Below, one piece after another: positions 1 to 40,465 of a stretch of DNA of 40,465 nt. Below the pieces are notes generated by a model that saw nothing but the letters and a program-made list of their open reading frames with translations, was not told where the DNA came from and searched no databases. The stretch is from Hyphomicrobiales bacterium (GTDB lineage Bacteria; Pseudomonadota; Alphaproteobacteria; Rhizobiales; Beijerinckiaceae). Every line of letters begins with the position of its first letter. The first letter of the stretch is position 1. Made by a program: the position numbers and the translations under genes. The DNA is taken from contig CANGSG010000002.1 in assembly GCA_947456435.1 (NCBI GenBank), positions 1-40,465 of the forward strand, given 5' to 3'.

Positions 1-1920
1 GAAGGCTTCCATTAATTTGCGTGCAAGGCCTGGTTCGATGGCATTACCCAAAGCACCATTTTGCTTGGCGTTTTGAATCATCAATTGCTCAAGACCTGTA
101 TCAAGAGTGACAATCGGCAATTCTTCCTTCGGTGATGAGATTCGTTGGATAAGAATTGGACCAAGAGCGATACGAGCGGCCTCGATGAGATCATCCGTTT
201 CGCGACCTTTGGCGCTTGAAACCGCTTCGAGGATTCGCTTCATATCGGCGATCGGAATCTGCTCTGCAGCAAGCGATTTAAGCACTTGTGTCAATTGCGG
301 CAGCGATACGAGTTTCGGCACAACGCCCTGCACAAGATTTGGTGCCGATTTAGCGATATGATCGATAATGTCCTGCACATCGTCTTGACCGAGGAGATCG
401 GCGCCACGTTGCATCAAGAGCTGGTGGAGATGTGTTGCAATTACAGTACCTGCGTCGACCACCGTATAATCGGCAGCAAGCGCGCGTGGCTTATCCGAAG
501 GATCAATCCATACGGCATCAAGACCGAAGGTCGGATCTTTTACCTTCTGACCGGGAAGAACCGCATTCGAATTTGTGCCCTGAATAGCGAGAAGCTTGCC
601 ATTGATCACTTGATCTTCAGCGGCAATCACGCCGGCAATTGTGATACGATAGGCCGAGGGCATCAATGACAGATTGTCGCGAATTCTCACCTGCGGAATA
701 ATAAATCCGAGATCACGCGAAACTTGTTTGCGGATGCCGGTGATACGTGACACGAGCGCGCCACGCTTTGCATCTTCGATGAGAGGAATAAGGCCGTAAC
801 CGACTTCAATGAGCAGCGGTGTTGTGTTGGCCACATCATTGATCGTGACTTCGTTTCTCTCTTCATCATCAGCGCTGCTCTCAAGGCTGATGGTTGGCTT
901 TGCCGCTTCAAGCGCGAGTACTTCTGCTTCTTTCTTGTCACGCTTGTTGGCGAAGTGAGCAATCGCAGCTGCCCCTGCGGCGGCTGTCAGGAAGAGCAGA
1001 TTAGGCATGCCAGGCAAAATGCCGATAAGGGTGAGAATGCCGGCGACAGGATACCAAGCGCGGCGCGCACCGATTTGGCGGGTCAGGGTTTTTGAAAGAT
1101 CAGATTCACCTGATTCACGTGTCACGATCACGGCGGTAGCGATCGACAACAGAAGTGAAGGGATTTGAGCGACAAGACCATCGCCGATGGTCAAAGTCAC
1201 ATAAGTTGAAGCGGCTTCGCTTGCAGGTAATCCATGCTGCACCATGCCGATGATCAAGCCGCCGACAATGTTGACGACCAAAATCAGGACACCGGCGATT
1301 GCATCGCCTTTCACAAATTTCGTGGCACCGTCCATCGAGCCGTAAAAATCGGATTCGCGTGCAACTTCTTCGCGACGTTTACGAGCGACATCCGGGGTGA
1401 TGATGCCAGCATTTAAATCGGCATCGATGGCCATTTGTTTGCCGGGCATAGCGTCAAGAGTGAAGCGCGCCGCGACTTCTGAAACGCGGCCAGTGCCCTT
1501 CACGATCACGACGAGGTTGATCACCATCAAGATAATGAAGACGAGAATACCGACGACGAAATTCCCGCCGATGACAAATTCACCAAAGGATTCAATGACA
1601 TGGCCTGCCGCGGCGGTGCCTTCATGACCGTGCACGAGTACGACGCGGGCCGAGGCGACGTTGAGCGCCAAGCGCAAGATCGTGGCAAACAGAAGAATGG
1701 TCGGGAAGGCCGAGAAATCGAGCGGCCGGTACATGTTCACGCTAACCATCAGGATCGAAAGCGAGATCACAATGTTCACTGTGAAGAAGATATCGAGCAG
1801 GAATGGCGGGATCGGCACAACCATCATGACGATGAATGCGACAAGCGCGACAGGCAGCATAAGGGATTGCGCCCAGCGCCCTATATCCCCCTGTTGGTTT
1901 ATCGACAGTGCGTCGCTCAC
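1..1920 (-). CDS. flhA: Flagellar export gate protein FlhA (3' end outside window)
   Basis: FlhA is the large inner-membrane subunit of the flagellar type III export gate; its cytoplasmic domain forms the nonameric ring that receives chaperone-substrate complexes. The frame stays open for 640 codons from a GTG at 1920 to the window edge; the family usually has about 690-700 residues, so roughly 50-60 C-terminal residues are missing because of the window, not a mutation. Visible are eight or so hydrophobic segments in the first ~310 residues and the FHIPEP-family signature (DAMPGKQMAIDADLNAG, about residues 156-172), followed by a cytoplasmic domain. The GTG start is supported by an AAGGCGGG-type ribosome site just upstream. 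It is transcribed away from the flgP-flgT-flgA group, with its own sigma54 promoter at 2019-2035. Confidence 0.96.
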   Translation of the reverse strand, partial: MSDALSINQQGDIGRWAQSLMLPVALVAFIVMMVVPIPPFLLDIFFTVNIVISLSILMVSVNMYRPLDFSAFPTILLFATILRLALNVASARVVLVHGHEGTAAAGHVIESFGEFVIGGNFVVGILVFIILMVINLVVIVKGTGRVSEVAARFTLDAMPGKQMAIDADLNAGIITPDVARKRREEVARESDFYGSMDGATKFVKGDAIAGVLILVVNIVGGLIIGMVQHGLPASEAASTYVTLTIGDGLVAQIPSLLLSIATAVIVTRESGESDLSKTLTRQIGARRAWYPVAGILTLIGILPGMPNLLFLTAAAGAAAIAHFANKRDKKEAEVLALEAAKPTISLESSADDEERNEVTINDVANTTPLLIEVGYGLIPLIEDAKRGALVSRITGIRKQVSRDLGFIIPQVRIRDNLSLMPSAYRITIAGVIAAEDQVINGKLLAIQGTNSNAVLPGQKVKDPTFGLDAVWIDPSDKPRALAADYTVVDAGTVIATHLHQLLMQRGADLLGQDDVQDIIDHIAKSAPNLVQGVVPKLVSLPQLTQVLKSLAAEQIPIADMKRILEAVSSAKGRETDDLIEAARIALGPILIQRISSPKEELPIVTLDTGLEQLMIQNAKQNGALGNAIEPGLARKLMEAF

Positions 1921-2018
1921 TTAATTACCCGCCTTGTGTCGGAATCCCGACGAAATCATTCATTTTGACCGTCTCGCCCCCGTTTCCGGTGGGTTTGGCG
2001 GCGGTTCGCATAGGTAAA

Positions 2019-2035
2019 AGCAAGGGGTATGCCAG
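2019..2035 (-). promoter_or_regulatory. Sigma54 (-24/-12) promoter for flhA
   Basis: Read on the minus strand the site is CTGGCATACCCCTTGCT, matching the sigma54 consensus TGGCAC-N5-TTGCW with exact GG-N10-GC spacing. Transcription would start near 2008 and give a leader of about 88 nt before the flhA GTG. It lies back to back with the plus-strand sigma54 site at 2063-2079. Confidence 0.75.
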
Positions 2036-2062
2036 CGCAGAAATTTTGTTGGTGGAACCCTT

Positions 2063-2079
2063 TCGGCACGGAATTTGCT
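2063..2079 (+). promoter_or_regulatory. Sigma54 (-24/-12) promoter for flgP-flgT-flgA
   Basis: The sequence TCGGCACGGAATTTGCT has GG-N10-GC spacing and a full TTGC -12 element; only the T of TGGCAC is replaced by C. The expected start near 2090 leaves about 68 nt before the flgP-like ATG at 2158. Confidence 0.72.
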
Positions 2080-2157
2080 GAAGGGGTTCTGACCCATTTC
2101 CCTGTGCGCGGGTTTCGCAGTCTGCGTGACCCCCGAGTGTGCAAAGGACATACCGCC

Positions 2158-2637
2158 ATGAAGTTCAACCATCTTGCGCTCTTTGCCGCCCTCGCGTTGT
2201 CCGGGGCTCTGCTATCCGGCTGCGCCACCGCAACCGACAAAACCAAACTGGCCTCCGCCACGCCGGCTGCAACAACCACCGCAGCGGCGGCGCCTGTTGA
2301 TACGGGTGCCATCCGCGGCATCGGTTACGCTGCGATTTCCATTCAGCCGGGCCGGACGCGGGTGCAGAAGCAATTGATGGCGATCCGGGCTTCGCGTCTC
2401 ATGGCGATGCGTGAACTCGCCGAAAAGATTTACGGCCTTGATGTGAACTCCTACGCCTCGCTTTCAGAAGGTGTGATGCAGGCCGATACATTGCGCGGCA
2501 CGGTTGCCGGGATCGTGCGCAGCGCACGGACTGTGTCGATCGGCCCGATCAAGAGCGATATCTACGAAACGATCCTTGAAATTGATGCGTCAGATGCGGC
2601 CGCCATGACCGCACAAGGCGCGCCGAAATATCACTAA
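2158..2637 (+). CDS. flgP: FlgP-like LPP20-family flagellar lipoprotein
   Basis: Predicted outer-membrane lipoprotein of 159 residues. It opens with a lipoprotein signal peptide whose lipobox LSGC places the lipidated cysteine at residue 22, followed by an Ala/Thr-rich linker. The body (about residues 50-155) carries the LPP20-type core with the RASRLMAMRELAEKIYG stretch typical of these proteins. In Vibrio, FlgP with FlgT builds basal-body disks around the LP ring; the direct neighbour here is flgT, which supports the same role. The open frame extends upstream to 2029, but that would delete the signal peptide, so the ATG at 2158 (after AAAGGA) is chosen. It is the first gene of a five-gene plus-strand unit. 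Confidence 0.82.
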   Translation: MKFNHLALFAALALSGALLSGCATATDKTKLASATPAATTTAAAAPVDTGAIRGIGYAAISIQPGRTRVQKQLMAIRASRLMAMRELAEKIYGLDVNSYASLSEGVMQADTLRGTVAGIVRSARTVSIGPIKSDIYETILEIDASDAAAMTAQGAPKYH

Positions 2638-2644
2638 GAGAGTC

Positions 2645-3748
2645 ATGATGCGTTCTGTCTGGTTCATTCTCGCAGCGGCGGTTGCCGCCCTCTTTTGCGC
2701 TCACGATGCTCAAGCGGGCACAAAACTTGTGCATGCTGTGGGTCGGGCTGCGATAGCGAATGGCGATATCGCTGCGGCGCGTAAATCCGCTCTAGCGGAA
2801 GCGCTCTATGATGCCGCGGGACAAGTACGCATGTCGGTGCGAGGATCGACGCTTGTATCCGATGCGGGAACGCTTCGCGAGGAAAGTGGGATCGTCGTAT
2901 CGGGTCAGCTCAAAGGGTATCAGGTTCTCGATGAGCACCGCGAGGGTGATCATTTTGTTGTTACGATTGATGCGTTGGCTGACTCCGAAGAAGGCGAATG
3001 CGCGTCGTCAAAGAAATCTGATATTGCTATTGGGGCGATTGATGTTCGCGTCGCGCCGGGCTTGACGGGCAAAGTTGAGCGTCAAGGTCGTGAAGGTGTT
3101 GAGCGTCTTTTTGCAGTGCTCAATGAAGAGCCGGCCCTGCGCGCCATTGATGATCGTCGATTTAACCCCGTAACGCGCTCATCGACCGGCGTGAAACAAA
3201 ATCTTGCTTATCTCGCAGTCGTTGAAAACTATCGTCCAACACCGGGTGTGTTGCGGCTTGATGGTGTGGTGAAACTTGAGCGGGCGCGCATGGGTAATGA
3301 TTTTGTCGCCGAGACCGCTATTGAAGTCACAGCCGATTTAGAAATCATTGACACAATGACCGGAGCCGTGCGCGAACGAATTGTTGAAAGCGCGATGGTT
3401 CCGCTCGAATCTCATCTTTGGGGCACGGATATTCCCTTGCCGTCCAACGTGGCGGGAAGTTTCGATGATCTTTGGCATCAGGTCGCTTCCCGTGTAGCTG
3501 ATCATGTCGGATGCGATACTGTGCGCGCCGTTGTTACTTCGGTTTCGGGAAATAAGGCAACACTCTCGGCCGGTGCATCGAATGGTGTGAAGCCGGGCGA
3601 CTATTTTCTTGTCGAACTTCCCTCAGAAACAAAGAATTCGTGGCAGATTATTCGTGTTGAATCAGCGGGCGCCCATCAATCCGTTGCGCGTCTGATGAAG
3701 CCGAAGCCCGCAATTCATGCAAATTCCGTCGCGGTGTTATTGCAATGA
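2645..3748 (+). CDS. flgT: Flagellar assembly protein FlgT (H-ring component)
   Basis: A 367-residue periplasmic protein with a cleavable signal peptide (hydrophobic run then AQA before Gly25). The N-terminal part (about 25-115) has the FlgT-N pattern, with an AAARKSALAEALYDAAGQV helix followed by a beta-rich half; a middle Rossmann-like FlgT-M region follows, and the last ~80 residues form a small beta domain with NGVKPGDYFLV typical of FlgT-C. In Vibrio FlgT makes the H ring and helps recruit stator units; distant homologues occur in some alphaproteobacteria. It begins 7 nt after flgP and its stop overlaps the flgA start (ATGA), so the three genes are translationally linked. Confidence 0.85.
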   Translation: MMRSVWFILAAAVAALFCAHDAQAGTKLVHAVGRAAIANGDIAAARKSALAEALYDAAGQVRMSVRGSTLVSDAGTLREESGIVVSGQLKGYQVLDEHREGDHFVVTIDALADSEEGECASSKKSDIAIGAIDVRVAPGLTGKVERQGREGVERLFAVLNEEPALRAIDDRRFNPVTRSSTGVKQNLAYLAVVENYRPTPGVLRLDGVVKLERARMGNDFVAETAIEVTADLEIIDTMTGAVRERIVESAMVPLESHLWGTDIPLPSNVAGSFDDLWHQVASRVADHVGCDTVRAVVTSVSGNKATLSAGASNGVKPGDYFLVELPSETKNSWQIIRVESAGAHQSVARLMKPKPAIHANSVAVLLQ

Positions 3749-4485
3749 GTGGCTTGTTAATCAGATCCGTTTTTGGTGTTGCGCTCGCGGGTCTTTTCGC
3801 GTTGCCCGCTCATGCGGATGACGCGGTGTGGGGTGCTGATGAAATCCGGGCTGCTGTGCAAGATTATTTCGCGGCGAGTGGACGTGCGCTTCCGCCCGAT
3901 GCACGCATTGGACCGCTGGATGATCGATTGCAAGTTGCGGCCTGCGCTACATCACCGCTTGTTCAACCGCGCAGTGCCTATAGCTCTAGTCTAGTTGTTA
4001 CTTGCGCCGCGCCGACACCGTGGAATTTTACGGTTCGTGTCGAGGGCCTCGAGACTCCTCCCGCGGTTACAGTTCCGCGTATGATCAGCGCGGGCGGTCC
4101 GATTAAACAATGGAATGTTGTTGTGCCGCGCGTGGCATTAGCCGCAGGCACGATTCTTACAAGCGATATGCTTGAGGAGCGCGTCACGAACCAACCGCCA
4201 GGCGGGGCTTTGATGAAAGGCGTCGCCGAAGCGGTCGGGTTACGTCTCGTTTCGGCGCTGCAACCCGGCAATGTGTTAACCACACGCAATGTAGCCCGCG
4301 CGCCCACCGTGATGAAGGGTGAAACCATTACCTTGATCGCTGAAGGTGAAGGCTTTTCTATTTCCGCGACAGCGCGGGCTGAGGAAGATGGCTTTGAGGG
4401 CGATCTCGTATCGGTCCGAAATGTAAAAAGCGGTGTGTTGTTATCAGGTCGGGTGGCACAAAGCGGCACCGTGATCATTCGCTGA
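3745..4485 (+). CDS. flgA: P-ring assembly chaperone FlgA
   Basis: FlgA is the periplasmic chaperone for assembly of the FlgI P ring. The 246-residue product has a signal peptide ending in AHA at about residue 24, an N-terminal domain with a Cys pair (AACATS and VVTCAAP), and a C-terminal SAF domain starting near residue 125 (WNVVVPRVALAAGTILTSDMLE) with the ChapFlgA features G-x-L.TRNVARAP and a final beta strand GTVIIR. Length is normal for the family. The start codon overlaps the flgT stop by four bases. Confidence 0.93.
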   Translation: MSGLLIRSVFGVALAGLFALPAHADDAVWGADEIRAAVQDYFAASGRALPPDARIGPLDDRLQVAACATSPLVQPRSAYSSSLVVTCAAPTPWNFTVRVEGLETPPAVTVPRMISAGGPIKQWNVVVPRVALAAGTILTSDMLEERVTNQPPGGALMKGVAEAVGLRLVSALQPGNVLTTRNVARAPTVMKGETITLIAEGEGFSISATARAEEDGFEGDLVSVRNVKSGVLLSGRVAQSGTVIIR

Positions 4486-4500
4486 AATGGAATTTAGACT

Positions 4501-4815
4501 GTGGAAAATATGACCGAAACGGGCTTTCTCGACGCGGTAGGGCGTACAGCGGAGATTCTCGCGGCGATCGAACGTTCGATCATGGGCGAAAATCGCCAAG
4601 CCATTGAGAGCTTGACGCTTGATCTTCATGCGGAGTTGTCGGGCTTTGTTGGTCGTGTTCCCGGATCTCCCGAAGATCGCGCCGCCGTCTCGCGCATACA
4701 TGAAACCACGCTCAAACTTGAGAAATTGCTTGCCGACCGCATGGCTTCAAAGGATAGTGGCCCTGTAAGGCGGAAGCCGAAACATCGTCCGGGGCTTGTT
4801 ACCTATCAATCCTGA
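4501..4815 (+). CDS. Small helical protein after flgA, possibly FlgN-like
   Basis: A 104-residue, cysteine-free protein predicted to be mostly alpha-helical (two long amphipathic stretches, about 8-50 and 60-82) with a basic tail (RRKPKHRPG). I do not recognise it firmly. It follows flgA by 15 bp in the place where many flagellar clusters keep flgM and flgN, and its helical character and size would suit a chaperone of the FlgN/FliT kind; this is inference from position. The start is GTG at 4501; an in-frame ATG at 4510 is an alternative. Confidence 0.6.
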   Translation: MENMTETGFLDAVGRTAEILAAIERSIMGENRQAIESLTLDLHAELSGFVGRVPGSPEDRAAVSRIHETTLKLEKLLADRMASKDSGPVRRKPKHRPGLVTYQS

Positions 4816-4853
4816 GCGATCTTTATTGAGTGTGTTGGTTGTTTTTTGCGTGA

Positions 4854-5276
4854 ATGATTTCCATGATGTCGTCTGACTGGTTTATGTTCGTTGTTCTCGT
4901 GCTGGTGTTTGGTGCTGGTCCGTCTATTGCAGCGCTTATCTTTTTCGAACTACGCCACCGAAAGATACAAGTTGCCCTTGAAGCGCGGCTGGAAAAATTA
5001 TCCGATCAGATGGGTGCGCTTGATTCGAGTACGGTTCGCTCAAGCATCACACTGGAAAGCTCCTTTACGGATTCGATCCGCAAAGTGCAGGCGGAAATCA
5101 AGTCGCTTGAAATCGTCTTTCGTGGCGCCGGCCAAAGCCCGCGCGAAAATCCTGAGTCGGTTGATGCCGCCATCCGTTTGGCACGCGAAGGTGTCTCAAG
5201 CGATTTGATCGTCGCGAAAACGGGATTACCGGTTCATGCAGTTGAATCAATCATCTCGCTGCATGGACGTCGCTGA
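4854..5276 (+). CDS. DUF2802-family membrane protein of the flagellar cluster
   Basis: A 140-residue protein with one N-terminal membrane segment (about 8-30), a helical, probably coiled-coil stalk (about 35-90) and a C-terminal domain ending AIRLAREGVSSDLIVAKTGLP....SIISLHGRR. That ending matches the DUF2802 family, which is common in flagellar/chemotaxis clusters of proteobacteria and has no agreed function; it looks like a small helix-turn-helix-like fold. Several in-frame ATGs (4854, 4863, 4866) make the exact start uncertain. It is the last gene of the flgP unit and faces the PDZ-like gene at 5298-5966. Confidence 0.72.
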   Translation: MISMMSSDWFMFVVLVLVFGAGPSIAALIFFELRHRKIQVALEARLEKLSDQMGALDSSTVRSSITLESSFTDSIRKVQAEIKSLEIVFRGAGQSPRENPESVDAAIRLAREGVSSDLIVAKTGLPVHAVESIISLHGRR

Positions 5277-5297
5277 CGCCACAATTTTTTGCGGCCT

Positions 5298-5966
5298 TTA
5301 GCGCTTTTTACCTTTATCGCGATCAAGACGCAAAATGGCACCCGTTGTCATTTCGAGTTTTGCGGCATCATCGGTACTTGCCAAGGCAATGCGGGCGCGC
5401 GGAAGAAAACCGTCTTTTACCGCCGTATCGCGTAAAAACATCGGCCCGCCCATCGCCAGCGTGACGATACTTCCAATATAGACGACGACAAAGGCCAGTG
5501 TGCTGGTGGCAAAGCCCAAACCATACATAAAGATTGTTGCCGCCATCATCTGCCACAATCGGAAATAGCCATAGGCAATTACGGGAAAAGGTAACCAGGC
5601 CACCGAGATACGCTCCGGCAGTAACAGTAACGAATCTTCCTGACGGATCGCCGAATAAAAAGGCGTCCATGCTTCCTCCACATCAACGCTCACTTCTTCC
5701 ATGAGGGGATAAGGTTCGAGCGTGATGCCGACCGCGCCGCCCGGTGTCGCGATCTTGAAAACAATCTTGTCACGCAACACGGTAAGCCAATCTTTCTCGG
5801 CTCCGATTTCCTCAAGAACGCTCGGCATTTCGAGAGCTTCAAGCGGCTCACGCTTTCCTATTTTCAATAATACATCGCCCGGCAACAAACCGAGTTTTTC
5901 GCCCGGTGAAAGCTTTTCAACGCCGGTGACACGGACCGCCGTGCCGGAAAATGTATTCGTGCCCAT
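5298..5966 (-). CDS. PDZ-like domain membrane protein downstream of flhB
   Basis: A 222-residue protein. Residues ~8-85 look like a PDZ fold, with the carboxylate-loop-like KLGLLPGDVLLKIG at 24-37 and TPGGAVGITLEP at 74-85. Two or three hydrophobic segments follow between about 123 and 178, then a short charged C-terminal tail (DRDKGKKR). There is no signal peptide, so the PDZ part is probably cytoplasmic, which is unusual since PDZ domains in bacteria mostly work in the periplasm. I know no named family. It is 29 bp downstream of the coiled-coil gene and appears to be the last gene of the fliK-flhB transcription unit. Confidence 0.72.
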   Translation of the reverse strand: MGTNTFSGTAVRVTGVEKLSPGEKLGLLPGDVLLKIGKREPLEALEMPSVLEEIGAEKDWLTVLRDKIVFKIATPGGAVGITLEPYPLMEEVSVDVEEAWTPFYSAIRQEDSLLLLPERISVAWLPFPVIAYGYFRLWQMMAATIFMYGLGFATSTLAFVVVYIGSIVTLAMGGPMFLRDTAVKDGFLPRARIALASTDDAAKLEMTTGAILRLDRDKGKKR

Positions 5967-5995
5967 GACTGACCGGCTCTAACCGAGATCCATTC

Positions 5996-6874
5996 TTACG
6001 GATATTTGATCATAATGTCAGGCTGAGGTGCACTTTTGCGGTTTCGAGCGGCCTTTTGGGCCTCGATTGCTGCCGTACGCATCGCCTCAACTTGTTGTTT
6101 TTTGACAATCTCTTCGATTTGCTTAGCGAGATCGATTTTTGGATTCGACGCTTCCATCGCTTTGATTTGTTCCTTCATCGCATCAGAGACCTGCGAGACA
6201 ACGAGCTTATTGGAGGCAACCAAATCTTCGATAATCTTGCGTGTTGCCGCAGGTAGACTTGCCATTGCCTCAGAGTTTTCTGCGATTTTACCTTGAATTG
6301 CTTGTTGATTAACAAGATCGCCTTGCATCAAGGCTTTGATCTCTTCCTGCTGCGCCATCAAGGCGGCGAGGCGCTTTTCAGATTCGGTCGCAGCCTTTTC
6401 AACGCGCGTTGCCGCTGTGGTGAAGGCATTAACTTCTTCCGCAAAAGCCATCAACGCATCGCGGTTTACATTTGTCATCGAGTCAAAACGATTCATGGCC
6501 TTGAAATAGAAGGCCACTGAGATGCCCAGCGCGATAGATGCCATGAAAAGAAACAAAACGCCGGTGGAGATAAGGAGCTTGTTCGAGCGCGAAGCGCCTG
6601 CAACGAGTTCACTGACCTGCTTTTTGATCTTTGCAACATCGCTGCTCGCATCGGCTGTGGTTTCCGCTGTGGCGAGGGCAAGCTGAATTGCTTCTTCGAT
6701 CGACGGGGCCTTGGGTTTGCCAGCGTCTTTGCCGCCTTTCGACTTCTCCTTGGAGGTTTCGCCGGCGTCCGCCGCGGCCTCTTCCGTCGCGTGGCCATCG
6801 GCTACCTGCTGTTCGGCGGGCGCTTCTGTCTTGGCTTCGGCCTTGGGAGCGGCTTTCTCGGGTTTCTTACTCAT
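5996..6874 (-). CDS. Membrane-anchored coiled-coil protein of the flagellar operon
   Basis: A 292-residue protein with three clear parts: an Ala/Lys/Glu-rich, probably disordered N-terminal region (1-95), one membrane segment (about 100-124) and a long helical region (about 130-275) rich in Ala, Glu, Gln and Lys that looks like a coiled coil. The positive N-terminal part suggests the N terminus is cytoplasmic and the coiled coil periplasmic. No enzyme motif is visible. The start codon overlaps the stop of the Cys4 mini-protein (ATGA), so it is translationally coupled to the flagellar operon. Function unknown; a stator- or ring-associated structural role is speculation. Confidence 0.75.
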   Translation of the reverse strand: MSKKPEKAAPKAEAKTEAPAEQQVADGHATEEAAADAGETSKEKSKGGKDAGKPKAPSIEEAIQLALATAETTADASSDVAKIKKQVSELVAGASRSNKLLISTGVLFLFMASIALGISVAFYFKAMNRFDSMTNVNRDALMAFAEEVNAFTTAATRVEKAATESEKRLAALMAQQEEIKALMQGDLVNQQAIQGKIAENSEAMASLPAATRKIIEDLVASNKLVVSQVSDAMKEQIKAMEASNPKIDLAKQIEEIVKKQQVEAMRTAAIEAQKAARNRKSAPQPDIMIKYP

Positions 6875-7071
6875 AATCGGACATCCTCAAGCGAAAATTC
6901 TTTGACCGGCTGATCTGTGCGCATGCGACAGCGTTCTCCCGAATTGACTAGCACATCTCGTGCCGGATGCTGGCGAGACCGCATACCAAATGCACGGCAG
7001 CCATAAGGCCAGGCAGGTTGGTGAGTCACAAAGAAATGGGAACATCCGTGGCAAGAACCGGCTGTGTTCAT
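6871..7071 (-). CDS. Cys4 mini-protein, probable zinc-binding, downstream of flhB
   Basis: A 66-residue protein with four cysteines at 7, 10, 25 and 48 (C-x2-C-x14-C-x22-C), and a W-PYGCRAFG core followed by an SGERC segment. Short proteins of this pattern recur in alphaproteobacteria and other phyla and are often mislabelled in databases as uracil-DNA glycosylase; they have no glycosylase domain. The Cys arrangement suggests a structural zinc site. I prefer the ATG at 7071, ten bases past the flhB stop; the frame is open to an ATG at 7116 and a GTG at 7092, which would overlap flhB. Its stop overlaps the next start (ATGA). Confidence 0.72.
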   Translation of the reverse strand: MNTAGSCHGCSHFFVTHQPAWPYGCRAFGMRSRQHPARDVLVNSGERCRMRTDQPVKEFSLEDVRL

Positions 7072-7081
7072 GGGCTCAACA

Positions 7082-8224
7082 TCACGAGACACGGCGGCGC
7101 TCCATAGCTCGTCCATTCATGTCGAATTGGAGCTCCTTCGGAACTTCAATATCGGGCTTGTCGCCCTCTGCACCGGCGTGGAAGACAAAGCTCAAGACCG
7201 TTGCAACGGCTTGATAGAGTTCAGAATGAATCTCGCCACCGATTTCGGATGTGAAATAAATGGCACGCGCAAGCATCGGATATTCCAAGACCGGCATCTT
7301 TTTTTCTCCGGCCTTTTCGCGGATCATTTTGGCAATCGCATCAGACCCTTTCACGACGACTTTCGGAGCGGTGCCTTTAACGAAATCATAGCGGAGACCT
7401 ACCGCAAAATGTTGCGGGTTGGTGATAATGACTTGCGCCTGATTGATATTGGCAACCGATCCACGCTCAGCCGCTTCACGTTGCATTTTGCGGATACGGC
7501 CTTTGATTTCAGGAGATCCCTCCGTCTCCTTCATTTCATCCCGGACTTCTTGCTTTGTCATTTTCAGATTTTGATTATAGCGGTACCACTGGTAGATCGC
7601 ATCAGCACCGGCGATAATCAGAGTCGTGAAAACAAGAACGAGCAAGGTTGAAGCAAATAGGCTTCCGGCATCTGCAAGAGCGGCCTCGAACGGAAGTCGT
7701 CCCAAGGCCATCACTTCCGGCAATCGATGAAAAATATAGAGTGTACCGACGATTCCGATAACAACTGTCTTGCTTATTGATTTAAATAACTCGATCAGCC
7801 CAGAAAACCCAAACATGCGCGATAGACCGCGCAGCGGTGACAATTTATCGAATTTAAATCCGATATTGCCTGTAATGAAGTGAAAGCCGCCAAAAGCAAT
7901 TTGCGCCGCAATCAATAGGGCAACAAGCGGAACAAAAAAGATCATCATGGGCAATGCAATTTCACCCATACGGACAGCAAACATTTCGGGAAGCGGCATG
8001 TCCCGTTGAAGCGCGTCAGAAAAATCTAGACCATTACGAAATGCGCCCAGAAATTCTGTGAAGTAATAATGCCCACCAATTGAGAATTGCAAGGCACCGC
8101 CCAAAAGCACAGCGGCAAGAAGCAATTCTTTCGATGTCAGAATTTGGCCATCTTCAAGCGAACGCTCGAGTTTTCGGCCAGTAGGGTCTTCTGTTTTTTC
8201 TTGTCCCTCGTCGGTCTCGGCCAT
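7082..8224 (-). CDS. flhB: Flagellar export switch protein FlhB with NPQH motif
   Basis: FlhB is the inner-membrane export protein whose cytoplasmic domain cleaves itself between Asn and Pro of the NPTH motif and switches the export apparatus from rod/hook to filament substrates. The 380-residue product has the usual charged N terminus (EDPTGRKLE), four membrane segments between about 33 and 210, the linker helix with MTKQEVRDEMKETEGSPEIK, and a cytoplasmic domain. The cleavage motif reads N269-P270-Q271-H272, so Thr is replaced by Gln while Asn, Pro and His are kept. Its start overlaps the fliR stop (TGATG). Confidence 0.96.
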   Translation of the reverse strand: MAETDEGQEKTEDPTGRKLERSLEDGQILTSKELLLAAVLLGGALQFSIGGHYYFTEFLGAFRNGLDFSDALQRDMPLPEMFAVRMGEIALPMMIFFVPLVALLIAAQIAFGGFHFITGNIGFKFDKLSPLRGLSRMFGFSGLIELFKSISKTVVIGIVGTLYIFHRLPEVMALGRLPFEAALADAGSLFASTLLVLVFTTLIIAGADAIYQWYRYNQNLKMTKQEVRDEMKETEGSPEIKGRIRKMQREAAERGSVANINQAQVIITNPQHFAVGLRYDFVKGTAPKVVVKGSDAIAKMIREKAGEKKMPVLEYPMLARAIYFTSEIGGEIHSELYQAVATVLSFVFHAGAEGDKPDIEVPKELQFDMNGRAMERRRVS

Positions 8225-9012
8225 CAGGCACCTCCGCCGGTGTTAAGAATCAAAGTTCGGGCACGATCAGCCGTCTCGTCAATAATGCCGGCCATGCTCG
8301 CTGTTAGACCCGGTAGGGCCACCAGCAACAACGCAAGACCCGCCAAAATCGAAATAGCAAATCCAACGGAAAACAAATTCATTTGTGGCGCAACGCGGGT
8401 CAAAATGCCGATCACGAGTGTGACAAGAAACAGGGCTACGATGATGGGAAGGCATGCGAGTAATCCTGCCGAAAAAATGAGAGCACCTGCTTTGGCGATA
8501 CCGATCAATATACGCGCATCCAGAAAAGAAACGCCGATTGGCAGCACTTTATAACTTGCCGAAAGCAATTTCATAAGAACGTGATGGCCTTCAAGCGTCA
8601 AAAACGACAAGAGCATCATGATACTCAGGAATTGATTGATGACCGGTGATTGCGTTCCGGTCTGTGGATCGACCATGGCCGCAAAGCCTAAACCGGTTGA
8701 TGCCGAAATCATCTCGCCCGCAAGTTGAGCCGCCGCAAAGCCCAGTTGCATGAGAAATCCGATTGCGGCGCCGATGATGGCCTCACCCGCGAGCGCTAGC
8801 GCGCCTTCGGGAGAGTAGAGATCAATTTTTGGAGTCGGAATCGCTTGCACTAGCATCACCGAAATGGCCAGAGCTGTTGCGATGCGGATGGGAATAGAGA
8901 CACTCGAGGCTGAAAAAAGCGGCGCAGCGAGGAGCATGGCCGAAATACGCACGGACACGAGCATAAACGCAACAAGCGTATCGAGAAGCGTTGCGTTATC
9001 AAGGACCATCAT
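8224..9012 (-). CDS. fliR: Flagellar export gate protein FliR
   Basis: FliR is a membrane subunit of the FliPQR export channel. The 262-residue product is almost wholly hydrophobic with about six membrane segments, the characteristic VRISAMLLAAPLFS near residue 21, a GEAIIGAAIGFLMQLGFAA stretch near 77, and VDPQTGTQSPVINQF near 114. Length is normal. The start ATGATG overlaps the fliQ stop, and the stop overlaps flhB by one base. Confidence 0.95.
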   Translation of the reverse strand: MMVLDNATLLDTLVAFMLVSVRISAMLLAAPLFSASSVSIPIRIATALAISVMLVQAIPTPKIDLYSPEGALALAGEAIIGAAIGFLMQLGFAAAQLAGEMISASTGLGFAAMVDPQTGTQSPVINQFLSIMMLLSFLTLEGHHVLMKLLSASYKVLPIGVSFLDARILIGIAKAGALIFSAGLLACLPIIVALFLVTLVIGILTRVAPQMNLFSVGFAISILAGLALLLVALPGLTASMAGIIDETADRARTLILNTGGGA

Positions 9013-9278
9013 CGATTGACGCGTCCGATCTCGGTAAAGATCGTTTGAAAAAATCCACTCATGGTCGAAATCATGAACGGTCCTGCAAGGACAAGAACCA
9101 AGCCGACAACGATGAGCTTTGGTACGAAAGCGAGCGTTGCTTCATTGATCGATGTAGCGGCTTGGAAGATACCGATCACTAGGCCGATGACGAGTCCAGC
9201 AAGGAGCACCGGTGCCACAGTCAAAATCGTACTCAGAAGTGTCTCATGGCCGATGGTGATGAACTGTTCATAGGGCAT
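9009..9278 (-). CDS. fliQ: Flagellar export gate protein FliQ
   Basis: FliQ is the small hairpin subunit of the FliPQR gate. The 89 residues have two membrane helices (about 15-40 and 53-75) and the diagnostic GIFQAATSINEATLAFVPK. The frame extends upstream to 9308, but that would overlap the end of fliP; the ATG at 9278, giving the canonical 89 residues and an MPYEQFITIG beginning, is preferred. Confidence 0.94.
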   Translation of the reverse strand: MPYEQFITIGHETLLSTILTVAPVLLAGLVIGLVIGIFQAATSINEATLAFVPKLIVVGLVLVLAGPFMISTMSGFFQTIFTEIGRVNR

Positions 9279-9285
9279 GATCGTG

Positions 9286-10056
9286 TTATCCGCGTATGAA
9301 GCTTTCAACCAATGAGTTCAGTGTCAGCGACCACCCATCGACAATCACGAACATCAGAAGCTTAAAGGGAAGTGATACCAACATCGGCGAGAGCATCATC
9401 ATGCCAAGCGACATCAAGATACTAGAGACTACGATATCGATCACAAGAAAGGGAAGAAACAACAGAAAACCGATTGTGAATGCTGTACGTAATTCGCTGA
9501 TAAGAAAGGCCGGCACCGCAACAACAAAGGGAACATCAGCAGCTGATTGATAACCCTGATCGCCACGCAATTCTGCAATCATGGAGATATCATTCTGACG
9601 CGTTTGTTTTAGCATGAAACCTTTCATGATCGCGGCGGTTCTGATGCCAGCCTCTTCAATGCCGATCTGACCAGCTGTGTAGGGTTGAAACGCCGCATCA
9701 TTCGCTTCTTTGAAAGTCGGTGTCATAATAAAAAGCGTAAGAAATAAGGCGATTCCAACAAGCACTTGATTAGGGGGTGTTTGTTGTGTGCCAAGCGCCT
9801 GGCGCAAAATCGAAAGGGTGATGATGATGCGGGTGAAACTTGTCGTGACGAGCAGCATCGACGGCAGAATCGTTAAGGCCGACATCAAAATGAGCGTTTG
9901 CAGCGATAGCGAGAGGGACTGCCCGCCTTGAGGAAGATTTTCGAGTTTTAAAACCGGCAGATCGAAAAGCGAAGGCGATGCGGCATAGGTCGCGGTGGTT
10001 AACAAGACGAGCCCAAAAAGTCCCATAAAGCATAAAGGGAGCGCGCGTCGCATCAT
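9286..10056 (-). CDS. fliP: Flagellar export gate protein FliP
   Basis: FliP forms the core of the export channel with FliQ and FliR. The 256-residue product has a cleavable signal peptide (about 1-25), four membrane segments, and the family signature TSFTRIIITLSILRQALGTQQTPPNQVL in its N-terminal half (about residues 72-99), as well as PFLVIDIVVSSILMSLGMM near 202. The ATG overlaps the fliO stop. Confidence 0.96.
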   Translation of the reverse strand: MMRRALPLCFMGLFGLVLLTTATYAASPSLFDLPVLKLENLPQGGQSLSLSLQTLILMSALTILPSMLLVTTSFTRIIITLSILRQALGTQQTPPNQVLVGIALFLTLFIMTPTFKEANDAAFQPYTAGQIGIEEAGIRTAAIMKGFMLKQTRQNDISMIAELRGDQGYQSAADVPFVVAVPAFLISELRTAFTIGFLLFLPFLVIDIVVSSILMSLGMMMLSPMLVSLPFKLLMFVIVDGWSLTLNSLVESFIRG

Positions 10057-10322
10057 GAGTGTTCACCTTGATGAGAAGAGTGGGGGAGGAGTGTGATCGC
10101 GCTAACGCCCTGGCGGCCAACGCCGCATAGGGCTTGTTGGCCATCCACTTCAACTAAAACAAGCCGCGATCCGTCTCCCAAATTGGTCATGCCTTTGATG
10201 GCAATCGGGCCTTTGACAAAGCCCATATTCAGACGATCGCGATACCGCCTAAGCAGCATTGCGGCGGCCACGAGGCCGCCGAGAAGAAGAGTCATCGATA
10301 GAATGGACGCTATACTCGCCAC
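10053..10322 (-). CDS. fliO: FliO-like flagellar biosynthesis protein
   Basis: FliO is a small bitopic protein that helps FliP assemble. The 89 residues begin with one membrane helix (about 5-24) followed by a basic patch (LLRRYRDRL) and a compact beta-rich cytoplasmic domain (DGSRLVLVEVDGQQALCGVG) typical of the FliO core. It starts with GTG at 10322, sharing one base with the fliN stop, and overlaps fliP. Position between fliN and fliP supports the call. Confidence 0.88.
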   Translation of the reverse strand: MASIASILSMTLLLGGLVAAAMLLRRYRDRLNMGFVKGPIAIKGMTNLGDGSRLVLVEVDGQQALCGVGRQGVSAITLLPHSSHQGEHS

Positions 10323-10633
10323 TAGATGCTCCGTAGTCGTTGTTCCGGCGAGATGATCTCGGTGAACCGAATACCAAGACTTTCGCCAATGAGCACGATC
10401 TCGCCCTTCGCCAGCAATGTTCCATTGACAAGAATGTCGAGATGTTCTCCGGCTAGGCGATCAAGCTCGACGACTGACCCTTCATTCAGTTTCAAGAGAT
10501 CGCGAATGGTGATGCGCGTGCCGCCCACCTCGACCGTGAGTTTTACTTCAATGTTTTCAAGAAGCTTGAGGTTTTGAGCCGACGCCTGTGGGAGCTCACC
10601 TTGATCCGTCTTTTCATTTTCAACTGATGACAT
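10322..10633 (-). CDS. fliN: Flagellar motor switch protein FliN
   Basis: FliN forms the lower part of the C ring and binds FliH-FliI complexes. The 103-residue product has a short variable N-terminal stretch and a full SpoA (surface presentation of antigens) domain at about 25-100, with ENIEVKLTVEVGGTRITIRD and VELDRLAGEHLDILVNG. Its length and order after fliM are normal. Confidence 0.95.
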   Translation of the reverse strand: MSSVENEKTDQGELPQASAQNLKLLENIEVKLTVEVGGTRITIRDLLKLNEGSVVELDRLAGEHLDILVNGTLLAKGEIVLIGESLGIRFTEIISPEQRLRSI

Positions 10634-10654
10634 AGAACTGATCCGTTTCTGAAC

Positions 10655-11614
10655 TTATTCAATGATCGAGACGGCCATTTTGCCGTCTTTCTCACCAATG
10701 CGACCGGTGAAGAGGGAATGGCCTTCGATATAGATCGGAATATCGTTGAAGGCTTCTATGGGGATGACGGCGCCAGTTTGCAGGCGCAGAAGTTGCGTCA
10801 AATTGACGGTTGGTTCTGCAACGCGCGGGGCAATGACAAGAGGTATATGAAGGACAGCCTCGCGCAACCGCGTTGCCCAGTTCTCGTCGCGGTTTTCGCC
10901 AACGCGCTGCACTTTCGAGCGCAGGAGAGGCGCAATCAGCTTTAACATTTGTAGCGGATAAACGAGTTCGATCGTTGCCGACTTTGCAAAAGGCAATTGA
11001 ACCACGAAGGAACAAATGACGATCTGCTCGTTACCTTCGATAAAAGAAAGGAAGGCGGGATTCATTTCGCTCGCCATCACTTCGAAATTCGCCTCGTAGA
11101 CTTCCTTCCAAGCGTCTGAAAGCGTTTTGGTTGCGCCTTCCATGACGATCTGAATGATACGTTCTTCCGTCGGCGTAAATTCGCTGGTGCGGGTTACCCC
11201 GGCATCGCCGCGCCCGCCAAAAAACGAGTTTACGAGGATGCTGATCAACCGCGCAGGAATGGTTGCCAGAATGGAGCCTTTGAGTTCATCCACTCGCAGA
11301 GTCGTGAGGCTCAAGAATGACTCGAGCCCTGAAAGATATTCGTCAAACCGCTTTGTCTCCGGCGGCATGGTCTGTACGCGCGGAGCAAATCGCAGCATCG
11401 GGAGGAGAATATTGCGGAATTGGCGGCCAAAGCGCTCATTGATGAGGCGTAGCGTGTAGAGGTCGCCGAGGAGGTTCGCATCGTCATTGCCAAGGGCGTA
11501 GACTTGGTATTCCTTGCCCGGAAGCACGCCGGTTCCAACGTCGAGCGCGCCGTCCTCGAGGCCTTCGAGGAGGGCGGCGACTTCTTCGTTACTCAATTTA
11601 CGCGAACTGGACAT
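10655..11614 (-). CDS. fliM: Flagellar motor switch protein FliM
   Basis: FliM forms the middle of the C ring and binds phosphorylated CheY. The 319 residues start with a short motif LSNEEVAALLEGL, which corresponds to the CheY-binding N-terminal peptide (usually L-S-Q-x-E-I-D-A-L-L). A CheC-like middle domain spans about 45-235 and a C-terminal SpoA domain about 245-315. FliM-type residues such as GRQFRNILLPMLR and NSFFGGRGD are present. It lies 29 bp after fliL. Confidence 0.95.
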   Translation of the reverse strand: MSSSRKLSNEEVAALLEGLEDGALDVGTGVLPGKEYQVYALGNDDANLLGDLYTLRLINERFGRQFRNILLPMLRFAPRVQTMPPETKRFDEYLSGLESFLSLTTLRVDELKGSILATIPARLISILVNSFFGGRGDAGVTRTSEFTPTEERIIQIVMEGATKTLSDAWKEVYEANFEVMASEMNPAFLSFIEGNEQIVICSFVVQLPFAKSATIELVYPLQMLKLIAPLLRSKVQRVGENRDENWATRLREAVLHIPLVIAPRVAEPTVNLTQLLRLQTGAVIPIEAFNDIPIYIEGHSLFTGRIGEKDGKMAVSIIE

Positions 11615-11643
11615 GACTCAACTTGAAAACAGAACTGACCGGT

Positions 11644-12393
11644 TTACTGCATAACCAGAGTGGTAAAGAAAACGTTTTCAATTCCGCCAAAACGCTCCCG
11701 TTCAGTCAAAATCATGTTGATTCCGTCACGAATCTTGTCCTGGACCTTCTTTCGGTTCTCGATTCCGACGAGATCGGCTTCTGATTGATCGGCAAGGATC
11801 AGCAGGACTTCCGAGCGGATCGCCAATTCGTGCTTTTTGAGATTCTCGATCACGCTGGCGTCATATTGCGTGCCGATGCCAAGGCCAGCCTGAATGAATT
11901 TTCGTGAATTTTTGAGGTTCGTCGTGAAGGGAGACGGAAACTCGTAATAAGAGGTAACGAATTTCTCTTCCTGCGGAACAGCCTTGCCCTTGGGGTCTTC
12001 GGCTCCGCCATGTCCACCTTCTGCCGGTGCGCCATGGCCTTCACCGCCACCACCGCCCCCGTGACCACCTTCGCCGCCCTTCTTCGCAGCAGCAGCTTCC
12101 TCGGCTTTTTTCTCGGCCTCGGTCACTTTGTGCGGTCCTTTGGGTGCGGCTTCAGCATGCGCATCTGCCGCATGCTCGCCTTCTGCCGGCGCGCCTTCGC
12201 CCTTCTTCTCGATCACGATCGCCAAGGGATTTTCGTCCTTGGGCGTTGTGAGCTTAATGAAGAGAATGGCGCTACCGAAGCCGGCGCCGATGAGGGCAAT
12301 GCCGCCGATAACGAAAAGCAAGATCTTCAAGATCGGCTTTTTCTTCTTCTCGCCTTCTTGTTCGGCTTCTTTGGGTGCTGCTGCTGCGGCCAT
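11644..12393 (-). CDS. fliL: FliL with long His/Gly-rich linker
   Basis: FliL is an inner-membrane protein that surrounds or supports stator units. At 249 residues it is longer than the usual 150-180. A Lys-rich cytoplasmic N terminus precedes one membrane helix (about 20-46). The extra length is a periplasmic linker (about 50-145) of Ala, Glu, Lys, Gly and six His (74, 79, 88, 111, 120, 128) with Gly-rich runs. The FliL domain proper follows (about 145-249), with YEFPSPFTTNL and a conserved C-terminal GGIENVFFTTLVMQ. An AGGA ribosome site precedes the ATG. Confidence 0.92.
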   Translation of the reverse strand: MAAAAAPKEAEQEGEKKKKPILKILLFVIGGIALIGAGFGSAILFIKLTTPKDENPLAIVIEKKGEGAPAEGEHAADAHAEAAPKGPHKVTEAEKKAEEAAAAKKGGEGGHGGGGGGEGHGAPAEGGHGGAEDPKGKAVPQEEKFVTSYYEFPSPFTTNLKNSRKFIQAGLGIGTQYDASVIENLKKHELAIRSEVLLILADQSEADLVGIENRKKVQDKIRDGINMILTERERFGGIENVFFTTLVMQ

Positions 12394-12408
12394 GATCGGG
12401 TCCTCGCG

Positions 12409-15309
12409 TCAGATTGTTATATCGATTGAAAATTCGGATGACCCGGACGATGCCGGAATCGGGGTGATGATCGTTTGATCGCCGTCTTCTTTGCGATTGT
12501 CGTGGGGTCCGTCCTCGGTCACGTCAAAGCCTTCGAGGCTGAAGCCTTCAAGCTGCAAGGCATGCGACAGAGAAGGTTGCTCGGCGGTTAACAGGTCGGT
12601 CGCTTCGCGGTTTGACGTCTTCAGCGCAACCTTAACTTTTTGGCCGTCAAGCGCGAGATTGATGGTCACTTGCCCCAGTTGTGGCGGATAAAGTGAGACG
12701 CGGACTTCGTTGCGCCCGGCTTTAAGGGCCGCGATGACTTGCGCTTCAACCGCACGGTCACGCTGAATCTGGAACAATGGATTATCGCCCGCTGCATAGG
12801 TCGGAGCCGCGGCATTGTCCGCAGCGGCTGCAACAGACGAAGAGAATGTGCCCGAACGATAATCGGACGACGACGATATAAAGCTCGCGAAAGTCGTCGT
12901 GGGGGAATGGGCATCCTCGTTAAGACTTGCAAAGAGTGTCACGTCGCGGATCGTGTTAATGTCGCCTTTGACGGGCTCCGTGATAACGATTTTTAATTTG
13001 TCCAAATCGTTCACGTTCAAAGCTTGGGCGTCATCGCGCGCTGATTTTGCTGCTGATTCGGCATTCGCCAAGTCAATCATGCGCTTCGCATCTGTGGCTT
13101 CTTCAGCAAGTGACGTCATTAATGGCATCGATCTAGGGATGCTGAAATCTTCTTCGGATGTTTGCGCAGACGGGCCGTTGCCCCCATCAAATTCATGATT
13201 ATTGACGGGTATATTTCGCGAGGGATCGCGTTCTGAATTTTGTTGATCTGACGTCGAGCCTTCCCGTGCGAACGAGAGTGTCTCAGTTGATGACGGCTGT
13301 CGATTGCCCAATGCGGAATGGTCTTCCAAATGCCGCATGGAGATTTTTTGCGTATCCGCCTTTTCAAATTCTTTGATCAACGAATGTATCGGCGCGCTTA
13401 TGGTCATTGATGAAGTTTCGATACGAGCACCGGACTCAGCAATCGGCTGTGTCGTAACGATCTCGACATTACGCGTCGTATCGACGTCGTTATGAACCGA
13501 AGTTAATAAGTCCGGCTTATCGCCAGCGGTTGATTTCGAGTGCCCAATTTGGGCAAAATGACCACTATTTATTTCGGCGCTTGAGTAATTGGCTTCCGTC
13601 GTTTCGGTTGGTTCTTGGGGCTGGGTCGACGACAGGGGGAGAGGGATAGAGTTTCCCATTAACGCCTGAGCATACTCTAATGAGTCATTGTCCACCAAAA
13701 CTGTCGCAATTTCTTCGTGCGATACGACCGCGCTTTCCGTTTCTTTTGTTGATGGTTTTTCAAGCGAAATGAGCGTTTTTGAACGTGTTTCACCGCCATC
13801 GTGCTTGGTATTTTTTCCAATAACCAGCGCTATCAATTCATCCTTACCAACCTGCTGAGTCGCATTGGTTGATCCGTTCGATTCGATATTTGAAACACCT
13901 TTAAGATCGAGCGTTTTTAGATTTTCGGGGCTTCCTAAATCTTGGTCCCATTTTCCGGTCAGGACATCGAAAGTCGGTGTTTCAGTTTGAATTTTTTTAT
14001 CTAATGAACGATTTTCAAAGTTTTCATTTTCGATCACTGATATTTTAGCTTCGGGAGTGATAGAAACCAGAAACATCACTTCGTCATTATTGATGATCCG
14101 TACGATGTTTTGATCTTGGATTTTTGCATCGTGCGAAGGTACCGCAAATATCTCATTCGTGAACACAAAAGCCGGTTGTTGCGCAGAAGACGCAGGATCG
14201 GCGAGGGGTGTACGCGGCGTTACGGGCATCGGTTGATTGGGAAGAATTATAGGCTTCGGTGTCTCAATCAATTCGCCAATAAAGGCAGGGCGTTCGTCGC
14301 GTCGCGCTTCTTCAATCGGTGGAGCGCTCTCCTCATCAGAAGAAACAATGACCGATAATTTTAAACTCGCCGCTTCATCAAGAGGTGTAATTGTCAGAGA
14401 GGGAGTATGTCCTGAAGCGCTAGTCACGTCATTCGTGATCGGGGTAGCGACAGTCTTATCAACTGTTAAGGGTGAGCTCGAGTTTAAAAAGACTGATGCT
14501 AAAATAACATCATTGTCTCGCGAGTCCGATGATATAGGAGCCGCAGGCACAGACGCGGTTTTTACCTCAACACCCCGCTCAGAGATCGCCACATCATTCA
14601 GAGCTAAGGATGGCATCGAAGCGATTGTTGATTCTGAAGAAGGAGCTAATTCGGCGGAAAATTCCGTAACGCTGATCAGATCAGCCTGTGGCATTTCCTC
14701 GTTCGGTGCAGCAACCTTTAAATCGACAACCGGAGTGGACCCGTCTGTAGGTGTTGCCGGCGTCGTGGAAGCGAATAAGAAAAATTTTGCCGTCGGATCG
14801 ACCGCATTGGTATCAGTTGAAGCGATAGTGGTGCTCGGTGTCTCGATGCCCAAGCGTGTCTTTAGAATCGAAGGCAGAAGATCAGGGCGGGCCTTTTGGG
14901 GGATGAGGGATGAGCGACTCGTCTGCTCAAGAGCCGCAAGAGCGGCGAGCGCCTGTGTGAGATCCGCGTCATTGACCTCGGGCGTTGACGGGAAAAGCCC
15001 GGTTGAGGGGCTCATTGTCGTGTTTCGGATTGGCGTTTCCGTGATCGACGGCAAGAGATTTGCGGCATCTGTCGGCATTTCGACAGGGGTCGAGGCCGTC
15101 GAAAGGGGGTCGGCGGGTGCCACGCCTTCAGGTCCTTTTGAGTCGGTTAAGGCGATGGCGCTGTCCGAATCGGCTGAAATAAGACCCGGCGCAAGCAAGG
15201 CGAGGTCAAAAATAGCCGAATTTTGCCCAGACATGAGCATTCGGTCCGCAGCGAGGGACTCGCCGGGGCCGGTCGAAACGGCTGTGCTCACGGACAGGGC
15301 TTGAACCAA
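12409..15309 (-). CDS. fliK: Flagellar hook-length control protein FliK (large)
   Basis: FliK is a secreted ruler that measures hook length and triggers the FlhB specificity switch. Only the last ~110 residues are recognisable: a Flg_hook domain with RNEVRVSLYPPQLGQVTINL and LTAEQPSLSHALQLEGF. The preceding ~850 residues are low-complexity, rich in Ser, Thr, Pro, Asp and Glu, as expected for an extended ruler; the total is far above the common 400-600. The start is uncertain. The frame opens from a TTG at 15354, only about 8 nt after the predicted sigma54 start site. I prefer TTG at 15309, which has GAGG eight bases upstream; an ATG at 15240 is a third option. The gene has its own promoter at 15373-15389. 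Confidence 0.9.
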   Translation of the reverse strand: MVQALSVSTAVSTGPGESLAADRMLMSGQNSAIFDLALLAPGLISADSDSAIALTDSKGPEGVAPADPLSTASTPVEMPTDAANLLPSITETPIRNTTMSPSTGLFPSTPEVNDADLTQALAALAALEQTSRSSLIPQKARPDLLPSILKTRLGIETPSTTIASTDTNAVDPTAKFFLFASTTPATPTDGSTPVVDLKVAAPNEEMPQADLISVTEFSAELAPSSESTIASMPSLALNDVAISERGVEVKTASVPAAPISSDSRDNDVILASVFLNSSSPLTVDKTVATPITNDVTSASGHTPSLTITPLDEAASLKLSVIVSSDEESAPPIEEARRDERPAFIGELIETPKPIILPNQPMPVTPRTPLADPASSAQQPAFVFTNEIFAVPSHDAKIQDQNIVRIINNDEVMFLVSITPEAKISVIENENFENRSLDKKIQTETPTFDVLTGKWDQDLGSPENLKTLDLKGVSNIESNGSTNATQQVGKDELIALVIGKNTKHDGGETRSKTLISLEKPSTKETESAVVSHEEIATVLVDNDSLEYAQALMGNSIPLPLSSTQPQEPTETTEANYSSAEINSGHFAQIGHSKSTAGDKPDLLTSVHNDVDTTRNVEIVTTQPIAESGARIETSSMTISAPIHSLIKEFEKADTQKISMRHLEDHSALGNRQPSSTETLSFAREGSTSDQQNSERDPSRNIPVNNHEFDGGNGPSAQTSEEDFSIPRSMPLMTSLAEEATDAKRMIDLANAESAAKSARDDAQALNVNDLDKLKIVITEPVKGDINTIRDVTLFASLNEDAHSPTTTFASFISSSSDYRSGTFSSSVAAAADNAAAPTYAAGDNPLFQIQRDRAVEAQVIAALKAGRNEVRVSLYPPQLGQVTINLALDGQKVKVALKTSNREATDLLTAEQPSLSHALQLEGFSLEGFDVTEDGPHDNRKEDGDQTIITPIPASSGSSEFSIDITI

Positions 15310-15372
15310 ATCCAAATCCTCAAATAGCTGCGCTCCCGCTAGGAATGCAGGCAAAATATGACAACTTTAGGT

Positions 15373-15389
15373 AGCAACATCCATGCCAC
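15373..15389 (-). promoter_or_regulatory. Sigma54 (-24/-12) promoter for the fliK operon
   Basis: On the minus strand the site reads GTGGCATGGATGTTGCT: TGGC, exact GG-N10-GC spacing and a complete TTGCT -12 box. It sits at the very end of fliJ and in the short gap before fliK, so fliK and its followers can be transcribed separately from the fliE-fliJ group. The expected transcription start is near 15362. Confidence 0.72.
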
Positions 15390-15393
15390 GCGT

Positions 15394-15804
15394 TTAGACG
15401 CGGCGGGCGGGCAGAAGCGACTGAAATTTTTCGAGTTTTTCTTCCGCCTCGCGGCGCTTGAGGCGCTTGGCCTCGCCCTCGAGCATATCCACTTCGCCCT
15501 TTTTGGCCGCGAGCATGGCCAAAAGGCGTTTCCGTTCGTCGGCTAAAAGCTCAAGCCGGCTCTTGTCGAGGTCTTGCCGCTCATTCAGATGCATATTGAT
15601 GATCCGAATGCCGATCAGCTCACGCGCGGTCAAAGCCGGTTTTGTGAGGTGATCTTGGTAGATGTTTTTAAGGGCATCAACTTGCGAGATACGATCATCA
15701 AGGCGCTGGATTTCCGAGATAAGGCGACCGGTTTCCATCTGCCATTTCCGGTACTCAACCTTACGCTTGAGCGCCGCCAATCCCGTAATCCGCGCGGAAC
15801 TCAT
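15394..15804 (-). CDS. fliJ: Flagellar export chaperone/ATPase stalk protein FliJ
   Basis: FliJ is a coiled-coil protein that inserts into the FliI hexamer and contacts FlhA. The 136 residues are almost entirely charged helix with heptad patterning and no membrane segment, consistent with the two-helix antiparallel coiled coil of the family. It directly follows fliI with an ATGA overlap, the standard order. Confidence 0.9.
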   Translation of the reverse strand: MSSARITGLAALKRKVEYRKWQMETGRLISEIQRLDDRISQVDALKNIYQDHLTKPALTARELIGIRIINMHLNERQDLDKSRLELLADERKRLLAMLAAKKGEVDMLEGEAKRLKRREAEEKLEKFQSLLPARRV

Positions 15805-17126
15805 GGGATGAGGGCCTGTAACCGCGCTTCACTTTCAACAAAGCCTGATCGTTCATTGGTCGATTGGCTGATGAAATTGACGATTGAAGGATTGATCTGG
15901 AAGGCCAGATCAAGCTCGAGGTCTTGCCCCGGTTGATAGCCACCAAGCATCATAAGGTCGCGGTTCTGTTCATAGAGACTGAGCAGTCGCCGGAATCTGC
16001 GCGAGCGCGCCATGTGTCCTGAGGAGACACAATCAACCATTGTGCGGCTGATCGAAGCTGAAAGATCGATGGCGGGATAAATACCTTGCTCTGCCTGACG
16101 ACGAGACAAAACAATATGTCCATCAAGAATTGCGCGGGCTGAGTCGACAATCGGATCAGTGGTCGTGTCATCACCATCGGCGAGCACCGTATAAATGGCC
16201 GAAACGCTTCCCTGCGTATCACCATCTAGGCCTGAACGTTCAAGCAATTGACCGATCAAAGACACAACAGATGGCGGATAGCCTTTTGTTGTGGGTTGCT
16301 CACCGAGCGCAAGACCAAGTTCGCGCTGGGCATGCGCCACGCGTGTGAGTGAATCGATCATCAAGAGAACATTTTTGCCCTGTGCCCGGAAATATTCGGC
16401 ATAGGCCGTGGCGCGATGAACGCCGCGAATGCGCAAGACAGGTGATTGATCTGCGGGCACTGCAACAACGATGGTCTTTGCAAAACTAGGCGATTGAGAA
16501 AGTTCCTCCACCATACCCGCAACTTCGCGACCACGTTCGCCGATCAAACCAAGAATAACAACATCGGCTTCCGTGAAACGCGCCATGGCCGAGAGCAGTG
16601 ACGACTTACCAACACCAGAACCGGCGATGATACCCACACGTTGGCCGCGCCCCATGGTCAGAAGTGCATTAATGGCACGCACGCCGGTATCGAGTGGTTC
16701 ACGAACCGGACGACGGCGAAGCGGATTCACGCGCTCGCCTTTTAGCGGCCAATGCTCACGCAAAAGGGGTTCAGGTAAATCATCAAGGGGCTTTCCGGCT
16801 CCGTCGAAAACGCGACCCAAAAGCGCAGGACCAACCGGCACAACATCAACGCGTCGTACAGTTTCAACGCGCGCTCCGGCGACAAGCGAGGCCGGGCCGC
16901 CTGTTAAAACCAAAACTGTATACTCATCAAGAAAGCCGATGACTTCCGCTTCCGCCCATTTGCCGTCACCGCATTCAATGCGGCATTCATTACCAACAGC
17001 TGCAGGAAACGCGCTGGCGTGAACAATCTGCCCGTCAAACCTCTTGACGCGACCGACCGCGTGGATATGCCGTGAACCTCGTAGAATCGACAATTCACGA
17101 TCGAGTGAGCGGGCGAGGTCGATCAT
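15801..17126 (-). CDS. fliI: Flagellum-specific export ATPase FliI
   Basis: FliI is the hexameric ATPase of the flagellar export apparatus. The 441-residue product has an N-terminal beta-barrel domain (about 15-90), then the AAA-type core with Walker A GSGVGKS (169-175), GLIGERGREV (193-202), Walker B LLMID (254-258) and the long C-terminal domain ending in helices. Length and motifs are canonical. Its start overlaps fliH and its stop overlaps fliJ, each by ATGA. Confidence 0.97.
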   Translation of the reverse strand: MIDLARSLDRELSILRGSRHIHAVGRVKRFDGQIVHASAFPAAVGNECRIECGDGKWAEAEVIGFLDEYTVLVLTGGPASLVAGARVETVRRVDVVPVGPALLGRVFDGAGKPLDDLPEPLLREHWPLKGERVNPLRRRPVREPLDTGVRAINALLTMGRGQRVGIIAGSGVGKSSLLSAMARFTEADVVILGLIGERGREVAGMVEELSQSPSFAKTIVVAVPADQSPVLRIRGVHRATAYAEYFRAQGKNVLLMIDSLTRVAHAQRELGLALGEQPTTKGYPPSVVSLIGQLLERSGLDGDTQGSVSAIYTVLADGDDTTTDPIVDSARAILDGHIVLSRRQAEQGIYPAIDLSASISRTMVDCVSSGHMARSRRFRRLLSLYEQNRDLMMLGGYQPGQDLELDLAFQINPSIVNFISQSTNERSGFVESEARLQALIP

Positions 17127-17944
17127 GCGTCATCTCCTCCGCCGATCAATTGCGGAAAGTCTTCGACTTCGAGATCGCGCGACGTGATTTTGAAACCACC
17201 CGAGGGCAGGCTCGGATCTTCATTCACTTTAATCTCTTTGAAAAGATCATCGCCCTTGAGTACGGGAATAAGAATCTCAGCATCTTTGGGATTGATCGCA
17301 AGCGTATAGTCCATACCCGCCCGCGTGAATGTTTCTGCTGCACGATGAATGCGTTGTACAAAGACATCCGGAATGGTTGCGAACATGGCGCCCGAAAGAT
17401 CTTGCGCAATTCGTCTTACATGACGCGCAATGATTTCTGTGTTCTTGGAGACTGCTTCATCGGCAAGAGGGATGATGCGTTCTTCAAGACGACGCAACAC
17501 ATCAAGAGCGGCTTCGAATTCTTGGCGGCCGGCGGCTAATCCCTGCTGATAGCCGACGATACGGCCATCTTCGCGAGCCTTGTCGATTTCGGCGATGATA
17601 TCAGCGCTCGACGGCGCTACATCATGGGGACCAGCCGGTGGTGCCGTAGGCGGTATATCAGCGGCAGATGTTGCCGCATTTTCAACTGCGATTTCTGAAG
17701 TTACGCCTTCAGCCTGCGCAACCGTTTCATCTTGTGCATGAGTTTCTGCAAAGTCAGCGTCTTGCGGCTCGTTCGAATTAAGCGCGTCTTCGGGCTTGAT
17801 GACTTTGAATTTCGTTTTGCCCCAAGGCACGAAACCACCACCGGCTTCGGGGGCATAACGTGTCTCTTCGGCGAAGTCGCCGCCGCTCTTGACGAGCATG
17901 GCAACGTCTTTCGGGCGCAAGCGGCGTGATAACGTCTCAGACAT
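17123..17944 (-). CDS. fliH: Flagellar export ATPase regulator FliH
   Basis: FliH is the peripheral stalk-like regulator that tethers FliI to the C ring. The 273-residue product has a divergent, acidic N-terminal half rich in Ala, Glu and Asp and a helical C-terminal half with GYQQGLAAGRQEFEAALDVL, where FliH proteins carry G-x3-G repeats. The open frame begins at 17983 inside fliG, but the ATG at 17944 (MSETLSRRLRPKDVA), overlapping fliG by 8 bases, is the natural start. Confidence 0.88.
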   Translation of the reverse strand: MSETLSRRLRPKDVAMLVKSGGDFAEETRYAPEAGGGFVPWGKTKFKVIKPEDALNSNEPQDADFAETHAQDETVAQAEGVTSEIAVENAATSAADIPPTAPPAGPHDVAPSSADIIAEIDKAREDGRIVGYQQGLAAGRQEFEAALDVLRRLEERIIPLADEAVSKNTEIIARHVRRIAQDLSGAMFATIPDVFVQRIHRAAETFTRAGMDYTLAINPKDAEILIPVLKGDDLFKEIKVNEDPSLPSGGFKITSRDLEVEDFPQLIGGGDDA

Positions 17945-18980
17945 AGTCGTCGCCTCGGCCTGCGAGCATGATCGTACCGGCATCCGAAAGTTGGCGTGCT
18001 ATAGCGATAATCTGCTTTTGGGCTTCCTGCACTTCAGAGACGCGCATCGGGCCTTTCGAGTCCATTTCGTCCTTCAGTGAAGCGGCCGCACGAGATGACA
18101 TGGCTCCGAAAATCTTATCACGGAGACGTTCATCCGCACCTTTAAGTGCAATTGCCAGCGTATTGGGTTCGACAGAACGAAGAAGTGTACCCATGCTCTT
18201 GTCGTCAACCGCGATGAGATTTTCGAACATGAACATATTGTCGAGAATCTGCGTCATGACATTCTTGTCTGCCTTGGCAAGTTTGCCCATGATCCGCTGT
18301 TCCATGGCGGTTTTCGTGAAGTTCATAATCTTCGCTGCCGCCTTGACGCCGCCAATCTTCGACGCACGCAATGACGTGTTGGCCTTAAACTGCAACTGCA
18401 TGACGCGTTCGAGCTGTGCGATCGCTTCGGGTTGAACCGAATCAAGTGTCGCGATTCGCTGAATCACTTCAGGTTGGATTTCTTCTGGCAACAGAACAAG
18501 GACGTCGGCCGCAACCGCATATTCAAGATGCGCAACGATGATACCGATGATCTGAGGATGTTCGCCTGAAATCATTTCAGCGATGGAACGGGCATCCATC
18601 CATTGAAGAATTTCAATGTTCTTCCCCGTCTGTGACGGTGTAATACGGGTCAGAACGCTGCCGGCCTTGTCTTCGCCCAGCGCTTTCGTCAATACACGAC
18701 GGATATAGGTGTCAGCACCCAAGCCGATTGATGTTTGCGCTTTGATAATTGCAAGAAATTCATCAAGCACCATATTCACGGTGTCTTGGTTCACGTCAGC
18801 AACCGAATACATTGCCGTTCCGAGCTGTTGGACTTCACGCGGAGAGAGATTTTTCAAAATCTCCGACGCTTCTTCCTCACCGAGCAGCAACATCAAGATT
18901 GCGCTTTTCTGCGTGCCATTGAGAAGCTCATAAGCTTCTCTGGCGTCGGTTGGTTGAATTTCTACTGCGTTCTCGGCCAT
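17937..18980 (-). CDS. fliG: Flagellar motor switch protein FliG
   Basis: FliG is the rotor protein that meets the stator and generates torque. The 347-residue product contains the N-terminal FliF-binding domain (TQKSAILMLLLGEEEASEIL), the armadillo-like middle domain with the EHPQ motif (GEHPQIIGIIVAHL) and the C-terminal torque domain with charged residues on the helix around DERLRDKIFGAMSSRAAASL. The ATG follows an AGAGGA ribosome site. Confidence 0.97.
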   Translation of the reverse strand: MAENAVEIQPTDAREAYELLNGTQKSAILMLLLGEEEASEILKNLSPREVQQLGTAMYSVADVNQDTVNMVLDEFLAIIKAQTSIGLGADTYIRRVLTKALGEDKAGSVLTRITPSQTGKNIEILQWMDARSIAEMISGEHPQIIGIIVAHLEYAVAADVLVLLPEEIQPEVIQRIATLDSVQPEAIAQLERVMQLQFKANTSLRASKIGGVKAAAKIMNFTKTAMEQRIMGKLAKADKNVMTQILDNMFMFENLIAVDDKSMGTLLRSVEPNTLAIALKGADERLRDKIFGAMSSRAAASLKDEMDSKGPMRVSEVQEAQKQIIAIARQLSDAGTIMLAGRGDDYV

Positions 18981-18998
18981 GGTTCGTCCTCTTTATTC

Positions 18999-20696
18999 TT
19001 AGACGATTTCTTTTTGGATCATTGACTTCAACACGGCGGTCACACGACCGGAGTCATCGCCAACGAGCATACGGATCAGCGCAATCTTGTCGTCATAGGT
19101 GTTCGCCGTGTCAAGAAGATCGACCGAGATACCACCCTTCTTCGGCTTGAGGCGCGCCTTGATCTCTTCGAGAGTCTCGCCTTCACGAACCTGCACGGTC
19201 TCACCATCGCCGAGCATCGCTTCGTCAGGTGACGAGACAAGATCCGACATCGTGAGAAGGCGGGAAAGGAACGGACGCAGCGCACCGAGGACGATGATCG
19301 CGAGGATGGCGAGCACGCCGAGCTGCTTGATCGCATCTTCGAGCCAAGGCGCATCAAACCATGAACGTTCGAGGGCAGGCAATTCTTGTGCAAAGGGGCT
19401 TTGAACGAGCGTGACCTTATCGCCGCGTTCCTGGCTGAAGCCGATCGCCTGCTCAATGACTTCTGTCATGTGCTTGCGCTCGTCATCCGTCATCTGCTTT
19501 TCAACGGGCTTGCCTTCGGCATCAGTCGTCATTTGCGAACGTAACACGACGGCAACGGAGAGATGCTTGATATCGCCGAGTGCTGCGCGAATAGACTTCA
19601 CCTCGCGGCTCACTTCAAAGTTACGTACCGAAGTTGATGACCGATTCTTGTTTGTATCGGTTGATGCCGCCGTGTCAGCACCTTGCGCGGTTGAAACATT
19701 AGGGGCCGGCGGCGGCTGATTAGACGTGGAGCCGGGAATGCCTTTGGCACGACCTTCAGCGCTTTCCTGCAATGAATCTTGTTGCGAGCGAATGGCTTGC
19801 GCTTGCGGGTCGAATGATTCGCGTGTCTGCTCCATGCGCGTGAAGTCAAGATCAACATTGATTTCGGTGTTGACATTGCCTTCGCCGGCAATCGGAACCA
19901 ACAAATTCATGACGCGTTCGCGCAACATTTTCTCGACGCGCATCTTGTGATCAAGCTGCTGCGATGTGAGACCAATATCGGCGTCATGTTTTGGACCGGA
20001 AAGAAGGTTACCGAATTGGTCGACAACGGTGACATTCTCAACGGGCATGAAGGCCACGCTTGAGCTCACCATATGAAGGATGGATTGAACCTGGCCCTGG
20101 CCGAGCGCACGGCCGGGAGAGAGTTTCAAAACCACGGAGGCCGATGGTGGGGCTTGATCGCGCACAAAGGCGGAGCGCTCGGGAACCGCCAAATGGACGC
20201 GTGCGCTTTCGATATCACGGATTTCCATGATTGATCGCGCGAGTTCGGTTTCTTGTGCTTGACGCAGTTTTGCCGCTTCAACGGAGCGGCTTGTACCCAA
20301 CGGCATCTGGCCTAAAAGATCATAGCCGGAGCTTGAGGCTTTTGGCAGACCGGCGGACGCCAACATCATTTTCGCGCGATAAAAATCAGCCCGCGGAACC
20401 GTCATTTGACCCGTTGTGCCGTCGAGTTTTGCCTTGATGCCTTTGTCGGTGAGTGTTTGGAGAACAGCGGCTTTGTCAGTCTCTTCAAGCTGCGGAAAGA
20501 GGACGACATAGGCAGGTTCACGCAATACGGTAATGGCAAGAAGACCAATGGCAATAACGGCTGCCACAACAATCATCGGCATCGAACGCACAACGGCTGG
20601 CTGGCGCAAGAAACTGCGGAATGCCGCAAAGCCCTGATTAAGACGCGCCGCAACAGGAATATTTTGCGGTACGGTCACTACATTCGCGTCAGTCAT
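18999..20696 (-). CDS. fliF: Flagellar MS-ring protein FliF
   Basis: FliF builds the MS ring, the base of the flagellum. The 565-residue product has two membrane segments (about 38-60 and 452-472) flanking a large periplasmic region with the ring-building motifs (QLEETDKAAVLQTLTDKGI, ARVHLAVPERSAF) and a Ser/Thr/Gln-rich loop at about 300-350. The cytoplasmic tail ends in a helical stretch that in other species binds FliG. An AGGA lies upstream of the ATG. Confidence 0.97.
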   Translation of the reverse strand: MTDANVVTVPQNIPVAARLNQGFAAFRSFLRQPAVVRSMPMIVVAAVIAIGLLAITVLREPAYVVLFPQLEETDKAAVLQTLTDKGIKAKLDGTTGQMTVPRADFYRAKMMLASAGLPKASSSGYDLLGQMPLGTSRSVEAAKLRQAQETELARSIMEIRDIESARVHLAVPERSAFVRDQAPPSASVVLKLSPGRALGQGQVQSILHMVSSSVAFMPVENVTVVDQFGNLLSGPKHDADIGLTSQQLDHKMRVEKMLRERVMNLLVPIAGEGNVNTEINVDLDFTRMEQTRESFDPQAQAIRSQQDSLQESAEGRAKGIPGSTSNQPPPAPNVSTAQGADTAASTDTNKNRSSTSVRNFEVSREVKSIRAALGDIKHLSVAVVLRSQMTTDAEGKPVEKQMTDDERKHMTEVIEQAIGFSQERGDKVTLVQSPFAQELPALERSWFDAPWLEDAIKQLGVLAILAIIVLGALRPFLSRLLTMSDLVSSPDEAMLGDGETVQVREGETLEEIKARLKPKKGGISVDLLDTANTYDDKIALIRMLVGDDSGRVTAVLKSMIQKEIV

Positions 20697-20740
20697 TGTC
20701 CGGTATCCTGTCTTGCCTGAAGTTTTTTATCGTTACGCCA

Positions 20741-21046
20741 TCAAACCGGCATGGTGGTGATGTCTTTATATGCGCTTAAGAGTTTGTTGCGGATCTGAAC
20801 GGTTGCTTCAAAAGCAAGTGAAGATTTTTCGCGCGCAAGCATCACTTTTGTAACATCGACCTCGTCGCCTGCTTCATAGGCCTTGGTCACTTTGTCTGCT
20901 TCGTTTTGAGTTTTTGATACTTCACCGAGTGCCTTTGTCATCTGGTTAGCGAAATCATCGCCGCCCATATTTTCGAAAGGACGAAGCTTCGGTTGGGCTT
21001 TCGTTAGAATATCGGTTGAAAGCGCGGTTGGATTGATCTGGACCAT
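20741..21046 (-). CDS. fliE: Flagellar hook-basal body protein FliE
   Basis: FliE links the MS ring or export gate to the rod. The 101 residues carry the family's C-terminal helix KVMLAREKSSLAFEATVQIRNKLLSAYKDI. The ATG at 21046 is chosen because GAAGGAAAG lies at the right distance upstream; the frame extends to a GTG at 21079 overlapping the previous gene, which lacks such support. It is placed between the FleT-like regulator and fliF. Confidence 0.93.
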   Translation of the reverse strand: MVQINPTALSTDILTKAQPKLRPFENMGGDDFANQMTKALGEVSKTQNEADKVTKAYEAGDEVDVTKVMLAREKSSLAFEATVQIRNKLLSAYKDITTMPV

Positions 21047-21075
21047 TGTCGTCTTTCCTTCTTTCAACACAGCGT

Positions 21076-22245
21076 TCACCGTGCAGCCACACGACGGCGG
21101 CTGGTATCAAAATCTTCAATCTTCGCAATGTGCCCATGCATATCGATCATCAGATGATCCGCTTCGATAGGCGCGCCGCTTGAGAGAACCAAAGCGCGTT
21201 GCAAAACATTTTCGAGTTCGCGAACATTGCCGGGCCAATCATAGGCTTCGAGCTTTTCGATTGCTTCGTCGGTCATTTCGGGAATGGTTGGGAAACCACC
21301 TGTGTGCTTTGCGAGCAATGAAATTGAAATCGGCAGAATATCGCCAGGACGCTCGGAGAGAGCCATTGTTGCAAGCGGAAACACGTTGAGGCGATAATAA
21401 AGATCTTCACGGAAACGACCGGCTTTCACTTCATCCATCATGTAGCGGTTTGATGTTGCGATCACTCGAACATCAATTGCGACTGATTTCGAACCACCGA
21501 GCGGGGTCACTTCTTTTTCTTGCAAGACGCGAAGAAACTTCGCTTGCAGATGAGGAGCCATTTCCGACACTTCATCGAGCAGCAATGTGCCGCCGTCGGC
21601 AGCGCGGAAGATACCTTTGTTTGGTGTATGGGCACCGGTGAAGGCGCCCTTCTCATAACCAAAGAGAAGCGCTTCAAGCATGGTGTCGGGCACGGCCGCG
21701 CAGTTGACCGCAATGAACGCTTCACGAGCGCGCTTTGAGGCGCGGTGGAGAAATTTCGAAACAACTTCTTTGCCAGTGCCGGTTGGGCCCACCAACATCA
21801 CGGTCACGTCGCTGGCCGCCACACGGCGTGCGAGACGCAAGAGATTGAAGGTTTGCGGATCGCCTGCCGCAACAGCCTGTTCGTCATCAAGAAAACGAGC
21901 AGCCACTTCGGCTGCATAACGCCACCCTTGTTTCGAAGGTGTGAGGCGCAACACCGAGCCATTGAACTCGCCTTTGAGCTGGAATTTCTCACCCGCCTTG
22001 TCGACGACAATGATTCGGTCCGCCTTGAGTTTGCGGCACCATCCTGGAAGTCCGAGCGCATCGGCAGCCAAAGTCTTGGCTGCGTCTTGCGAGAGCAAGA
22101 GCCCTGCGCGGTCCCAGCCATCTGTTTTGAGAGCGGTTAGTGATTTAACATCACTCATCGCGGTTTCATGGCCGCGCATGTGAAGATGTGTGGTCCATGC
22201 CTCGCTGTCTGCAAGGTGGTCGGTCAAACACAATACCATGCTCAT
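21076..22245 (-). CDS. FleT-like sigma54 activator lacking the DNA-binding domain
   Basis: A 389-residue sigma54 enhancer-binding protein. A ~125-residue N-terminal domain without canonical receiver motifs precedes a complete AAA+ domain: Walker A GPTGTGKE (153-160), the sigma54-contacting GAFTGA loop (200-205), Walker B GTLLLDE (219-225) and WPGNVREL (337-344). After this only ~45 residues remain (GHIAKIEDFDTSRRRVAAR), and no Fis-type helix-turn-helix is visible. Such a protein must reach promoters through a partner, as FleT of Rhodobacter sphaeroides does with FleQ; fleT there also precedes fliE. Start: ATG at 22245 has GAGGGAG eight bases upstream; a longer start at 22266 is less likely. 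Its sigma54 promoter is at 22288-22304. Confidence 0.88.
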   Translation of the reverse strand: MSMVLCLTDHLADSEAWTTHLHMRGHETAMSDVKSLTALKTDGWDRAGLLLSQDAAKTLAADALGLPGWCRKLKADRIIVVDKAGEKFQLKGEFNGSVLRLTPSKQGWRYAAEVAARFLDDEQAVAAGDPQTFNLLRLARRVAASDVTVMLVGPTGTGKEVVSKFLHRASKRAREAFIAVNCAAVPDTMLEALLFGYEKGAFTGAHTPNKGIFRAADGGTLLLDEVSEMAPHLQAKFLRVLQEKEVTPLGGSKSVAIDVRVIATSNRYMMDEVKAGRFREDLYYRLNVFPLATMALSERPGDILPISISLLAKHTGGFPTIPEMTDEAIEKLEAYDWPGNVRELENVLQRALVLSSGAPIEADHLMIDMHGHIAKIEDFDTSRRRVAAR

Positions 22246-22287
22246 AATTTGGTCTCCCTCGGACATTGCCGCTCGGAAACCACTGAA

Positions 22288-22304
22288 AGCAACGATCTTG
22301 CCAA
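22288..22304 (-). promoter_or_regulatory. Sigma54 (-24/-12) promoter for fleT-fliEFGHIJ
   Basis: Minus-strand sequence TTGGCAAGATCGTTGCT: one mismatch to TGGCAC-N5-TTGCW, exact GG-N10-GC spacing. Transcription would start near 22277, about 31 nt before the ATG at 22245, leaving room for the strong ribosome site. Confidence 0.8.
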
Positions 22305-22346
22305 GTTTTTCTGCGAAGCGCGGAAGGGGCGTTATTATCGCCCGAC

Positions 22347-22388
22347 GTTAACCGATTAACACTTTGTTAAAATTAGCAAAATTTTAAC
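22347..22388. promoter_or_regulatory. Cluster of GTTAA inverted repeats with a CtrA-like box
   Basis: Between the two divergent sigma54 activators lie four GTTAA/TTAAC half-sites. GTTAA-CCGA-TTAAC (22347-22360) is one inverted repeat. GTTAAAATT-AGCAA-AATTTTAAC (22366-22388) is a perfect 9-bp inverted repeat. The pair TTAA-CACTTTG-TTAA at 22356-22370 has the TTAA-N7-TTAA form of the alphaproteobacterial cell-cycle regulator CtrA. Which protein binds is inference; the symmetry itself is plain. Confidence 0.6.
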
Positions 22389-22519
22389 CTGAAAATATTT
22401 CATAAAATGTTCGCCAGTACCCCTTTCAGCAACACTTTCGCAATCAAGGATCGATATAGGGCTTGTGTAATTCTGCGGCTCAGTCAAAAAATCGACAGCC
22501 GGAGTCCGAGGAGTATTGC

Positions 22520-23632
22520 GTGTCAGGACAGGATTATTCGCGTTTTCTCGATCTTCCGAGTCCGGCGATGCGTGCCGTTTTGGATATGGTCGATAAAGTC
22601 GCGCCCCTCGGATCGACGATTTACATTCAAGGACCTTCCGGCAGCGGGAAGGAAATTGTGGCGCGTGCGATCCATGCCAAATCGGATCGCGTGAATGGTC
22701 CCTTCGTCGCCGTTAATTGCGGCGCGATCCCGCGCGATCTCTTAGAAAGTGAGCTCTTCGGTTATGAGAAAGGCGCCTTCACGGGCGCCCTCAAAGACCG
22801 GGTGGGCCTTATGGAATTGTCGGGTGGAGGCACTCTATTCCTTGATGAAATCGGCGACATGCCGCTCGAGATGCAGGTAAAGCTTCTGCGGATGCTCGAG
22901 GAGCGGACCTTTACCCGGATTGGCGGATCTAAGCCGATCTCCGTTGATGTCCGTTTTGTCTGCGCGACCCATCGCGACCTCACCCAGCTGATCGCTGAAC
23001 ATAAGTTCCGTGAGGATCTCTATTATCGGATCAACGTCTTCCCGATCGTACTTCCGCCCTTAAAGGAACGGCTCGCCGATATTCCCGATTTGGTACGCTT
23101 TATAATAGAGCGTTTCGAGGCGCAGGGTTTCCCGAAGGCGCCCATCCTCACCGACGGCGCCCTTGAGGCCCTTAAATCCTATGAATGGCCGGGAAATGTC
23201 CGCGAGCTGCGCAATATATTAGAGAGAGCAGGCGCGTTGTTTGTCGGCCGTGCGATCGATTTTGCGACGATGGCGGGTCTCATCCGTCCGGGGCAGCCGA
23301 TTGATCGGGCCGAGGAAACGGAGGCGATCTGGGACGCTTTGGCTGAATTTGCCGATGATCCGATTGCCGAGCGCCGCGGATCGGGGACCGATGATCTTCC
23401 CGTAGCGCCGGGAGGCGTCGGTCCGAGTGATGACGAGGCCATCCGCAGTACATTAAGTGGCGGCGAAGGGTTCAACCTGAAAGATTATGTATCGGCGCTT
23501 GAGATCGGATTCATCCGCGTGGCGCTTGAAGATGCGGAGGGGTCCGTATCGGCGGCCGCACGCCGGCTGGGGATCCAGCGGACGACCCTGATCGAGAAAA
23601 TGCGGAAATTCGGGATCGGTCGACCAGATTAG
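22520..23632 (+). CDS. FleQ-like sigma54 activator without sensor domain
   Basis: A 370-residue sigma54 activator that begins almost directly with the AAA+ domain: Walker A GPSGSGKE (38-45), GAFTGA (85-90), GGGTLFLDEIGDM and EWPGNVREL. A ~70-residue acidic linker follows, then a Fis-type helix-turn-helix at about 331-366 (SVSAAARRLGIQRTTLIEKMRKFGI). There is no receiver or FleQ N-terminal domain. The frame reaches a TTG at 22463, but a GTG at 22520 has GAGGAG six bases upstream and is chosen. It is divergent from the FleT-like gene and its stop overlaps that of fliS by three bases. Role inferred: master activator of the sigma54 flagellar promoters, probably together with the HTH-less partner. 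Confidence 0.87.
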   Translation: MSGQDYSRFLDLPSPAMRAVLDMVDKVAPLGSTIYIQGPSGSGKEIVARAIHAKSDRVNGPFVAVNCGAIPRDLLESELFGYEKGAFTGALKDRVGLMELSGGGTLFLDEIGDMPLEMQVKLLRMLEERTFTRIGGSKPISVDVRFVCATHRDLTQLIAEHKFREDLYYRINVFPIVLPPLKERLADIPDLVRFIIERFEAQGFPKAPILTDGALEALKSYEWPGNVRELRNILERAGALFVGRAIDFATMAGLIRPGQPIDRAEETEAIWDALAEFADDPIAERRGSGTDDLPVAPGGVGPSDDEAIRSTLSGGEGFNLKDYVSALEIGFIRVALEDAEGSVSAAARRLGIQRTTLIEKMRKFGIGRPD

Positions 23633-24027
23633 GCGGCGCTGACAGCCGGTTTTGCGATCATGGACCACGCTTCAGCGATTTCCGCAATGTTTTTGCGGAC
23701 TGCGGTCAGGCGCTCGACGGGGCGGGACGTATTGGCTTCGATCAACTGGATGCGGGCCCATTCATAGAGTTCCGCCAACGTTGTTGCGACCGGTTCGCCA
23801 CGCTCGAAATCGAGGCTTCCGGCGAGGGAGACGACAATCGTGAGGGCTTTCGACTGAGCCCGCGAGCGTGCGACCAGGTCTTTTGTCTCAATGGCCAGCA
23901 AAGCACGATCGAGCGAGCTCAAAAGCTCGGTAAACAGAATCTCCACGAGCCGATGATTGTCGGCACCTTCAACCATGAAGTCCTGTTCCGCTTGTTCGTA
24001 GGCTTTGAGTGCGTTCCGGTGCAGCAT
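23629..24027 (-). CDS. fliS: FliS-like flagellin export chaperone
   Basis: A 132-residue helical protein resembling FliS, the chaperone that keeps flagellin unfolded and brings it to FlhA. The N-terminal ALKAYEQAEQDF corresponds to the family's A-Y-x-Q motif, followed by the usual helices (RLVEILFTELLSSLDRALLAIE) and a C-terminal helix pair. An AAAGGA ribosome site precedes the ATG. No fliD or flagellin gene is adjacent here. I did not find a convincing promoter of its own. Confidence 0.78.
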   Translation of the reverse strand: MLHRNALKAYEQAEQDFMVEGADNHRLVEILFTELLSSLDRALLAIETKDLVARSRAQSKALTIVVSLAGSLDFERGEPVATTLAELYEWARIQLIEANTSRPVERLTAVRKNIAEIAEAWSMIAKPAVSAA

Positions 24028-24166
24028 GGGGATCTGTCCTTTATTCGTGTCGAATTAAGGAACGGGTGCCAGGCCAGAATTTTTAATTGCGGTCTCAATC
24101 TCGGGCGGCATGGATCTGGCAGAGGGAAGGTCGGGAAGGAACAGGGACTGTCGCAGCTTCCAACAA

Positions 24167-24183
24167 CTGGCACGGGACTTGCT
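24167..24183 (+). promoter_or_regulatory. Sigma54 (-24/-12) promoter for the flgE-like gene
   Basis: CTGGCACGGGACTTGCT is a perfect match to the sigma54 consensus (TGGCACG-N4-TTGCT). The start would be near 24194, and the ATG at 24224 follows a GGAGG at 24214-24218. Confidence 0.88.
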
Positions 24184-24223
24184 GATATCCTCACAGATCG
24201 AACCCCATCTCTCGGAGGATTAA

Positions 24224-25114
24224 ATGCTCTCGGTCACTATGGCGGCGCTCAATGCATCGCAAAAAGAAATGAATGTAACGTCGAACAACCTGGCCAATGC
24301 CAGCACGGTCGGCTTCAAACGCTCTTATGCCAATTTTGGCGACGTCTTCTCGAATGACCCGGCGTCCAACCCGAAAACGGCAGTGGGTGCGGGTGTTCTC
24401 TTAACAAGCGTTGCCCGTGACACAACGGCCGGCGCTCTTAAGTCAACCGGTCGCGTGACCGATATGGCAATCGATGGCCGCGGTTACTTTGTGACACGCG
24501 ATCCAGCGGCGGGCGCCAATGGCGCCAACACCTATTCGCGCGCTGGTAACTTCAGCCTCGATGTGGACGGCAATCTTGTCGATCCGGGTGGCTTCGTTGT
24601 GCAGGGCTATCCTGCGTTGTCGGGCTCATCACCTTTGGCGGCTGATAGTTCTGCATCGCTAGCTGGCATTAATATTCCGCCGTCCTTGGCTTCGGGTGAA
24701 GATTGGCCGGATGGCACACTCCTCTCCGACGGCTCCGCAGCAACGGCGCCGACATCTGATGTCGTTTTGCAGAGCCTTTCAATCAGCCCGAAGGGCGAGG
24801 TTCAGGCGACCTACTCGGACAACAAGACATACACTTTGCGCTTTGTATCGATTGCAAACTTCCCAAGCGATCAGGGTTTGAAGGCGATTGGTAACAATCG
24901 TTATTCGGAAACGGGTCTCTCGGGTGCAGCCTCGATCACGGGTGCTGGTGCGCCGAAGGCGGGCAATATCATGACCGGTACGCTCGAACAGGCGAATGTC
25001 GATATCACGACTGAGCTCATGGACATGATTCGCTCGCAGCAAGTCTATAACGGCAATGCCCGTATGCTGCAGACGACCATGGAAACCGTTTCGCGCATTA
25101 CCGATAAAATCTAA
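24224..25114 (+). CDS. Short FlgE/F/G-family hook-basal body protein
   Basis: A 296-residue axial flagellar protein. The N-terminal helix with SNNLANASTVGFKRS and the C-terminal helix with LEQANVDITTELMDMIRSQQ are the paired D0 segments common to rod and hook proteins; the GRGYFVTRDP and ANFPSDQGLKAIG stretches look most like FlgE. Typical FlgE is ~400 residues or more, so the exposed outer domains seem reduced to a short Ser/Ala-rich insert (about 135-180). It could be the hook protein in reduced form, a FlgF-like rod protein, or an extra hook-family protein. It is monocistronic, with its own sigma54 promoter and a terminator at 25192-25222. Confidence 0.8.
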   Translation: MLSVTMAALNASQKEMNVTSNNLANASTVGFKRSYANFGDVFSNDPASNPKTAVGAGVLLTSVARDTTAGALKSTGRVTDMAIDGRGYFVTRDPAAGANGANTYSRAGNFSLDVDGNLVDPGGFVVQGYPALSGSSPLAADSSASLAGINIPPSLASGEDWPDGTLLSDGSAATAPTSDVVLQSLSISPKGEVQATYSDNKTYTLRFVSIANFPSDQGLKAIGNNRYSETGLSGAASITGAGAPKAGNIMTGTLEQANVDITTELMDMIRSQQVYNGNARMLQTTMETVSRITDKI

Positions 25115-25139
25115 TGTGACTTGATCACATTGGTAGGCA

Positions 25140-25166
25140 GCGGGCGTGCGGATGTACCACGCCCGC
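25140..25166 (+). other. Hairpin downstream of flgE-like gene
   Basis: A perfect 9-bp stem (GCGGGCGTG / CACGCCCGC) with a 9-nt loop, 25 bases after the stop. There is no T-run directly after it, so it may stabilise the mRNA 3' end rather than terminate. Confidence 0.5.
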
Positions 25167-25191
25167 GCCGCTTTATCCTTCAGACATTTTT

Positions 25192-25222
25192 ACGTGGCCT
25201 TCGGGCCGCGTTATTTTTTTTT
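25192..25222 (+). terminator. Rho-independent terminator after flgE-like gene
   Basis: Stem ACGTGGCC / GGCCGCGT with a TTCG tetraloop (one G-T pair) followed by TTATTTTTTTTT. A textbook intrinsic terminator ending the flagellar region on the plus strand. Confidence 0.85.
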
Positions 25223-25238
25223 AAATAAAAATTTCTTT

Positions 25239-25259
25239 ATGCCGCTCACGTGAGCGCAT
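25239..25259 (-). terminator. Possible terminator for the PhnD-like gene
   Basis: The 14-bp palindrome CGCTCACGTGAGCG at 25243-25256 is extended by ATG/CAT with a bulge. On the minus strand it begins at the end of the PhnD-like gene and is followed, after seven bases, by an A/T-rich stretch with TTTTT. Weak compared with the plus-strand terminator. Confidence 0.4.
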
Positions 25260-26071
25260 TAGCGCAGTTCAGGATAGCCCAAAGTGGCGGCTTCGCTTTC
25301 AAGCGATATAATCACGTCATATGCGGCGCGGGGAAGTGTTACGATATTTTTGATCTTGAGCGTATCGAGCCAAGCGGCGCGTGGTGTTTGCTGAATAAGC
25401 GCTATGAGGGCCTTGCGAAGAATGTCCTTCGTCGCGTTGCTGTTGGTTCCGCTTGTGATGAAGGGCAAGCCGGGTGTTTTCGGTGTATAGTCAATAATTC
25501 TGATCTTCTCGCTCAAACCCGGCGTGAACGATATGAAATGCGCAAGCGACACGACGTCGATGCTTGCGATGTCCGCCTCACCGTCGATCACCGCCTTCAG
25601 ACTGGCGCGATGGGCGCCCGTCACCATCACTTTTGAGAAGAATTGGTCGCGTGCCCCCGCACGCGCGAGGCTGATGCGAAACAAATTCATTCCGGTATTG
25701 CTGTCATAGCCATTAATGGCCGCGATCGAATTTTTGGCATCCATAAGCGTTTGGATTGCGCTCGCACGCGAAACAATGATCGCGCTGCCATAATAGGAAC
25801 CATCAACCTCAGGAACATCATACATCGGTGTGGCGATGAGTGCCGCGTTACCGCAAAGACCATGGGTCAGCGGATAGCCACAGGTCTGTGCGAAAAGCAG
25901 ATCGGGGCTTGACCAAAGGCTTTGAAGGTCTCCCGCTGGCGTTAGGTCTTGCGGAATATTTGAAAGCGTTGGGGAGCGAAGCGCTGCGGCAAGAGCGTGC
26001 CAGAATTGAGTATTCGCGTCCTCCAATTCGGGCGCACTATACATGGGGAGCGCTGCGAGTGGCTTACCCAT
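25259..26071 (-). CDS. PhnD-like substrate-binding-fold protein without signal peptide
   Basis: A 270-residue protein of the PhnD/transferrin-like periplasmic-binding fold: an N-terminal lobe with ALPMYSAPELEDANTQFW, YDVPEVDGSYYGSAIIVSRAS in the middle, and GEADIASIDVVSLAHF, the usual hinge-region sequence. No signal peptide is visible, and no ABC permease or ATPase lies nearby, so export and transport function are doubtful; cytoplasmic relatives of this kind are frequent in alphaproteobacteria without known role. The ATG overlaps the end of the desaturase gene by 8 bases, so the two are likely co-translated. Confidence 0.78.
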   Translation of the reverse strand: MGKPLAALPMYSAPELEDANTQFWHALAAALRSPTLSNIPQDLTPAGDLQSLWSSPDLLFAQTCGYPLTHGLCGNAALIATPMYDVPEVDGSYYGSAIIVSRASAIQTLMDAKNSIAAINGYDSNTGMNLFRISLARAGARDQFFSKVMVTGAHRASLKAVIDGEADIASIDVVSLAHFISFTPGLSEKIRIIDYTPKTPGLPFITSGTNSNATKDILRKALIALIQQTPRAAWLDTLKIKNIVTLPRAAYDVIISLESEAATLGYPELR

Positions 26072-27023
26072 TTGATGTCGCAGGCATGGATCCGTCGGCG
26101 CGCGGGGCGCGATTGGTCGGATGGCGAGGCTCGTGATGGGATGTGAAAAGATAACGCCTGATCACATCAAAATAGCCATTATAAACATGGCCGTGGTTTT
26201 CGGCGATGAGCTGATCGCGGTTCATTCGATACCAAGCCGGAATCTCATACCAAGGCATTGTTGGTTCGGCGTGATGAGCGGAGTGAAGATTATTGTAAAG
26301 AAAAAGCGGCCCCAAGATGGTGGCATTTTCGACAATGGCGGTGCGCTCGTGAACATCATCCGCAGCACGGTGTTCTGCAAAGGATCGCACGAGTAATAAA
26401 GCTGTCCCGGGATAAACGATACCGAAGAGATAAAGCCAGGGTGATAGGCCGCAGATATAGGTAACCCAAATCATCACCAAGGCGACGGCGATAACATGCC
26501 GCACCCACAGGCCAAGATTTTTTAGATCGCCTTTTAAGAGCGCTTTCAATTCACTGAGCAAAAAACCGATGATTGCGAGTGCAGGGCCAATGAGCATGCG
26601 ACCGAAAAATGTATTTTGAAATTTAAAGAGCACTTTCACGAGCGGGGGTAGATCGTCCCAGTGTTCTGATGTGAAATACCACGACTCGGGATCATCAAGC
26701 GGATCGGTGAGACGTTCGTCACGGTGATGAACAAGATGCGCGCGGCGATAAAGCTCGTAAGGCAGCCAGAGCGACAAGGGCGGGGTGGCGAGCGCGCGGT
26801 TGATCATCCGCGATGAGGTTGGGTGACCATGGAGGATTTCGTGCTGGAGGGACGAGTGCCAAGCCAGAAGGATTGCGCCGACGATCATCATGATGGGGAG
26901 GGGCAGATCGCGACCCCAAAAAGTGAGGGCAAGCCAACCGCTATAAACGCCGATAATCAGACCTAGGGTCGGCCATTCAATCCGTAACCCGCTTTGCCGT
27001 TGGTCTCCCACGCCGGATGCCAT
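26064..27023 (-). CDS. Membrane fatty-acid desaturase family protein
   Basis: A di-iron membrane desaturase/hydroxylase of 319 residues. The three histidine boxes are intact: HEILHGH (61-67), HLVHH (96-100) and HSAHH (247-251), with an additional AEHRAADDVHERT stretch. Several membrane segments lie around them (about 20-60 and 140-210). The substrate cannot be read from sequence: acyl lipids are usual, carotenoid and other substrates occur in this family. The frame extends to an ATG at 27062, but the ATG at 27023 has AAGGTGAG seven bases upstream and is chosen. It is divergent from betC. Confidence 0.87.
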   Translation of the reverse strand: MASGVGDQRQSGLRIEWPTLGLIIGVYSGWLALTFWGRDLPLPIMMIVGAILLAWHSSLQHEILHGHPTSSRMINRALATPPLSLWLPYELYRRAHLVHHRDERLTDPLDDPESWYFTSEHWDDLPPLVKVLFKFQNTFFGRMLIGPALAIIGFLLSELKALLKGDLKNLGLWVRHVIAVALVMIWVTYICGLSPWLYLFGIVYPGTALLLVRSFAEHRAADDVHERTAIVENATILGPLFLYNNLHSAHHAEPTMPWYEIPAWYRMNRDQLIAENHGHVYNGYFDVIRRYLFTSHHEPRHPTNRAPRADGSMPATSNG

Positions 27024-27113
27024 CTTAAAACTCACCTTAAACTCGCTTGTTCCACCAATCATTTTTTCAAAATCTTAAGGTCGAGGCGGCACCCGCGTCA
27101 ATTCCGACATATA

Positions 27114-27134
27114 GGGTCGGATTTTGATCGACCC
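27114..27134. promoter_or_regulatory. Inverted repeat between desaturase and betC genes
   Basis: GGGTCG and CGACCC arms separated by nine bases, centred in the 212-bp divergent intergenic region. It has the form of an operator for a dimeric regulator. No regulator gene is adjacent. Confidence 0.3.
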
Positions 27135-27235
27135 GATCGCCCCCGATGTGGGAGCCTTTCGGGTGAATGGGGTGACGCGGTGTTTCGCGCCCTTTACAAA
27201 GTCTGCCGAGAACGACCGAAGACGAGTGACGAGCC

Positions 27236-28780
27236 ATGGTGTCAAAATCGAATCCCGCCAAGAAGCCGAATATTCTGATCATCATGGTGGATCAGTTGAA
27301 CGGCACCTGGTTTCCCGATGGCCCTGCGCCCTTTTTGAAGACGCCGGTCTTAAACGCGCTGGCTAAAAGCAGTGTCCGATTCACAAATACCTATTGCCCG
27401 AGCCCGCTCTGTGCGCCCTCGCGCGCGTCTTTCATGACGGGGCAACTTCCCTCGCGCACGGGCGTCTATGATAACGCGGCCGAATTTGCGTCTTCAATCC
27501 CGACCTTCGCGCATCTCTTGCGTCACGCGGGATATAAGACAGTGCTCTCCGGTAAAATGCATTTTGTCGGACCCGATCAATTGCACGGCTTTGAAGAGCG
27601 TTTGACGACGGACATTTATCCTGCTGATTTTGGGTGGACGCCGGATTGGACAAAGCCCGATGAGCGGATTGATTGGTGGTATCACAATCTTGGCTCGGTC
27701 ACGAATGCCGGAACAGCGGAAATCACCAATCAGCTCGAATATGATGATGAAGTCGCCTATCACGCGAAATTGCGGCTCTATCAATTCGCACGCAAAGAGA
27801 GCGAGCGACCATTCTGCCTCACGGTGAGTTTCACGCACCCGCATGATCCTTATGTGGCGCGCAAAAAATATTGGGACCTTTATCCCGAGGGCACAGTGCC
27901 GCCTTTAAGTGTTGGCGATATTCCTTATGCCGAACAGGACATTCATTCGAAGCGGCTCTTCGATATGTCGGACTGGCGTAACTACAAAGTGATGCCCGAC
28001 ATGGTGCGCGACAGCCGCCGCGCTTATGCCGCTAATATTTCTTATCTCGATGACAAGATCGGCGAATTGCTTGAGACGTTGAAAGAATGCCATCTTGATG
28101 ACAATACGATTGTTGTTTTCACCTCTGATCATGGCGATATGTTGGGCGAGCGTGGCCTGTGGTTTAAGATGAGTTTCTTTGAGGGTTCATCGCGGGTGCC
28201 TTTGATGATTCATGCGCCGGACCGTTTCACGGCGCGTCGTATTGATGCGCCCGTCTCGACGCTCGATCTGATGCCCACGCTGGCTGATCTTGCTGGTATT
28301 GACTATGGCTCCCTTACATCTGATCTCGACGGCGTGAGCCTGTTGCCCGCGCTTGAAAACAAGGATGCGTCGGATCGTCCGGTCTATGTTGAATACGCAG
28401 CCGAGGGCTCGATCGCGCCGATGGCGATGGTGCGAAAAGGGTCTTTCAAATTGACACTTGCCGGTAAAGATCCTGTGCAGCTTTTCGATCTCGAAGCTGA
28501 TCCGCATGAGCTTCATAATCTTGCGGAGAGCGAAGCGCACGCGGCAACGCTGCGGGGCCTTGAAGCATTTGCTATGAAGCGTTGGAATTTTGCCGATTAT
28601 GATCGCGATGTCCGTTGCTCACAAGCCCGCCGTCTCATTGTTTATGAAGCCTTGCGGCGTGGGCATTATTATCCGTGGGATTTTCAGCCGTTACAAAAGG
28701 CCTCTGAGCGGTACATGCGCAACCACATGGATTTGAATGTGGTTGAATCTGACGCGCGTTTTCCAAAACGGGGCGAATAG
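27236..28780 (+). CDS. betC: Choline-sulfatase
   Basis: A 514-residue type I sulfatase that hydrolyses choline-O-sulfate to choline and sulfate, the entry to glycine betaine. It has the metal site beginning IIMVDQL (15-21), the formylglycine motif C59-A-P-S-R63, and HDP and TSDHGDMLGERGLWFKMSFFEG typical of BetC. The C-terminal section (WDFQPLQKASERYMRNHMDLN) matches the choline-sulfatase C-terminal domain, which separates it from phosphonate monoester hydrolases. There is no signal peptide, consistent with a cytoplasmic enzyme. No betA/betB/betI lie in the window; two permease genes follow on the same strand. Confidence 0.88.
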   Translation: MVSKSNPAKKPNILIIMVDQLNGTWFPDGPAPFLKTPVLNALAKSSVRFTNTYCPSPLCAPSRASFMTGQLPSRTGVYDNAAEFASSIPTFAHLLRHAGYKTVLSGKMHFVGPDQLHGFEERLTTDIYPADFGWTPDWTKPDERIDWWYHNLGSVTNAGTAEITNQLEYDDEVAYHAKLRLYQFARKESERPFCLTVSFTHPHDPYVARKKYWDLYPEGTVPPLSVGDIPYAEQDIHSKRLFDMSDWRNYKVMPDMVRDSRRAYAANISYLDDKIGELLETLKECHLDDNTIVVFTSDHGDMLGERGLWFKMSFFEGSSRVPLMIHAPDRFTARRIDAPVSTLDLMPTLADLAGIDYGSLTSDLDGVSLLPALENKDASDRPVYVEYAAEGSIAPMAMVRKGSFKLTLAGKDPVQLFDLEADPHELHNLAESEAHAATLRGLEAFAMKRWNFADYDRDVRCSQARRLIVYEALRRGHYYPWDFQPLQKASERYMRNHMDLNVVESDARFPKRGE

Positions 28781-28788
28781 GAGATATG

Positions 28789-28812
28789 ATGATCAGCGTG
28801 ACTTTATCATGA
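28789..28812 (+). CDS. Possible 7-codon leader peptide coupled to the DMT permease
   Basis: Right after betC, GGAG (28780-28783) precedes ATG at 28786 and 28789. The short frame (MISVTLS from 28789) ends at a TGA that overlaps the ATG of the permease at 28809. The permease ATG itself has no ribosome site, so translation may reach it by coupling through this mini-ORF. This is inference from spacing only. Confidence 0.35.
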   Translation: MISVTLS

Positions 28813-29750
28813 TCATCTCGAAGAGGGCGCAAGCCATTCTTTGGCTGATGGCGGGGGTGTTTACCTTTTCCCTTCAAGACATCGTGATTAAAACGGTGAG
28901 CGGCTCTTATCCTGTTCACGAAGTCATCGTTGTGCGGTGCCTTGCGGCCTTGCCCTTCATTTTGTTTCTTGTTCATCGTGCGGGCGGCATAAAAACACTC
29001 AATTCACCACGGCGTGGCGCTTTGATCCTGCGGGGGGGCATGCTGTTATGTTCCTACACGAGTTATTTCCTCGCGTTTCCTGTCATGAAGCTTGCTGATA
29101 TTATCGCGCTTTATGCCACGGTGCCGCTCTTCGTTACGGCGCTTGCGGGTCCGGTGCTTGGTGAAAAAATCAGTCTCGTGCGGTGGGGCGCCATTCTTAT
29201 CGGATTTATGGGCGCGCTTGTGATGGTGAAGCCGGGTAGTGGTGTGTTTGAGCTGGCCTCTCTTTTGCCGATCGTAGCGGCTCTCGCTTATGCGAGTGCG
29301 CAAGTGGTAGCGCGGCGCATTGGCTTGAATGATTCAGCGGCCGTGATGTCGTTCTATCAAAATCTTCTTTATCTTTGTGCCGCCGGCGCGCTTGCTTCTG
29401 TTGTAACTCTTTGGGGGCAGAATTACGAAGGCCATCGCAGCCTTGTGTTTTTGTTACGGCAATGGGAAATGCCCGGTCTTCGTGATATTTTGTTGATCGG
29501 CGCTTGCGGTCCCATCGCCGCCATTGGCATGACGATGCTTGGCGAAGCCTATCGGCTTGAAGAAGCCAATATTGTTACCTCCTTCGAATATACAACGCTG
29601 ATTTGGGGGACTGTTTGGGGCTATCTCATCTGGAATGAAGCGCCCGGTATTGAGTCCGTCATTGGCGCGGGTTTGATTGTGGGTGCGGGATTGATGATTG
29701 CGTTATTCGCGCGGTCTTCTGTCGATGACGATTTGCGCGAACCGAGTTGA
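28809..29750 (+). CDS. EamA/DMT-family permease
   Basis: A 313-residue inner-membrane protein with about ten hydrophobic segments arranged as two EamA repeats (about 5-130 and 145-300), as in drug/metabolite transporters. Typical elements include WLMAGVFTFSLQDIVIKT at the start, GAILIGFMGALVMVKPG at the end of the first repeat and a second-repeat WNEAPGIESVIGAGLIVGAGL. Substrate unknown. Position 29 bp behind betC suggests, but does not prove, a link to sulfate-ester or choline metabolism. The frame upstream to 28737 overlaps betC and is not needed. Confidence 0.85.
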   Translation: MIISKRAQAILWLMAGVFTFSLQDIVIKTVSGSYPVHEVIVVRCLAALPFILFLVHRAGGIKTLNSPRRGALILRGGMLLCSYTSYFLAFPVMKLADIIALYATVPLFVTALAGPVLGEKISLVRWGAILIGFMGALVMVKPGSGVFELASLLPIVAALAYASAQVVARRIGLNDSAAVMSFYQNLLYLCAAGALASVVTLWGQNYEGHRSLVFLLRQWEMPGLRDILLIGACGPIAAIGMTMLGEAYRLEEANIVTSFEYTTLIWGTVWGYLIWNEAPGIESVIGAGLIVGAGLMIALFARSSVDDDLREPS

Positions 29751-29781
29751 CTCACTCACGCGCCATGGAAAAGGTTTCTCA

Positions 29782-30966
29782 GTGACGGCACTCCATGATG
29801 CCACACAGACGAAGCGGCTTGTTGATTTGTGGCCTGTTTTCGTCTGGATGTTTTTCTTCATGATGTCGAACGGCATCGGCATGACGGTGATGCCGGTTCT
29901 TGCTGTGATCAATCATATGCCGAATTCGCTTTTGGGCACTATTGGCTCGATTTATTTCGCGGGGATGTTTTTAGGCTATTTTATAGGCCCGCCGCTCGTT
30001 CGGAAATCAGGGTATCGCCTCTCTGGCCTGCTCCTTCTCCCTTTGATGTGCCTTGGTCTTGTCGTTCTTCTTTCCGACAATGCGTATCTTTGGGCTGCGG
30101 GTCGAAGCCTTGCAGGGCTCGGAATCGGTATCTCATACATCATCGCGGAAAGTTGGGTGGCTGGTCGCGCGCATCATTCGATCCGCATGACAGCGCTCTC
30201 AATTTATATTGCGGCAGCCATGCTCGGCATATTGGGTGCGCAGGCTTTGTTGACTTTTGTCGATCCCGCCTCCGTCTTGGCGCTCGTGCTTGGCGGGGCG
30301 ATGGTTTTTGTCGCATCGCTCTTGATTGGTCTTGCGCCGCTTCCCGCGACTGAGCCGCATCAAAAAGATAAACAAGCAGGTCATGCGTTGAGAATTCTCC
30401 GCAAGGCCAGCGTGCCGCTCGCGGGTGTTTTTATCTCGGGGCTTTTATTCTCTATCTTTGTAACCTTCTATCCTGCCTATGGTGCTGACCGGGGATTGGC
30501 TGCGGATCTCGTGCCCATTATCGGTGTGGTTGTGATGGCGGGTGCTACTTTTATGCAACCTTTGTTGGGCCGCGTGCTCGAACGCCGAAATCCCATTGTG
30601 CTTTTGGTCGGCCTGGCGGCGCTTTCCGCCTTCGCTGCCTGCGGTCTCGTGTTCACCACAGGTGCGGGCTTTTGGCTTTACGCGCTTGTGGCGCTTTGGG
30701 GCGCTTCGGCTTTGACGACTTATCCTCTTTATGGTGGGCTCGCTTATTCGGCATTGACGGATGAATCGGTGTTTGATGTTGCGCGCGCCATCCTCGTTTC
30801 CTATGGGGTCGCGGAGATTATCGCGCCGCCCTTGATGGGCATGGCGATTGATACCTGGGGGGTTGATTGGCTCTTTGGCGGGGCAGCGGTTTCCGGGCTC
30901 TTATTGGTCGGGCTCCTTGTCTTTGGTGTTCGCATGCCCCGATCTAGACCCGAATCGGGCCTATAA
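29782..30966 (+). CDS. MFS permease
   Basis: A 394-residue major-facilitator protein with about twelve membrane segments. The first half carries IGSIYFAGMFLGYFIGPPLVRKSGYR, the usual loop 2-3 region with a small basic turn, and AGRSLAGLGIGISYIIAESW, a helix 4-5 pattern seen in the YcaD-like branch of the family. Substrate unknown. The start is GTG at 29782 with AAGG upstream; the frame is open to 29698 within the preceding gene. It is 31 bp downstream of the DMT gene. Confidence 0.84.
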   Translation: MTALHDATQTKRLVDLWPVFVWMFFFMMSNGIGMTVMPVLAVINHMPNSLLGTIGSIYFAGMFLGYFIGPPLVRKSGYRLSGLLLLPLMCLGLVVLLSDNAYLWAAGRSLAGLGIGISYIIAESWVAGRAHHSIRMTALSIYIAAAMLGILGAQALLTFVDPASVLALVLGGAMVFVASLLIGLAPLPATEPHQKDKQAGHALRILRKASVPLAGVFISGLLFSIFVTFYPAYGADRGLAADLVPIIGVVVMAGATFMQPLLGRVLERRNPIVLLVGLAALSAFAACGLVFTTGAGFWLYALVALWGASALTTYPLYGGLAYSALTDESVFDVARAILVSYGVAEIIAPPLMGMAIDTWGVDWLFGGAAVSGLLLVGLLVFGVRMPRSRPESGL

Positions 30967-31095
30967 CTGCCCCAATTTGCTCAGATTTACCCTTTTCCCT
31001 TGCAAGGTCTGGACAGGGGCGGGGGCTTGGTTCTATGTGCCCCTCTCCGCGCCGCATTCGGTGAATGGGCTGTCGCGCTTTAAGAATAGGCTCTG

Positions 31096-32853
31096 ATGCT
31101 GAAGAAACATTTTGCGAAATCCTTTGACGATTTTTCAATCCTCAAAAGATTGATCGCTGAAAATTTTCGTGTCTATGCCTGGCAATACGCGATTGCCTTG
31201 GGCCTCATGTTTCTTGTCGCGGGCGCCACGGGTTTTAGCGCGTGGATGATGCGCGATCTCATCAATGATGTTTTCATTGCACGCAACGAGACAATGATGG
31301 TTGCAATTTGCGTGAGTGTCATTGTCATTTATATCGCCAAGGGTGCCGCATCATATGGCCAAGAAGTTATTTTGGCACGAATTGGCAATAAGATAATTGC
31401 TGCAACTCAAAACCGAATTTATCAGGCGCTCTTAAAGCAGGATATGGCGTTTTTCCAGGACAATGCGTCGTCAGATCTCATTACACGGATTACCCATAAC
31501 GCGCGCGCAGCGAGTGCGGCCCTTAATCTTATTGCGACGTCTTTGGGGCGCGACCTTTTTACGGTCATTAGTCTCCTTGTTGTGATGTTGACACAAGACA
31601 GTGTGTTAACGGCAATTGCTCTCATTGGTGTGCCGTTGCTTGTGGGTGTTATCACACGTCTTTTGTCGCGTATGCGTAAGTTATTTGGGCGGGAAGTTGA
31701 GACCGTTTCTGAAATTCTCGCGACCATGCAGGAAACACTGCAAGGCATTCGGGTCGTCCGCTCTTTTGGCTTAGAGCCCATGATGACAAAGCGAATGGCA
31801 GCCGCAGTCGATCGTGTCCGCAAGCTTTCAAACCGCTTGGCTTCTGTTCAGGCTGTTACGCTTCCCCTGCTGGATACGCTCGGAGGTGTTGCTGTTGCGA
31901 GCGTTGTCTTTTACGGCGGTTGGCGCGTTATTCATCAAGGCGCAACGCCCGGTGAATTTTTTGCATTTGTAACCGCCTTGCTGATGTTAACAGAGCCAGC
32001 GCGGCGCCTGGCGCGGCTTCACCTTCAACTAGCAGGTGCCTCGGTTGGCGTGAAAATGCTTTATGAGATCATTGACCGTGAACCGGTTGTTCCGCAGCTC
32101 ACCCAAAAGGCTTTCCAGCTCGGGAAAGGAACGATCACGTTGTCGCATGTTACATTCGGTTATCGGCCTGAAGAGCCCGTGCTGCGTGACGTGACATTAA
32201 CGGCGGAGGGCGGCCATTTAACCGCTCTCGTCGGGGCATCAGGTAGCGGCAAATCATCTTTGCTGAATTTGTGTTTGCGCTTTTGGTTGCCGCAGGCTGG
32301 GGAATTGCGGATCGATGATCAGCCCCTGTCAGGCATCGATCTGACCTCACTTCATGAGGCGATTTCATTCGTGAGCCAGGATGTATTTCTCTTCGATGGG
32401 ACCATTGCTGAAAACATTTTGATGGGCCGTCCGACAGCGAGGCAAGAGGATATAGAAGCGGCTGCGCGGGATGCGGCCGCCCATGATTTCATCATGAGTT
32501 TGCCGGATGGTTATCAAACGTCGGTCGGTGAATTTGGCGGACGGCTCTCAGGCGGACAAAGGCAACGCCTTGCCATTGCCCGCGCTTTTTTAAAAAATGC
32601 TCCGATCCTTTTGTTGGATGAGCCGACATCGGCGCTCGATGCTGAATCGGATGCGCTCATTCAAGAAGCGCTTGCGCGTTTGATGCGGGGTCGTACCGTT
32701 CTGATGATCGCGCACCGCCTTGCCTCTGTCATTCATGCCGACAAAATTTATGTTCTCGATGCGGGCGTAGTCGTGGAGCAAGGTACGCATCCGGAACTTC
32801 TAACCCAGGCCGGCAAATATGCGCGCCTCTATGATTTGCAGTTTCATGCCTGA
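31096..32853 (+). CDS. MsbA-type ABC exporter
   Basis: A 585-residue half-transporter: a six-helix membrane domain (about 25-320) fused to an ATPase domain with Walker A GASGSGKS (380-387), the signature LSGGQRQ (484-490) and Walker B LLLDEP (505-510) followed by the D-loop SALD. The arrangement and length match lipid A/lipid exporters of the MsbA family and related multidrug exporters. The next gene, overlapping by 8 bases, is a lipid A-type acyltransferase, which makes a lipopolysaccharide-lipid substrate plausible. Confidence 0.88.
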   Translation: MLKKHFAKSFDDFSILKRLIAENFRVYAWQYAIALGLMFLVAGATGFSAWMMRDLINDVFIARNETMMVAICVSVIVIYIAKGAASYGQEVILARIGNKIIAATQNRIYQALLKQDMAFFQDNASSDLITRITHNARAASAALNLIATSLGRDLFTVISLLVVMLTQDSVLTAIALIGVPLLVGVITRLLSRMRKLFGREVETVSEILATMQETLQGIRVVRSFGLEPMMTKRMAAAVDRVRKLSNRLASVQAVTLPLLDTLGGVAVASVVFYGGWRVIHQGATPGEFFAFVTALLMLTEPARRLARLHLQLAGASVGVKMLYEIIDREPVVPQLTQKAFQLGKGTITLSHVTFGYRPEEPVLRDVTLTAEGGHLTALVGASGSGKSSLLNLCLRFWLPQAGELRIDDQPLSGIDLTSLHEAISFVSQDVFLFDGTIAENILMGRPTARQEDIEAAARDAAAHDFIMSLPDGYQTSVGEFGGRLSGGQRQRLAIARAFLKNAPILLLDEPTSALDAESDALIQEALARLMRGRTVLMIAHRLASVIHADKIYVLDAGVVVEQGTHPELLTQAGKYARLYDLQFHA

Positions 32854-33736
32854 TAAAATCCTGTTCCGGCATAAAGTTGAGCATCGCCTGTTCACTCTGG
32901 GGGTGTGGCTTGCCAATCATGTGCCTGCTCGGTGGATCGATGGCCTGTCCGCGGCATTATGGCGCCTAGTTGCGCCGCGCCTTCACCGGCATCGGCGGGC
33001 GATGAAAAATCTTGAAGCGGCGATGCCGGAATTATCTGCCTTAGAGCGCGCCGCCCTTCTTGATCGGATGTGGGACAATCTCGGGCGCACCGCTATAGAA
33101 GCCGTGGCGCTTCAACAGATTGCTGATGATCCGCATGCGGTGACTTATAATTTTTCTGATGATGTACTCGCCATCATGCAAAGCGAACAGCCGGCTATTT
33201 TTGTTGGGCTTCATGCGGGCAATTGGGAAGTCCCTGCGATTGCCGCGGAAAGATTTGGTAAGCCCTTGATGGGAGTTTATCAAAAAATTCTCAATCCGCT
33301 TGTCGATGAAGATGTTCATCAATTGCGTGCACACTTTTATAAAGGCGGACTATATTCAAAAGGTCTTGAGACGATTACCAAAGTGAGGCGGGGGCTCTCG
33401 CAAGGCTATTCGGTTGCGATTATGGCTGATCTCAGAGATTCTCATGGTGTTTTTGTTGATTTCTTTCAACTGCCAACGAGTGTGACGACTTTTCCTGCAT
33501 TATTATCGCGGCTTTATAATACCCCGATTGTCGCCATTCGCGCGATTAGAACCGATTGTCGGAAATTCCGAATTGATGCGGTGAGATTGGACCTTCAACG
33601 TCTTCCGAGCCGCGATGATGAAATTCTTGAAACAACGCGTCGTATTCAAAATCAGTTCGAACGCTGGATACGGGAAGAACCCTCTTTGTGGCTTTGGGGT
33701 CACCGGCGGTGGAACCTCGACGCGCTTAAGAAATAA
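32846..33736 (+). CDS. Lipid A late acyltransferase family protein (LpxL/HtrB-like)
   Basis: A 296-residue member of the Kdo2-lipid A lauroyl/myristoyl acyltransferase family. The catalytic H-x4-E dyad is present in GLHAGNWEV (His123, Glu128), and the later SVAIMADLRDSHGVFVDFF and FPALLSRLYNTPIVAI correspond to conserved blocks of the family. An N-terminal hydrophobic helix is expected near 15-35 (TLGVWLANHVPARWIDGL). The start is the ATG at 32846 within the last codons of the exporter gene; the frame opens at 32819. Acyl chain and acceptor cannot be told. Confidence 0.86.
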   Translation: MPDKILFRHKVEHRLFTLGVWLANHVPARWIDGLSAALWRLVAPRLHRHRRAMKNLEAAMPELSALERAALLDRMWDNLGRTAIEAVALQQIADDPHAVTYNFSDDVLAIMQSEQPAIFVGLHAGNWEVPAIAAERFGKPLMGVYQKILNPLVDEDVHQLRAHFYKGGLYSKGLETITKVRRGLSQGYSVAIMADLRDSHGVFVDFFQLPTSVTTFPALLSRLYNTPIVAIRAIRTDCRKFRIDAVRLDLQRLPSRDDEILETTRRIQNQFERWIREEPSLWLWGHRRWNLDALKK

Positions 33737-33770
33737 TAACCACAATATTTTTTTGTAGTAGTTCTTAGTT

Positions 33771-35264
33771 TTATGGGCAGCTTTCACCCAACGGGGGAAG
33801 ATATGAAATGTGCCCCGGCCAGAAATCAGCGTTGCGTCCCAAGAGTGATGCGATCTTGATGGGTTCGAGCCTATTGGGACAAAGGCGCGGGAAGAATTTT
33901 TTCATATCCGCGCCTTCATCGAGACTGACCGCAATGGCACCGGCTTTTTCACAATCAGCAATATGGTTTTTCGTTCCCCAAGGCGTTGGAGGTATTTCGA
34001 GCATGAGGGGCTTTGACGGGAGCCAGAGAAAGGGTGAGGCGCCGATCTTCTGTTCATTGATAATGACGCAAGCAAGCGGCTTAGACTGTTGCCTGCTCCA
34101 CATATTTTGAATTTGGGTCGCAAGGGGTTTGGTATTCGAAAAGAATGCCTCATGCGGGCGCGCTATCAGATCTCCCAGACTGAGATAAATCCAAAATAGA
34201 GCGAAGAGCGCGGTCATGCCGGTAATTGCCATCTTATTCAATTGCGTTGATGCTTTGAGCGTCGCGTTCGAACCCAATGTGCCAAGGCCGATCGCGATGG
34301 CGGGGCCCAGCGGCAAGAGCCACAGTGCTTTCACAAATTGCCCCGTCACAAGGCTTGCGGCGATGAGCCCAATCAGAGGCGCCAGAACAATGATTTGACC
34401 TATTTTATGAGGTTCATCCTTTTGGCGTTCTTTCAGTATCTTAAGTCCATTGATCTTTAACGCAGCGAGGGCGAGGAGCGGCGTCGCAATCACCGTGATC
34501 AACCCCCAGAAAAATCCCCATAGGCTCTCGAATAAATCGAGCTTTGTTGCCATTGGGGCAGAGTCAACGGCGCGCTTGAAGCTGGGCCAATCATTTGCGG
34601 AAAGCCATTGGAGATGCGGCGAAAATATTAGGAGGGCAACAAGAAGTGCCCCGTAGCTTTTTACTTCGAAGAATGTCGATCGATAGCGGGGGATGATGAG
34701 TGCTAATGCGATGAGAGGTATGAGTGCAAAAATAATTTCATATTTTGCGAGAAGTCCTAGACTTATGGCTAGCCCGAGACTCAGGTTAGATTTTAAGCTT
34801 CGTGTTTCAAGATAGTGGTACCCATAATACAGTGTCGCGGCTATGAAGGGTGCAAGCACCGTATTATGATTGAGTTGAAGCGCGTAGAACGATGCAAGCG
34901 GCGACGTCAAAAAAAGAACCAGCGCCAATCGGGCCGCATTGTTGCCAGCGATTTCGGAGGCTGTTCTCCAAATAAAGAAGGCCGTTGAGAGTGTTATGAT
35001 CTGGCTGAGGAGCAATAGGGAGAGGATCGAGAGCGGCCCTGGAATAAAGATAAGATAAATGAGCCAAGTGAGAAGCGGCGGATGCTTCCAGTAACCGAAG
35101 GCGAGATCATGCGTCCAAAAGGCCGCCTCAAGGGTGTCGACATGGAGATTGCCGAGAACGATGCTCGGGATGACCCACCACAGAAGCGCATTGAAGGCCA
35201 GTAAGCCTGTTGCCTCTCTGAAAAAAGGCAAGATGGCGGACCTCTGGGATGTGGAGAGCGGCAT
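33771..35264 (-). CDS. GT39/ArnT-like membrane glycosyltransferase
   Basis: A 497-residue integral membrane protein with about ten or eleven hydrophobic segments. The first periplasmic loop carries D43-T-L-E46 and, a little later, GYWKHPPLLTW, the acidic and HPP features of lipid-linked sugar transferases of the PMT/ArnT/Dpm-dependent type (GT39/GT83). Such enzymes move a sugar from a polyprenyl phosphate donor to lipid A or another periplasmic acceptor. It converges with the acyltransferase gene with a 34-bp gap and diverges from the GT4 gene. Donor and acceptor are not identifiable. Confidence 0.83.
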   Translation of the reverse strand: MPLSTSQRSAILPFFREATGLLAFNALLWWVIPSIVLGNLHVDTLEAAFWTHDLAFGYWKHPPLLTWLIYLIFIPGPLSILSLLLLSQIITLSTAFFIWRTASEIAGNNAARLALVLFLTSPLASFYALQLNHNTVLAPFIAATLYYGYHYLETRSLKSNLSLGLAISLGLLAKYEIIFALIPLIALALIIPRYRSTFFEVKSYGALLVALLIFSPHLQWLSANDWPSFKRAVDSAPMATKLDLFESLWGFFWGLITVIATPLLALAALKINGLKILKERQKDEPHKIGQIIVLAPLIGLIAASLVTGQFVKALWLLPLGPAIAIGLGTLGSNATLKASTQLNKMAITGMTALFALFWIYLSLGDLIARPHEAFFSNTKPLATQIQNMWSRQQSKPLACVIINEQKIGASPFLWLPSKPLMLEIPPTPWGTKNHIADCEKAGAIAVSLDEGADMKKFFPRLCPNRLEPIKIASLLGRNADFWPGHISYLPPLGESCP

Positions 35265-35449
35265 TGGCTGATGGAACTCGATGATAGTGTTGGTCGTCTA
35301 GCACAGAATAGGGGGCTTCGTTCAATGAGATTGAGCTATTCTTGTGGGCGCATTCCTCCGGGCGTGGTTCTGTTGATTTGGCAGCGGGAGGGGGATCGGG
35401 TAATCCCGGATCAGATTTGTTTTGAATTTCGACGAGGGAGAGCCTGAGC

Positions 35450-36661
35450 GTGACGACTGCTGAGGGCAAAATCACTGCGGAATTAGTGTCCTCCCTGAAA
35501 GGCCGCACGATTTTGCAGATCATTCCGCGGCTTGATGCCGGGGGCGCCGAGCGAACGACGGTTGATATTGCCGAGGCCTTGGCTGCGGTGGGCGCCCGCG
35601 CGCTAGTTGCCACGGAAGGGGGGCGTCTAGCCTCCGAGCTCCAAGCGAAGGGCGGCGTTATCATTCCTTTCCCGGCGGGCACGAAAAACCCGCTCACCAT
35701 GATTAAAAATATTGGCCGACTTCGCATGTTGTGCGCGCAGGAAAAAGTAGATCTCATTCATGCGCGCTCGAGGGCCCCCGCTTGGAGTGCTTTATTTACC
35801 GCGCGACAGATCGGCATTCCTTTCGTTACGACCTACCACGGCAGTTATTCGGGTTCGTCATTTTTAAAGGTTTTTTATAATTCTGTTATGGCGCGCGGCG
35901 ATATTGTGATCGCGAATTCGCATTACACGGCGTCCCTAATCGAAAGACTTCATCCCTTTGCGGGCAATAAGGTATATGTCATTCATCGGGGTACGGATCT
36001 GATTCGATTTTCACAAGAAGCTATATCTTCTGAACGGCGAACCGCTTTACGTCAGGCATGGCGTGTTGAACCAGGTCGCCCGATCATCCTACTTGCAGCG
36101 CGTTTGACAGGTTGGAAGGGGCAACGTGTTTTGATCCGCGCGGCGCGGCGGCTCATCGATCTGGGGGTGAAAGATTTTACCGTTGTCCTCGCGGGTGACG
36201 CGCAGGGGCGTGACGCCTATGTCGACGAGTTGCAAGAGCTGATCCGCAGGCTCGATCTTCAGGATCATATTCGGCTTGTGGGTCATTGCGCTGACATGCC
36301 CGCCGCTTTTTCGTTGGCAGATGTGGTTGCGGTGCCTTCGACAGAGCCAGAAGCCTTTGGTCGATCAGCGGTCGAAGCACAGGCGCTGGGAACACCGGTT
36401 ATCGTCTCTGATCTTGGTGCGGTGCCCGAGACGGTGCTCGCTCCTCCAGATTGTGAAGACATAGCGCGGACGGGATGGCGGGTCCCGCCAGGTGACGACA
36501 AGGCTTTAGCACACGCTTTGGCCGATGTTTTTTCACTGACAACTGATGCGAAGGCTGCGCTAGGGTCCCGCGCCGGCGCCCATGTGGAGGCGCATTTTTC
36601 GCTCGCGAAGATGACGAGTGAGACGCTTCGCTCCTACTGCCAACTCTTGGCCGGCCGGTAG
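35450..36661 (+). CDS. GT4-family glycosyltransferase
   Basis: A 403-residue GT-B fold glycosyltransferase. The N-terminal domain has the donor-side loop LDAGGAERTTVDIA near residue 25; the C-terminal domain shows VILLAARLTGWKGQ-like start of the second Rossmann fold (PIILLAARLTGWKGQRVLI) and the E-x7-E element EPEAFGRSAVEAQALGTPVI, hallmark of retaining GT4 enzymes. Nucleotide-sugar donor and acceptor unknown; the neighbours suggest LPS or other envelope glycan synthesis. The start is GTG at 35450, with GAGGGAG upstream. Confidence 0.88.
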   Translation: MTTAEGKITAELVSSLKGRTILQIIPRLDAGGAERTTVDIAEALAAVGARALVATEGGRLASELQAKGGVIIPFPAGTKNPLTMIKNIGRLRMLCAQEKVDLIHARSRAPAWSALFTARQIGIPFVTTYHGSYSGSSFLKVFYNSVMARGDIVIANSHYTASLIERLHPFAGNKVYVIHRGTDLIRFSQEAISSERRTALRQAWRVEPGRPIILLAARLTGWKGQRVLIRAARRLIDLGVKDFTVVLAGDAQGRDAYVDELQELIRRLDLQDHIRLVGHCADMPAAFSLADVVAVPSTEPEAFGRSAVEAQALGTPVIVSDLGAVPETVLAPPDCEDIARTGWRVPPGDDKALAHALADVFSLTTDAKAALGSRAGAHVEAHFSLAKMTSETLRSYCQLLAGR

Positions 36662-37031
36662 ATCGAGTTTCGGCTCAAACCTGCAGCGATCACGCCAACA
36701 GCACCCCCTAGAGTTGCGCAATTCCGTGGCGGGGCCTTTGCGGACGAAGTGAGATCGGTAGCGCTTTTGGGTTCAAATCTGCCCAAAATAGATAAAAAAC
36801 GCCAAATTTAGACTTCATTAAGAAGTAAAATTATCCATATTTTTCAATGACTTGATCAAATAACAACCGCTGATTGTGGCACAATCGCCACACCTCCCCG
36901 CAAAGCACCCGCAAACTGCAACTTAAGGTTGTATTCCTGAGCGTATTCCCTCATTTTCCCATGGTCGAAACGGCGGTGGATCGGGTCTTGCGTACCACCG
37001 TCACTTTTTAAAACAGAAATGGATAGCGATC
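36662..37031 (+). promoter_or_regulatory. 370-bp leader region of the porin gene
   Basis: No gene is visible. The region becomes AT-rich from about 36780. It holds nested inverted repeats at 36872-36892 (GATTGT-GGC-ACAATC and TGTGGC-ACAATC-GCCACA sharing bases), which could be an operator. A hairpin follows at 36974-37000 (CGGTGG / CCACCG, 15-nt loop) with TCACTTTTT directly after it, about 25 bp before the start codon, possibly a leader attenuator or stability element. I could not place a confident -35/-10. Confidence 0.45.
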
Positions 37032-38063
37032 ATGAAGCTTTCTTCACTCCTCCTCTCGTCAGCAGCCCTCATCGTTGCTGGCTCGGCATACGCTGCCGAC
37101 CTCCCTGCCAAGAAGGGCGCTCCGGCTGCCAAGGCTGCCACTGGCTGCCCCGCTTTCGGCGCTGGCTACTTCCAGATTCCTGGCGGCGAAACCTGCATTA
37201 AGTTCTCAGGTTATGTTCGTGCAGACTTCGGTATGCGTTCGGCAACGAATTCGACCAATATGATGAATGGTCGTGCCCAGCTTGCGGTCGATGCTGCGAA
37301 CAACTCAGATATCGGTGCAATCAAGTCGTCGTTTGCTCTTAACAACACTGCGACAGGTCTCGAGTGGGCAAACCTTCAGGCTGGTGGGTTCACTGCAGGC
37401 TTGAAGTACTCGGAACTCGATTTTGATCAAGGCACACTCTCCCAGCAGATTGGTGGTTCATACACAGTGAACACGCTGCTCTACACAGCGGCCCTTGGTT
37501 CGTCGTCATTGTCGGTTGGCGTTGAAAGCAACGCTTCAGCAACCGCCGGATCATACGAAACATATCGTCCAGATCTCGTTGCTTCATTGTCAACGACCGC
37601 CGGCCCTGCATCTTTGAGCATTGCTGCCGCTTCAACAGCCCCGCGTTCGGGTGGTACAACGACTGGCACCGAGGGCCAGGGTTATGCTGTAACAGCGCTT
37701 GCTAAACTTAATGCAGGCCCTGCTACCGTAGCGGTTTACGGCGGCTATGCTTATGGCGCATCTAGGTCAGTTGCAGTTTCGGGTGACGATACAACCGATT
37801 ACAATGGTTCAAATTACTCGAAGACATCAGCTCTTGGCGTAAAGGCTTCTTTGCCAGTCGGTAACGGTAAGGTAAATCTCCTCGCCGGTCAGGAAGTAAC
37901 AAGAGCTGCAGCTGATACAGCTGATACGACAACGACTCGCTACGCTGCTCAGTACGCAATCACCGTTGCAAAAGGCCTGACAGTAACTCCTGAAATTGCT
38001 TCGTCGACAACCTCAAGCGTTACGACGAATGGCGGCTACCTCCGCATTCAGCGCGATTTCTGA
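37032..38063 (+). CDS. Alphaproteobacterial porin (Porin_2/Omp2b type)
   Basis: A 343-residue outer-membrane beta-barrel protein. The signal peptide ends AYA before ADLPAKK (residue 22). After a Lys/Ala-rich stretch come the family's Cys pair and signature: GCPAFGAGYFQIPGGETCIKFSGYVRADFG spans about residues 38-67. The rest alternates in beta-strand pattern with Ser/Thr/Gly-rich loops, ending in the strand YLRIQRDF with the terminal Phe needed for BAM recognition. Codon use is biased toward frequent codons in the first part, as expected for a highly expressed protein. It is monocistronic, bounded by a strong terminator. Confidence 0.92.
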   Translation: MKLSSLLLSSAALIVAGSAYAADLPAKKGAPAAKAATGCPAFGAGYFQIPGGETCIKFSGYVRADFGMRSATNSTNMMNGRAQLAVDAANNSDIGAIKSSFALNNTATGLEWANLQAGGFTAGLKYSELDFDQGTLSQQIGGSYTVNTLLYTAALGSSSLSVGVESNASATAGSYETYRPDLVASLSTTAGPASLSIAAASTAPRSGGTTTGTEGQGYAVTALAKLNAGPATVAVYGGYAYGASRSVAVSGDDTTDYNGSNYSKTSALGVKASLPVGNGKVNLLAGQEVTRAAADTADTTTTRYAAQYAITVAKGLTVTPEIASSTTSSVTTNGGYLRIQRDF

Positions 38064-38085
38064 TCTAACGATTAGGTCGTAATAG

Positions 38086-38114
38086 AGCCCCGGCAGGAAA
38101 CTGCCGGGGCTTTT
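38086..38114 (+). terminator. Rho-independent terminator of the porin gene
   Basis: Perfect 11-bp stem AGCCCCGGCAG / CTGCCGGGGCT with a GAAA tetraloop, followed by TTTT. It lies 23 bases after the porin stop and only about 20 bases before the next ATG, so the following gene must have little promoter space. Confidence 0.92.
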
Positions 38115-38134
38115 GTTTATCACAAGGCCCGTTT

Positions 38135-40060
38135 ATGACTGCTGGTGACAGAACCGAACGCATCACACGTTTATTGAACGAAGCGGCACTGCTGCGTGGC
38201 AAGGGGCAATCAGATCAAGCCGCCACCCTTTACGAGGCCGCGCTGAAATATGAGCCCAAAAATCCAACAACTAATTTCGTTTATGCCGAGTTTCTGCTGG
38301 AGACGAATAAGCCAGAGCTGGCAAAGAAAGCATTTTTCAAATCTGTTATAAACGCGCGAATAGGCGAGCCTCACATTTATTCCTTCTTTCTAAATTATTC
38401 GAAATATTGGGATCTCGATGATCTCGCACCGTTCATTGATTTCGTTACGCAGACACCTAAGCTGGCCCACAGCCTTGTTGTAAAACTCATGCCAGCTCAA
38501 CAGATTTCAACGAGTCAAAAAATTCTCTCCGAAATTTCAAAAAAATTCCCAAAACGGGAAGAAGCAATTCTAATAGATTTAGAAATTTTGAGATATCAAA
38601 AGGACGCTAACCGATATCTTGAGCGATCTCGTTTGTTATGGGAAAAAAACACCAACAAATTAGAGTTCTTCTCACATTATTTAATTGCGCTTATTGAAAA
38701 TAATGAAAATCAATTGGCCTTAGATTCTATTGATAAATACATCAAATTGAGTGAATCTAACTATTTCTTAGATTTTAATCGTGCTGTTATTTTAAAAAAT
38801 TTGGGACGAATTGCCGATGCTAGTCTTCAGTACAAAAATTGCCTTTTAAAATACGGCCCGTCAAAAGATATATTTTATAACTTAGGAAACTGCCTCGAAA
38901 GTGGGGGGCATTTCAAAGAGGCGATTGACTCTTATAACAAAGCCCTCTCGATTGACGAGAATGATCCTAAAATATGGATTAATCTCGCTACGGCCTATAA
39001 TCATAGCGGGAAATTGGTAGAGGCAAAAGATTGTTTTAATAAAGTATTGAAAATAAAACCTACCTCTGCGGAGGCTATTAGCGGTTTAGCGCTTGTAGAC
39101 CTCACCCTAGGAAATTTTGAACAAGGATGGATTGGTTATGAGAAGCGGTGGTCGGATCCTCTTTTTATTAATGCCGAAAGAAAACAATCGAAGCCCTATC
39201 ATAAATTTTTTACCTATGTCGAAGAAAAGAAAAATCTAAAAAATAAATCTATATTGATAATTGCCGAACAAGGCGTCGGCGATGTCATTATGTTTCTCTC
39301 AACATTACCTGAATTGTTAACTCTATCAAAGACAGTCGCAATCATTCTCGATGGCCGTCTTGAAAAATTATTTAAAAACTCATTTCCGGGACTATCAATT
39401 TGTACCTACGATATGTTTCAACCACAACGCTGTATTGAATTTGATTTTACGATCCCCTCGGGCAGTTTAGGCTATCTCTTTCGCCAATCACATAATGAGT
39501 TTTCACGCGAACCGTTTCTCAGAGCATCCTCTCAGGCGCAGAAAAAAATTTCCACGATAATAGAAAGTCTCAAGATTAAACGACCGCGCGTGGGCCTCTC
39601 CTGGCGCGGAGGGACGAATGTTACGCGTGTACAGCATCGATCGATCAAATTGCAAGAATTGGAACCTATAGTTGCCTTAGAAGGCGTAGAATTTATAAAT
39701 ATTCAACATGGAGATGTCAGCTCAGAAATCGCAGCTTTTGAGCGCGCGACAGGCAAGGCAATCCACTCTCTTCCGCATTCCGATATGCGGGATTTTGACG
39801 ATTTGGCCGCAATCGTGGATCAAATGGATCTGATCATTACTGTACAAAACACAAATGTACATATCGCAGGTGCGATTGGAAAAGAATGTTGGACAATGGT
39901 GCCAGCATCGCCGGAATGGCGTTATGGTTATTCCGGCAAGAGAATGCCATGGTATAGCTCGGTCGAATTGTTTCGTCAAAATGAGGCCATGAATTGGACT
40001 GGCGTTATTGAACAAATTCGTGAACGTCTTGAGTTTTTAGTGTCAACTTTTAAACGTTGA
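38135..40060 (+). CDS. TPR-repeat glycosyltransferase fusion
   Basis: A 641-residue protein. TPR units are visible at about 8-75 (ALLRGKGQSDQAATLYEAAL) and 245-345 (CLESGGHFKEAIDSYNKALS, NHSGKLVEAKDCFNKVLKI), with a helical, less regular region between. The last ~260 residues have a GT-B/GT9-like domain: IIAEQGVGDVIMFLSTLPEL, GLSWRGGTNVTRVQHRSI near 486 and DDLAAIVDQMDLIITVQNTN near 555. This architecture is common in bacteria as OGT/heptosyltransferase-like enzymes that glycosylate proteins or glycans; the target is unknown. The 38500-39300 segment is markedly AT-rich (about 30-40% GC by eye), suggesting horizontal acquisition. Confidence 0.82.
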   Translation: MTAGDRTERITRLLNEAALLRGKGQSDQAATLYEAALKYEPKNPTTNFVYAEFLLETNKPELAKKAFFKSVINARIGEPHIYSFFLNYSKYWDLDDLAPFIDFVTQTPKLAHSLVVKLMPAQQISTSQKILSEISKKFPKREEAILIDLEILRYQKDANRYLERSRLLWEKNTNKLEFFSHYLIALIENNENQLALDSIDKYIKLSESNYFLDFNRAVILKNLGRIADASLQYKNCLLKYGPSKDIFYNLGNCLESGGHFKEAIDSYNKALSIDENDPKIWINLATAYNHSGKLVEAKDCFNKVLKIKPTSAEAISGLALVDLTLGNFEQGWIGYEKRWSDPLFINAERKQSKPYHKFFTYVEEKKNLKNKSILIIAEQGVGDVIMFLSTLPELLTLSKTVAIILDGRLEKLFKNSFPGLSICTYDMFQPQRCIEFDFTIPSGSLGYLFRQSHNEFSREPFLRASSQAQKKISTIIESLKIKRPRVGLSWRGGTNVTRVQHRSIKLQELEPIVALEGVEFINIQHGDVSSEIAAFERATGKAIHSLPHSDMRDFDDLAAIVDQMDLIITVQNTNVHIAGAIGKECWTMVPASPEWRYGYSGKRMPWYSSVELFRQNEAMNWTGVIEQIRERLEFLVSTFKR

Positions 40061-40070
40061 GGTAGTAGCA

Positions 40071-40465
40071 GTGTCAGTGGCGTTAGATATTTATATCGGC
40101 TTTGATCGAAATGAAATCGTATCTTATCATGTGCTTTGCCAAAGTATTTTGGAGAAATCATCTCGACCCGTTCGTTTCACGCCATTGAATTTACGTAATC
40201 TTTCGAGCTGCTTTTCAAGAGATCGAAATGCGCTTCAATCGACCGAGTTTTCCTTCTCCCGGTTTCTTGTACCTTATCTTTCTGGTTTCGCAGGTTGGTC
40301 GCTATTTCTCGATTGCGACATGCTCGCAATGACAGATTTTTCTGAATTATTTGATCTCGCAGACCCCACAAAGGCGGTGATGGTTTGTAAACATGATTAC
40401 CAACCAAAGGAAGACTCAAAATTTTTAGGACAGGTGCAAACAAAATATGAAAAGAAAAACTGGTC
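40071..40465 (+). CDS. Glycosyltransferase, GT8-like (3' end outside window)
   Basis: 131 residues are visible from a GTG at 40071 that has GAGG eight bases upstream (an in-frame GTG at 40077 is an alternative). The sequence DIYIGFDRNEIVSYHVLCQSI resembles the start of GT-A family 8-like transferases, and LFLDCDMLA gives a D81-C-D83 metal-binding motif at the right place. It begins 10 bases after the TPR-glycosyltransferase and is probably co-transcribed. The gene is cut by the window, so family and length remain provisional. Confidence 0.75.
   Translation, partial: MSVALDIYIGFDRNEIVSYHVLCQSILEKSSRPVRFTPLNLRNLSSCFSRDRNALQSTEFSFSRFLVPYLSGFAGWSLFLDCDMLAMTDFSELFDLADPTKAVMVCKHDYQPKEDSKFLGQVQTKYEKKNW

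Follow-up and report, generated by a model that had tools for sequence, protein, structure and literature searches.

Flagella of the FlgP/FlgT type have been described in Alphaproteobacteria from Cereibacter (Rhodobacter) sphaeroides, whose motor protein MotF is termed lineage-specific there (available parts of PMC10954123 and PMC7277832): Cereibacter-specific in the former and restricted to some Rhodobacteraceae in the latter. According to the accessible text of PMC7277832, the Fla1 flagellum of C. sphaeroides, a species without MotX/MotY, is a FlgP/FlgT system that was gained by lateral transfer and carries rpoN2 in its locus; MotF (24 kDa) has a transmembrane (TM) segment at residues 54–74 and a large periplasmic C terminus, interacts with FlgT, needs FlgT for its recruitment, and acts together with FliL on the MotB plug, and the MotF mutants are paralysed and are suppressed in motB (plug). 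The accessible text of PMC12363192 names the clusters fla1 to fla3 and gives proteins CP1–4 as fla1-only. In a table of PMC9779115, C. sphaeroides flhB is RSP_0066, and RSP_0067 is a hypothetical gene among co-regulated motility genes. The MotF of S. meliloti and A. fabrum, termed a FliL paralogue in a reference title, is apparently a different use of the name and was set aside.

The window analyzed here is a 40,465-nucleotide stretch (contig CANGSG010000002.1) from a Hyphomicrobiales bacterium of the family Beijerinckiaceae (the host family below). ORF reading of its minus strand gave fliP–fliQ–fliR–flhB followed by the genes of a Cys4 mini-protein, a 292-aa one-pass membrane protein (designated CC), and a 222-aa PDZ/membrane protein (together, the module), and thus all three ORFs of the original prediction were recovered (Table 1). 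The facing strand, at 1600–4815, carried p1600, a FlgP-like lipoprotein gene, flgT, flgA, ORF4501, and the gene of a DUF2802-type protein; ORF4501 (104 aa, 4501–4815) and p1600 had no family match. None of the three module proteins reached a curated family cut-off, and the PDZ protein displayed a sub-threshold PDZ_6 match.

Table 1. Positions of the module, its inner components, and the facing partner genes in the window
Feature	Position	Strand	Basis
flhB of the module-bearing (FlgP/FlgT-type) flagellar system	7082..8224	-	Pfam Bac_export_2 9.2e-106; FlhB tree
Cys4 mini-protein gene, 73 aa, probable GTG start at 7092	6871..7092	-	Start comparison; Cys 14, 17, 32, and 55 invariant
CC, one-pass membrane protein, 292 aa, MotF-like candidate; start within ATGA overlap with the mini-protein gene	5996..6874	-	
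Predicted TM segment of CC, residues 100–120	6515..6577	-	Hydropathy
Conserved C-terminal tail of CC, I-K-Y-P-COOH	5999..6010	-	Tail [IVL]x[YF]P in 50/51 complete proteins
PDZ membrane protein, 222 aa	5298..5966	-	
PDZ fold, residues 10–87, with GxVG loop at its C-terminal end	5706..5939	-	AF2, VIA, Foldseek
Membrane hairpin of the PDZ protein, residues 138–184; DUF2628-like in 6/21 family members	5415..5555	-	
FlgP-like lipoprotein gene, partner system	2029..2637	+	LPP20 match below Pfam cut-off
flgT (H-ring protein), co-occurring with the module	2645..3748	+	Pfam FlgT_N 5e-9, above cut-off

The 10-bp junction originally placed between flhB and the mini-protein gene is probably wrong: by comparison of start sites, GTG 7092, preceded by a GGAG, is the probable start of the mini-protein and gives an 11-nt overlap with the end of flhB. 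This GTG plus GGAG was common to three same-genus relatives (L022, L024, and L030), which had no ATG at the position of ATG 7071, and the ATG 7071 start was not conserved. The ATGA overlap of Cys4 and CC (6871–6874) and the 29-bp gap between CC and PDZ were present as predicted. The Cys4 start lay 4–11 nt inside flhB in 15/15 host-family loci (starts picked by the analyst on these same grounds) and about 197–226 nt after flhB in the other-family loci; the proposed translational tie to flhB held in the host family but not elsewhere, and it is a host-family trait because of this gap of about 200 nt. The Cys4 stop and the CC start overlapped by 4 nt in all 15 host-family loci and in L020 (ATGA; GTGA in L023), and an overlap of 4 or 1 nt was found in 17/30 loci of the order of genome G310 (the G310 order).

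The order flhB–Cys4–CC–PDZ was found in 52 distinct alphaproteobacterial loci, all of them in flagellar clusters and one (L071) on a contig that stopped inside CC: (i) 15 host-family loci; (ii) AG-911-L17 (L020); (iii) eight loci in four other families; (iv) loci of the G310 order (30 read, three of them repeating earlier loci); and (v) a plasmid of Octadecabacter arcticus. The three genes are real, and their order is conserved beyond chance. CC loci were found in seven families of Alphaproteobacteria and, in addition, in O. arcticus. The counts left out L016, L018, and L019 (repeats of G011, G003, and G001), L017 (a short fragment), and eight Cys4 matches (E 1.8e-4 to 0.01) that were short or contained stops; all CC searches were applied to Alphaproteobacteria, and in the 385-genome class sample the module was scored by Cys4.

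Within the host family, a single-sequence CC search gave a match in 15/100 genomes (window genome counted), and fliP–Q–R–flhB–Cys4–CC–PDZ was kept in 14/14 relatives; 13 of these had flgT, flgA, and the DUF2802 gene facing the module, while the contig of L027 stopped at PDZ. The Cys4 profile matched 17/149 host-family genomes from the same five genera as CC. G007 had FlhB and no CC match; its contig, probably L017 (4,800 bases), ended 59 bases after the Cys4 match. In the class sample, 10/385 alphaproteobacterial genomes (window genome counted) had a Cys4 match at E <= 1.3e-8, CC was found in 10/10 of them, and eight from four other families displayed the same gene order (that of L071 up to the contig end). 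In the G310 order, CC was found in 69/91 genomes and 17/19 sampled genera; the best 30 of 70 CC matches were read, giving the four-gene order in 30/30, and of the four families with CC matches one (f274) lay outside these best 30. On the O. arcticus plasmid pOA238_118, the run flhB–Cys4–CC–PDZ continued into a small gene and rpoN, and genes for LPP20 and FlgT lay close by. In its record the Cys4 gene (L159, 15968–16165) is without annotation, and the CC start is annotated 84 nt too far downstream, as judged from relatives. Plasmid searches of PLSDB with 240 residues of the window CC gave no match, and those with O. arcticus PDZ, O. arcticus CC, and L074 PDZ gave only the O. arcticus plasmid itself plus noise.

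The expectation of a flagellar module was borne out by this neighbourhood survey: CC lay outside flagellar clusters in 0/52 alphaproteobacterial loci, and the module (scored by Cys4) was present in 17/115 flhB-bearing and 0/34 flhB-less host-family genomes. Flagellar specificity did not extend to the Cys4 family as such. The wider Cys4 family occurred in 83/398 genomes of the phylum sample, and among 18 loci read outside Alphaproteobacteria, some on short contigs, 17 had no flagellar neighbour in sight and all 18 were without CC or PDZ. The remaining locus (L108, 6020–6385, from another class) had a Cys4 relative between genes read as flagellin-like and genes of the flbD, fliF, and fliG types. 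The four cysteines were invariant in 37 sequences; the first three are partly so by choice in the 18 non-alphaproteobacterial rows, because the script demanded a C-x2-C...C motif, which all 18 had. The AF2 model of the mini-protein (pLDDT 81.6) had no convincing match in the PDB (best Foldseek E 4.7 and one VIA row at Z 2.2), although Foldseek may have overlooked a related fold, and six Cys4 relatives had no NCBIfam match. One Cys4 relative was annotated as uracil-DNA glycosylase. A Ramlibacter match to the mini-protein (L021) was rejected because it was read as a chance frame lying antisense to unrelated genes.

In CC, a conserved pre-membrane helix (ESIxLALxAA...D) led into the single TM segment; a second conserved stretch followed the membrane, and a variable region separated it from the C-terminal tail. 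The TM segment lay within residues 51–78 in 12/23 members (238–270 aa) without an N-terminal extension and within residues 81–129 in 11/23 members with such an extension, including the window CC, whose TM segment at 100–120 followed a charged extension of about 45 residues; in O. arcticus CC (270 aa, start chosen by the analyst), it lay at 58–78. CC is predicted to have a cytoplasmic N terminus and a periplasmic C-terminal tail, with K/R bias placing the N terminus inside in only 18/23 members. The basic N terminus and the long coiled coil of the original prediction were not supported for the window CC: residues 1–58 held 11 K/R and 11 D/E and were not basic overall, and heptad periodicity gave p = 0.38 in a crude test that fell below 0.05 in 9/23 sequences.

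The tail [IVL]x[YF]P-COOH was present in 50/51 complete CC sequences (exception: L077). Mean pairwise identity over the last five residues was 0.55 for CC (22 tails) versus 0.19 for FlhB and 0.18 for PDZ, and tails comparable to that of CC were found in FliL (0.61), ORF4501 (0.60), the DUF2802 protein (0.52), FliN (0.47), and FlgT (0.46). The ORF4501 value came from eight loci, all of one genus. The conserved CC tail is likely to act as a docking peptide. Its pairing as a ligand with the neighbouring PDZ domain was set aside, because the predicted topology puts the two on opposite sides of the membrane.

Residues 10–87 of the 222-aa protein form a PDZ fold, an assignment well supported by the AF2 model (pLDDT 91.3). 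VIA gave (i) Z 8.7 to 9cg1 (2.5 Å over 75), (ii) Z 8.0–8.7 with rmsd 2.4–3.0 over 72–77 residues to RseP-type PDZs, Nas2, and a DUF512 protein, and (iii) Z 7.7 to GRASP65 (4rey). Foldseek gave no match at E <= 0.001 (best E 6.3e-3), with PDZ or PDZ-like structures in the top rows. The call also leans on PDZ_6 matches, since a Z of 7–8 can arise by chance (a VIA warning): PDZ_6 matched at E <= 0.1 in 17/21 family members, the window protein lying under the curated cut-off (23.4 bits versus 27). A GxhG loop closed the fold, with G80 kept in at least 90% of the 21 members; a loop of this type at the C-terminal edge of a PDZ domain presumably resembles the GRASP motif. After the PDZ domain came a membrane hairpin with 2–6 K/R in the next 25 residues, and DUF2628 (PF10947) matched weakly in 6/21 members (best E 8e-4) and not in the window protein. 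The PDZ domain is predicted to face the cytoplasm, in agreement with the cytoplasmic PDZ on a membrane anchor originally proposed. RseP, HtrA, and GRASP PDZs share the fold, but the window protein had no protease domain, carried a fused DUF2628-like hairpin, and is cytoplasmic by prediction.

In the window, the FlgT_N match lay above its cut-off and the FlgP-like match below the LPP20 cut-off, marking a FlgP/FlgT-type flagellum; the FlgP-like gene preceded flgT, and O. arcticus likewise has its annotated LPP20 gene ahead of FlgT. Of the 385 genomes in the alphaproteobacterial class sample, the module was present in ten, FlgT in ten, and both in nine (Fisher p = 2e-16). FlgT_N passed its cut-off in 10/385 class genomes, nine of them among the ten module genomes, and the tenth module genome was the window's own, whose FlgT was missed by the genome scan and found by direct scan; the scan was imperfect, in that G000 and G006 carry FlgT yet were missed. 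By family, FlgT was found in 5/5 module families of the class sample. In the host-family sample, FlgT_N at E <= 0.001 was found in 13/17 module genomes versus 1/132 others (p = 2e-14). Both p-values are too small because the genomes are related. FlgT occurred without the module in two genomes, one in each sample (G207 and G526); FlhB was absent from both assemblies, which suggests that contigs are missing. Two FlgT_N matches at E 0.006 and four below the cut-off were dropped before counting, and CC was not found in the four genomes with the sub-cut-off matches.

In host-family loci, the module and flgT lay within about 5 kb of each other. In the nine class genomes, they lay 26–92 kb apart on the same contig in six and on different contigs in three, and the link is not mere adjacency because of these distances outside the host family. 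A FlgP-like gene adjoined flgT in 6/6 FlgT loci from other families; five of the six also gave a match to FlgA, and two gave one to DUF2802.

The claim that no module protein has a named flagellar role is open to doubt, since CC resembles MotF in its place, its size, and its predicted topology. Compared by description rather than by sequence, CC and MotF appear to share (i) a place in the region next after flhB (if RSP_0067 is motF), in a sigma-54-controlled cluster of the FlgP/FlgT type, (ii) one TM segment, predicted near residues 54–74 in the CC members without the N-terminal extension, (iii) a size of about 24 kDa with a large C-terminal part predicted outside the membrane, and (iv) a tie to FlgT, which for CC is genome co-occurrence (9/10 and 9/10 in 385 genomes) and for MotF dependence in recruitment. 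RSP_0067, next to RSP_0066, is presumably motF. Unlike MotF as described, CC is spread over several families and is extended by charged residues at the N terminus in the window, and the accessible text on MotF describes no Cys4 or PDZ partner. On the agreement in position, size, predicted topology, and FlgT link, CC is probably a distant MotF-type protein.

Our main reading, to which we assign a probability of roughly 0.58, is that the module is an accessory set of an H-ring-bearing (FlgP/FlgT-type) alphaproteobacterial flagellum, with CC as its MotF-type protein acting in stator activation. CC would begin with a short helix in the cytoplasm, cross the membrane once as a helix, and extend a long arm through the periplasm towards the H-ring and the stator; FlgT would recruit it, and together with FliL it would help to unplug MotB so that the motor turns, with the C-terminal tail serving as the putative docking peptide. 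The PDZ/hairpin protein would sit on the inner membrane face and the Cys4 protein in the cytoplasm, and the two may be assembly or clamp partners of CC, as suggested by gene order and predicted topology.

The position of the module directly behind flhB in 52 loci, with overlap of Cys4 in the host family, also fits an export-gate factor aiding the folding, insertion, or switching of FlhB. The PDZ domain would then bind FlhB, either at its tail or at the cleaved C domain, whose compartment the PDZ domain is predicted to face. Two PF01312 matches were found in 11/17 host-family module genomes, and two flagellar systems are present in the host genome. In G001, the second system had flgB–flgC–fliE–fliQ–fliR–flhB, a large membrane protein gene, and recA, with no module (ORF reading), and the visible parts of the second-type FlhB loci in G000, G004, and G023 agreed with it. 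On G000 contig C176 (802–4052, L152), a second-system FlhB fragment lay ahead of a large membrane protein and then a RecA-like ORF. G004, of the same genus, had one FlhB, of the module-less kind, and CC was not found in it. In a 40-row FlhB tree, 28 module FlhBs formed one lineage, split by a 96/92 branch from 12 module-less host-family FlhBs; this allows but does not prove a single origin of the module FlhBs, because the tree has no outgroup and includes long rows (L145 and L077). Identity to the window FlhB was 28–35% for module-less alphaproteobacterial FlhBs, 31–41% for other-family module FlhBs, and 39% for that of the gammaproteobacterium Aeromonas caviae, in which an ORF read as flhA came after flhB. 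An export-gate role is unlikely given that Cys4 was not found in 98/115 flhB-bearing host-family genomes, that no module stood at those second FlhB loci of module genomes that were read, and that Cys4 lay well past flhB outside the host family; FlhB tails were moreover unconserved in module loci (0.19 versus 0.55 for CC) and were rejected as PDZ ligand on this ground, and such a role leaves the co-occurrence with a periplasmic ring protein unexplained.

The strong FlgT link also fits a CC that belongs to the H-ring/basal disc (FlgP/FlgT) itself, as a structural scaffold or a factor in its assembly, or that stands in for the E-ring, affecting motor building and not stator opening, and loss of FlgP blocks hook formation in C. 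sphaeroides (accessible text of PMC7277832). FlgY/MotE/FlbB E-ring proteins are, as is predicted for CC, helical, membrane-linked periplasmic motor accessories, but they are described in the available part of PMC13023049 with an MgtE_N (ARM-like) domain and often by fliJ/fliK, and the window CC has neither. The window CC had no MgtE_N (PF03448) match up to E 1, and E-ring identity was rejected on this absence; the family matches for CC relatives cover 25 of the 31 families listed. If CC is MotF, the paralysed, motB-suppressed phenotype of MotF mutants also speaks against a purely structural role, and we regard this explanation as quite improbable. The scaffold originally proposed is a fair reading as a motor-associated one; a scaffold for polar placement, despite the membrane-anchored PDZ being a common scaffold design, is very improbable with an association found instead with FlgP/FlgT.

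The reading of the module as a MotF-type accessory set of the H-ring motor may be extended tentatively: CC, PDZ, and Cys4 could possibly build a substructure, so far unrecognised, of the H-ring motors of Alphaproteobacteria. It would tether the membrane to the H-ring, gate the stators via the C-terminal IxYP docking peptide, and replace the gammaproteobacterial MotX/MotY T-ring; it would be near-universal in the G310 order, with the 'Cereibacter-specific' MotF as one worn-down outlier. The T-ring (MotX/MotY) and H-ring (FlgO/P/T) of Vibrio are, as is proposed for the module, accessory parts of FlgT-type motors, but in the one gammaproteobacterial cluster read (A. caviae, 45 kb, one genome) no Cys4, CC, or PDZ match was found at E below 0.1.

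No paper on the three-gene module was found in the literature searched, which covered few subscription papers. Accessory motor modules are a known kind of system; this one has a probable MotF as its core component, and no description of its two partners was found. A three-gene module with one gene in the place of motF was present in several families and in all 30 G310-order loci read (best 30 of 70). If the MotF link is true, this orphan motor protein would be placed in a family, with two unknown partners and a conserved tail, and the recruitment and opening of stators by an H-ring would become testable in a genetically tractable laboratory species.
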